Shown here piece after piece: positions 1-64,000 of a stretch of DNA of 64,000 bases. The DNA comes from Sphagnum magellanicum. Lineage: Eukaryota; Streptophyta; Sphagnopsida; Sphagnales; Sphagnaceae. The position numbers and the translations under genes are program-made. The stretch spans positions 16,280,590 to 16,344,589 of the forward strand of contig CM038921.1 in NCBI GenBank assembly GCA_021904315.1, read 5' to 3'. Position 1 is the first letter of the stretch, and each line of letters opens with the position of its first letter. The notes under the pieces are model-generated. The model was not told the origin of the DNA. It did no database searches and saw only the letters and a list, made by a program, of their open reading frames with translations.

Positions 1-443
1 TTAATGGATCATAATGTTTTTTTCTTGGGGGTGAGTTTATGCATTTTTAAAACTTGAAAAACATGATTTTGAGACATTCAAAAAAGGATTTTTTTTTTGA
101 AACAAATGACCTTGTTTGTCAGAGTCCCCCCCCCAACACCCATTCCTTTTGAAAAAATAAAATTGCCAGAATTTTACTATAGGTTCCAACAAGTAGGCAA
201 AACATAAAAGGGTTCTTAAAAAATTTCTATTTTCATATCTTGTGTATAGCCAAATTTGGTTAAATCTTCTTGTGGAGGATCACCCATTTGGTTACATTGC
301 AAAATCGGCAAAAAAATAAAAATCCTTGATGGGTGGGGTCGAGGAGACAATTAACACTCTATGGTGAATATGATAATAAGAGGTGTGAGTGTAACTTTTT
401 TTTTTTTGGAAGAATAATGAGCACAACAACATAACAACTACGT
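1..443. other. AT-rich intergenic DNA
   Basis: No open frame or RNA gene is visible. A stretch near 247-290 (agccaaatttggttaaatct) resembles one near 7441-7470, so this may be a fragment of an old dispersed repeat, but no ends could be defined. Confidence 0.4.
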
Positions 444-628
444 TAGTACCTTGGCCAGTTCGACACTAATTATATTATTTTCAGAGATGTTGAAATTTTC
501 AAAAATTATTTTTCCCAAATCACAAAAAAAATATTGTGAAAGAAAATAGTGAATATTTTTGTTGAAATGAATGTTTCAAAATCAATTAATTATTCGAGGG
601 ACATGTGTTGAAATGGCCCAAGGTACTA
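444..628. mobile_element. MITE-like element, copy A
   Basis: A 185-bp non-coding element has imperfect terminal inverted repeats: gtaccttggccagttcga on the left and the complement of gaaatggcccaaggtac on the right. TA dinucleotides stand at both outer ends, consistent with a TA target site. A diverged second copy lies in inverted orientation at 34631-34819. It shares interior stretches such as aattatattattttcag, aatagtgaatatt and acatgtgttgaaatggcc. Both copies are too short to code for a transposase. Confidence 0.7.
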
Positions 629-647
629 TGGTAACCTACCTCCTTAA

Positions 648-939
648 GAGTAGCTCCAACAATTCCACTGAAACCCACTTGCTATCATTAAATATAATAT
701 TCATTTGTTAACATAAGTGCTTGGCCCTAGTCCACCACCCATAAACTCTATAATTTACACTCTAATTTTTTTCAGTTAATAATAAAAATGACATCATGAT
801 GGCCAACCAATAATCTCAAACCAAGAACATGAATTTCTCTATTGTGGAGGGCTAGGAAAAGCCACACCATTCCTTCAACAGCATTCCTTCAACAGCACTT
901 TGGTGACGAATTTTTTTCATCCAAATTGTTGGAGTACTC
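648..939. mobile_element. MITE-like element with gagtagctccaac ends
   Basis: The left end (648-666, gagtagctccaacaattcc) matches the reverse complement of the right end (921-939, gagtactccaacaatttgg) over 19 positions with few differences. The interior of about 250 bp is AT-rich and non-coding. Ends of the gagNNNctccaac type are common in plant MITEs. No convincing target-site duplication was seen. Confidence 0.6.
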
Positions 940-1516
940 ATCCAAAATGTGAGGTTTTGGCCCGTTTTTTGTGCAGCAACTGAAGCTGGTCTAATCTAAC
1001 TATTAACAAGCTTGCTTCATAATGTCGAACATAGAATGAAACATTTACAGAACTATTACTACTACTAAGGATATGAAGTAGGTATGTAGAAGAACGATGG
1101 ATGGATGGATGAATGAATTGCGGCAGCCTTGTTCTGCTCCATGTTGCAAGGAACTTGGTTACACAGTTCATGATCAAGCTGGTGCCCACTTTCATTCAGT
1201 GTCCTTTCATCTAAATGAAGGTTCATGCCAGACACTCAATGCTTGAAAGTGAGATTAGGTTCATGAGTTTGCTAATTGGAACCCGTTGCTTGCACATGTT
1301 GCTGTTGCAGTACCTATTTTAAAATGACTTTTGCTGGGGCCTGGATGAAGTCAAATGATTTGCAGTGTTTTTATCTTGACTAGTGTGAACCCTGTGCATA
1401 ATGCACAGGTGTGTTATTTCAACAATGTTTGCTTGATGTTTTTGGTTTTTAAAAAAAACTTTTCTTTTCAAACAACCGTTGGTCCACCCCCCCCCCCCCA
1501 CCCCACCCCCGCCCCA
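940..1516. other. Intergenic DNA without a recognised gene
   Basis: Only short chance open frames are present. Nothing is recognised apart from a short ggat repeat near 1096-1110 and poly-C at 1487-1510, which leads into the minisatellite that follows. Confidence 0.4.
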
Positions 1517-1780
1517 GTCCTTTGCATTTCCCACTTTGGTTCTTTACCCCGTCGACCCCCCCGCCCGGTCATTCGCATTTCTCACTCTGGTTCTTTAGCA
1601 TGTTGAGCCCCCCCCACCCAGTCCTTCGCATTTCCCACTCCGGTTCTTTAACCCGTCAATACCCCTCGGCCGGTCCTTCACATTTCCCACTCCGGTTCTT
1701 TAACCTGTCGACCCCCCCCCCCCGCCCAGTCCTTCACATTTCCCACTCCAAGTCTTTAATCTTTCGATTCCGGTTCTTGA
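1517..1780. repeat. C-rich minisatellite, about five 50-56 bp units
   Basis: Units begin near 1517, 1567, 1621, 1673 and 1729. Each has the pattern gtccttcgcatttcccactc, then cggttctttaacc, then a run of 7-14 C. The block is strongly C-rich within AT-rich surroundings. Overlapping open frames here come from the repeat and are not regarded as genes. Confidence 0.8.
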
Positions 1781-1822
1781 GAACCCAAAAGGAACAAAAG
1801 AACCGTCGGTTCTTTTCATTTC

Positions 1823-1966
1823 AACAACCTTAACCGTCCGTGGCCACTGTCCGTCCGAAATCACTGTCACAGACCAAGTGAATTAATATATATGAACAAC
1901 CTTAACTGTCCATGATCACTGTCCGTCCGAAATCACTGTCATAAACCAAGTGAATTAATATATATG
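1823..1966. repeat. Tandem duplication of a 72-bp unit
   Basis: Two adjacent copies, 1823-1894 and 1895-1966, start with aacaaccttaac and end with gaattaatatatatg. They differ at only a few positions, so the duplication is fairly recent. No coding function is visible. Confidence 0.85.
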
Positions 1967-3296
1967 ATTTCACGAAACTGGTGAATGAATTTTTTAGCTG
2001 AAAAAACATGCGTTATATTCCAAAGTTTAATAACATAGTGAGAATTAATCACTGGAAAAAATTACTAGAATATGATGGTCTCTTGAATTGAAAGAACCGT
2101 TTTGGAAACTTTCTGCATAGGAAAGACATTCGAAGCATAAGGTATTGGGTATTTTGATAACTAGGTGATGTGGTTAGGGACATTTTTCAGGGTTTGTTAT
2201 CTGGAAAATCTTCTAATTGGGAATACCCATGACTGGAAATTTGATAACATCATTAATGTAACATAATTGCACAAATTTAACTATGAAAGAACTCCAAGCT
2301 TGATTGGGAAGAGATCACTAAAATTTTAAATTTAAAAAAAAAGCAACACTACAAATGAAAAATGTGAGACATCTAACATATTATCCAAGCATTCCATATG
2401 CAATTTGCTATTTTTCACGTGTGGGTAGGTTAAGCATGAAAGCTACATTAGATGACAAAGAAATGGTCCAAGAGTTATCTAATAAATCAAAATAGATTTA
2501 ACCTTTTGTCAATTAAAGTGAAAATAGAGACAACTTGTAGATGGCAAAAAGGTTTCAAAACACCTTCAATGGCTATTGTTGAAGAAGAAGGGTTTTGGTC
2601 TTACAACCCTTTGTTGGGTTCATGACCAACTTTCAAGATGAGGAAGTAATTTTGCAAATCAAAGGGAAGCAAAAGTATTAACATGGAATCAAGTAGATCT
2701 CATGTCCAAAATGGTGAGAGTCAAGAATGGCACAATTGCTTGCCAAAGTAAAAGAGCATTGGGAGTGTGTCATTTAGAATGAATATGGGTCAAAATATAT
2801 CAAATGGGTATAAGAAATGAAATATGAATGCCTAGGTATTTAGAAATGTTTATTGGAACATTAGTTTCAAAATGGAGGCAAATAATAAGCCTTATCATGT
2901 GTGAGAAATTAAATTACTCAATAATTAGTCTAGTCCAATATCATGCAATTGAAAAGCTAACAAAGATAGTTATGAAGCAATGTAAGATGTTCAATTGATC
3001 CTAAACCCAAATTGGGTGTTGGATTTATAAAAACATATTTTCATAATCTTATTTAATCAACTATTATGTATCCATGGTAACTAAAGTTCTGCTTTATTTT
3101 TTTCTGAATTTTATCTTTTGACCATAATATATCTTTGTTTTCAACAGGCTTCAATTCACCTATTTGTCTACAAGATGTGGTTTTTTCTGTAGGACAAAAG
3201 CTTGAGAACCTAACCTTCCTTGTGTGCACTCTTCCAACCAACCTCATCTTGGGTATCAACATATTTAAAAGTATGAGAAGGTTTCGAATCTCAGAA
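1967..3296. other. Intergenic DNA without a recognised gene
   Basis: No recognisable reading frame, RNA gene or clear element boundary. The composition is like the rest of the intergenic space. Confidence 0.4.
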
Positions 3297-3412
3297 TCAA
3301 TTGTACGCACATACGAGATAATCAAGGATCAAGATATCAATTAAGGTCTCGCGATCAATTGTACACACATATGAGAGATAATCAAGGATCAAGATATCAA
3401 TTAAGGTATCAA
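3297..3412. repeat. Tandem duplication of a 58-bp unit
   Basis: The segment starting tcaattgtacgcacata at 3297 is repeated from 3355, sharing gataatcaaggatcaagata and atcaattaaggt. Just downstream (about 3472-3492) is a short perfect hairpin, cgagtatca-tttt-tgatactcg, followed by gcccaacactag. Confidence 0.75.
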
Positions 3413-4336
3413 TAAATCAAATACTTGTAAATGTTCAAATGTGTTGATACATGAATGATACCCAGATAATACCCGAGTATCATTTTTGATACTCGCCCAA
3501 CACTAGAGTAGGTGAAGTAGGTGAAGTAGTGATCATCATTAAGACAATTTAGCCAGCAATTTTTTTCTATAAACAGCATATGAAAGTATATTTTTAAAGC
3601 AATCTTCACATTTTGGGCCTACATGCTAGAACCCAATAGAGAAATCTGGGGATTTTTCAAGGAAAAAAAATAAAAATCCAAAAATTGGAGACAATAATAA
3701 TAATAATAAATCTAGCCATTTTGAAAGAAATTCAACAACTGGCTAAAATTAGGCAGAAATAAACAAGCCCCATTGGCCCCTAGAAAATGTTGAGAGCTAA
3801 TTTGTTGACAATTTTTTGGAAACTACTACTAGCCCACTAACTAGCCTACTACCTGCCTTTAAAGAAATGATGGATAGCTTGAGAGAGTGGTTTAATAGAT
3901 CCAATTATAAAAATAAATAAATAAAGGAAAAAGAAAATTCCAATTTCACTTTCTTTTGCACTAGATCATGTCCACCTATTTGTTATCTAAACCAGATATA
4001 AAGGGGCAACCGTGTGAGGCACTCTAGTTCAACAGGATAAGGTGAGATAGGACATGGGATATGACCAAAAAGGTGTATTTGCAATGCAATCCTGACTTAT
4101 GTTACAATTTTTGTCCTTTCTTTATGTTACAAGCATCACATTTTTCACCTTTCTTCAAAGGATTCCTCAAGCCCTACCAAGCGCAGCCCAAAATGCATGC
4201 AATAGGTATCTTTTGCAACAATTACAGGCTATGTAACTAGCAAGTGCTTGCAAGTTACCGTGAATAGTTGAGGTGTGTGAGTGTCAAGACTATTCACTTT
4301 AACCTCCGCAGCACTTCTCAAGTGTTGGGTTGCCAA
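3413..4336. other. Intergenic DNA without a recognised gene
   Basis: No gene is recognised. It holds the small hairpin near 3472-3492 and an ataat microsatellite near 3693-3710. Confidence 0.4.
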
Positions 4337-4651
4337 ACATATTCATCCCTCATGAGAATCAAGATGCCCTTTTTTCATCCAACATATTCATCCTTCATGA
4401 GAATCAAGATGCCCTTTTTTCATCCAACATATTCATCTTTCATGAGAATCAAGATGCCCTTTTTTCATCCAACATATTCATCTTTCATGAGAATCAAGAT
4501 GCCCTTTTTTCATCCAACATATTCATCTTTCATGAGAATCAAGATGCCCTTTTTTCATCCAACATATTCATCTTTCATGAGAATCAAGATGCCCTTTTTT
4601 CATCCAACATATTCATCTTTCATGAGAATCAAGATGCCCTTTTTTCATCGA
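4337..4651. repeat. 45-bp minisatellite, seven copies
   Basis: The unit begins acatattcatcttt, continues catgagaatcaagatgcc, and ends ttttttcatcca. It recurs at 4337, 4382, 4427, 4472, 4517, 4562 and 4607 with very few differences. Because 45 is a multiple of three, two plus-strand frames stay open across it (a 15-residue repeat in each). The flanks show no other coding signal, so I treat this as a satellite. Confidence 0.9.
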
Positions 4652-6870
4652 TGCAAAGAGTGATTATGAAATCTTCATCCAAGCAACAATGAAGGGTTAT
4701 GGAATCATTGGGCTAATGATAGCTTGGGGTGGTACCTTGTGCTAACTAACTAGTAAGTTGCTAATGAAATGAAGTTAAAAAGGTTATGGGTCTGTAACTT
4801 GCAACTCGATAGCCAATTAGAAGAGTGTCAGAATTCTCACCACGGATGGTTATGGGCAGCTAAGGAGCGAGCCCACACATCTTTGGTACAATAAGCCACC
4901 TTGAAAATAGTTTGGTTTCAAACTTTCAAATCATGTAAGAAAGTAGTTGTTCCTCACCAACAAGAAATAAAGATCACCATGTTAATCTTCAAGGTTTAGG
5001 ATTAGGATTTAGGGTTTCTTGGTTGGGGTTCCTCATCTCTTCCACACATCATTTCTTTTAGTGATTGACTAGTATACATTTTTCTCTTTTCATTTGATTT
5101 TCATCCTTTGTACTAATTACTTTAAGCAAAAAAGTTATCTCACAACCTTTTTAACATTATGCTACAAATTGCCATTATAAGAATGCTTTCCATATGTTGT
5201 CAAGACTTTATTTTTGTCTTTTATTTTTTCTCAAGATGTTTGTAATGTCATGTTTCATGTTTGCATTAACAATTGCACAAGAGTTTATCTTTCAGACCCA
5301 CTTTTGCCACAAACATTTGTGTTTGTATTTTGATTTGCCCTACCTTTTTATTTTGTAACTGGTTAATTTATATCAATAGCCAATATTCACGCTTCTGTTT
5401 GCCCTGTGAATAAAATAGGTTGGTCATTAAACTTTGCCCTTACTTGAATTGATAAGTTTGCACATGTACATCTCCATAACACATTAACAATAGTGGCCCT
5501 TCACTCTAGTGCATGCTCTAGCATTTGCACACTAACCTGACATGTCAAAAAATTAGGTAATAATTTAGGTGCCAAATATTATAAATTTTCATACTAATAC
5601 ACCTAGACAATCAATCCTCAAACGCTTCACAAGGTATTATAAATTAACAAGGAATTTACCCTTGAGCATGTCACATATGTTCAATGGTGATGATAACATT
5701 TTTAAAGGTCAAAATGTAGAGTTTAATGATAATTATGTGAATAGGTCTTTCTTCCACTTTCAATTTATCTACGCATTTTGTTATTGAAAAAATATCATAT
5801 TATACTTCAAATTTATTGAAACCAATTTCATCATAAACTAATCATACTACAAACTGAACATACTACATTGAAATGCATCATTATTATAATTAATTAAGCT
5901 GTTTAACACCCATCATTTTTCCTTTGGTCATTTTAGTCAAGCATTTGAGTTTTCACAACACCTTCCATCTTTGGCAGGTCATCTGTCTTTAAATGTTTTT
6001 GGGGCCTTTTAAATCCAAGGTACTAAGAGATCACTAAAAATCAATAATTAGTCTATATGCATGGTTTTTAGAATTTTAATCACATTAATGTTCCAAGTTA
6101 TAGGTAATTGCTAAATTCAACATCTAAGCAAAATGATACTTGGACTTGATATATATATATATTTTTAAAAAGTTGTGAATTGCTTACTTTTTCAAAAGTG
6201 TGAAATTTTTGTATTATTGTTGATGACAAAATCACAATTTCGATAAACAGATTGAAAGCACAATGTATATAAGAAGTTAACCTAAAATTTGAACATTGAT
6301 TAATGACTTTTTGAAAAAGATAACAAAAGAGTGCACCTCAAACCCACCTAAAACCCTAAACCCAATAATGCCCATCTTATAAACAAATTATGTGTATAGA
6401 CGAATTGATTGTGTGTAAATCGTAAAGTTCCCCAAATCCTACGTATTTGTTGACCTCAGACAAGGTGCATAAAAATCAGGTCCTGGAAATGACCTTTAAC
6501 CAAGGCTAAAGATCTAAAGACTCAACTTGGGAAAATAGGGGAAAAAAACTAGCAAGTGTTTTTCTATTGAAAAAAAAACTCTTGACGTAGGTAAGCCCTA
6601 ATTTTGAGTCCGGTGGGGCTATGCACACAAATTCTCATAGAGCTACTATGCACACGAATTCTTATACATGGGCCCCGGGGAAAATATTCTTGTAGGGTGG
6701 GGCAAGGGTGCTTACATTAGCATAAAGAGAGGAATTCTTCTCGGGGTTCCATTGCATTGCATAGACAATGATATAGACTATTGAGTTTTAGGACTCGCAA
6801 CCCACGAGTTTTGCATGCAAAGTGTGAGTCCAATGGAGTAATACTCTTTTGCAAGGATGTTGTGAGTACA
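4652..6870. other. Intergenic DNA without a recognised gene
   Basis: No gene is supported. There is a telobox-like aaaccctaaaccc near 6350-6362, a short AT run near 6150-6162, and a partial direct repeat around 6625-6670 (ctatgcacacgaattct type), probably transposon debris. Confidence 0.4.
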
Positions 6871-6960
6871 TTCCAAGCTGATTTTTAACATGTATGTACG
6901 TAAGTAACTTTTCAATTCCAAGCTGATTTTTAACATGTATGTACGGTAGTAACTTTTCAA
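6871..6960. repeat. Tandem duplication of a 45-bp unit
   Basis: Copies start at 6871 and 6916 with ttccaagctgatttttaaca and continue through tgtatgtacg and aacttttcaa. Short minus-strand open frames across it carry the repeat and are not supported as genes. Confidence 0.8.
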
Positions 6961-8733
6961 TTGCATGCGCACTTGGACTGACTCGCACTTGCATGAAATT
7001 GTGCAATCAAAAGAGCCCTCTTCAACCTACTTACATGCACTATCCCCTTTTTCAATTGTGCCCACTTGCACTTTTTACCTGCACTTGCATGCAAGTGAGC
7101 ACTTACAAGAGCCCTCTTCACATACTTTTTACTTCTTAGAGCATCTCCACTGACGACAGCAACCACCTTTAGCACCCAATTTGAGCCCCAATTTGAGCCC
7201 CCATTTTGGATGAAGTATAGTAATCGACTAAATAGTGTGAAACAGCCCTCTGTTGTTTTAATCGGTGAAATTTCGTCTAAAAAGTGAAGTTCAAAAGTTA
7301 ACTGATTTTGGAGTTTTCCAATTGTCAGAAGTGAGGAAAAAAAAAGTAGTAAAAAATTGACACATTTTTATACTTGATTTTTAATGTTTACCCAAAATAT
7401 TCAAAAGATGATTAAAGATTTGTACTTCATATTTGATTTATAGCCAGATTTTGGCTAAATCTTATCTTAGCCGAGATGATCACACTTTTTCTACATCTTC
7501 CTATTATTAATAGCCACTTTGGCTACAAACAAAAATTCTTAAAAAAAGGGACTGGTGTGGAATTATTATTTTGACACTATGTTTGCTCATGCTAGTGATG
7601 TTTGTATAAAAAGAAATGGCTGCTCTTGATTGGCCAATCTATCTATTTACAAAGGTAGTTTGTTTCAAGTGTGATCTTTTGTTTGGACTTCCATCCTTTC
7701 CTTTTTCTTCTCTTGTTCATTTGCTGGGTGTTTTTTTTTTAACTTATTCATTTATTTAGTTAGTTTGTTTTGTTAGTCACATTCATATCTCCCAAACCAT
7801 GGTGTCTTTTGATATCATTAGAAAGCCCTCAATGAGTAAGGGTGCACCAAGTTGGTTTCATAATGTTTTGACCTATGGTGAAGAATATATTGAATATTGA
7901 ACAGATTTTTCACTTAAAATTCAGTTAAATCAAAACTAAAAATTATAGAAAAATTTGGCCATGCTCTCGGTGTTGTTGGAAGCCCTGAATGAGTAGGAGT
8001 TAATGAAGGTAATTTGGAAAAATTAGACCTTTCATTGAAAATTCAATTAAATTACGGTAAGATGATTTTGGAAGGAAAAAATCAGTTGGATAACCAGTTC
8101 ACACTTGGGCTGACAGCACAGGCTACACCAGAGATGATGATTGGCTGATGTGATGAGACTTATACTAGCAGTTTTTTTATTAAAATGTACTGGTAGTGGG
8201 GGAATAATTAAAGACCAATTTCTTGGATGTGGTGAATACTGATACACAAGGGGGATTGCAAAAAAGGCACCTAGAGTAGTCTACTGTGAGCACCGCGTTG
8301 GTAGCTTATTACACAAAAAGTATGGGATGGTATCCACTATCGTGTGATCATAGGAAGCCACTAAAATGGAGCCCTGTTTCTTGGGAGCGCTGATCACTAT
8401 GAGAGTGACAGATCAGACACTCAAGACACACTTGACTTAGTTAATACAAAAAGAAATGTACACAGTAGGTACAAGTCAAAAGATGACAACCCAATTGTAA
8501 TAACACACACACACTCTCTCTCTCTATCCCTCCATCTCTCTCTCTCTACACGAGGAATTGGCATCACACTCACAACAGTACCAGTTAGCTAGTTGGCAAA
8601 ACTCTATTGGGAACAAAAAGTGTGGAATGGGTACACTGGACTGTCTAGGTCTGGAGCTCTAGACTGGTTGGAACTTGGTACCTTGTAGATAGGCATGCCA
8701 GTACTGGCTTTTTCAAATGACAGAAGACCTTGC

Positions 8734-8738
<5 letters not shown>
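6961..8738. other. Intergenic DNA upstream of the receptor-like gene
   Basis: No coding gene is recognised. It contains gagcatctccactg at 7140 (resembling a plant MITE end but with no matching partner found), repeats of agagccctcttcaac type at 7008 and 7107, and AC/TC microsatellites at 8503-8550. Confidence 0.4.

Positions 8739-8778
<40 letters not shown>
8739..8778. repeat. (GA)n microsatellite
   Basis: About 20 GA dinucleotides followed by a short (GT)n run, roughly 450 bp upstream of the receptor-like gene start. GA/CT tracts are common in plant promoter and leader regions. Confidence 0.9.
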
Positions 8779-8782
<4 letters not shown>

Positions 8783-9081
8783 GTGTGTGTGTGGCACAGA
8801 AGATCTGCGTGAAGCTTCGTCACCGATTGCAGAATTCTTTTCTTCTTCTTCTTCTTCTTGTTGTCGTCTTGTAGAGATCAAGCACATGTGTTCGATTTGA
8901 TTTGAAGGTGCATGTGTTTTATGAATATGCAGAGATTAGTTGTAGCAGCTGAAATTATTCCCATCATGTGAGAATTTCTTATCTTTTGGTACAGACTAGT
9001 ACTTTCTTTTTGGCGCTCGGCGCTCATAAGCTGCTGTGATCATCTTCAGCTCTCAGCTGCTGCACAAAGTCTAGGCTTTGG

Positions 9082-9090
9082 TTATAAGAA
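9082..9090 (+). promoter_or_regulatory. Possible TATA box of the receptor-like gene
   Basis: ttataagaa lies about 145 bp before the start codon at 9235. A second, short GA tract at 9193-9212 lies in the presumed 5' leader. The position is plausible, but the call rests on sequence alone. Confidence 0.25.
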
Positions 9091-9234
9091 CTCCATTGTG
9101 AGTGAAGTTATGTATAGAAATTAAGCTTAGTTGAATTGGAAGCCGCAGCAGAGTTGAAGAGCCAAATGATCTGTTGGACAATATCTGAAGCTTGAGAGAG
9201 AGAGAGAGAGAGTTGAGAGCAACGGAATAGAGTC

Positions 9235-12200
9235 ATGGGAGCTGCTGTTGTTTTTGTTGTGTTTTTGTGTTGCTGTGCAATAGGAGGAACTGCAGCAGCG
9301 GATGATGAAGTGATCAACATCGACTGTGGTTCATTAGATAGTTATGTAGATGAAATCACAAACATAACGTGGGTACCTGATGCGCAGTACATAACAACAG
9401 GAGTGAATGCAGAAGTACCAGACGCAAATACGAGCTACCCACAGTTTTCAGAATTCACAACTCTCAGATACTTCCCTGACTCTCGGAAGAAGAATTGCTA
9501 CAGCTTGCCAGTCACGCCCAACAACACTTACTTGATCAGAGCTACGTTCTTCTACGGCTCCTATGATCAGAACATCAATGCTACAACAAATACAACACTA
9601 GAACTCCCCAGTTTTCAGATCGCTATAGACGAGACTCTTGTCTCCAATGTCACCTTCGAAAATGCTGATATTTTCACATACCGAGAATTCAGCGTTGCAT
9701 CCCAGAGCTTTGTGATCTATCTCTGTCTAGTACGAGACAACTCCAGCTCCCAATCTTCCAACCCATTTGTTTCTTCAATCTCCTTGCACCCTCTTCCAAA
9801 TTATCCTCCATTTGTTGTTGCTGATCTACTGCAAGATCAAAGATCATACTATCAGACCAAATACAGATTGGGCTTTGGCGGACAAGCTACCAATGTGATC
9901 AGGTATGTGGGTCTAGTTCGAGCTTGATTGATCTGCAAGCTTCTCTCAAGCTGTATTTCTGAAGTACAAAACTTCTCAAATTCTTTCCAAGGATTTGGCC
10001 ACAACTGCAGTAGTCTTGTCATAATATGCAGGCTTGCAGAAGAAGACCAAAACTAGCTATATCTATCTAGCTGCATGATGTTAATTCGGTGAAGACTTGA
10101 ACTGCAATCTTCTCTCACAGATCGAGCTACAAATAGTTTTTGTGTACATGCTGCAGGGCACCCAGTGATGCGTTTGATCGCTACTGGTTTCCGGGAGGTT
10201 CAGCATATGTGCAGGCGACCACTGGAGTGTTGCAGAATCTGACTACATCGGGTAATGAGACAGTCGCGGTAGCACAGAACGTCTCTGGTCTACCACCTGC
10301 AGCAGTGATGGACACTGCGGTGAGTACTAGTATTAGCGATGCCAATTTGACAATCTCGCTTCCACTAGACGTCGTCACGGGGGGCGACAATGAGACCACC
10401 AATTCTTCGACGTCTAGTAATTCTTCGACATCTAGTAATTCTTCGACGTCTAGTACTACATTCTACTTGGGACTTTACTTTGCTGAACTGAATTCCACAG
10501 CGACTCAATTTTCGCGACAGTTCTATGTCCAAGTACCACCAGCAGAAGCTACTGATGCTGCTCCTTCTTCTTCTTCTGTTAATTCTTCGTCTAATTCTTC
10601 TTCAGCTGATCCAGACGTTCTTTATGAGAATCCTTATGATATCAGCGGTGGGGCTCTCATTGCGAGCCAAGAATCTTGGCAACTGCAATATTCTTCGTCT
10701 TCTTCTAGCAACAACAGCAACAGCACTAGCAACAGCACTAGCAACAGCAGCAACAGCACTAGCGACCAGCTGCTGTTGCAAGAAAATTTGTTCGACATTG
10801 TTCTGTTTCCTGCAATGATTTCCAACGAATCTCAGCCTTTGGGTCCCTCGCTAAATGCTCTCGAGCTCTTCGAGAGGATCGACTCCATTGCCACCAGAAC
10901 AAACGACAGAGATGGTCAGTAACCTACCTACCCACCCATCTCCCTACCTACCCACCTACCTACCTACATACATACCTACCTACCTACCTGCATATTCTCT
11001 GCTGTTGAAGTCTTCTTCTTCAAATAGTTATACATACACTTATACATGTATACTTGTAATTGTACTTCTACTTATACCTGTAACTGTACATGTATTTATA
11101 CATTAAATACATGTACAATTACACTTAGCTATATACATAGTCTTTTTGTACACTAAAAGGTGTGTGCAACTAAAACAAACCAGAGACCCAGATGGTGAGT
11201 ATATTCTCCTTCAAGGAGTTATACATGTATTACTACTACATATGGTTATACATGTATACTGTAGTCCTCTTGTATACAGAGGGTGTGCCTTGGCTATGGA
11301 AAGTTGAGCCATCCACGAATTTATTGATTTCTGTGGCAGACATCCAAATGTTTGGGGTCCAAATGTGAGTAGTAGATGTGGTAAGTTTAACCAGTCTTGG
11401 GCAGTTTAGTACCCAGTTTGTCTGGTTAGAACTGCCAGTTCTGGTTCCAGTTAGTATGTTCAGAACTGGACCCAGAAATTTTGAAAAGAATGATGATTTA
11501 GGAACTGGAGGTTAATCGGAGGGTAGTCAAGAGTTAACCATTGGTTTGAGTTCAGTTTACCCCGGTCATAACAGTTGGCAACCCCAGGTCACCAGAATAA
11601 CAAAAACAAGTGCCAGTTTGCAACAAGGGTTTTGATGGTGTGTAAGGAACTGGTCAAAAGGAGTTTTTGCTTCATTAGCACGTGTCTTTAACCCATGCTT
11701 GAGGGTATCACCTTGGATGCCAGCCACATGATTGAAAACTCTCCCGGGCCTTTGTCTTTCTCTCTGCCTCAAGTGCTGAAAAGTAGTGAGAACGACAATC
11801 GAAATGTGTCATGCTGTCTTTCTCTCTGCGTCAAGTGCTGAAAAAGTAGTGAGAAGGACAATGGAAATGTGTCGAGCATGACAGTCATGCTTGCAGTAGT
11901 TAGTGATTATCACATTAGCTGTCAAATGACACCCCAAAAGTTTAATAAGCATCTGTCGAAAGCTCTAAACCCTAAACCCTTTCCAACAACAAACATCCTT
12001 TAGACTGCAATATAATAAAGCTACTATGTTCACTTATTGGTGGTGCGGGTGGAGGCTTTCATGGCAATGTACCCTATTAAACATGACACAAAATAGAAAT
12101 TTCAGTAACAGACCTGGGTACAAACTCTGTATTAATTATTAAAGTTCATCATGATTAGTCATACATGAATAATTGTGGATGTTGACCACAATAAGTGCTA

Positions 12201-15200
12201 CGGTCTATTTAGGCTATGGGCTAGAGCTATATGACTGGTGGTGATTCATTATGTGACTGATGATGAACTTATCAACATTGTGTGTTTGTGTGTGTGTGTG
12301 TATGTGTGTGTACAGCTCTTGCCATCGAGGATATAAAATCATGGCTGAACCTCACTGAGTGGACTGGTGACCCTTGCCTGCCATATCCACATTCTTGGCT
12401 CACTTGTAACAGTGTCAACATGACAACAAGTCCTTCCATTATAGCTGTGTAAGTTTTAGTTTCCTGACTCTAATTTACAGGAATACACAACATCACATGT
12501 AATACAGTTGTACACAATATTTATTATTAGCCTACTACTGTTTATATATACATTACAATAATATATTTGGGTGAAAGATCAGAAAGTCAAGTTATGCTTC
12601 TTTTTTTTTGTTTTTTTATGTAGGGGGGAAGAATTTGTTGTCATAGATGCGAGGAGGAATTTGTCAAACTACTGTAAACTAAGTTTGATCTGCGTGAACA
12701 TGTGGTGATGGATGATGGTGAAGTTGTGGTGGTGATTGGACATGGTGGCAGGGATTTGTCAGGGTATAATCTGAATGGGACTATTTGTCCAAGCTTTGGC
12801 AATCTTTCCAGTCTGACCAGCCTGTGAGTACAAACTCTTTCTTTGCTGACTCCCTTCAAAAACCCATTTTGTAATTTGTCATGGGGCATGCTCTAGATAA
12901 TAGAGCTGATCTAGCCATGAACTATATTTTGGGTCATATCAGTATAACTACTTAGCCTACATACAAAGTTTTTTTTTGTTAATTTAAGGTTTGCCTCAGG
13001 TTTATAACCTAGAACTCCTAGTAGTGAGAATTGGGATGGGGGTTGAATTTTCCCATTTATTGACTCTTACACTTTTTCCCTCGATTTTGAATTTTGAAAT
13101 ATGAAAAACTTTAGTGTTCAAACTTCAACAGGTGAATGGATCTTGCTTTGATCTCCCCCCCCCCCCCTAATGCTTTGTTTTGTTTATAACTTGATGTGTA
13201 GTTCACTTGCTAACAACGAATTGATGGGGCCATTGCCAAGTGAGCTTGGAAACTTAACCGATTTGACAACATTGTGAGCACACCAACTCCATTTAGAAAT
13301 AGGATGTTGCTGAAATTAATTAATTAATTAATTATCTAAAGGAATTGAATCGATTATCTATCTCGATTATTGAATTTTTAATGGTCTAGATGCTTTTTTT
13401 AAAATCATTTACTTTAAACACAATTTGTCAATATATTATGTCATGAAATTGAGGTTAATATATTTGATGTGCTTGTTTGTCATTTGTTTTGTAATACAGG
13501 CAAGTGCAAAATAACCACTTGAGTGGTACTCTTCCTGATTGGTTGACTTCACTATCACTGCTGACTCAATTGTAAGTATATTGTGGCAATAATTGGACTT
13601 AGCTTATAATAAGTTGTGACAATAATGAATTTAAAATTCATTTGATAATCAATATAATTAAATACATGCAATTTTCTATAAATAAGTCATACAACATGAT
13701 TGTGTCTCTAGTTTGCATGAAAATCTAGCCTTTATTATTATTATTATTATTATACTTGTCAATTTGTTTTCTATTTCATAATTCTTTGGATTTTAAAGAC
13801 TTGGCCCGGTTGATATACACTATTATGGCTACACCTAAATTTCATGTTCTCTATGTACCTTCTTTGAAATACCCAATATTTGATCTTGGAGTAAATTACA
13901 AAAGAGTTTGTCCTAAATTAGGTATATATTATTGGCAATGTGAAAGATGACACATAACATATGTGATTGGATTTTTTTTGTGACTCAGGGAGGTGCAAAA
14001 TAACTATTTCAGTGGTTTAATTCCCACACCACTACTTTTGAATCATAATTTAAATTTCACGTAATATTCTACACACTATGACCTTTTTTTCTTAATTCAA
14101 TCTAGTTAGTACCTACTATATTATTTAATCGAGTTGATTCCAAACCATCTTCTAGTAAGAATCTAAACAAATTCTAGGAACAAGTGGTTGGTGGGTACCA
14201 ATTTTTGGAAGAGAAGGTGGGTACCTAGTAGTTAGTAGGTTTCGGATTCTACTTTCCAATTAAAAACATTTGGGATGTTGATTTATTAGGCAATGCAAGT
14301 TAGATTCATGTTTGGAATACATTTAAAAAAAAGTAAACAATAAGAAATTGTTTCAATGTAGTAATGTTTACTTCTTGGTAAACATAATTTATATGGGTGA
14401 TAATTATGTGGGGGTTTTTGCATGCCAGGTATGAACCAGGAAACCCATCTTTGACAAATTTTACCACCCCATCTCCTCCACCTCCAACAAATACAACTGC
14501 AACTACAAATACTAATGCTGTAGTTGGTGCGGTCGTGGGGGCGAATTTTGCCCAAGTCGCGGTCATCATACTAGGAGTTTTGCATCAACAAGGGAAACTG
14601 ACCTTTGATTTCTGCGGCTTTTTCCGGAAGATGTGCTGTTCATTGTGGCGCAAAACTAAAGACGAGATGGAGGAAGAGCTAAACCCTAAACCCGGTGGTG
14701 ACGAGGGTGAGTTCAATTTTTCTTTCCATATTTCAAATACCATGTTTTCTAACAAAAACCACATTTGTGGATACAACCAGTGTCTTGCGGTTCTTTGACA
14801 TTGTTGATGATAACCTCTGGTTCTGATTTTAATTTTAATATTTTCTAGAAGTCAAGGAATGGTCTCTAGTTTGGGTTCTTGGAAAAAATTTGCAAATGAA
14901 TTTTGCAAAACAACCTCCAGTTGCAAGGTTCTCAAAGTCTTCAAAGAACTGGTGGATTCCATGAAAGAATTGACAAAGAACTGGGGCAGTTTTGAAGTAG
15001 TAGGTTCTGTGACCCAAATCTTCAAACTTTTCTACAAACCTGGTTAAGTAAGGGTCGAAAGTCAAAAAACCAGTTCTATTATTTTTTTGAGAACTGTCTG
15101 TCAGTCATGGGGTGTGTGATCCCTTATAGCAACTTCAAACCAATGTTGCTTTGGTATATATATAGGCTTGCATCTGGTATCAACACTAATAATATAAAAG

Positions 15201-18200
15201 ACCTTACCACCCTGGTATGACCTCAGGCAATTATACTAGCATATTATACTAACCCTAGCCTAGTAGGGACTTAAAGGCAAAGATTAGATATCTATGGTAG
15301 GCAGCAAGGGAGCTATAAACACTAAATGAAGGCTTGAATTCAGCCATTTCTTTTTAAGAACTCTACCCATGAAAGGGAGAATGTTTCCCAATGTCAATTA
15401 CAGAAAATTAACCAGTATTAATAGATCCATGCAGAAATTAACTAGTATTAATACGTACATCCATGCAGAAATTAACTAGTATTAATACACCCATGCAGAA
15501 ATTAACTAGTATTAATACATCCATGCAGAGTCTCCTAATTCCTAATCACCGCTTCCTAACTTGAGAGCTGCCGCTTCCTAACTTGAGTTGTGGCTTCTTA
15601 ACTTAAGCTTGCCACTTCCTAACTGAAGAAGCTGCTGTCTTTCCTACGTTAGTTTCATCGTTTTCTAATCACGATCCACTTAATACAAGCGGTGCTCAAC
15701 TACTAAACTAAACTAAACTAGAAGGTGTTGTTTGACTATAACTTACAACTAGTATACTATCTGAGGTCTGCAGATTACCCTACAAGTGTGGTAGGTAGGT
15801 ACATCACAAAAATTCCCCCCAAAAGAACAAAAAAGAAACATCCCTGCTTGCTTGCATTATTGGGTTGTTGACAAGTTGTTTGTTGTTGTACATAAGTTAG
15901 TTAAATTGGGTAGTTGTGAAATTTGGCCTGCCTGCAGAGTGGACAAATCATGAGGAGCAGCATACACTGGTACAGCATGTTGAAGCCCCAGGAGTTGCAT
16001 CAAAAGAAGGCATTCTTGAACCTGAACGACTTGCAACAGCCACAAGCGGGTTTGCAACAGGAGAAGCTCAACAGCAAACTCAGCAGCTTCTCAATCACAC
16101 AGTACCCCTCAACAACAACAACAACAACAACAACAACGGTCGTCCTCCTCAGCAACTGTTTGCTGCAGGAACAGCAGCAGGAGCAGCTGGTCTGGCTACT
16201 ATAGCTAGTGCTCAAGGCTTTGTTGGAGCAGCAGCTGATGCTTCCAATGGCTTTGTTGGCTCAGCTACTGCTGTTTCCAAACCAGGTGTTGCAGCTGGAG
16301 CTAAAGGACTTGTTGCAACCGAAGGAGTAAGTCTTCTTGCAGCAGGAAAATCTGGGTTAGCCGCTGCTCTTGCTGCAGCTGAGAAGGAATCTCTGGGGTA
16401 TGTGCTTGGGGCATCACATGGTACAACACTAGGGGATATAGAGGAAAGCATCAAGGAACAAGCTCAAACAGCCACTAAGAATCTCCTGCTGTCTGCAGAA
16501 AAGTCTGTAATGCAAGACCTACGAAATAGTGCTACTTCTGTTGAAGCTGCTGCAGTAGCTCATGTAGCTTCTGCTGCTGCTCATATAATAGCTGAAGGTA
16601 GTGAAGAATGGAAACATGTTTTGTCCAGCTTGGAAGATGAAAGGAAACGAGCATGGAGTACTTTGTCCAAGTTGAAGATCATCAAAGATGAGACAGAGCA
16701 AGAGCTGATGCTGTTCTCCAAGCAGATGCAAGATCGGGAGTATTTGTTCCGAACAGCCAACTCCAAGTTAGAGCAGTTGCGGAATCAACACAATGTGCAA
16801 ACCCAACAACTCAATACATTGTTGATGACGGTGAGCAGCATAACCAAAGAAGCAGCAGCAAAAGTAGCCTCAGAAGCTGCTGCTGAAGCAGTTGCAGCTG
16901 GTCAAGAAGCTGCTGCTAAAGCTGTTGCAGATGGTCAAGAAGCTGCTGTTAAAGCTGTCGCAGATGGTCAAGCAGCAGCTGCTGCTGCTGTCAAAGCTGT
17001 TGCAGATGGTCAAGAAGCTGCTGTTAAAGCTGTTGCAGATGGTCAAGAAGCTGCTGCTGCTGCTGTTAAAGTTGTTGCAGATGGTCAAGAAGCTGCTGCT
17101 GCTGCTGCTGTCAAAGTTGTTGCAGATCAAGAAGCTGCTGTTAAAGCTGTTGCAGATGGTCAAGAAGCTGCTGTTAAAGCTGTCGCAGATGGTCAAGCAG
17201 CAGCTGCTGCTGCTGTCAAAGCTGTTGCAGATGGTCAAGAAGCTGCTGTTAAAGCTGTTACAGATGGTCAAGCAGCAGCTGCTGCTGCTGTCAAAGCTGT
17301 TGCAGATGGTCAAGAAGCTGCTGTTAAAGCTGTTGCAGATGGTCAAGCAGCAGCTGCTGCTGCTGCTGCTGTCCAAGCTGTTGCAGATGTTAAAGAAGCT
17401 GCTGCTGCTGCTGTCAAAGCTGTTGCAGGTGATCAAGAAACTGCTGTTGCAGCTGGTCAAGAAGCTGCTGCTGCTCTCAAAGCTGTTGCAACTGATCAAG
17501 AAGCTGCTGCTGCTGCAGCTGCAGCAGTCCAATCCCAGATACTGGATTGTCGTACACATCTAGAAGCATTGCAACGCAGAATAGATTCCCAAATAGGTAT
17601 TGTGGATGCATTCCAAGAGTTGCTGGACACAGCAGAATCAGAGCGACAAAATCTGAATGACAAATGGCAAGCTCATAATTCCACTTGGCTTGCAGCTACT
17701 GAATGGTATGAATCTTGCAAAAGACACAAAGCAGCATTGAGCTCTCAACTCAAGTCCATGCAAAGTGGCCTACAAAGACCTTCTCTTTCTCCTTCTCCAG
17801 TACTTGCAGGAGGATTCAACGCCAGCTTCATGTCAATCGCTAATGCTGCAGCAGCTGGTGTTGTTGATGCAACAGCAGCTGCAGCAGCAGCAGTTGGAGT
17901 TGTAACTGCTGCAACTATGTCTTCTTCTTCTTCTGCTGCTGCTGCTGATGCTACAGCTTCTTCTTCTTCTTCTTCCACTGTTGAAGCTTTGAGTGTCTCA
18001 CCATGCCCATTCTGCAACAGAGGTTTCAAACCTGCATGGGCAGCACTGGTGGTGTCATGTGAGCATACCTACCACATCTGGTGTGCACTTACCCATTTCT
18101 CTTCTTCCACCAAATGCTTGCACAAGGATTGCCAGCAAGAGATGCATGCTGATTTTTGGCGCAACTCCGGCATCAAAATGCCAACAGCAAATGCAAATTC

Positions 18201-18354
18201 AAATGCAATTGTGGATGCTGCTGATGATCTTCAAGAAAACTCCTTGCATCAGCATGATGAAGAAGCACAACATCAACAACATATGGTGGAAATTTTTGAC
18301 ACAAGCACAATTGCTACAAATATCGAAGGTACCATTTTTCAACCTCAGTACTAG
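9235..18354 (+). CDS. Malectin-like/LRR receptor-like protein with a RING-H2-like cytoplasmic region
   Basis: Predicted exons are 9235-9902, 10157-10914, 12316-12448, 12752-12823, 13202-13273, 13500-13571, 13989-14060, 14429-14706 and 15938-18354 (about 1513 residues; all GT-AG, phases compatible). The protein has a signal peptide (1 to about 22) and a malectin-like domain whose first exon shows the family signatures INIDCGS, WVPDAQYI and LRYFPDS. A GDPC motif follows (WTGDPCLPYPHSW), as in SYMRK-type receptors. Four LRRs sit in four consecutive 72-nt exons. Next come a Pro/Thr-rich stalk, one membrane helix (about 646-667) and a basic/Cys juxtamembrane stretch. No kinase follows: no VAIK, HRD or DFG. 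The frame joins in phase to a coiled-coil and Ala-rich repeat region and a zinc-binding motif near 1398-1440. The first ~190 codons of exon 9 contain no ATG, which supports splicing from upstream. The ectodomain probably binds an extracellular ligand. The fusion is inferred and could be two genes. Confidence 0.75.
11754..11877. repeat. 62-bp tandem duplication in an intron
   Basis: gtctttctctctgcctcaag at 11754 recurs from 11816, and both copies continue through gtgctgaaaa, gtagtgagaa and aaatgtgtc. It lies in the 1.4-kb intron between exons 2 and 3 of the receptor-like gene, which also carries (ccta)n at 10921-10990 and a telobox-like ctaaaccctaaaccc near 11965. Confidence 0.8.
15401..15532. 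repeat. Intronic 30-33 bp minisatellite, four copies
   Basis: Units of cagaaattaactagtatta plus atacatccatg start near 15401, 15431, 15464 and 15494. A second short repeat (cgcttcctaacttgag type) follows at 15550-15625. Both are within the intron that separates the transmembrane exon from the large last exon. Confidence 0.7.
15938..18354 (+). CDS. Large last coding exon: coiled coil, Ala-rich repeats, RING-H2-like motif
   Basis: This is a single open frame of 805 codons in the receptor-like gene. Order within it: an Asn run from (aac)n near 16110; a coiled coil around EWKHVLSSLEDERKRAW; an Ala-rich region (16855-17525); a second coiled coil (QSQILDCRTHLEALQRR onward); a Ser/Ala linker; then the zinc motif at 18004-18132. 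The metal ligands fit C-x2-C-x14-C-x-H-x2-H-x2-C-x10-C-x4-C. The first six match RING-H2 spacing, but the last pair has four residues between cysteines where RING normally has two. E3 ubiquitin ligase activity is possible but unproven. The acceptor ctgcag at 15932-15937 gives the in-phase join. The stop used here is tag at 18352; a donor-like gtacca at 18329 would allow other 3' ends. Confidence 0.7.
16855..17525 (+). repeat. 33-bp (11-residue) coding repeats, Ala-rich
   Basis: The coding sequence repeats units such as KAVADGQEAAV, with longer runs of alanine between some units. Built on gctgttgcagatggtcaaga plus agctgctgttaaa, it expands in multiples of three, so the frame stays open. An 11-residue period suits a long amphipathic or right-handed coiled-coil helix, as in some LEA-type proteins. 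The antisense strand is also open over 229 codons, which is a by-product of the repeat. Confidence 0.85.
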
Positions 18355-18742
18355 TAAACCCCAAACCCATGTTCCGAGTAAAATTCTGTTTGAAATTTGT
18401 TTTTGGTTGTATGAAGCTTAAATTCGGTTTTGATTTTATTTTGTTGAAAAGTTTGCTTGAAATTTTGTTTCAATACATTGATCTTATTGATACATTTCGT
18501 TGTTCCCATATTAGCCAACTTCATAAAATGTCCAACTCTTAGAAAGCTTCATAACAGCTCCAAGATTGGCCAACAGCTTGGTTTAGGAAATGGTTCAAAA
18601 CAGCTTTACTTTTGTAATAATATGTGTAAGACATGTTCTAGAGTTACTTGACATAGATAGGGGAATTGACTGAGGGAATTCTCTTTTGGGTTGTAACATT
18701 TTTTGTAAATCAACACGGTGTTTGTTATGTGGTTGGGTGCAG

Positions 18743-18885
18743 GTATTGAGGAAACAGTAACTCAAGATATTCAAAAGGTTGAACAGTTGCAAAATGAAAT
18801 TAGAGCTACAAGCTCAAGAATCATCAAAATCATCAACCCACTACGCCAAATTGTGGTTTTTGTTTATAGGATATTTCACAACTAA
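18743..18885 (+). CDS. Possible alternative 3' terminal exon of the receptor-like gene
   Basis: If the donor at 18329 is used, the acceptor gtgcag just before 18743 continues the frame in phase. It adds GIEETVTQDIQKVEQLQNEI and further residues to a stop at 18883. The predicted piece starts as a coiled coil. Its last ~15 codons overlap a CACTA-terminus-like cactacgccaaa at 18839, which lowers confidence. Another in-phase mini-exon is possible at 21135-21178 after tttgcag. Confidence 0.3.
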
Positions 18886-21226
18886 TGACTAATATTATGT
18901 AATGATATATTTATCCATGGTGTATAAAATCAACTTGTTTACTCATTGGCTCTTCTTGATCACTACAAAAGCACATCATAAACCTGGTCATAAAAATGAT
19001 TGCAATTTTACATTACCAATTTTATTTATTTTTGATAATGGTAGACTTTCCATTTACAAGGATCAAATCTCACATGATCATACATGTGCTGCAAAGTGTA
19101 GTCTTCAGCATCATCAACTGTCATTTTGTCATTACCAAACTTATCAAAGAAAAACCATTACAAAAAATAGTGATCACACCCCAAAAAAATTCTGATTACA
19201 GTCAACAACCCAAATGGGTAATTGATTCTACAATTTCATGTAATGATTTTATTTTATAATCTTATATGACACGTACTGCAAAATTGTACTGTCAACAAGA
19301 TATAACTTAAAACACATATTTGAACATGTAAATGTGCTGAAGCCAAGTATAAGATGCCATCTTAGTTTTCACATTATAAAGTATAATATAAGATCAAACA
19401 TTTAACATTAAGATTAAGAACTTCATATTACACCTAATGTGAAAGTTTTAAGTATAACATTCCAATATAAGATGGTCATGTTTGGATGGTAACCAAAGAG
19501 TCCCAACAAAACTTCCTCATTGATGTCCAAAATTTCTTACAGGAGGAAAGACATACCTCCAAAAACACATTCCAAAAACAAACAAGTCACACAGTCAGTC
19601 TGTCTACTACACACCCAAATCCAATAACTCACACATAGCACTAGTTTTCCATGACAAACTTCAACACACCAACTCACTCGGCCTCAAGCTTAATTGCACC
19701 CCAACTTGTAATCTACCACCCATGTCCTCTTTTAGAAGTGCTCCTTTGAACTTCTCTTTGGGTCATAGGACATTTTCCTTGATCCTCTAGTAGCACATCC
19801 AAACCCTTCATATGATGTGAGTCCAAGGCCCCAAGTCACTGATAGTGAACTTGCGTTGTGCAACTAGAAATTTCTAATTGACAGCGTACAAGACTAATCC
19901 ATAACTCTTTGAGTCATACAGCGAAACATTCAACAGGAGTTTATGCACATTTGTGTATTGAGCATCATTCACTTCTAGCAACATTACACCTCCTCTACAG
20001 GATACATTATATCAGGGGCATAATTGCTTGACCATTGCAAAATTACTCTTGAGTCTCACCTCACCCAACCTCACCCACAAGGATACTTGCTAAGACAGAA
20101 TTCCTGTAACATCTTTAAAATTGAAAACATCACAAATTAAATTACATGTAGTTATGGAACCAGATACCCTTGCATGGGTTTCAATGATCTTTGATCAATG
20201 GCATGCTTGATCAACACACAAATTAATATCTACAGGATTGTAGAGAAATCTCCATAAGAACAACTCTTGCTGAAGGTAACATGACAACAAGTGCAATCAT
20301 AACTAGTGTTGGGCAGTTCTGGACTTTTATAAAGAACCAGAACCTCTAGTTTCAACTCTGAAAAGTAAATTGGAATTGTCTCACGTCCGGTTCTACACAC
20401 AAATAGAACCACAAATCTGGTTTTGGGTCTGGTTCTTTCCAAACAAGAAAAAAAATAATTTGAACATTGATTCCAAATCCGATTCTGAAAATCAATCCCA
20501 ATTCATATCCAATTCTTACAAGCCAGGACCAAAGATTAACTATCGATTAACTGATTGTTAATCACCGATTCTAGTCCCTTTTTATTAGCCTTTGTTGGAA
20601 CCAGCTTAAAGTGTTATAGCATTACCCTCTTCATCACAAATAGAGCATCAGCAAGACTCAGTCATGATGTCAGTTAACACACAAAGAGACATTCATACCT
20701 TTATCAGACAAAGGAGATTTTTTTTTGGCTTTAAAATGGATTTGCAACTTGATCTGCAACTGACCCAATTCCTGTAGACCTTCTTCAGTGCTGATCAATG
20801 AGGATGATACTATAATTATGCATAACATAAGCATTTAGAAGCTTATAAAAGTATGCCCCAGACAAGATTACACCCACAAAACACTGCTGTACATAACCAA
20901 TTATATATTATTCTGTTGAGCTTATACTGCAAAGATTTCTCACCACCCAGCTGGGAGTGTAAGTTTGAGCTCCCTGGATTTGTCATCAAAACTTGTGCAA
21001 TGGATGACAGTGCCCCCCCCCGACTAGGATTGTGATTGCAACAACTCTCCCATCACCTTCACTACCTAAGCTCCATTTAGTCAGATTTACTTCAGCAGAT
21101 CAAGTGCAGGATCCTTGTTCTGATATGTTTGCAGGTGTTAATGAAAGTGCTGAAGAAAAAACATCTCAAGAATTTTAGACTCTGTAAAAGCAGCTAAAAA
21201 TTAGGTGAACCCTTTTTTTTTCTTTT

Positions 21227-21230
<4 letters not shown>
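18886..21230. other. Intergenic DNA with repeat debris
   Basis: No gene is recognised. At 18961 there is a CACTA-like start (cactacaaaagcac) without an identified partner. From about 20303 to 20575 a degenerate element begins tagtgttgggcagttctgg and is rich in ggttct words, similar to segments near 11396 and 3493 (inverted). The remainder shows nothing. Confidence 0.4.

Positions 21231-21304
<74 letters not shown>
21231..21304. repeat. (TC)n microsatellite
   Basis: An uninterrupted run of 37 TC dinucleotides, the longest pure dinucleotide tract in the window. Confidence 0.98.
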
Positions 21305-21306
<2 letters not shown>

Positions 21307-21366
21307 CCAGAAGTCTTCAGTACTCTTCCTTATTGATCTCTCCCTTGCAGCTTGAAGCTTAGGGTA

Positions 21367-21660
21367 ATGTCCTCAGAGTGGGGTGCTCCCAAAATAAGCA
21401 CCCCTAGCACCTCGGGCAGTCATTTAATTTGGGGGACACCCCACTCCTTGAGGACATTACAAAAAGCAAAATACCCACTCGAGTGGGCGTTACAAAATGC
21501 AAAATGCCCACTTGAGTGGGCATTACAAAAGCAAAACGCCCACTGGAATGGGCATTACAAAAGCAAAATGCCCACTCGAGTGCACATTACAAAAGCAAAA
21601 TGCCCACTCGAGTGTGCATTACAAAACGCGAAATGCCCACTGGAGTGGGCATTCTGTTTT
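21367..21660. repeat. Palindromic minisatellite next to an inverted repeat
   Basis: An imperfect inverted pair comes first: atgtcctcagagtggggtg at 21367 against the complement of caccccactccttgaggaca at 21438-21457. Six units of 32-33 bp follow, with cccac at 21474, 21507, 21539, 21571, 21603 and 21636. Each unit centres on a palindrome, ideally tgcccactcgagtgggca, separated by attacaaaagcaaaa. The order resembles hairpin-spacer arrays, but this is a plant minisatellite. Open frames across it come from the repeat. Confidence 0.85.
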
Positions 21661-24600
21661 CTGAAATGCACAGCCATTTGCGGAGGACAGATTCCACTTG
21701 ATAATGTGCCTTCCAGTTACCCTGAAAAAATTATGCTAGTGATTGAGGAAGAAGACTGAAGAAGGAGGGAATTGTAGAATGGATGATAACATCCAAAAGA
21801 ATTGCTAACAAGTTGTTCATCCGCTCCCTAATGGCCATGCCCCAGGCTTAATGGGCAAGTTCAAACTTCAAACCAGCAAAAAGTTAGAATAGGAAATGTT
21901 CCCATGACGTTTGTTCCCCAAAAACTTATGAGAACTCAAAGTTCATCAAAGTAACACCACCTGATGAATATCCCTCAAAAAAAATGTGGCACCAAATGAA
22001 AAACCTACTAACTTGTGCATTGTTCCCTAGTCTCTCTACCCTAAGAACAATTGATTCAATATTTTTTATTTGATGATGAACTATGTACAATGAATGATGT
22101 GAAAGATTTACAAAAGGACCAAAGTTTTCACATGAATATGCACAAGTCAAAGCAATCATAGACATGAGAGGGATGACAACTAGGACTTGTGTATAGTTAT
22201 GTCTTCCTTCTTGGACCTATCAAATTGGCACCTCTACTCAAAATGTGAAATGAATGTCTAAAAAGACCAATCAAAAACTTCATAAAGCTTACCCACCATC
22301 CCTTTAATTTACTTTAACTCACATGAAAAGTTGCTATTTTGGACTTTTGGATTTGGTAATTTCCTACCACAAGTTGGCCCACGCATTCGTACATACAACA
22401 AACTAGGAAATGGTGATCATTTGGTGACTAGGAAATGGTGATGGAGCTTGTTAAAATGTAATGACAATGCCGATGCATTGCACAATTATAGTGGTTTGAA
22501 TGTGACACATCTAGTAGGTCGCATCACATGGTGGCAACTAAGACATTTTGGCCGTCAAAAAATGTGGCTAGTGTTCCATGTTGCCCATCAAACAACTTAT
22601 AGATAATGGTAAAGGAGATTGAGGTCTATCGATTTAATAATATCCTCTCCCTCTTCCCCCTTTTTATCTCCTTGATACATTTTCATATGGTCTCCAATAG
22701 TTCATCATTATTTGTGTTGATCTCAATTTTGATTTTACTATATAATATGGACATGAAAAGTCACATTACCATGTGCATTTTCATATTATGTTTTGAAATT
22801 TTATTGAAATTATTTTTTTGGAATTATTTTCGAACCTCATCATTGTGGAAAATGCTTTAGATTTATGGAATATACTTTAATAGTTAAATAAAATTGTAAA
22901 TTCAATGATGTTCATTGAAGCTAGTTTAAGTAGGACAACTATAGGGTCCCATTATATTTTATCCTACCAAATTCTAGCTTGAAAATTTTTTAGACCATCC
23001 CCAAATAAAGAGGCATGGAAAGGCATTTTTCCTATTAAAAAATTTCAACACCATATTCACAAATAGATTTTCAATATCTCTTTCACCAATTTGCATCCCA
23101 TTTATTTTCAATTGAATTTGAATTCAATTCAATTCAATGTTAATCTAAGTATTGAATTGGAATTAATTCAATTCAAGGTGCATGCAATGTCATTCAATAT
23201 CTTCATTCAAATAAAACTTAATTTTCACCAAACCAATTCAGTCTTTTCATCAATTGATCAATCGATCATCATTAATAATGCACAACAATGTGGAGCCCAA
23301 GTTTTAATTTAAGATTCATTTTGAATAATGTTAATAAGGATAAATGTTTATCAATTTAATAATACACCCCACTCCCCCTCCCTTGATTCCCCCCTTTTTA
23401 TTTCACTCATATTTTCCCATATGGTTTCCAATAGTTCATCATTATCATGAGGCAATTGGAAAGGTGTCAAGTAACACCCTCTTTGATTTTGATTTTAGTA
23501 TATCCCATGGACATCAAAAGGCATATTTTGTATTATTTCTTGAAATGGTATTAGTTCATAATATTCTTTTGAATTACATATATATAGACCACTTGAAGCC
23601 ATAAACTTTGGATAAGTCTAGATAACATTTCAAAACAATTTTGAATGTATATAACAAACTTTCTAAGTAATTTGTTTTTCATTCCTATCATTAATGAAAG
23701 AAATATTTTTATAGTCATCATAAATACATCAAAACATTATAGTAACACATTTTCACCATAGAAGTTCATCATCCACTAAGGTTTAAACATTTATGGGTCT
23801 AAGCAAAATAAAATAGGCTAGGTATTCATCCTTGCTATTCACCAAGTAAAAATATTTTTTCACTTTTGTGTTTTAGACCTTTAACAATGTTGTAGATTTC
23901 AGCATGCCATATTAAATAAACCATATGTGGCGAACCACCATGAATTTTACAAGTCAAATTTATTTATTTATTTATCATAAATTCATTAACTTGGTTGATA
24001 CAATGTTATCTCAAAATCAAACAATTCAAATGATGTGTTACTAATGTGCAAACCATTATGCATGTTGATACATAATTTTTTAGAACTTGAATATTTCAAT
24101 TATGATAATGTTAAGCTATTTAAAAACAATTTTCTTTTACAAGAGGTTTGAAGCGCATGGTCTATATGTATGAAAAATGAATTTTTTGTTTGTAACATTG
24201 TAAGCATATATTTAACAATTAATAAATGTACAATATATTTGGATTTCATAAATTATTCCCCATGAATGTAGAAAATAGTTATTCTACGCAATCTAGAAAA
24301 CATCATAGTTTTTGGAAAGTAAATTTTAAAAATAAACTTAAAGTTAGAATATTATTTCTTCTTTAGCAAGTGATGAAAATGTAGAATATAGATTATATTA
24401 TATTTTTTTAATAATTAGAAATTATATAAAATGTTGAAAATAAATTATGACCTTATGATCCCTATATGACCAAATAAGAATTTATATATGGAAAAGAAAT
24501 TGACATTTGTCATGTTTTAAAAGATTTACAAAGCATGTTCTTAAACAAAGGAAAGATCGTAATTTTTTTTCCTAAAAAATTGCATTTTAGATTTATATTC

Positions 24601-26893
24601 TTAAAACTTGTAATTAGCCTTAGAAAACCTTGTAGTGTTTTTTATGTACCTATTCAACATGATTTTAATAAGCATACAACATCTAAACCTTTCATGTAAT
24701 ATAGTGAAAGTATGATTGGATGGTACTACAAGGAATGTCACACCTTCATTTCAATAAACTCGTCAAATTTTAACAAAATATTGAAAACACTTTAAAAAAT
24801 ATTTTTAGTAAACAAATTTAGCAAATACATTAACCAACTTGCATAGATTCTAAAATTTCAATTAAGTAAAAGAGTATTTCGAATTTCAATATTTTTATTC
24901 GTTACATTTTGAAAAAAATTCATGAATGTAACTATGATTACTTTCCTTGAACTTTTTGGTTAAAAACATTTTTAAAATATAATTTTCAAAGGTACTTCAC
25001 ATGGAGTTCTATTTTTAACTTTTTTATTAAAATAAAAAATTGAGAAGGTATATTTTTATTATGAATTTCCAAAGTTCAAGAATATGATTCCAAAAGGGGC
25101 CATCACAATTAGGATTACAAATTTATAACAATTCCCACCATTTTTTATTCCATTGAAATCTTAAGGCCATATACTTTTGGCATGCAATGGGTAAACATGA
25201 AAAAATTAAATCTACAATTGTAAAAAAATTAAAAGAAGTAGCCCATGAATTGTATTTGACCAATTTTATTAATTTTACAATTCCTTGAGGTGGTTCCTTG
25301 TGGTACCACCCAATCATAATATATTCATATATCAACATTCATGTTAATATATTAAAGGCCAAATCACATTCACATGTACATTTTATGTATAAGTTAATGA
25401 CATTCTCATGTGAATACAAGTCACAAAAAATCATGATAATCAATTCTCATTTATATATCATTATAGTTGATTGATGTAGAAATTTACAAATCCCTACACA
25501 TAATGTGTTGAACAATATCACAAGTTGTGTGAATGGAATATAATCCAACTATTATAAAAACTAATCTATTATTTCACTTCTACCATTTTTTTACTATTTC
25601 TTGCAAGATAGGAAGTATTATATTTCATTATCAAAGTTTTCATGTAAGAATAATATTTTGTTGTTTTGGATTTTTTACATTTTGATAATGTTCTCAACAA
25701 TTTCATGATTTGGACATGAATAAAATCTAGTCCATATATTAGGGTGGAAAAAATCTGTTATGACATTTTAAATATTAGCACACTTTTACAACACATGGCT
25801 ATTATTCATGTTGATAAAATGTTTCCTAAAAGTACCCATTTTATTCATAATTTCGAAAACCTACAATTTTTAGGTCCTTCAATAATCTAAACTCTACTAT
25901 TAATCTAGAGCTTTCATAGTGAACCTTCTAAGAAACAACATATCAAACATAGAAAAATACAATCATTTCATTTTCAAATGCATATAATGATCATTCATGT
26001 GTTAATGTATGAATTATTATACACCAACTTATACATCTACATGTATTCAAAACCAATCCTTGTCTTTTGGTTTTAAAAGACACAATTTGGAAGTCGAAAT
26101 GCTCCATGTTTACAATTGTTTTTAAACAAGGTTCATCACCGCATGTGAATTTGCCTGAAATGTTCAAAAACATGATTATTTTGTTCATTTGCCAAACATG
26201 ATCCCCATTGTAGGTTGTAGAGATTATTAGCTAATTTATAAAACTATTTCATTTTGTTAGTAATGAAGTTTTATTGTAATAAATTTTTTTTTGTATTTTT
26301 GGTTTTTGATCACATGATATTTGTAGAAGAAATTTATAAATATCCATTCTTTACATACGGCATTCCTAATCATTTGAACATTCCCTTATATTGATGCACC
26401 AATGCATTAGTATAAAAAAAAAGTAAAGGAAACTCACTATCTACATGTAATAAATATGTATTAATGCAAATTTTTTAAGTTGAGAAAGTCCATTTAATTT
26501 GAATACTTTTTTGATAGTCAATTGTCATGACCATGAACATAATGTGAAACAAATAATGAACAATAAGAGATGCATGAGCATATGGGAACATGTTATAATG
26601 AATTTGAGTAATGAATATTGGAAACATGAAAGAAGATTACAAAACGTAACAAAGATAGCCGGGGGAGAAATTTTCCTTATACATGGATGGGTTCATGATA
26701 GGAATAAAAAAATTGGAAATGTTTAAAAAATTAAAAGCTTGCATGCATGAGCAGCATGGAATTTGTAAAAAAAACAACCGAAAAAAATACCATTTCCAAA
26801 ACTAAATTCAAAAACTTGCAATAAAACTTGGTTATGCGAAACGAAGCATATATATGACAAGTGAACCATTTATGTGTGTATTATGGGGTTTTG

Positions 26894-26895
<2 letters not shown>
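21661..26895. other. AT-rich intergenic block with old diverged repeats
   Basis: No gene is recognised. Segments near 22606-22860 and 23344-23604 are diverged direct copies (shared catatggtctccaatagttc and atcatta words, and similar order). The part at about 24715-25330 resembles 54090-54720 (ggatggtac, gaatgtcaca, attatgaatttccaaagtt, ggccatca, ggcatgcaatg in the same order). These look like ancient transposon relics with all coding capacity lost. Confidence 0.5.

Positions 26896-26931
<36 letters not shown>
26896..26931. repeat. (AT)n microsatellite
   Basis: A run of about 18 AT dinucleotides. Confidence 0.95.
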
Positions 26932-26936
<5 letters not shown>

Positions 26937-27746
26937 GCTTGGCAAACCCTAAAAACCCCAAGTGCTTGGCAGTTTGGACATGGTACTGCAATGATTTCAA
27001 AGATTTAGTTCAGATTCACATGTAAGTGTGTTTTGGACAAATCTCCACATTTTGTTCAAACTTCATAGCATTTGATGAGCATACCAGTCTGGTTGCTAGT
27101 GCGGGAGTACAAGTCATTGGATTATGTGGCCCCGTTCCCACCAGTGCCACTATAGGCCGTCCATTCGATACCTAAGTTATGGACTAGGTAACTGGCAAGA
27201 GGCCGCTTGTTAGTGAATTAGTCGAGGCACTAATAATAAGAGGCTAGGGTGAAGCGCACCCATGTTGGTACCTTCACCTTTTTGAGTGAGGACTCTTAAT
27301 GGGCAATCACAAGAATTTGTATATGGGTATCACAAGAATTTTTATTTTTATTTTTTTTTATAATTTTTTTTGGTTGATGATGAGGAGTGTTTTTGAAAGG
27401 AGTGTTAATGCCTGCCTGCCTGCCCGGCCGCCCGCTTCCATGGGCAGGTACTTCAAAATGGCTACAAGGTATATATATATATAGCTAGATACATACAATG
27501 TTGATGATTAATACAGAGGGAACCACCACTGTGGTAAGAGTTATCACTAGGGTTGGCTAGATACCAGGGTTGGCTACCATATCATATATCACAAGGAAAG
27601 GAATGGGTGTCAAAATTGAAGAAAGCCTAAAAATCTTCTTCAGACTTGTTCATGTTCTTCATCTTTTGTCTTCAGTTAGAATGTTTCTCAACATCATCAT
27701 CATCATCATCATCACAACACCTCCACTGTCTTCCCTTCTATTAGAC
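26932..27746. other. Intergenic DNA without a recognised gene
   Basis: Only short open frames. There is a (cat)n run near 27692-27715 and small (cctg)n/(ccg) blocks near 27410-27435. Confidence 0.4.
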
Positions 27747-27878
27747 CTGTTGTTGTTGCAGAGATGATGAGCAATCCGTGGGTGCATATGTTGTTGTTGT
27801 TGCAGAGATGATGAGCAATCTGTGGGTGCATATGTTGTTGTTGTTGCAGAGATGATGAGCAATCTGTGGGTGCATATG
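27747..27878. repeat. 44-bp tandem repeat, three copies
   Basis: Units of ttgttgttgcagagatgatg plus agcaatctgtgggtgcatat recur with gcagag at 27758, 27802 and 27846. Minus-strand open frames over it are repeat-derived. Confidence 0.85.
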
Positions 27879-28283
27879 ATGAGGAGGCAAATTCTGTGTA
27901 AATTTTGTACTTGATTCCTGTTTACCAAAATCATTAGTGGCGGCGGGCTCCAGGTGCACACCAACTCTGGTGCCATTGAGTTTTCTAGTCTGGAATGTTG
28001 TTGTCACTTGGCACAGCAGACTAACCGACCCCTCCTCACCTCTCTCCTCTCACCTCACCTCACCTCACCTCTCACCTGTTTTCCAAATCTTCTCTTACTG
28101 ATTTCCTTGCCACCAAGTACACTGGAAAACACCATTTGCCACGAGCCAAGGCCCACCAAAACTGGCACCAACACTGCCTGCAATGTAAGTAAGTTAGACC
28201 ATTCCCAGCCAGTTTCTCATGTATGCAAACACTCTATTGTCTGTCCACTCCACTGCACTCCACTCCACTCCACCCAAAAATTT

Positions 28284-28325
28284 GTGAAAACTATAGTATA
28301 GTATAGTTTGTACTATAGTTTTCAC
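28284..28325. repeat. Perfect 15-bp inverted repeat
   Basis: gtgaaaactatagta at 28284-28298 and tactatagttttcac at 28311-28325 are exact reverse complements around a 12-nt loop. It may be the remnant of a small inverted-repeat element; it has no visible link to a gene. Confidence 0.8.
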
Positions 28326-28843
28326 ACTCGTAGAAATTCATTCTGAATCTTGTCTTGCCCAAATTTTGCATCGACAATGCCATGTTTGTTTGTGTATATA
28401 ATTTGACCTTTCCAGAGAGATGAGAACAAACATCGATTTACATGAGCTTCATAGCCATCCTTTGTAAGAATGTTGAGGCTCCGGTTGGCGATTAGGTCAT
28501 AAGTTACAACCCATACATAACCTTTTGACCCTCATTTCATTGATGACCTACTAGTTTGCACAACTATTATATAATTAGGCCAGAGTGAACCAGCAACTCA
28601 CCAATGCATCAGTTGGGTGTTCTGTTCATGGGATGGGATGTGTTTTTTCCATTCGGCCCTTGACCTGCATTAACCAATATTGTACCACAGTCCACCTTGT
28701 TTGGCTACTAAACTTCGACTTTTTGTTTTCTTTTTCAACCTTGACCTCCGTATTGGCTTCCCACCTAGCCACCCGCCCACCTAGCTAACCTACTAACTTA
28801 CATCTTGACCCTACCAATCAACTTTCTACCTACCCTTTATATT

Positions 28844-29145
28844 TTCATGGTTAAGTCTCTATCTCTTAGCAAAAAATTTATCTTTTCTTGGTCAAACGTT
28901 TCTTTCTTGGCAAAAAATTATATATTTTTTAGCAAAACTTTTAGTTTTTCCTTGTTAAAATTCTATATCTTGGCAAAACCTTTTTATCTCTTGGCTAAAC
29001 CTTTACCTATTAACAAAATCTTTCTATTTCTTACCTAATCCTCTACCTCTTAACAAAACCTTTTTGTTTCTTGGCTAAACCTTTACCTTTTGGCAAAAAA
29101 TTTAATGTTTCTGATTAAATTTTTACTTTTCAACAAAGGCATTAT
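28844..29145. repeat. Degenerate repeat array, left of the RT relic
   Basis: Units of roughly 40 bp alternate ttggctaaacctttacct and aacaaaacctttttatctct types with many substitutions. The same motif family occurs at 33808-34061, so two arrays bracket the reverse transcriptase relic. They could be terminal repeats of that element or an independent satellite. Confidence 0.6.
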
Positions 29146-31479
29146 ATATTTATGTCACACAACACCCACCAGTGTACCGTCCATTGGAAACCTATTACAA
29201 ATTGAATTGTCATTTAGCTATCAAGGTTCCACCTAAGTGGAAAAATTGGAATGAATTTTGTGTTATTCTTTTCCTATGATCAAAGAAATCATACATGTCC
29301 TTGTTTTTGGAACTCAAAAATAGGCTAATGGGGAGTTGTTGAACATTTGTGTACTATTTTAGGGATTTGTCGTGTAGTATAATGTCATGGGATTTGGACA
29401 AACTAGTAGATAAAGCAAAAAAGAAAGGGGATGGTGAATTTCCAAAAACAAATGAAAATCATCGATAATAATTTAAACAACAATGACAATTAGATTGGCC
29501 ATGGCAACAGCACTAGCAATGGCAAAAGAAAAAAAAAACATGGAATACGCAAATTGGTTGAGAGCAATAATTGCGGTGGGTACTATAATAGTGCAAGTGT
29601 CAAGAAAATGACAATGCCAAGCAATAATGACAAGGAGCACCTTCTTCTTTCCCAAGTCCTCTTTTTAAGGAATAAAGAGTTTAAGAACAATTTAGGGCCT
29701 TAAAAAAGAGTTCAATTACCACAAAATCCTCAAGGATTTCAAAAAGGAATTTTGCTGCGATGGGATTATTGTCCAAGACCCTAAGCTAGGTCAAGTGATT
29801 TAGTTACAAGCTGATCAATGTAAAAATGTTTCCCAATTTCTAGTACAAGCAAGAGTGGTGAAGGAGTTGATCAAGATTCATGAATTTTGAAACTAATGTT
29901 CACATGTTAGCTTGGTACCTTAACCTTTATGCATTGTTTAGGTTGGCCATGAGGTTGTTTTTGAATTTTAACTATAATTATTTTTGGATATTCATGGTGT
30001 CCAACAAAAATATTGAAATGGAGTTGACATTAGAAGCAAAAGCCTCCATGGTGTATTGGTGGTCTTGAGACAAAAAGACTTTGCAAGAAGACTCTATTTA
30101 TTATGTGTCTCTAATAGCCATGCCCAAAAAAAAAAAAATTACTATTGCATGAAAAAGAGGGGTAATGCATAAGAAGTAATAGTAGCAACCAAGCACACAA
30201 AACCTATTCATTGTCCTCCCCCATGTAGACAACTACCCATTCCTAAAACCAATCAAAGGACCAATTGTGTTTACCTTGACCTAAAACCAATTAGGGTGTC
30301 AATTAGGTTTTTTTTTTGTTCATTTATTCTTAACCTATAATGTTGGGCTCAAACTTGCAACAATTGTTAGTTCTAGAGGTACTTGTCTTAGTTGTATCCT
30401 TTAGTTTAGATTGTGGTCCCCACCATAAGCCCTAGGCTAATCCCTTTTAGGCCTTTGGTTTGTTGCCTTGGTAATGTAAAATCTTAATTATTGGTCTATT
30501 TCATCTGCTTCCCCCATTGAAGGCATCAAACTTGGCTTTGGGGTCTTTTTTTTATGAGGTTTCTCGTTCAACTTGACATCTTGTGCTTTGGTTGTGGACC
30601 TTTGTTTACACATCATGGTATGGTTCATCACTAGAAACATTGCCAAACATTTCATGTTATTTATTGGTGAACAATGTCCCTTTTATTCTTTTCTTGCCCC
30701 TTCTCCCTTGCCTTTAACTTGGGCTTGGGTTTTGACTTCAAATGCCTTGAAGTTTCTCACTTGGTTTTTCTTTGACCACATTTGTATGCATGAGGCGAGA
30801 AATACATTTGTCTTTTTGACTTCCCCTTGACCATTTGGCCTGGGACCTTTCTAATGTGCATGTTCAACATCTTTTTTTTAGTATTCCCGCAATGGTGTCT
30901 TCTTTTCCCCCCTCATAATGGTGCAACTACCCATAGGGAAACTAGGGTGCACCTATGGTGATTTTTAGCAAACAATTGGAAAGATTTTCAAGTGGAACAT
31001 TTCTTTTAAGCATAAATCTTTGCAATAGTTCTTTCTCTAATTTGAGCCCCCTTGGTAAACACCCCTTCTTGAAACACATGTTTAGATTTGGTTTTGCCCT
31101 TGCCATAATGACTTAAATGGAATCTCACCTTAAGGTGTGTTGAAGAGTATGCTTATGATGTTAAAGCTCTTCCCCCCCTTGCCTTGGCCCCAACCTCCTT
31201 TGAGAACATAAACATTTTGCAAACACTTTATCCCTTATATTTTTCCTTTCTTTACCAAGGTTCCTTGTTGGATTTCCAGTCCAATTTGGACTTGGAGTTT
31301 CCTTGGATTCCTTTATATTAGTCTTCATTTGATTATCGCATCTTTTAACTTGTGGTCATTTAAACATGGTTAATTTTAAAACATTTGTGAGACATTTTTG
31401 ATTCGAAGGTTTTAGACAAAGGTTTCCTACATTGTTTTTAGGTGAGTTCCCATGTCATTGCAAGTCATATCCTAAGGTT
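29146..31479. other. Pyrimidine-rich intergenic DNA, possibly the 5' part of the retroelement
   Basis: No intact gene. Its location between the left array and the RT relic suggests decayed 5' retroelement sequence, but I recognise no domain in it. Confidence 0.4.
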
Positions 31480-33600
31480 CATTGCACAAGTTTTTTATGT
31501 TGCCAAGCTTTTGGGATTGGCCAAATCTTTAGAAAGCATTTGGTTAATTTTGGTGGGTGAAGTCCTGTACCAATTGGTTAATAGGACTTTATGCCTATAG
31601 TTTCATGATTTTTTTTTTGTTCATTTGTTGTTTCATCAATTCAATATGGCAATCAAGGGGGGTGCAAAAACAATGGTTCATTGCACTCAAATTGTTCTAG
31701 ATGTTCATCTTGATTGGGTGATGTTATAAATGGATGTCGCAAATGCCTTTTATAGCATATCCAAGAGAGCCATCTTTCAAGAACTTCACATGGTAGGAAG
31801 TTAGTTGTCTCAACTTTTCTCCTTTGCTCAATCCTTTTATGCCCAACAAATTCCCTTTTTCTTTAACCATCATTCCTTTTTAGGAGATCTATTAGTCATC
31901 CATTCTTTGGAAGGCATGTGCCAAGGCGATTTGCTCATTAGACCTCTTTTCGTGCTTGCCCATTTTTGTGTGTTGTGATGTCCTATAAGGGTTTCTCCCT
32001 CTTGTGGTTTCCATTCTTTTGTAGACACCCTTCAAATCATTGGCTCAACATTTTATCATTCACTTTGATTTTGACCATTTTGTTTTTCAATTCATTTTTG
32101 TGGGGCTTGTGGTCTAGCCTTAAAATATTCAACTTGGTTGCCTTTTGGTTTGCCCCTTGGTTCTTTTCCTCTCATTGATTTTTGTTTCCTGTTAGACGAC
32201 ATTAAGATTTTGGGTGTCATGTTTGGGTTTGTTTGTTTCTCTTCATCTTTTTTGTAAGAAGTGCTAGACGAAAGATGTTTGTCATGCAAAGGCACTTTCG
32301 AAATTAGGGGATGTCCAAGTTGCTTTTGGGATCCTCTCTTAGTGTTTTGCCCCAAAATCCTTTTATTTATTCTATCGCTTCCCTTTTTTATCGGGCTTTT
32401 AGTGCCAACTTGCTTCTTTCAACTTGACCTTCTTGCAAGTTTTCGGGAAACTCTTAAGCTTAAGCTCTTTGGATTTCCCACAAGTCCCTTTTGTGCAACA
32501 ACAAGTTTCTCTTTCCATTTCTTGTGGGGGGATCGACTTCATTTCCACAAAGTTCATCGACAACCTATTTTGGGAAGTGGGCCCTTGTTGCACCTATGAT
32601 TATTATTAGATTCCTATAAGATCATCATTCATTCTTATTAGAAGCGATAGGTGCAAATAGTTTTGGTTTATTCCCATTTTAAGCTCATTTGAAGTTTGTG
32701 TGAAAGTTCTTTCCTTCTAACATAATGACATGTGTTCCTCCTTTCATGCAGTTTATTGAGAGGGGATCAATTTCAAGAAAACATTTCAAATAAATTGCAT
32801 GATTAGTCTTTCCCTAACATCATTTTTGACATGGTTTTTAATTCACACCATGCATGTTTGAATCTTGCATGGGCTCAAGGGTAAATGTTTGGCTTTTATT
32901 CTCCTAATCATTTCACCTTTTCATCTAACCTTTGATGTTTTCTCCTTTGTGTTGTGCACCAAGTTAACCCTCCCCCATCCTTTAACTTTCGAGGTGATTC
33001 ATTGCATTTGTGCCAATGGCTAGCTCTTAGATTTTGTAAGGATTCACCTTTTTCGTTGCTCCCATGGTGGGGAACAGACTACATCCCACAATGTGGTTTG
33101 AGATGCCTTTGCTTCCATTGCAAGAAACGTGGGGTTTCATGTTTTGCATGAACAAACCCATTTCCTTCCACCACCTTCCTTCCAATTTTCTTGTCAACAC
33201 ATTGACATCATTTTATTAATTGATGGCATTTGCATCATGGTTGATGTGGTCACTGCCAACCCAACCTGAATAGATCTAGTTTTTCAAACTACTTCATCTC
33301 ATGGGGTGCCACAACAATGGCGATTCAAACAAAAGATTGTCTTTATCATAATTAGCACCTTACAAACACATTTTTTCCCTTGCAATATAAGTTTTTGTGT
33401 GTTTACACCAACAAGTGAATGACTTTCTTCATTAATGTGCTAGAATGGCATGGTCGACAAAAGGCATTGGTGGCCTTCCTTTGGTGATTTTATTTGCCTT
33501 CTATAGGTAATAAATGTTGGTAGCCTTGTAGGGAACGCAAGCCACTTCTATTTTGAGGCACACCGTTGTTGCAAAATGAAGGTTCATTTCGACTTATTAC
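31480..33600 (+). pseudogene. Decayed retroelement reverse transcriptase
   Basis: With stops and frameshifts ignored, the plus strand shows RT-like motifs in the right order. These are VGEVLYQLVNRTLCL near 31555, AIKGGAKTMVH near 31652, MDVANAF near 31732, CQGDLL near 31920 (for a QGDPL-type motif) and DTLQIIG near 32022 (for the catalytic ADD region). Then come KILGVMFG near 32205, QQQVSLSISCGGIDFIS near 32498 and FRGDSLHLCQWLALRF near 32984. I recognise the order from a non-LTR-like RT family frequent in non-seed plants; this is from memory of the family. Several in-frame stops and a lost catalytic Asp make it non-functional. The strand is C/T-biased, as expected after methylated-CpG decay. 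Confidence 0.75.
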
Positions 33601-33807
33601 ACTTTCAAGTTCCTTTTTCCTTTCCTTTTTTGATATGTTCTTGCAACTAGTGGGGGCTTTAGAACATAATTTGTTTCTTTGCCCCTTTGGGACCCACTTT
33701 GGGTTTTTGCATTTTTAGCTCATACTTGGGTCTTTTTTCTTTGTTCTTCCTTTCCCCCTTTTTTGGGTGCTCTATTAAATGAAACTTGTAAATGTTTCAT
33801 CATTATA

Positions 33808-34061
33808 TCTTCTTAACTAAACCTTTTCCTTTTGACAAATCCGTTACCTCTAAACAAAACCTCCATCTCTTCTTGATTAACCTCTACATGTTGACAAAAC
33901 CTTTTTACTTATTAATTAAACTTTTATATCTTGGCAAAACTTTTATATTCCCTAGTTAAACCTCTACCTTTCAACATAACCTTTCTATTTTGTAATTAAA
34001 CCTTTGCTTTTTGACAAAACCTTTATATTCATTGGTTAAATCTTTATTTTTTGTCAAAACT
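33808..34061. repeat. Degenerate repeat array, right of the RT relic
   Basis: Units such as ctttttgacaaaaccttt and attggttaaatcttt, the same family as 28844-29145 and in the same orientation. The distance between the arrays is about 4.7 kb. Confidence 0.6.
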
Positions 34062-34630
34062 TATGTACTAACCTATACTCTTGCCCATTGTTGTATTTAC
34101 TTAACACTTCCATGTTGTTGATTTCAATCAATGAAATTATGTAGGTATTGCAAAGAACCCATAGATAATTATTTTAATCCTATTGAAACAAATAATGACA
34201 ATAAACTACCTTAGCCCCAAATGTGGGTATTGCAATTGTGAGAAAACTTTCAACATTAATTTTCAACCTCCACCTCCACCTCCACATTGGACCATTTAAT
34301 ACATGATGTACTTAATTTAATTCAATAATAGCACCTAATTCAAGTAAATTGTAGGCTCGATAAATTTAAAGTTAATAATACAACAACATTTATGAGTTTT
34401 TGGGCATTTTTTAATATTAATTAAAATCCATCTTAGGTTGAATTTTGGGGGGAAATTTTCATATACACAAATGTACAACAAAACTCATTTTTATTTCTTT
34501 TGAAGGTGAACGGAAAAAGGTTTCAAATTTGAAAGACTACATTACATGTAACCTTTTATTTCATATTTTTTTCATTAACTTTCAATTTTAATCATAATTC
34601 ACTCCTAAAAGACTATTTTTTTTGGCATTT
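34062..34630. other. AT-rich intergenic DNA without a recognised gene
   Basis: No reading frame or element was recognised except a short ccacct repeat near 34267-34284. Confidence 0.4.
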
Positions 34631-34819
34631 GTACTTTGGCCATTTCAACACATGTTTGTTGAATAATTAATTAATTTTGAAATTTTCATTTCAAAAAATG
34701 GAATATTCTTAAATATTCACTATTATCCATCACAATATTTTCTAGTTTGAAAGAAATAAGTTTTGGAAATTTCAAAATTTCTGAAAATAATATAATTAAT
34801 GTCAAATTGGCCAAGGTAC
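34631..34819. mobile_element. MITE-like element, copy B (inverted relative to copy A)
   Basis: Terminal inverted repeats are gtactttggccatttcaac on the left and gtcaaattggccaaggtac on the right, followed by TA. The reverse complement aligns along its whole length with the element at 444-628. Non-coding. Confidence 0.7.
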
Positions 34820-35149
34820 TAGGGTATTAGTTTTTACAACATCTATCGTTAAAACATTTTATGTTTTTATTTATTTAATTAGATTTAAATTGTAAGGTTA
34901 ATTCTTCCATTCATTGGTATTTTTCATTTGATTAACTTTCAAATTTAGAGCATAATTAATTGTTATAAAACTCTTTTTTTCCATTTTTATATGTTTATAT
35001 GATTATTAAGGATCCTTGAACATGGCATCATCATTTTCCATCAACGATATAATTTCAAAAATATTTAAAAAAAACATTTGTTGTTGTTTTGCTTTTAATT
35101 TAGGCAATTTTGTTGTCGTTGGATGGATTTAAGAAGGTCATCAATTTGC

Positions 35150-35550
35150 ACTAGGAATGTTCCATGTTTGACATATGGATTTTGCATTTTTCCTCCAATA
35201 AATAATGTGGATTTAGAATCATAATGCAATTATTGCATTTTTGCCACTCACAAATAATGTGGCTTTTAAATTGACATGTGGGTATTGCATTTTTGTGTTC
35301 CATAGACAATGTGGTTTTTAGACCATCATGAAGGCATTGCATTTTCACGTCCAAAGATGGTGTGGTTCTTAGACCATCATGCAAGTATTACATTTTCACC
35401 TCTATAGACAATGTGGATTGTCCATCATAGTGCATGTATTGCATTTAAGTTTTCCATAGATAATGTGCATTTTAGATCATCATGTAGGTATTACATCTTG
35501 GTACCCTCAAACAATGTGCATTCAAGACAAACATGTAGATATTGCAATTT
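35150..35550. repeat. Degenerate tandem array of about 51 bp
   Basis: About eight diverged units share gtattgcattttc, then atagacaatgtgg, then agaccatcatg. The attgc/attac words fall near 35184, 35234, 35284, 35335, 35387, 35438, 35489 and 35540. Small open frames in it are not supported. Confidence 0.75.
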
Positions 35551-37331
35551 CAGATTTACTCTCAAAAAAAATTTTAAAAAAATCCTCCCTAACAAAAAAG
35601 AAAACATGAAAAAAAAACACTTAATTTCAATTTGATGTCGTTCACTTGATGATGGTGATGATGTTCCCGCCCCCCCCTCAAATGATGTTGCCTCCTTTTA
35701 TACATGGCACATTCCTACTTGCCTCCTTTTGTAAACCCAAAAAAAAAATCTCAAAAATCATTTCTCAAAAACCCACCAAAAAAAAGATGACAACAAGCTG
35801 AAGGCTACAACTTATCATCATCATCATCATCATCAAGCATCCTTTGCAAAACAAAAGACAACAAGGGAGAGAGAGACAACCTACTATTTGAGAACATATG
35901 GGAGGGAGTAGAACACCCTATGGTAAGGAGTGAGCTGTTGTCACCCTTATTTTAGGTTAATTGTTAAGATAGGTTAGTAGGTAGGTAAGTTAGTAGATGG
36001 TTAGGTTAATAGGTAGCACCTACACCAAGTTGGGTGAACTAGCACCTACACAGGTACCATGGTACAAAGTACAAAACCAGTGTTCAGTGGTTCTTCACAG
36101 TTATTGACTATTGAATAATTTTATCATTGAAAGTTCAATAAAAATCAAAACCCAACAATTTTTATTTTATTTTTAAAAAGGAAATTGAAGTGCACTCTTG
36201 AAATTGTTTTGGGAAAGCACTTGAAGGTGAGTGAGATTTGATGGAGGTGAGTTTCTTAGTTTTAGAACTAAAGTGCAAGAGAGATTTGAATTTTAAAATG
36301 ATCATTTTAATTGTAATTAGAGTACATCTTCTTCTTAATTGTGTGAACAAAGGAAGATCACTCACTAAATTCACAATTTTCTATTTCACCAAGGAAGGAG
36401 AAGTTGTTTGGAGAACAAACAAATCCATATCCATCAATTTTCCCTTGGCATATATATAGGCCTTACAAGTAGCTCATAGAAAGCAATTAGCTAGTGACAT
36501 TCCAACAAGTAGAGGTTGGTTGTAAGTAACTTATATCACCCTCTTTTTCATTAGCCATATTAATTGGGGGAAGTGCCTTCTTCAACCCAAATTAGTCTAT
36601 AGCCAATTAATTAGTGCTCCCAACAGGCTAGTTAGTTAGGTAGGGTCAGATAAAGTTGTGCTTCCAAAAATAAAACAAAACAAAATAAAACTGCCAATGT
36701 GCTTCCAAAAGAAAAATAAAATAAAATACAATAAAATAAAATAACCATTGTGTCTTTCTCTACCACTGAGAAAGGAGAAAAATAAATTAAAAATAGCCTA
36801 AATTAAAAAAATTAAAAATGATGAAAAAGGGGGTGTGGAAAAAAGAAAAAGCCAATTTTTAAAAAATCAAAAGTTATCCATGGTGCCTAAGAAAGCTTCA
36901 CACTTGGTTTTTGCTGTGGCTTGCTTGCTTGCTTGTTGGCTGTGTCCTGAAGAAGTAGTTTTGGGAAACTTGGGAATAAGGTGGAGGAGGAGGAGAAGGA
37001 AGGGGGGAAGATAGTTTCCTTTCTTCCTTCCTTCCTTCCTTCCTTTTGTTGAAGAAGCTCAAGTCTAGTCTTCTTTTGTGCTGGCTTTCTGTTTTGGGTA
37101 GATTGAAGTGGTGGGTGAACTACAAAATTGGTTTCGGGTCTGGACTAGCTTTTCCTAGTATCACAGCCTTTGGCATTCACTTAGAATTTTGTAGGTGAGT
37201 GATTTTTGGGAGTAGTGAGTGAGCTTGTTTTGTTGTTTTGTTGTTTTGGTTGTTTCTGTTTTTCGTTTTTTTTTTTTTCTTTTGAGGGTGGGGAGTGGGG
37301 GTTGTAGAGTAGGTAAGAGCAGGAGCAAATC
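35551..37331. other. Upstream region of the glucanase gene
   Basis: No coding gene is recognised. Microsatellites: (atc)n at 35815-35835, ggttag/taggta words near 35960-36020, aaaat-type runs at 36660-36745, and (cctt)n at 37020-37044. The stretch 36900-37331 is probably promoter and 5' leader of the following gene; no convincing TATA box could be placed. Confidence 0.4.
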
Positions 37332-39462
37332 ATGGCCGGGAGTAGAAGGCGGGAGTTTGCAGGACTGCTGACCTTGTTGTTGATGTGGAGCTTGGGAGTT
37401 GTCGTACATGAACATGGAGTAGTAGAAGCTACTACATTGGGCGTGAACTGGGGGACTGTGGCTTTCAATCCTTTGCCAAACAGCATTGTGGTGAAAATGC
37501 TACAAGACAACCAGATCACGAGAGTCAAACTGTTTGATGCCAATCCGGATGTGATCAAATCCATGGCCGGCACCAACATCGAGGTCATGGTTGCAGCTTC
37601 CAATGATGAACTCAGCTCACTTGCCGCCGATTCTGCTGCTGCTGCTGCTTGGGTACGAGACAATGTCACCCAATACCTCGCCTCCAACAACAACGGCGTC
37701 AACATCAAGTAGGGTACACAAAACAAACAAATATTCTCTCTCTCTCTCTCTCTCACATGAAAATCTACTCCCAACACTTCTGTCACAAAAATTCTTCACA
37801 CTTGTGTGGAGCTTCACATCTTCTGTTTTTGAATCTGATGGACATTTTCTCAACAAAAATAAATCAAAATTGGTAACTACCCATTACCCAAAACTTTTGT
37901 CCCAGAAATTCTTCACATTTGTGTGGACCTTCACATCTTGTCTTTTTGAATCTGGTGGGACATTTTCTCAACAATTTGCTGTCTTTTTCTTTTTGGTAAC
38001 TACCCATTTGGCAGGTGGGTTGCAGTAGGGAATGAGCCTTTCTTGACTAGCTACAATGGTATATATGAAGATGTTGCGCTTCCAGCTCTACAAAATGTGC
38101 AAGCAGCATTGGCAAATGCAGGACATGGCAATGACATCAAAGCAACCATCCCTTGCAATGCAGATGTGATTAGCACATCACCACCATATCTCCCATCACA
38201 AGCAACATGGCGAGCAGATATTGCTACTCTCATGGTACAGATTTCGCAATTTCTCAACAACACAGGAGCACCATTCATGGTGAATTTGTATCCATTTCTC
38301 AGCTTGGTTTTGACCCCTGATTTCCCGCTTCCTTATGCATTCTTCAACTCAACATCCAACTCAATTGTCGACGGCACACATGTTTATACTAATGTTTTTG
38401 ATGCGAGCTATGATGGGTTGGTTACAGCACTCACCACTGCTGGATTTCCATCTCTACCCATCATTGTCGGTGAGATTGGGTGGCCTACAGATGGGTTTCC
38501 ATCTGCCAACATTCAGTTTGCACAAAGCTTTATGTCACAACTTGTCAATCACATGTTGAGTGGCACTGGCACACCACTCAGACCTGGTGTGCTCCAGGGT
38601 TACTTGTTTAGCTTACTCGATGAGGATGCAAAATCCATTGCACCAGGTGCCTTCGAGAGGCATTGGGGTATTTTCAATTATGATGGATCCATCAAGTACA
38701 CACTTGATCTTTCAGGTATACTTCATATTTTGTGCACAAAATTCTGGCATGTTTTCAAGTTGGGAATTTCTTTATCTATTCATTCTTTGCAGACAAGGAG
38801 CAGCAACGATTTTGTCTTTACCCTAAGTTGTAGAATATTAATGTCACAGCAAAAGTTACAGAGTATTAGGTCAAGAGGATTTCCTCTCACCAGAATAATA
38901 ATCTTCAAACTCTGAATGTTCTTGGAATCATCTGTTTTCCTTGAATCCTACTTTTGGGGTTTCAGAGAACTGCCTGCCTTTTGCAGCAGCACCTTGATTC
39001 TGTTGTTTTTACCCTGCAGGTGGTGTTGTGAATGGTGTCAACTCAAGCCTGGTTGCTGCAAAGAATGTACCTTACCTGCCAATGCAGTGGTGTGTGATAA
39101 ACCCAAATACGGATTTGACGCAATTGCAAGCAAATCTTGACTACGCATGTGACCATGGAGATTGTACAGCTACTTACCCAGGTGGTTCATGTAGCAGTCT
39201 CACACTTGAGGGCAATGCGTCATATGCGTTCAACAACTACTATCAATACAATGACCAGGATACTGGGGCATGCAATTTCCAGGGTCTTGCAGAAGTCACC
39301 ACCACAAATCCATCAACGGGTACCTGCCAATTTTTTATTGGGTTGCAGCCAACAACTTCTTCGTCCTCAACGTCTGATGTGGCACCATTCCACAGAGCTT
39401 CTCTATGCACTCTATCTCTTTCAATGGTGGTGATGTTGAGTAGCTGGATTCTGCAATTATAA
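37332..39462 (+). CDS. Glucan endo-1,3-beta-glucosidase (GH17) with X8/CBM43 domain, GPI-anchored
   Basis: Three exons, 37332-37708, 38015-38715 and 39020-39462, give 506 residues with GT-AG introns. A signal peptide (about 1-34, ending near VVEA) precedes the GH17 domain (TLGVNWGTVAFNPLP onward). The likely acid/base Glu133 is in AVGNEPFL and the likely nucleophile Glu279 in VGEIGWPTDG. Both motifs are intact, as are LLDEDAKSI and FERHWGIF. Residues about 382-467 form an X8 domain starting QWCVINPN with its conserved cysteines. The C terminus is Ser-rich with a final hydrophobic tail, as for a GPI anchor. The NEPFL motif places it with Arabidopsis glucanases 5/6 rather than the pathogenesis-related group. 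It should act on callose or other beta-1,3-glucan at the plasma membrane and wall, for example at plasmodesmata. No neighbouring gene is functionally linked. The gene looks intact. Confidence 0.92.
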
Positions 39463-42400
39463 TATACATCAAAGTGTTTTGTTAGCATTCTTCCCATGTA
39501 CAGAAAAACTGGTGGTGGTGGTGGTGGTGAGGAGCACTCCTGACAGTAGCTAGCCTTTCAGCTCCTGCATCCGTCCATCCTTTGCTTGGAAGCGATCGTG
39601 ATTTTGTATGCTAAAGAAAAGAGGTAACCTAGTCACCCAGTTTTGTAGATAATTCAACTGCATTTTTGCTGCATTGTTTTTTGGGTTCCATTCTATGCTG
39701 TTGAGATAGAGGAAGGGTTGGCTCATTGTGGAACCTCTTAGCAAATTTGGCTCTTTTGAAAGGACAAAAAAGGCCCCCCGAAAAAGGCCAGAAATTTTGA
39801 GCTGTACAACTGATGGGAGAGAGGGATTCTTTTGATTCAATCATGGATGTGGGTTAGATGATCACAGCGCTCCCAGATGTTGCTAGTCTTCCAAGTGATT
39901 GCTATTGTCTTGAATCATAGACAAAAAGTCTTTGCGCACATTGTTAAATTCCCTTGCAGTAAGATGCAATTTGTTGGATCATGTACTGTCTTTTTTGCAT
40001 CAATTTATGCTTGCCAGTTATGCTCTAAATCATAATTTCACTTCAGGTCACGTCATTTGTGTCATACACACCAATTTCTATTCTTTTAACATAAGAATAA
40101 AAATGCATACCTACAAATGGAGTAGAGCTTTCAAATACATGGAATATCAAATCATTTGCCTCACCCCAAGTTATTTACTTCATAACTTTTAAGTCAAAAG
40201 TGTAGCCTTTTCAATTGGTTCTAAGTATTCTATATACCTATGTGCATGAGGAACACCTATTTATGTTGATGAGGTGCAAGCTACTTCTATGTCAATGTGA
40301 TGTGTAGACCCAAGCGAATAAGCTTAATCTTTGCCTAAAGACATGGCTCAACAAAATTTTGGATTTGCTCTAGTAGTGGTTATCTCCATGCTTATTGTAA
40401 TTAGTTGCCTAGTAGAATTACCTTAGAAAATTTAGTAGGCATTCCTTTTCTTTTGTAAGGAGCTTGAAGGAAAGCAAATCAAAAGTTATTGCAATGTGTT
40501 AGTGAGAACTCATATTTCAAGTTTCAATTTGAGTTATGGGTGATATGCAATATGAATTTTTTAAACTCATTTCCATGAGTTTATGAAAGATATGAAAATT
40601 GTAGGTTCATTTGTATGTGAAATAGTTTGTCTTGGTAGACCAGATAAAATGCAACATATATCTTGAAGTTATTAATCGAACTCAAATGCATTGATTCTAT
40701 CAAAATCCTTGGTTTTTACAACCTTGCCTTAGTTTGTACTTGGCATATCCACATCATATTTCACATCCCAACATGAATTAAAGCATTGAGTTGAACTAGT
40801 GTATCAACTTAATAATGGCCTCTTGAAGAATCCAAGGATTAAATGTGCCATTCATCGGCATGTTTTGGGCTCTCACAATGAATCAAAGATGTGTTAAGAG
40901 GTCATGGATGATGCAAACCTAAGTAAGTTATAGGGGATGTTTCAATTTAGGTGATTCACACAAAATTGTTGTCAAACATCAATCATATGGCCAAAGAGAA
41001 GTGAAAAACATAAGAAATATTCATTCAAAGCCTGAAGTGATAACAAGAAGAAAAAGTGGAAGAGGTCAATGAAGATTAGTTCAAAGCTTGTAGGGGTTAA
41101 TAACAAGCACTTTCAAATGCCAAAGACATTAGTCAAAATATTGCTCGATAAAGGTGGTTTTCCAAAAAAGTCATGGTTATTGGTAATTGTTGCAATGTAT
41201 AATTATCGACCCATCTATACATGTTGCATTGAAAATTGTTTGAAATTTGATTTGACTTTGCCTACTCAAATGCTTATGTAATGAATCTTTTTATTTTTTT
41301 CCCTTTTAAATTAGCATTATATAATATACCACCCTTATGAAATTGAACAGAATGTGATAAAGGTGTATTAAATACATGAAGCCCATGGCATGGTATAATT
41401 TCCACTATTTTCATTTAATTTTTAAAAATTGGACTTGCACTTCAAATTAAGTTATTTGTAATATATATGACAATAATATTACTGAATACATACATACATA
41501 ATGGATAGATTATTCAATAAAACAAAAAATTGCATCTAAACTAAAGTATGCACAAAAAATGGGAAAACATCAAATACCTAACAAATTAATTAGAATAAAT
41601 ATTCGCAATAAATGAAGTTTCAAATCATATTCCTCTCCTTGAGTCACCAACATTTAGAGCTTTAAATTCAAACCTTATAAGCTATTTATAATTACAAAGT
41701 TTTTATCCATGTGTTTGAATTGTGAGATTCTAGAATCGCTTATTTCTCATCACAAGGTTCCAACTATTTTGACCATTATTCTTGTCCACCCAAGTGAATG
41801 CATAATCTTTGCATAAAGGAATGACACAAGAGTACTTGGATGGGTAATATTATTGGAAATTAGTAGATTGCCAAAAGTGCCTTAAGTAAATCAAGCTTAA
41901 GGTAATTGAGTGGAACCAAACTAGAATATTAAGCTTCAGGGTGATAGATTGTGTCACTTTTTTAATCACATTATATGATTTAAAAATCTTCCAATGATCA
42001 TTGTACACTCATAATAATAACCAAAATGTGTCTATTAAATAGGACTTTCAAAAATCATTGAATTTAAACGCAAAAATGTCTACTTCCAATTGGTCAAGCA
42101 TAATGATTGGCCTATGTATGTCATCTAAATGTTCCTTTGATATATATTGTTCAATGTTTATACTTTATCGATGGGATAAAGGCAAAAGTTTAACACTAAA
42201 TTTGAATGTGATAAATTATAATATTTTTGCCCCAAATACAATGCATTAATAGAGTTGATCTAAGCTACATGAATTGAAGTTTGAAAAAGTCTACAAAATT
42301 TTCATAATGATGCAATTAATTCAACAAGCCTAACCTTTTCCACAAAGGAAAAGCATGGAGCTTGGTAAGGTGATATGTCATTATTTAAGCTTATAATGGG

Positions 42401-43179
42401 TTTTACCATGGCTTGTTCGAGAGCAAAAAAGATGTGACAATGTAGTTATTCACAAAATTAGGTGTATTGTCACTTGAATAAGACATCTAACCTAGTTATT
42501 TCCTAGATAACCAAATCATTGCATGAAATGTTCCCCATAAAAACCAATTCTAATAAAATGGATTAGAAACGAGCTCTAGTTTAAGCTAATTTTTCCCCAT
42601 TTTTAAAGGTCTTGAAGAAAAAGACATGTGCAAAAATCATGACCTCAATCCAAAGGATTTTTAAAAAATACTTTTTTATTTGTCATGATAAACTTATAAT
42701 TAAGGATCAAATGTTTGGCTTTGCTTACGATTGATGTTTTTTTTGTGGCAAATTTTTGTCACATGGTAATGAAAAAATGTCATGCTAATGACCTTAATGA
42801 AATTGAACCATAGAATTTGGAAAAAAATTCATAATTCAACAATATGGGAGGAATAATCATCCATTCAAGAGAAAATCCAATTCAGTAACCACCCAAACTA
42901 ACCAAGTGTTTTCATTGGATGCTAATGATCTACAAGGGGTTTCTATTGTCACTTCACTCCCTCAAGACTTGTTCCCATCATCTATAAACGTGAAAGCTCA
43001 ATATCAAAGTTCACCATTAGTATGGACATGGGATTTTAAAGTGGGAATATAGTAATAGGATGAGATTTTTCCTTTAAGACATTCATTTTTAGTATTGAAT
43101 GCTTGTAGAAGAATAAGTAGGAATCAAAATGAAAGTTCAACCTTCAAATCTCACAAGCATTTTTTAACTCATCTTTCCA
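39463..43179. other. Glucanase 3' flank and AT-rich intergenic DNA
   Basis: The first few hundred bases probably contain the glucanase 3' UTR ((ggt)n near 39510-39528). The rest has no gene, RNA or bounded element that I can recognise; the open frames are short and without known motifs. Confidence 0.4.
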
Positions 43180-43628
43180 TTCCACTAGAAGAAAAACATG
43201 TATTTTCAATTACTCTTTGCAACTAAATTTTAGTTGCAAGAGACATTTTGCAACTAAAATCCTTTTAGTCGCCTAAGACAAGTTGCATGTGATAAACTAG
43301 TCATAAATGACAAAGGTATTGTATGAAAGAAAAAGTCAACAAATACATTTCATACTTTGACTCCATTGTATACGTATTGTCACATGCGACTAAGATGCAA
43401 CTATTTTGGTCATAATTGAAGGCAAATCATGTGTTGCGACATGTTTTAATATTTGATTTTAAAAATAAAATTATTATTATTATTTTGAAATAATCTAGGA
43501 CGTTCAATTCAAATACTTGGATGATTTTATATTATGACACGTGTTCCAATGTAAATATGCCATGTGGCATTAAAAAATAAAAAAATATTAATATTAGGTT
43601 GATAGGTACATAAATAGGTGCCTATAAT

Positions 43629-43800
43629 CCTTACCTACCTACCTACCTACCTAGGTAAAAAAGGTAAGTAGGTAGGTTTTACCTTCTTAGGCTAAATACT
43701 TACTCATATAAGTAGGTACTTAAATAGGTAAGTACATAGGTCGACCTAGATGGGTACGTCAAACTAGGTACCTACCTAGGTAGATAAGATAAGTAGGTTG
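43629..43800. repeat. Inverted ccta/tagg microsatellite inside the CACTA element
   Basis: (ccta)n at 43634-43655 faces ggtaagtaggtaggt at 43660-43677, giving potential hairpins. Further taggta words continue to about 43800. Confidence 0.8.
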
Positions 43801-44994
43801 GCGAAGTAAGTATTTTAGAATTGTGCATTATTTTATTTTATTTTTTGGGTTGAACCTTTGGTTGGCTCATCCCATGTGCAAAAATTTTTTAATGTGAAAT
43901 TGGATGGCCACATCCCCCTTGTTTATATAATGTTCAAAATAGGAATGAAGAACAAATAATATGGGATAAGTTTTGAAGTTGCAACTTCTTTACAAACTAA
44001 GTTGTAATTCCAAAACTTTTTTCATCCCTTACCTTCTTAGTTTTTAGATTTTAAAACAATTTAAATACTAAATAATTAGATAATCATTAAGTTAATAATG
44101 ATTAAATTTACATATATTTAAATTATGAACTATACATTACAAATATTCAATATTCATTATCAATTACTTAAATAAGCAATAACTTCTTAATATTAATAAA
44201 TTAGCTATCTAGTTATTCACATGTTATAATATATAACTCATAATTAATTAATTAATTAAATTATTTAAAAATATTTTAGTACTTTTTTAGAATATGATCG
44301 AATTATATATAATATATTTAATGTAAAACTAAATTAATGACTATAATTTTAAAATTAAATGTTTAAAATTTTTTAAAAATTATAAGTAATTAATTAACAA
44401 TTGTTATTCGAAAGTAAATTCTTACATGAATTTTTAAAAAATTATTATTCAACTAATTACATTACTTATTATATAATTACATATTGTTGTAAAAATTATT
44501 ATAGGTCAAATAATTTTTTTTGGGTAATTATTAACTATAAATACAATAATTTGTTAAACATAACATTAATTTTCATAATTACTATAAAATTACTATAAAA
44601 TATTTATCATAAATGATTAATCATAGAATTTTTGAAGATAATATTATTATATAATAATTCGTGAAATTAAAATCAGTAAAATAATTATTTTAATTACACT
44701 ATAATTTTTCCAAATTTTTAATTTAAGTTTGAAGTTATAAATTAAAGAGTGTGAATAATTATGTTCAATTACAAAACAATTCTGCACATACTAATTAATT
44801 CTTATCTGAAGTAATTACAATGATTTTAAAGTAATGTCACATTAATTTGATTAATTAATTACTTCTAACATAAAAATATAAATTATATAATATACAAATC
44901 TATGTTATAACAATAATTATTTAGTGTCACTTAGATTTAATAAACATAATCATTTATAATTATTTATAAAAGTGATTTATTATGGATAACACTA

Positions 44995-46050
44995 GTAGAA
45001 AAAACCCCTGAAACTCAATCAATGATTTTTTGAATTAAAATAAAAATTTAAAATTCCAAAATAGTAATTCAGAATTCAAATATCAATTTTCAGATCAAAT
45101 AAGTTTTTTGAAGTTAAATAACAAATTTTAGAATTGAAATGTCAATTTTCAGATTCAAATAATAATATTCAAAATTAAAATGTCCATTTTAAAACTCAAT
45201 TAATAATTTTATGAATTGAAATATTAATTTTTAGAATCCAAAATAATAATTTGGAATTCAAATTTCCCATTTCAAGTCAAATAATTTTTTTAAAATTAAA
45301 TTTAAAACTTCAGAATTCAAATATCAAATTTCAAGTTCAAATAAAAATATTTAAAATCAAATTGCCGATTTTTAGACTTAATAAAGTTTCTGAAATTGAA
45401 ATAATAATTTTTAGATTGGAAAATAATAATTTAAAATTTAAATATCAAGTTTTAGATCAAATAAGTTTTTTGAATTTAAATAAAAATTTTCAGAATTGAA
45501 ATGTCAGTTTTCATATTCAAATAACAATATTCAAAATTGAAATGTCCATTTTTAGACTCAATTACTAATTTTCAGACTTGAAGTATTAATTTTGAGAATC
45601 CAAAATAATAATTTGGAATTTAAATTTCAGGTTCGAATCAAATGATTATTTAAAATTTAAATGAAAAATTTTCAGAGCTGAAATATAAATTTTCATATTC
45701 ATATAATAATATTCAAAATTAAAATGTCCATTTTTGAGATCAATTATTAATTTTCTGAATTGAAAATACTCATTTTTGGATTCGAAAATATGAATTTAGA
45801 ATTCAAAATCAATTTTTAAATCAAATAAGTCTTTTTGAATTTAAATTCAAAATATCATATTTGAATCAAAATTTTCAAATTCAAATAATGTTTTAAACAA
45901 TTGAAATAACAATTTTCATATTCAAATATCAGGTTTCAAATTTTAATATTTTTTTTTGAAAAATTAAAATAACAGTTTTTATAATTGAAATATATCAATT
46001 TTCAGATTTGAATAAAAAAATTCAAAGTTCAAATATTAATTTTGAAATTC
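44995..46050. repeat. Tandem array of about 181 bp within the CACTA element
   Basis: Markers such as tgtccattttaaaactcaat recur at about 45181, 45362, 45543 and 45724, with an earlier unit near 45005. Within each unit, 30-40 bp subunits of tttcagaattcaaatatcaa type repeat, so the array has two levels. About five to six units; the last is degraded. AT content is very high. Confidence 0.8.
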
Positions 46051-46396
46051 ATTTATGAACAATATACATATGTATGCATATTATATATATAATTTTAGTA
46101 CATCCATTAAAATACACCCCTATGTCATTGTAGAATACTTTTAGGATGCAACTAATTTGGTGATTATTACGACTAATGGGACATATTAACTTATTAATGG
46201 ATGAAAATAAATGTAAAATTGATGCAACCAATAGGATGAAATTTCTAATTGTTGCATCATAGTTGTGAAAATGACCAAAATAGTTGAAAGTTGGTCTTGT
46301 AGTTGCAAATATTCCCAAATCTAGTCCCAAACGACTACAAGTCGCATGTAGTCGTAAATGGAGTGGTTACATTTTGGCTGATTTCTACTAGTGTTC

Positions 46397-49300
46397 CAAC
46401 CTTGATCACATATTTTGTTGTGTTGCATTCAACATCAAATCTTTATGGTCCATAGCTTCTTGAATATTTGGAGTGGTGCAACAACAAGGTTGTAGCAATG
46501 TGTGCTTTTGAACATATGGTTGAACTTCAATTTGTTTTCAAGCATAATCAATAGTTCTAGAATCTATTTGTAGCTTCTTGAATGTCAATGCATGGGAGAC
46601 TAAAATGAACCTTAACATTTTAAAGGTGAGTCCAAATTTTTTAAAGACACACCACCAATTTTTGTACTCCTTTATCTAGTCCTATTTTACCATACCCAAA
46701 ACACAAAGTGCATGATATTGATGAAATAAGAGTTGTGATGGTCTAAGACATTATATTGCAATATATTTGATTATTTTATTCATTAATATTGATGGGGTTC
46801 AAAATACAAGGAAAAATGGACTTTGTCCAAGACTAGGTATTTTTTGTCGAAGTGGTACACCTTAAAGGATTTTCACCTCTACACATTAGCATCACACTTA
46901 GGTTCTTTATTTTTAGTGTTCATTCCTTGTTTCTTGCTTATATTATAACTATTTTTCTCTTTTTGTGTTGGTGTGCCAAAACTTGAGTGTTTGTGTGTGT
47001 CATGCATACCAAATTCCAAATTTTCGTTGATTGTCATATGCTTTGAAACTAGTCTTAAATTCTTGTAGTTGTGTTTGTCTTCAATTCTTGGTGTTATTTA
47101 TTTTTGAAAAGTTTGAATTTTTTTGTTGATCAAAGATACAAATTCATAAAACCTATGAATCTCAATCACCTATTTATTGCAATTTATTCCATATCCTAGC
47201 TATGGCACCCCTTTAGGTTCTGATGAACTTGAAATTTTGTCTCCTTTTTAAGTCCTCTACATCAACCAATCTTAGTCATAACAATGCAAACTACATTTTT
47301 GTATCTATCGAGCAAAACCTACCTTCTCTTTCCAATTCGTCACCCATATCTCAAACTTTATAGCATCTATGTGTATGGCTACTAGTGCATCTTGAAAGTG
47401 AAAGGAAAAACTTTGTGAAGAAGTTGTTGCAAGCCCTTTTGGAGATTCTACATAAGCCACATATAAAAGGTATTGCAACTCATGTGTGGGTTGATACTAT
47501 TCTTGATGTTATTGGTTTGATACTAATATTATACCTAGCACTAATGATGTTTTTTGATTTTTGAATGGCAACATTTCAAGATGGTGTGGTTGCATTTTAC
47601 CTCTACAATGCACTTGTTGAAATTGCATGTTCTTTTGATTATCAATGGTAGTGACATTGTTGTCATTTGTCAAATGTGCCAAAAAGTTCTTATTATGTTT
47701 GTTTACTAATATGGGTTTGGGTGCAAGTAGTGCTTGAGTTGCAATAGGTAGGATCCTTGCATGGATTGGGGTTAAATTCCCCCTTAAGTACTTTTTTGGT
47801 GTAGACATGTCAATTTGTTCTTGTACCATGCATATAAACGTCAAATGAACACAATCAACAACGTGATGTATGCAGAAACAAAAAAATTATACCAATGCAA
47901 AGGACTACCATAACATTAGTAAGCATCTCTGAGTTGTCCAACTTCATTACTTTTCCTTTACACTATATTTGAAGGTGAAAACATGATTGAATGTAATTAC
48001 TTTGAGTACACTTGTATTAAAATTGGCCTAGTACTAATGTGACTTATCTTTCAATTTGAATGACTAGGAATGCTAAAAGTGTGTGGTAGGGTTTAAGCTC
48101 ATTATTACTAGATTAACATGGTTTCATAATGACATTTGCATTGATTTGCTTAAAAGAAGGTTCAATTTGGAGCTCTCAAGCAAGTATATTCTGAAATTTT
48201 TGAAATCGCTAAATTGTCCAGTGTACTTATGGATTTCCAATGAATCCAAAGCATTTTAAGATCATGATCTAATGCATGCCAAATTTTGAACTAATTTAGT
48301 GTGATGTCAAGACAAACAATTTTTTTAAAAAATTAACCCAATAAATTTTTTAATTGAAAATGTTCATTTCAAGTAATAGATTTCAAGCTTTCAAAAACCC
48401 AAAGAGATAATGCACTTGAGGATAATTGTGAGAACATTTCATCTTCAAATACCTAATTCAAAATGTTAATTTTTTTATGTACTCCTTTCAATGGACAATT
48501 GTTTAAAAACTTGATTTTCAATGAATTTTCCCTAATGAATATGAGATCACATAACCACAATTTTTAGGTACTTAGAAACATATGGATGTTTTAGGAGATT
48601 GATTATTTTCATTTTTTCAAAGCATCAAAGTTTGATAGTTCTCACAACATGTGATGTGCTGAGGTATTCCTTAGGACATTTACTATTACATCCAAGGTAA
48701 AGGGACAAACCATTGAACATTATTTTCTCTATTTGCAATCAAATTACATTTTGTAAAACATTACTTCTTTTGAATTTTTTTTCCCATCATGTTATATTCA
48801 TGTACCAATATTCTAGCAATTTGTTAGTTTAGAATTTTATTTTATTTTTGGTACAAGTTTAGCAAGGTAGATGTTCATTTAGATTAATTTCATGAGAAAA
48901 TTTCACAATAGCACAACAAATTTTGACATAGGTTTGGCCTTGGTCACATACATTTCTTTCAATGGTATGTTGGACTACTATTTCCCAAGTAATGTTTGCA
49001 AGCAAGGCCATACACTATGTTGTATTCACTACACTAAAAATGGGACACAAATGAGTTGTATCATGACGTAAGCAATTGAAGCTATTTCTTGGTTTAGGTG
49101 TATTCCAAGTGGGGACACTAGTTAAAAAAAGTAGAAAATACATGAGTAAAAATATAGGGTGCAATATATTGGTTGTTGGGTAAAAATTATAAGTTAATTC
49201 GTTTTTAAATAGCATACATTTTATTCAAATAATCAATTTAATTTCAATACAAGGTATGGAATAATTTGAAATAATGGATTATAACTAATATAGGGTGACT

Positions 49301-50481
49301 ATAATATGTATATATTAGAAAATTAATAATAATAGGGTGATAAAAAATAGGTTGGACAATAATCTAATACCCCTTAGAAATGGTCATTTGACACATGTAG
49401 ATCCCAAACTTTACACTAATTGTCCCCCCCAAAGGTATAATAGTTAAGTTATATATTTTCATTGTGTTTAAAATGTTTTGAACCTTATATATTTTGACAG
49501 ATTCCAATCATGTTGTGTTGTTTAAATCTGAAGGTCTTTGTGTTAAACATGTGGGAAGCAAGGAAGTATGTGTGATTTGAATGTCTACATTGTTGAACCA
49601 AACCCATGTTTCAATGCATAGAAAGTGCATGTTGGTGAAAAAGGTTAACCATCATCACTAGCTCCCCATTTGATCATGTCCATGAGCTAAAACTCATAAG
49701 TAGATGTTGACCTTGTGCATTATGCATTTAAATTAGTCTTCCTTTAACCTTTCATAAGTTTCTTGGTTTGATGATGTTGAATTGCATAACAATGCCTTCA
49801 AAAAGAAAATAGAAATTATGGATGCAAATTTTGTATAATGTTTGTTAAGTGTTTGGTGAGCATGTCTTTTGTTGTGCATGGTGAGACACTAGTGATTATG
49901 AGACAAAGTTTAGCTTGACAACTCTTCATATTCGATAGCCACAAAACTTCCCAATGTGTTGAAACATTTGTCATCACCATGCTACATTGTTCAAAATCCA
50001 ATGGCCGATTAAACTTAAAGCTTGAAGAAAGATATCACCACTTGTCGTTAGCAAGTTATGAACATACACAAATTATGATACCCACATTCACATTAGGGAA
50101 AAACAAATTTTATGTAGCCAATTTGATCCACAAGTCCAACCCCCAAATAAGAACCACCTTGGCATAGAGGCATTCACAATTTGTGGCCAACCAACCTACC
50201 TCACAAATTGGAAAAACAAATAAACTACTTACAACTCACATTATTGCTTTTAAATTTTTACTTGTTCCATCAATTTAAAATTCCAAAAAACACCATATAT
50301 GACTTATTAAGGTTAGGACCAATGTTGTGCAATTATTTGAAACAAAATCAAAATCCAAAAATAATTGATCCTAGTTATTTCAAAAGCCTTATAGATTTGA
50401 TGGTTTTCATGAGAAAACCAATAGTGAATTGGCAATCTTATGGTTGGTTATTTGATTTTTTCAAAAAAATTAAAACCATGG

Positions 50482-50482
<1 letters not shown>
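46397..50482. other. AT-rich intergenic DNA without a recognised gene
   Basis: Open frames of up to 111 codons (minus strand, 47509-47844) have no recognisable motif and no flanking signals. At 49028 cactacactaaaaatgggac resembles a CACTA end but has no partner. Probably old transposon relics. Confidence 0.4.

Positions 50483-50533
<51 letters not shown>
50483..50533. repeat. (TA)n microsatellite
   Basis: About 25 TA dinucleotides, followed by ttta-rich sequence. Confidence 0.95.
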
Positions 50534-50537
<4 letters not shown>

Positions 50538-51039
50538 TTATTTTTAATTTATTTTTTAATTTAAATTTTTGAGAACTATGGTTATGAATTCTTAATGTCA
50601 CCTTGATAATCATCGAGGGCCTATTTTTGTTTATAATAACTACTAACATTGGTTAGAACTCAAAAGGTTAAATATGAAAAATATCAATAAATTTACCTTT
50701 TGAAGTCATTTCAAAATTGATAGGTATCATATCCCAACATGAAAAACTAATCTTGCAAAAGTCAATATTGTAAATGGGTTACAAATCCTTTGATTTTCTA
50801 GTTTTTTTTTTAAACACAAGAATAGAATTGACTAATGTTCAACCTCCTTTGATTCATCAATTTTTATCAACCTTTAAGAAAGACTTGCATAGTTGACTTT
50901 TATTAATAATTGTGCAATGTGTCAACAAAAATATTTTGGTCCTATGTAGCAGATGTTTGATTAATAAAGGGGATTTGGGAGGTTTAAAGTTTTTTTTGTC
51001 CCCCAGTTTCAACACTAGTGATTATGTTTGTGTTAATTT

Positions 51040-51420
51040 ATATATAGACAAAGATTACAATATTAGTGTACAAATATATAGAAGGTGTTAAATAGGCTTT
51101 TATGTAAGTATACAAAAAAATGTTATGGCCAATGAAATTGTTAAATTTGGTGGTCTAAATGTTTTTCTTAGTTAACTATTTACAAATAGGGTTCCAACAC
51201 ATTAATTTGTGCACTTTGTTTAACATGTCTCTATACAAATAAGGGTTATAATATTATTTTACTAATATATAGAGGTGTTGAATAGGTTTGTATCATTAAA
51301 AAAATGTTATGGCTAATGAAATTATTGGATTTGGTGGCTTTTTTTTTCCTTAATTATTTAGAGTGAACAAATAGTTAAATGTGTAATAAGGTTTGGTAGC
51401 TTTATGAAAAAAAATTTTAA
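51040..51420. repeat. Diverged tandem duplication of about 185 bp
   Basis: aaaatgttatggccaatgaa near 51118 recurs as aaaatgttatggctaatgaa near 51303. The preceding atatatagaaggtgtt and ttaaataggctt are also repeated in order. Confidence 0.7.
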
Positions 51421-53191
51421 AAAATGGAAATGGTAGAAAATGATCATTAAATTCAATGCTTAGTGGAGTAGCATTGTGTGTAGGCTTCGAAACATTTTTT
51501 CAAGCCAATGGAATTTTAATAACAAAATTGCTCAATATTCAATAAGTCTTGCATCATAAATATAAACATTATGAATCCAACTTCTTGCACCCCTACACAT
51601 CAAGGGATTTTCAACAATACCAAAAGCTTAGTGGGCTAAAAAAAATGATTTGGGAAATCTCAATGTGACAAATGAACAAAACAAACAACCTATTTTCTAT
51701 AATAGATAGATTATGAAAATAATTGCCAATTGTCTAATGGGGGGTGTTCAAGGATAATTAATTATTTGTGATCCCACATGATTGGTTGTTTGTAAACTAG
51801 CAATGATTCAAAATAACACTTAAACAATGTGTGATAATTTTGTGATGAAAAAATGTTATTTTGTGAAATTTTTTTATTAAAGAAGAAGGAAGAAAATTGG
51901 CTTTCTAGTATAAAATGTGTGTTTTTTTTACAAAAGGTTCATCCTAGTTTTACAAAATTAAAAAATAAATTTCACAAATAATGTGTTAACACATTCTTTG
52001 TAATTAATTATTAGTGTTGTTGGAAATTGTTCAATGAATAGGATTTTATAAAAACAATTTCATAATTATTATACCTAAGGTGTGCGAGATAATTAATTTT
52101 GAATAATTCTTTGTCTGGGGACTTCAATTAAGTTATAAAAACTAGTTTGGAAGGAGAAATTAGTTGGGTAACAAATACACAGTTGGGCCAACTACACCTA
52201 CTAGACTTATCATGAAAATTTGGCAATATCATTTTTTTAATTTTTTAAATCTGGAAACTTTTGGCCAATTTTTTGATGTTTTTTATAAGTCAAAATCATT
52301 TTTCCAAGTTGAAATTTGTCAAAAGTTTGCTAGTTAAAAACACAGAAAACCCAATTGACCCATCACACGAAACCAGCCCCATCTACCCAGTTGTTTGAAT
52401 CTAGTCAATATGCTCAAATTGAAATCAAGCAAATTCAATACACATAAATTTTGCAACAAGTCATTGACACCTTGATGTTTGATGTATTATACAAGGTAGA
52501 TGTGTCAAAAACCATATGAGGGTGAAAAACCATTTAGTAGGGTCAATGAATGTTTGACCTAGTCTATTAGTTAAATTTGGCATTTATGTGTAATTTGAGT
52601 ACCTAATTTTGGTCATTAGTGCATAATCAATGGATAAATGGATTTAAACCCATTCATTAATTGAACATTTTCGTACCGACATTGTGAATAAGAGTTATGG
52701 GGATTTATTTTAATAAGGATTGATTTTGAGGAACATTATTTGGTGGATTTTAAAGCATTAATCATCATAAATGGATCAAACTTATGTCATATTATAATTA
52801 AATGTATTACAAGTGTGAAATAAATTTAAGGTGTTATTTGTGGGAGACTGTAAACAAATTAATCAAAATCCCTACATTAAGGTGATTTGGTCAAATAAGG
52901 GTTGAATAAAAGATATATGATAGTGGGGGTAGAATATTTTGAAAATGAATTGTGTTACAAATGAAATTAAGATTAATTAATGTTGTTGATGTGACAATGT
53001 CAAAATAATAATTAACAAGTAATGCTAATATTTAATATCATTGATGGACATCTCAAATTAAATAATCATTATTATTTAAAAATGAAAAACACAATTATGA
53101 CTAGTTCATTAATGTTAAAATATAATATTGTTTGTGTCAATCTTAGATGAATGTATCATCATGATATCCCCCTTTGTGGCAATTACGTATA

Positions 53192-53512
53192 AAATTTATA
53201 AATAATTATTAATTTATCAAAATTTAAACTAAAAAGAACTAATAGGCAAAACTACAAGACATCTATACAAGATTTTAAAATTCATAAATTTATTTAAGCT
53301 TGTTTTCAAAACAAATAAATTCATTCTTATAAAGGTGGGCATTAACACATCTATTTTATAAATAATTATTGATTTATCAAAATTTAAACTAAAAATAATC
53401 GATAGACAAACCTACAAGACATATAATATACAAGATAAAATTTTCATAAATTTATTTAAGCTTCGTTTCAAAACAATTAATTCATTTTCACAAAGGTGAA
53501 AATTGACGCATC
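53192..53512. repeat. Tandem duplication of about 160 bp
   Basis: aataattattaatttatcaa at 53201 recurs at 53361 with one difference. Both copies continue with aaatttaaact, acaagacat, cataaatttatttaagctt and acatct or gcatct ends. Confidence 0.8.
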
Positions 53513-54929
53513 TACCTTAAGGAGGAAGTTCTAAAGAACTTTGCACTTGAGATAGAAAAGTGGTTCAAGAATTAAGATCTACAAAATGATGTTAAGTGTA
53601 GTCACACTAATATGAGTAAAGCGAATATAATCAATGTTTTATGTTTCATGTTTTAATGTTAGAATTTGTACTAATGTTATAAGTCATTGAAAATCATTCG
53701 TTAAGCATTGTAACTAAGGGTTTTAAGAGATGTACGGATTCTTATGTTTGGGGAAAAAATCTAAACATATATTTACATAATAGTATATTACATCATATAT
53801 TGTTTTTAGTCAAATTATTTGTTCAGCTTTCAAACAAAATAAACAATCATTTAAGGAGGTGACCTTGGTTCTTGTTAACATATTTAGACCTTTCTATTTT
53901 GTTTTACTCCCTAGCACGTATTCACAACTTGCATTCTCATAACTTGTCAACTTGAATTGTTTGAGTGATTATGTACCTAGTTTAAAGAAAATGAATTTTA
54001 AACCAATGACATTTGAAGTTTAATATAATATTAATTGCTAATGGGTAAAAGTAGGTCAATTGATATGGTCATAGAGTCAACATTAGAGCAAACCCATCCT
54101 TGGATGGTACCACTAAGAATGTCACATTTGATTTTATTGAACCCATTGAATTTTTAAAAATCATTAGGAACATTTAAATAAATATTTTCATAAAACAATT
54201 TTAATGAGTACATTTATTAGGTTCCAGAGATTTTGAAAATTTCAGTAATATCAAGAATATTGTGTATTTTGATATTCTTAATCATTGCGTTTATATCAAG
54301 TTTTAGGAATGAAATGCTAGTTGTTTTCCTTGACATTTTTGGTCATGAACACAAATTTGAAACATGATTTGAGAATTTTTGGGGAATATTTTTCCTAAGT
54401 TAATTTTGAAGTCATTTTATTTTAAATTTTATATTAGGCAATTAATTGAGTAAGTATAATTCAATTATGAATTCCAAAGTTAAAGAATGTGATTATTAAA
54501 AAGGCCATCATTATTAAAAATACAAATTTTTAACAACTCCACTTTTATTTTCCAAAATAAACTTTAAGCCACATATTAAGGCATGCAATGAGTAATCATC
54601 AAGGAAAATATTTATCTAATTCTAAAAAATTTAAAGGAAAGGGCCCCAAGAAAATGATTTGGTCACTTTTGGTTTTTTAACCATTCTTTGAAATGGTTTT
54701 CAATGCTACCACACAAGGATGGATTTGGCCATTAATTATGTGTCAAATGGAACAATCAAAAAACTTGTATACAAAGTTTTTTTTCACAAATATGGTATAC
54801 AAGTTTGATCAAATTAAATTGGTGTATACAATTACACAATGTCATTCACAATGTAGAAACAATATTAATGCATGCATGCATCAAAAAATGGAAATCTCCA
54901 TGCCATAAACAAAATCCAAATGTAATACC

Positions 54930-57560
54930 AAATTTGATCCAATATGTCTATGTTATTCCATTGCGAAATGCACCCAAACTCAAACTTTTAATGATATGAT
55001 CTTGACACAAGAATTCCAATAAATTTTCCAATATTGAAAGCTATTTGCATTTTGAATTTATGATTTGAATACAGGCATTTATGGAAATGTACAATTTTAG
55101 TGTGCATATAAATGTAATCACAACAACATTAGATATATTATTACTTTCCAATTTTGTGGTATCAAGAATTTGACAAAATTTTCTTAAGTAACATTAGAAA
55201 AAATGATTAAATTTGCACTATGAAAACATACTTTTCCACATTTTTCCAATTTTTTTGTCAAAATTAAAAATAAATTGTATGACATTAATCAAGAACATCA
55301 TTAATGAAAACCCAATCCATCATCAAATTGAACCTTTCAATTCTTGCACTCAATTACATAGATTATCATATCATACTATTGCATCCACCCACATGGAAAA
55401 TGGTGGATTTCACACTGATTCAACATGGATCCCCCTTCCCTTCAACTTTTTAATTAATCTTCAACCATGAATAATTCATGGAAAAAACACAACACCTTAA
55501 AATTCATATCATGTTCATCAAAGCTGAAAAATTGGACCTAATAAATGTAATTGAAAATTTATTTAGTGTGTACTACTTCAAATCATTTTTCATAGGCTAA
55601 TTCAAACCCTTTCAATAAGAATATCTCATTTGATAAATTCCATTGTATGGTATTGAATTCTATTCAAACCAAATAACTTGGATATATTTTTGCCCTTCAA
55701 AAAGTTAGCAAATCAATTGGTAGTGATTACCTTATTATTTTTGCCACCTTTAATGCAATGTTTCTTCCCATCATATTTATTCTTTGGCATTACAATTGAT
55801 GTTTTATTCAAATATCACAATTTTCAAGGGTTTAAATTGCAATGAAGTTGGCAATAGTAGTGGTTCATGAGCCTTTTGGAGTTGTTTTTTTTATCAATTT
55901 TTCGCTCTTCAATCTACTTACTTTGCTATATTATTTGTTGTCAAGTTTGCATATTACAATATTTTAATTTACATAAAGTAATATATTATAAAAAATTCTT
56001 ATATTATAATTCTTCTCATTGTTCTACTAAACTTGATCAACATTATATTTGCAAGATTCATCAATGAAATACAAACTTGATTATTTACTTCACAACAAGA
56101 GTATCAAAATAAATTGATTGTGATAATATAGATGATTACAACATTAATTTTTGCATGATGATATTTTTTCCACTCTATTTTTTATTACAAATATTCTAAT
56201 ATAAACATTTTACTTAGGAAATCTTTAAAAAGTCTAAAAATGCTATTAGAAGAAAATTTCCCTTCAAGAATGTCAAGGGGTGGAGGTATGATAAATTTGA
56301 AGGGGAAAAAGGATTAATCACAAGAGGACATCTTATGTTGTGCATCCATTATTAAAAATGATATTAATATGAAACCTAACAAAAAAATTGCACCTTGAAA
56401 AGTGCATTTGTTGATGCTAATATTTTATTAATTTCCATTTATATAACATCAAACTAAGTTGTTATGGGAAAAGGAGATTTTGACACATGAAAATTTTGTG
56501 AAATTCTTTTGCCACAATATAATTTTAAAAATTATTCAAGCTCCATATAAATGTATTTCAATATACAATTTCATCATATGGATGCACAAATACAACCATT
56601 TTTAATCCAATACCTTGCTTTGATATACCCCATCAAGCAAGCAAAATGATAAATAAATATCTTTTATTCTTATATTTAATTTGAATTTGTGTTTTCAAAA
56701 TAGTTGTTCCAATTTAGGTTTTAAATGTATAAATTTCACTAGTACGGTATAAATGGGTGTAATAAGTTGTAACATTAACAACCATCTATTGGTAGGAATT
56801 ATAAAACAAATTCATATTTATAACTATGAAGTTCTTTCCTAACAACATTTAACATGTTCTTACTAATCTTTAGATCCTTATTAACCAAATGTTAAGCTTA
56901 AACAATTATTTTTGGAAAGTCAAATTATAGGCAAGAAACTTTTGATATTATATGAAATCTCATAGGTAAAAATTTGTTAAGGCCTATTGAGTTAAACATA
57001 CATCAACTATTTGAATCATATTGAACAACCAAAAAACTTATCATATGTATAATTATTTTGACAAATTGATGATAGATTTGATTTATGTGGACATTTGATC
57101 AAATTGACTTTCAACATAATTCTATAATATATTAATATATAATATAAAGGAAATTACAACAATGTGTTGAAACCAAATCGAATACATGTCTATGTAATTC
57201 TCATCACAAAAAAAATACACCCAAGTTCAAACTTTTAACAATGTGATCTTGAGAAGGGTTTTATTACATAAAACATTTCAATAATAAACTCGTATTATCC
57301 ATTGCATTTCATTTTATGATCTAAACACACATTGATAAAAAAATGTACAATTTTAAGATCTTGGAAAATGCCATCACAATGGCATAGTTAACAACATAAT
57401 TATGACATCAAAGTTCATTACTTAATCCCAATGTGCAAGCATGTAAATCCTCTCAATTCTTGCACCCAAAATTCAAATACACATATTAAATGATGTTGGA
57501 TCCAATCGTTTAAAATTGTGTAGTTCACAGAAATTAGATGTGTGTTCATTCCTTGTTTTT
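54930..57560. repeat. Pair of diverged direct repeats about 2.25 kb apart
   Basis: 54940-55400 and 57187-57560 share words in the same order: tgtctatgttattc/tgtctatgtaattc, cacccaaactcaaacttttaa/cacccaagttcaaacttttaa, atgatcttga/gtgatcttga, aaatgtacaatttta and tcaattcttgcac. The divergence points to an ancient element or segmental duplication. Confidence 0.6.
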
Positions 57561-58254
57561 CATTGGTTTGAAACAAGATAATCCATAGGACAAAAGGTGA
57601 ATGTAGGGTTGAGTGGACCAAAAAAAACCAAAATTAAAAATTCCATATAACTATTTGGGAAAGACTTTCTTTATATTTTTTTCAAACCTTAAAATGACAA
57701 GGTAGTTGGGCAACTATAATTTATGAATCAAATGATTCCCAAATTTGGCATAAAATATTTTGTTCATCATGACATGGACTTTAGAAAGAAACCATTGTTT
57801 TCATTCACAAAAATGTCCATAGGTAATAACATACAAGTGACATGGTGTGAAACCTTTAAATGTTTTTTAAAATTTGTATATTATCTAATCAAATTGGAGT
57901 CCTTAACACCCATAATCTTAATGATTTGACTATTTTGAAGTCCATATATATTATTATATCAATTATCACATCCCTAAAGCTCAATTGTAAATGTTCATAC
58001 CTATTAAAATTACATATATTATAGACCAAAAATCGAACTACTTCACGTAGATGTTTGAATTAATAACTTCAAATTACATATGTTCCTAAATTAATAACTC
58101 CAATTATAAAATACAAATTTTCCCCCATTACAATTACACCCATAATATATAAATGTGATTGTGACATCCATATTGGCCCAATGTAATTTGCATTGCCCTA
58201 AACAAAACATTGCAAAATTAATATTAGTTTTACAATGTTATTAAATAATTGAAC

Positions 58255-61200
58255 TTAGGGAGGTGTAATAGGAAGAGGTTCTAGTATGCCCTTCTTTAAC
58301 CCTTCTTCCTTGTGTCTATCACAAATCCACCGAATAAGAGGACCTTGGTTACCATATTTTATTTTATGGTAATGAACCCTATTCAAACGAAATGACTTGG
58401 GTATGTTTTGTTTTTTTAAGAAGTCAACAAGCCATTGCTCAGCACCATGTTTTTCCTTTCTCAATGTAGCCTCCTTTTGTATCATATTTGTTTTTTGGCC
58501 TTGAAGAGGGTCATTTTGAGAGTTTTTGCCAATACCAGAATTGGGTAAGTAATCACTAAGGCATTGTGTGTCAAGAGCTAGTGCTAAACCTTTTCCAACA
58601 TTAGGTACCATGTCACCAATTCCTGCAACAATATGGGCACTTACTTTCAACAAAAGGGAAAAGATGCTAAGACCGATAACAAGATAAGGGACAATTTGTT
58701 GTGTTGTTGCTGACAACATTGTGATTTGACAACCTTGTTGTTCATCCACAACATGAATGCCTTCAACACATTCGCACAAAAGATGAAGATGGAATGTGTG
58801 GATCCCAGGCAACATCTTCACAATAAGTTTACGTTGCAGCTTTGCACCTGTGGTTGTGAAATAAACATTGCATGGAACTTGTCGTTTTTGTAATTCCAAG
58901 GGCAAGTTTATGATGTTGTCCAAATTCATTGCCAACATGTCATGCAAGTTCTTTTCCATGGATTGAATTTCTTGTCTTATTCCATCCATCAATCTCTTCT
59001 CCATTGATTGTAGTTCTGGAATAATCTTGTCGTGAATGGATTGAGGCAATTCGTCAAGTTTTTCAAGAATACGTTGACGAAATGATCCTTTTGATTGTAA
59101 GTCAACATTCTTGTGAATGGCATTTGTACGTCCCATTGTAACTCCACTTTGAGAACCTTGTGGATCTTCATAATCTTCATCCTTGGTGGCCGAAGATGCA
59201 TTGAAATGAACTTGAAGCTCCATGAGTTCATTCTGTTGTCTTTGAAAAAGTTCATGGGTATCCTTTTCACCCAAAAGGAACATTGCTGAACCTTCCATGT
59301 TTCCTCCAAGGTAATCATCATTTCCTTCAAGCACTTCTCGCACTTCTGGCCATGGATGTTCATATTTTGGATCAAGGTTTGCTCCCCTTAGCTCTTGTTT
59401 CAAGTCTTCCAACAATAATGCTTGATCCTTTCTATGTTTGCACAATAGAAGGTTTTCCACAGCCTTCGGCCTCAAAACCCCACGCACGAATGAAACTCCT
59501 TGGCAACCTTGAACACTACTACACAATTGTTCAATTTTGCTTAAAACATGATCATTGATGAGCTGAAAGGTTTCTGATGGGCTTTTGCATGACTTCACCA
59601 ATATGTCAATGAAAAGAGGACTTGCCATTTGATCACCACTTAATTCCACAAAGATTTCCAAACCATCTAGGAAAATCTTAATAAGATTCTTTTCATTTGT
59701 GCAAGGTGCGTTGATTGGCAAGTTCATAAAATGTTTATATAATGTCACCTGCACACAAAGATTATATGTATTAAACTTTTAATACATGAATATATGAAAT
59801 AGGAACAAAACAAATGTATTCACATTATGAAAAAATCATGTTTATTGCAACTAGGCTATCTAATTGTAATATAGTTCTATCAGACACTTTTTAGTTGTAA
59901 TTTCATTATGTCAAACATTTTAAAAATGCAATGGACGTAATTTTTTCATAATGTTATACATTTTATACCATGGGAAAAAATCTTCATAATACATTACATT
60001 GTTAGATCATCATGAAATGGCACATTATATATATATATATATATATAGAAAAGAATTATATTTACCTGAACTCGTGGAAAGAATCCTGGGGTCAACGTCG
60101 TGAGTTCTTGGTCCTTACATTGCAACCTACGACCAATGTAGATTATTTCAGCATTTTTTGGAAATTTGAATTTCCATTCCAAACGTCTTTCTCCTTTTGC
60201 AACATCTTCATGAAACTCCAATGTGGTGGGCACAAATATGAACCGTTGTCCATGGTCTGTCACTTGAGGCTCTCCTTCATATGCCAAATCCATCTTCACC
60301 ATAAGATGAACAAGATATTTTAGAATGTTGGTTGTATTGCCCATTCCATTATGAACAGTATCCTTCAATGACAAATTGAAAAGATGTTCGATTTCTCCAA
60401 TCCGACCCCAACCATATTGAAAGGTCTTTTTCAAATTGACCTTTTCAACATGCCCTCGAAGTTTGATCAAATGGCCCATCACTTCATGGCAAAACCAACT
60501 AGGATTGACCACCACAAAATCTTCTTCCTTGAAATAGATCATTTCACCAGCATCGTGCAAAAACATGGCCATTGCTACGTGTGGCTTTTCAAATTCTTGT
60601 TGAACCACCAATTGTCGCAAGTTGGGTTCTTTCTTGTCAATAATCTCCTTCTCAAAAGTTTCCATTGTAACAATGGGTTGGTCTGGATGATGTTTATTCC
60701 ATTCACACAAGCCATGTTGCACATTCATGCATGCTTCATAAATGTGCACCATCTTCTTCAAAATATCCCCACAAGTGTTGGTCACTTTAATTGTCACATC
60801 TCTTGCTTCTTGAGAAGAATGTGCATTGATCCAATAGCAAGTAGAAGATAGATTGATAAAAGCCGCAAATTTGGCTTTCAAATCGTGTAGGTGATCTTCT
60901 ATAGGACGTTGGTGAGGAAATTTTTTGTCGCCATGTGTCATGACAACCATCACTTGTGGTGGAGAAATTGATGACCTCGTTGTGTTGGATGAGATGAATC
61001 TCAACCAATAACAAAGTTCATCCTTGATCTTTTGAAAATCCTTTTGTTCTTTAGAACCTTTCTTGAATGGATTACACACCAAAAGGAAAAGACACACATT
61101 CCCTTGATTGTTCAAATTTGGGATCATTGTATCATGAAAGGCATGATACTCTTCTTGGCCAGCAAGATCCCATATAGAGATTTTTTGGTCATCACGATCA

Positions 61201-63409
61201 AGGAGGACCTTGATTTGTATCCCTCGTGTCCTTTTGGCCCATTCATTTGGATCATTGAAACAAAGCCCCAAAGGTTTGTTTAATTCAATCAACTCCACCA
61301 ATGGAATGATCACTTTTGCTTGGAGTCCCTTTGCAAGGCTCCTAACCATTGACCTCCTTAATGTAGTTTTGCCTGTATGTACATAAATGTCACATGCTTT
61401 TAGCCCTTACACTTGAGTGCACAAATTTGAAAACATGATCATATGTAATATAGTTACTTTAAATCATATGGAAATGTTTATTTTCACATTTACAAATATT
61501 TTGTTATAACAGAGTACAAATTTTGTACTTGTTCACATGGCAAGTGTTGTAAATGGAAAAATAGATTTTGTTGTTACAAATTTGGAAACATGCTTAACAT
61601 ATTTATGTGAAATTAATGTTTAATGAACATGTTTATGGCTAGTTAAACCAAAGTTGCATAATGTAGTTCAACATTATGCACAATAAATACACATGGTTTA
61701 ATGCCTTTTGAATCTCAACACATTGTTGATTACATTAATTTTCATTTGCTGTGAAAAAATTGTTTTATCTTTCCAACATACATATTTGAGGTACAAAACT
61801 TTTGCATAATTTCATGCAAAACTAATTGGCAATCTATAAAAATGTTTCATTAATTGGATGAATAAGTTTTTCCAAACCATTGTCAAATCTAAAAGTACAA
61901 CAACTAGTGTCAAAATTTATTATTAGTTTTATGAATATAATTAGAGACTTCAAATGTGCATGTGATTTTGTTTGTGTCAGGTCATAACAAATAAATGAAA
62001 TCTCTTACCTGCATATGCATCGCCACATAAGAATACTCTTGCAAACTTTGCTTGAGTTCGAGGCAACCCTTTCACCGCTGCCATGTAATCACGTGCATTG
62101 CTTGCCAATTGCGCGTTCACTTGTGCAACATGTCCACCCCGTTCCAATGCAGTGTAGGAGAAATCAATTTTCTTCAACCAATGATTGATTCGTAGAAGGT
62201 CCATGACCTTGGCCAACACATCATCCCCTTCAACATCGTCACACCCAGGTAGGCCAAGGGTGTGAAGAGTTTCATTTTTCTCCAATGACTCCAGAATGGT
62301 GCACACATCCGATGGTTCTAAACTAGGGTCATCAGCAATGGTGAGATGTGTTATCGAGTCATTCGTGAGCAACATTTGAGCAACAGCTTTTGCCCCTTCT
62401 CGTCCCATCCTTGTTTCAAGAAGGCAAAGTTGTTTAATTGATTTGTTAAGGAGCTGGTTTCCATCATCACAAGTGAGGGGCTGAAGTAACACTTTTAATG
62501 TATCACCATGCGCCTTATACTTGAAAGCTAGCGTCAAATTCTCCAAGGTTGAATTCACTCCAACATCAACCCTACGGAAGCCACTCCAATCGCATCGATT
62601 TGAGGAAGGGTTAAAGTTTTAATGCTGTGATTGTTTTGCAGCATTTGGCATAACATTTCCACACCTTTACCACCTTGATCACCTGCATAATGATGAACCG
62701 CAAGATCCTTAATGTTGTGATTGTTTTGCAGCATGCAGCAGAGCAGTTCCACACCTTTATCACTCCCAATGCCTACGCTTAGGACCTCCAATGCTGGATG
62801 GGATACCAGATTTTGACATAACACATCCATCTCCTCACCGTCCAACGTGCTCCAAGCCTGCAATTCTTTCAAGCTGTTGAGTCGACTGGCGACATCTAAC
62901 ACTTGTAGGCGCTGGTTTCTATATGCTTCGCACACTTGTAGGCGATGGTTTCTATATGCTTCCCACATGCTCCTGTTGACATTTTCCGGATTCTCATAGA
63001 ACATATCCACTGGATTGAACCCGAAACGTAAGATCTCCAATTGAGGTTCTTGTAAGGTCTTGATAAGTTCATCGAAACTTACACTTCCTTTGTAAGGTTC
63101 CATCAATACCACAAGGGGTAGTTGAGGCGGAAAGATGGGCGTCTCAGCTGTAGAACTGGGTGGTTTGAGGAACCCTGAGAGATCACCACTCTCCACTCCT
63201 TCTGCTCCCTCCTCCTCCATCGTTCTAGTGTTTAGTTCATCACAAGTCTCGTCGCTCCTGATCTCCATAGCCATCGTCGGTGGGGGAAGTTCTTGTAGTA
63301 TTTGTTTCCTTGTGTCATTGCTAGATTCTGATGAGAACCTGACCTGGCTATTGGCCAGCTGATCTATATCCCCTGGATCTATCTCCACCAAGCCTTGTTT
63401 TATGTCCAT
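58255..63409 (-). CDS. ROCO family protein: LRR-Roc GTPase-COR, TRN1-like, with apparent frameshift
   Basis: Minus-strand exons are 63409-62009, 61372-60066 and 59748-58255, about 1.4 thousand residues if the frame is restored, close to TRN1 length. The N terminus carries RI-type LRRs (for example GVEMLCQMLQNNHSIKTLTL). The Roc domain has a P-loop GDAYAGKT split by intron 1, G3 DLAGQEEYHAFHD, G4 MTHGDK and a G5-like INAHS. The COR region follows in exon 2 (FVVVNPSWFCHEVMGHLIKL). Exon 3 adds a coiled coil around EKLDELPQSIHDKI, a GIHVVDEQQGC segment and a tail with EQWLVDFLKKQNIP. ROCO proteins are GTP-regulated dimeric switches; Arabidopsis TRN1 acts in patterning, and the role here is unknown. 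In exon 1 the frame breaks near 62557: the LRR reading runs into a stop and continues in another frame. This suggests a recent pseudogene or an assembly error. Start at ATG 63409; the frame is open farther upstream. Confidence 0.8.
60027..60047. repeat. (AT)n in ROCO intron 2
   Basis: A short pure AT tract immediately downstream (on the minus strand) of the exon 2 donor. The rest of the introns is AT-rich and empty. Confidence 0.9.
62899..62964 (-). repeat. In-frame 33-bp duplication in the ROCO gene
   Basis: acacttgtaggcg at 62899 recurs at 62932, encoding EAYRNHRLQVC followed by EAYRNQRLQVL. It lies just before the LRR region and keeps the frame. Confidence 0.8.
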
Positions 63410-63442
63410 TCTCCGACAACTGGAAACCTCACAATGATGCAA

Positions 63443-64000
63443 TCGCTCTGCAACAATAGTATGTCAACGTTATTAAGTAAACATTGCTCAGTATATCATC
63501 TTACGATTTGTTTTCACAAACGAAGATTCTTCTAAGAAGCGCCAATATATTCCAGTCAGCAAGATCCATCAAACAATTCTCAACTTCTATCCACTACAAG
63601 TCGATTGCATATTGAGCGCCCAATGATAATGACCCAAGAGGTGGTTGTCATGCTCAATCTTTTGCATGCACCATCATGATAACACAAATTTCGTGCTCTC
63701 CTATATAGACAACAGGTTGTCTAGAACACAAGTTCTCTACTTAGACAATGTAACACAATAATATACCGCGGTCATAATTATAGCTCAAAATCAGAGGCAT
63801 GTTGGTGGGAGATCCCATACCTGCAAAATTGTATGAAACTTGAAGGAAGTTGCAGTTCGATAAAGTGTGTCAAACTTCCTAATGTTCTGTGGAAGCAGCT
63901 ATCAACCCACTCTTCACGTCTGCGCTTGGCCAGAACAATTAACAAGTGAACCGACCTTGATAGCTCTTCACGTCTGCTCTGCAAATTCGCATGAGTAGGG
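63443..64000 (-). other. Probable 5' leader region of the ROCO gene
   Basis: An acceptor-like gttgcag precedes the first coding exon (near 63454), and a donor-like gcag/gtatgg lies at 63821/63820, so a 5' UTR intron of about 370 bp is possible. The upstream frame (68 codons, 63778-63984) does not join in phase to the coding exon and is treated as non-coding. The transcription start may lie beyond the window. Confidence 0.35.

Follow-up and report, generated by a model that had tools for sequence, protein, structure and literature searches.

The locus analysed here raises the question of whether the ectodomain of a malectin-like/LRR plant receptor has been joined to a RING-like zinc finger at the position where a kinase is expected, and whether such a protein could couple perception to ubiquitination. 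The window, that is, the whole 64-kb stretch of Sphagnum magellanicum DNA that was analysed, corresponds to C15:16280590-16344589 of the genome searched (G000; 438,994,042 bases, ~439 Mb, in 31 contigs). The gene lies on the plus strand at window positions 9235-18354, equivalent to C15:16289824-16298943, and consists of nine exons, all with GT..AG borders, whose joined reading frame of 1513 codons has no internal stop. Exon 1 (9235-9902), delimited by its splice borders and a Pfam match, encodes a signal peptide and the first half of the malectin-like domain, and exon 2 (10157-10914) encodes the second half with Ser/Asn-rich inserts. The Malectin_like model matched the protein with an E-value of 3.7e-49 (168.2 bits against a cut-off of 24.5; best stretch, residues 29-294). 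The GDPC linker (EWTGDPCLP) is encoded by exon 3 (12316-12448) and is followed by four LRR exons of 72 bp each (12752-12823, 13202-13273, 13500-13571 and 13989-14060). Four LRR models of Pfam matched the protein weakly, all below cut-off; the GDPC motif and the LRR repeats are nevertheless present in the window sequence and are common to its genome relatives. Exon 8 (14429-14706) encodes a juxtamembrane stretch, a transmembrane (TM) helix placed by hydropathy at about 14517-14582, and a basic cytoplasmic stretch. The receptor architecture of the original prediction is thus borne out by the Malectin_like match, the GDPC motif, the LRR exons and the TM helix.

Downstream of the TM helix, the predicted in-phase splice was also recovered, with the donor GAGG/GTGAGT at 14706 and the acceptor CTGCAG/AG at 15938, both in phase 1, on either side of the 1.2-kb intron 8 (14707-15937; GTGAGT..CTGCAG). 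Exon 9 (15938-18354) encodes an N-terminal part, a coil, Ala-rich AAVKAVADGQ-type repeats (16872-17516), whose length differs among relatives in alignment A1, a second coil (17530-17802), which was called by eye and has a low-identity counterpart in some of the dispersed copies described below, the finger (18004-18147) and the stop. The zinc-ligand spacing C-x2-C-x14-C-x-H-x2-H-x2-C-x10-C-x4-C was read in the window as claimed, followed by x4-H, and an early ATG is indeed absent from this exon, the first Met being residue 191 of the translation from 15940. No kinase was found by the Pfam scan of the joined protein, and no kinase motif in the whole 64-kb window. That the protein has a single TM segment is not certain, because an Ala-rich stretch of the tail (residues 1346-1364; mean hydropathy 1.79) is also hydrophobic. 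An extra last exon at 18743-18885 was considered and rejected, since the six public relatives of exon 9 (P0002-P0007) all terminate in GTIFQ-x-QY, which corresponds to the stop at 18354, and since its reading frame is lost in the copies on contig C6.

Elsewhere in the window, a glucan endo-1,3-beta-glucosidase-type gene was found on the plus strand at 37317-39462 (GH17, 9.5e-44; X8, 3.9e-19), and pieces of a Roco-like gene on the minus strand at 58255-63463. The matches of these pieces to COR-A (3.7e-7) and Roc (9.2e-5) fall short of the curated cut-off, and the two open frames adjoining them had no Pfam match. A tandem 15-aa repeat (TYSSFMRIKMPFFHP) lies within an open frame at 4268-4663, and the window gave no match when scanned with Rfam and for tRNAs.

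A first line of evidence for the joining of the two parts is public protein P0006 (780 aa), which comes from a 2,696-bp JGI contig and starts in the TM helix (VGGNFAQVAVIILG). It runs unbroken from the TM segment into the RING-like exon through ..DDVE-EWTN.., where the window has the equivalent ..GGDE-EWTN... Its junction is exactly the predicted 14706/15938 splice, without intron letters, and intron 8 has no counterpart in it. Three origins of P0006 would account for this, namely an intron-less gene, a retrocopy or a cDNA, and any of them implies joined exons; we infer that it is a cDNA. Its span begins at the TM helix and leaves the malectin part outside. The other public relatives start further downstream. 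The initial residues of P0002-P0005, KFGLPA, correspond to part of the intron of the window gene, so these proteins were read from unspliced DNA; P0007 starts inside exon 9. The relatives in A1 are 84-97% identical with open frames, having been selected as open frames in the first place. A search with the TM exon plus the tail, over a length range admitting a full-length frame, returned the same six proteins and no full-length fused protein among the 8000 best candidates scored.

The genome search gave a second line of evidence. The TM exon had three matches in the 439-Mb genome (16 candidates scored), as had residues 1-304 of exon 9 (15 candidates scored), for which the two matches on C6 span only residues 209-303. 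The three best matches of the GDPC exon were the window locus and two C6 copies (230 matches; 150 of 1724 candidates scored), and among the 150 finger copies listed three were strong (100, 74 and 71% identity). All of these matches fall in the same three loci. As a third line, one of them, L037 (C6:20864000-20873900), has the complete order from malectin to finger, with amino acid identities to the window of 87% for malectin, 72% for exon 2, 93% for GDPC, 60% for TM and 62.6% for the tail end. It is a duplicate whose main pieces, introns included, are 79-88% alike to the window in DNA, and it is open across 1020 aligned codons, with its acceptor guessed. Both C6 copies lack window 15253-16567, a segment in which the acceptor and codons 1-210 of exon 9 lie, and the in-phase acceptors assigned to them are a guess. 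The tails of the two C6 copies, 366 and 410 codons long with the final stop counted, are free of internal stops. In the alignment of the L037 tail, gaps of 2 and 1 bases jointly restore the frame, and the remaining DNA gaps within the tail are multiples of three, leaving aside 629 bases accounted for by the large deletion. At the other C6 locus, L039, exon 4 has a 10-base gap, and no malectin exons were found in the 9.9-kb stretches L039-L041. Kinase motifs were absent from L037-L041. The proposed fusion of a receptor ectodomain to a RING-like exon is upheld by P0006, which spans the exact junction, and by the same exon order at L037; the locus very probably holds one joined gene, whose expression and membrane topology as a fused receptor are presumed.

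The finger has eight zinc ligands in C3H2C3 order, followed by M-H-x2-[FW]-W, with W-W in 8 of the 10 rows of alignment A3. Among the compared fingers a His is replaced by Cys in L029 and P0013 and a Cys by Ser in L036; these fingers were chosen by their ligand pattern (found at 11 of 20 loci) and are therefore no independent test of ligand conservation. RING models matched the joined protein weakly, below their cut-offs. When the finger was excised, the PHD-like zf-HC5HC2H was the top-ranked Pfam family (2.3e-4; 21.7 bits against a cut-off of 29.1), and zf-HC5HC2H_2 (0.0053) also ranked above zf-RING_2 (0.0062; 17.2 bits against 27.3), all three below cut-off. A PDB search with the window finger alone retrieved PHD fingers first, at E 0.074 and worse, whereas the ten-sequence profile from A3 retrieved RNF24 first (7e-4), then the non-RING fingers of Tax1-binding protein 1 (0.001 and 0.002), ARK2C and RNF165 (0.003-0.007) and RNF13 (0.0062). 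In RING domains a tryptophan, the proline of C-P-x-C and the C-x2-C end touch the E2. In the alignment with RNF24, the window finger has His for the tryptophan and Leu for the proline, and its final pair is C-x4-C. Two family copies, L030 and L033, have C-x2-C as the final pair, and for the copies in L045 and L048 zf-RING_2 ranked first (1.7e-5 and 8.6e-6), with 25.5 and 26.4 bits against the cut-off of 27.3. On the strength of the profile match to RNF24, the finger looks RING-H2-derived, although PHD-like models score slightly above RING models when it is taken alone.

Constraint on the tail was analysed by comparison of the three loci. Between the window and L037, 5 of the 162 finger sites differed, compared with 132 of the 918 sites elsewhere in the exon (p 9.8e-6), and between the window and L039 the counts were 4/162 and 126/1047 (p 5.6e-5). 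Between L037 and L039 the finger was not significantly slower (3/162 against 39/933, p 0.19). Changes in the tail are even across codon positions (51/44/42), and the Ka/Ks of the last exon is 1.48 (bootstrap 1.02-2.29). That of the finger, 2.57 (bootstrap 0.45-4.06), is computed from ten changes in 73 codons, only 1 of them synonymous and 9 not, so that the slowness of the finger could also be due to gene conversion. The ratios for malectin, GDPC/LRR and TM were 0.67, 0.53 and 0.86, with all three intervals reaching or passing 1. In simulations of 5000 trials each, a stop-free tail arose by chance with a frequency of 0.0034 after 137 random substitutions and 0.074 after 60. No purifying selection is visible in the last exon outside the finger. 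The site counts and Ka/Ks values together indicate that selection or gene conversion keeps the finger DNA slow and that the remainder of the tail is fast or free.

These results bear on the idea that the receptor directs ubiquitination. Its structural half, the fusion, stands on P0006 and the exon order of L037, but the direct coupling to ubiquitination stays conjectural, with RING models below cut-off, PHD-like models slightly higher on the excised finger, and the tryptophan and proline replaced. The PHD-like scores count against a plain RING and lower the odds of ligase activity, and an active E3 ligase in the tail is a possibility to which we would give about one chance in three. The strongest competing explanation, with close to an even chance of being right, is that the fusion is real and the finger no ligase, the tail being a PHD- or RING-like scaffold, a decoy or a functionless, drifting segment. 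The replaced tryptophan and C-P-x-C proline, the C-x4-C last pair, the slight lead of PHD-like over RING models on the excised finger and the Ka/Ks above 1 in exon 9 all agree with it; against it, the eight ligands are kept in C3H2C3 order, the profile retrieves mostly RING-H2 ligases, two family copies come near the zf-RING_2 cut-off, and no part of the exon changes more slowly than the finger when the window and L037 are compared. A decaying pseudogene with a former kinase is an improbable account of the locus as a whole. Such decay would fit the truncation of L039, the lack of a kinase motif across the window and the weak or absent sign of purifying selection, but 1513 codons are open with intact splice sites, the second complete copy is likewise open over its aligned codons (with the guessed acceptor), and so are the A1 relatives, though these were found because they are open.

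The tail has many relatives in the genome, a feature absent from the original prediction. At least 150 copies of the finger family were found (324 candidates, 150 scored), and 100 of the 150 listed, counted by eye, have stops in the matched piece. Seven far loci around dispersed copies were fetched (L042-L048). The window and L042 are 33.8% identical over 219 aa of coil and finger, and some of the fetched copies share the coil and an upstream ORF. Similarity between loci extends upstream of the finger for ~0.8-1.3 kb in L042, L043, L046, L047 and L048, for ~0.5 kb in L044 and for ~0.3 kb in L045. Several of these loci are also alike for ~0.3 kb past the finger. No Pfam family reached its cut-off on seven translated pieces of the dispersed family. 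A coil and a finger are also combined in the public protein P0013, to which 87% of the query aligns at 36% identity. At L045:3805-4905 there is an open 367-aa family member with a finger (zf-RING_2, 25.5 bits against 27.3), which may be a member of the donor family that exists as a gene by itself. The window tail is likely to derive from this dispersed repeat family; that the family is mobile is a guess. The separate ORFs P0002-P0005 and P0007, starting in intron sequence or inside exon 9, and the finger copies in L042-L048 without an adjoining receptor would also suit two neighbouring genes, the first for a malectin-LRR receptor-like protein that has no kinase and stops after exon 8, the second a coil-finger gene with its start in intron 8 or exon 9, but this risk, raised by the original prediction, is the least probable reading and a slight one, given that P0006 crosses the exact junction without intron letters, that the TM exon, exon 9 start and strong finger matches co-occur at three loci, and that exon 9 has no Met before 190 codons have passed.

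Relatives of the ectodomain are common, with 131 exon-wise Malectin_like matches in the 439-Mb genome. Kinase motifs lie downstream in 7 of the 8 relatives fetched; in the eighth, L016, none was found within its 9.9 kb. In L014 a PGNPLL juxtamembrane motif precedes the TM segment and kinase exons follow. For the joined gene, it is reasonably likely from such comparisons that in one lineage of receptor kinases a captured RING-like tail took the place of the kinase, giving a single-gene type I receptor. The ancestor would have been a malectin-LRR receptor kinase of this moss, whose 3' kinase exons would have been replaced by an exon related to the dispersed coil-plus-finger family; a duplication to or from C6 would have followed, if the order of events is as we infer. 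Outside the cell the protein would carry its malectin-like domain, GDPC linker and LRRs, and inside, beyond the TM helix, a coil, an Ala-rich spacer, a second coil and the RING-H2-like finger. The ectodomain may bind a ligand, presumably from the wall or a peptide, the coils may oligomerise, and the finger may recruit a partner, possibly an E2. Co-receptors, or else the receptor-like protein, would then be ubiquitinated or held on a scaffold. The fullest version appears rather unlikely: a moss receptor that is itself a ubiquitin ligase under ligand control, its kinase replaced by a RING-like tail from a dispersed and perhaps mobile family, so that an outside ligand controls ubiquitination inside. 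A lineage with the ectodomain retained and a RING-like tail as its new output would amount to a natural domain-swap experiment, and an exon from a repeat family would be a route for receptors to acquire new tails.

Malectin-LRR receptors are understood to pass on what they perceive through their kinase. The closest kinase relatives, which we take to be the LRR-I type malectin-like/LRR receptor kinases, share the order of malectin-like, GDPC, LRR and TM exons in their genome representatives; they have a kinase where the window gene has a coil and a RING-like finger. Plant proteins that combine a wall domain with RING-H2 do exist, since single grape ATL proteins bear a GUB_WAK_bind or WAK-associated domain (PMC5133618). 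Like the window gene, ATL RING-H2 proteins are from plants, many are membrane-bound and a wall-receptor-type domain is paired with RING-H2. The ATL finger is defined there by a Pro near the third Cys, a Trp after the fourth Cys and a C-x2-C end (PMC5133618); the window finger (VVSC, C-x4-C) has none of these traits, and its ectodomain is unrelated to that of the ATL proteins. The animal PA-TM-RING ligases, e.g. GRAIL and RNF13 (PMC4021871), resemble the window gene in having an extracellular or lumenal domain, a TM segment and a RING-H2, and RNF13 is among the profile matches (E 0.0062), whereas their ectodomain is a PA domain and their RING-H2 canonical, in contrast to the malectin-LRR of the window gene. 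Plant receptors have been divided into three classes, ectodomain-only, RLP and RLK (PMC10834447), and a protein of the window type would belong with the RLPs. No description of a malectin-LRR-RING protein was found among the open-licence papers searched, which were matched by words and not by meaning. The plan is known in outline, and the malectin-LRR ectodomain with a captured RING-like tail is new as far as the literature searches reach.
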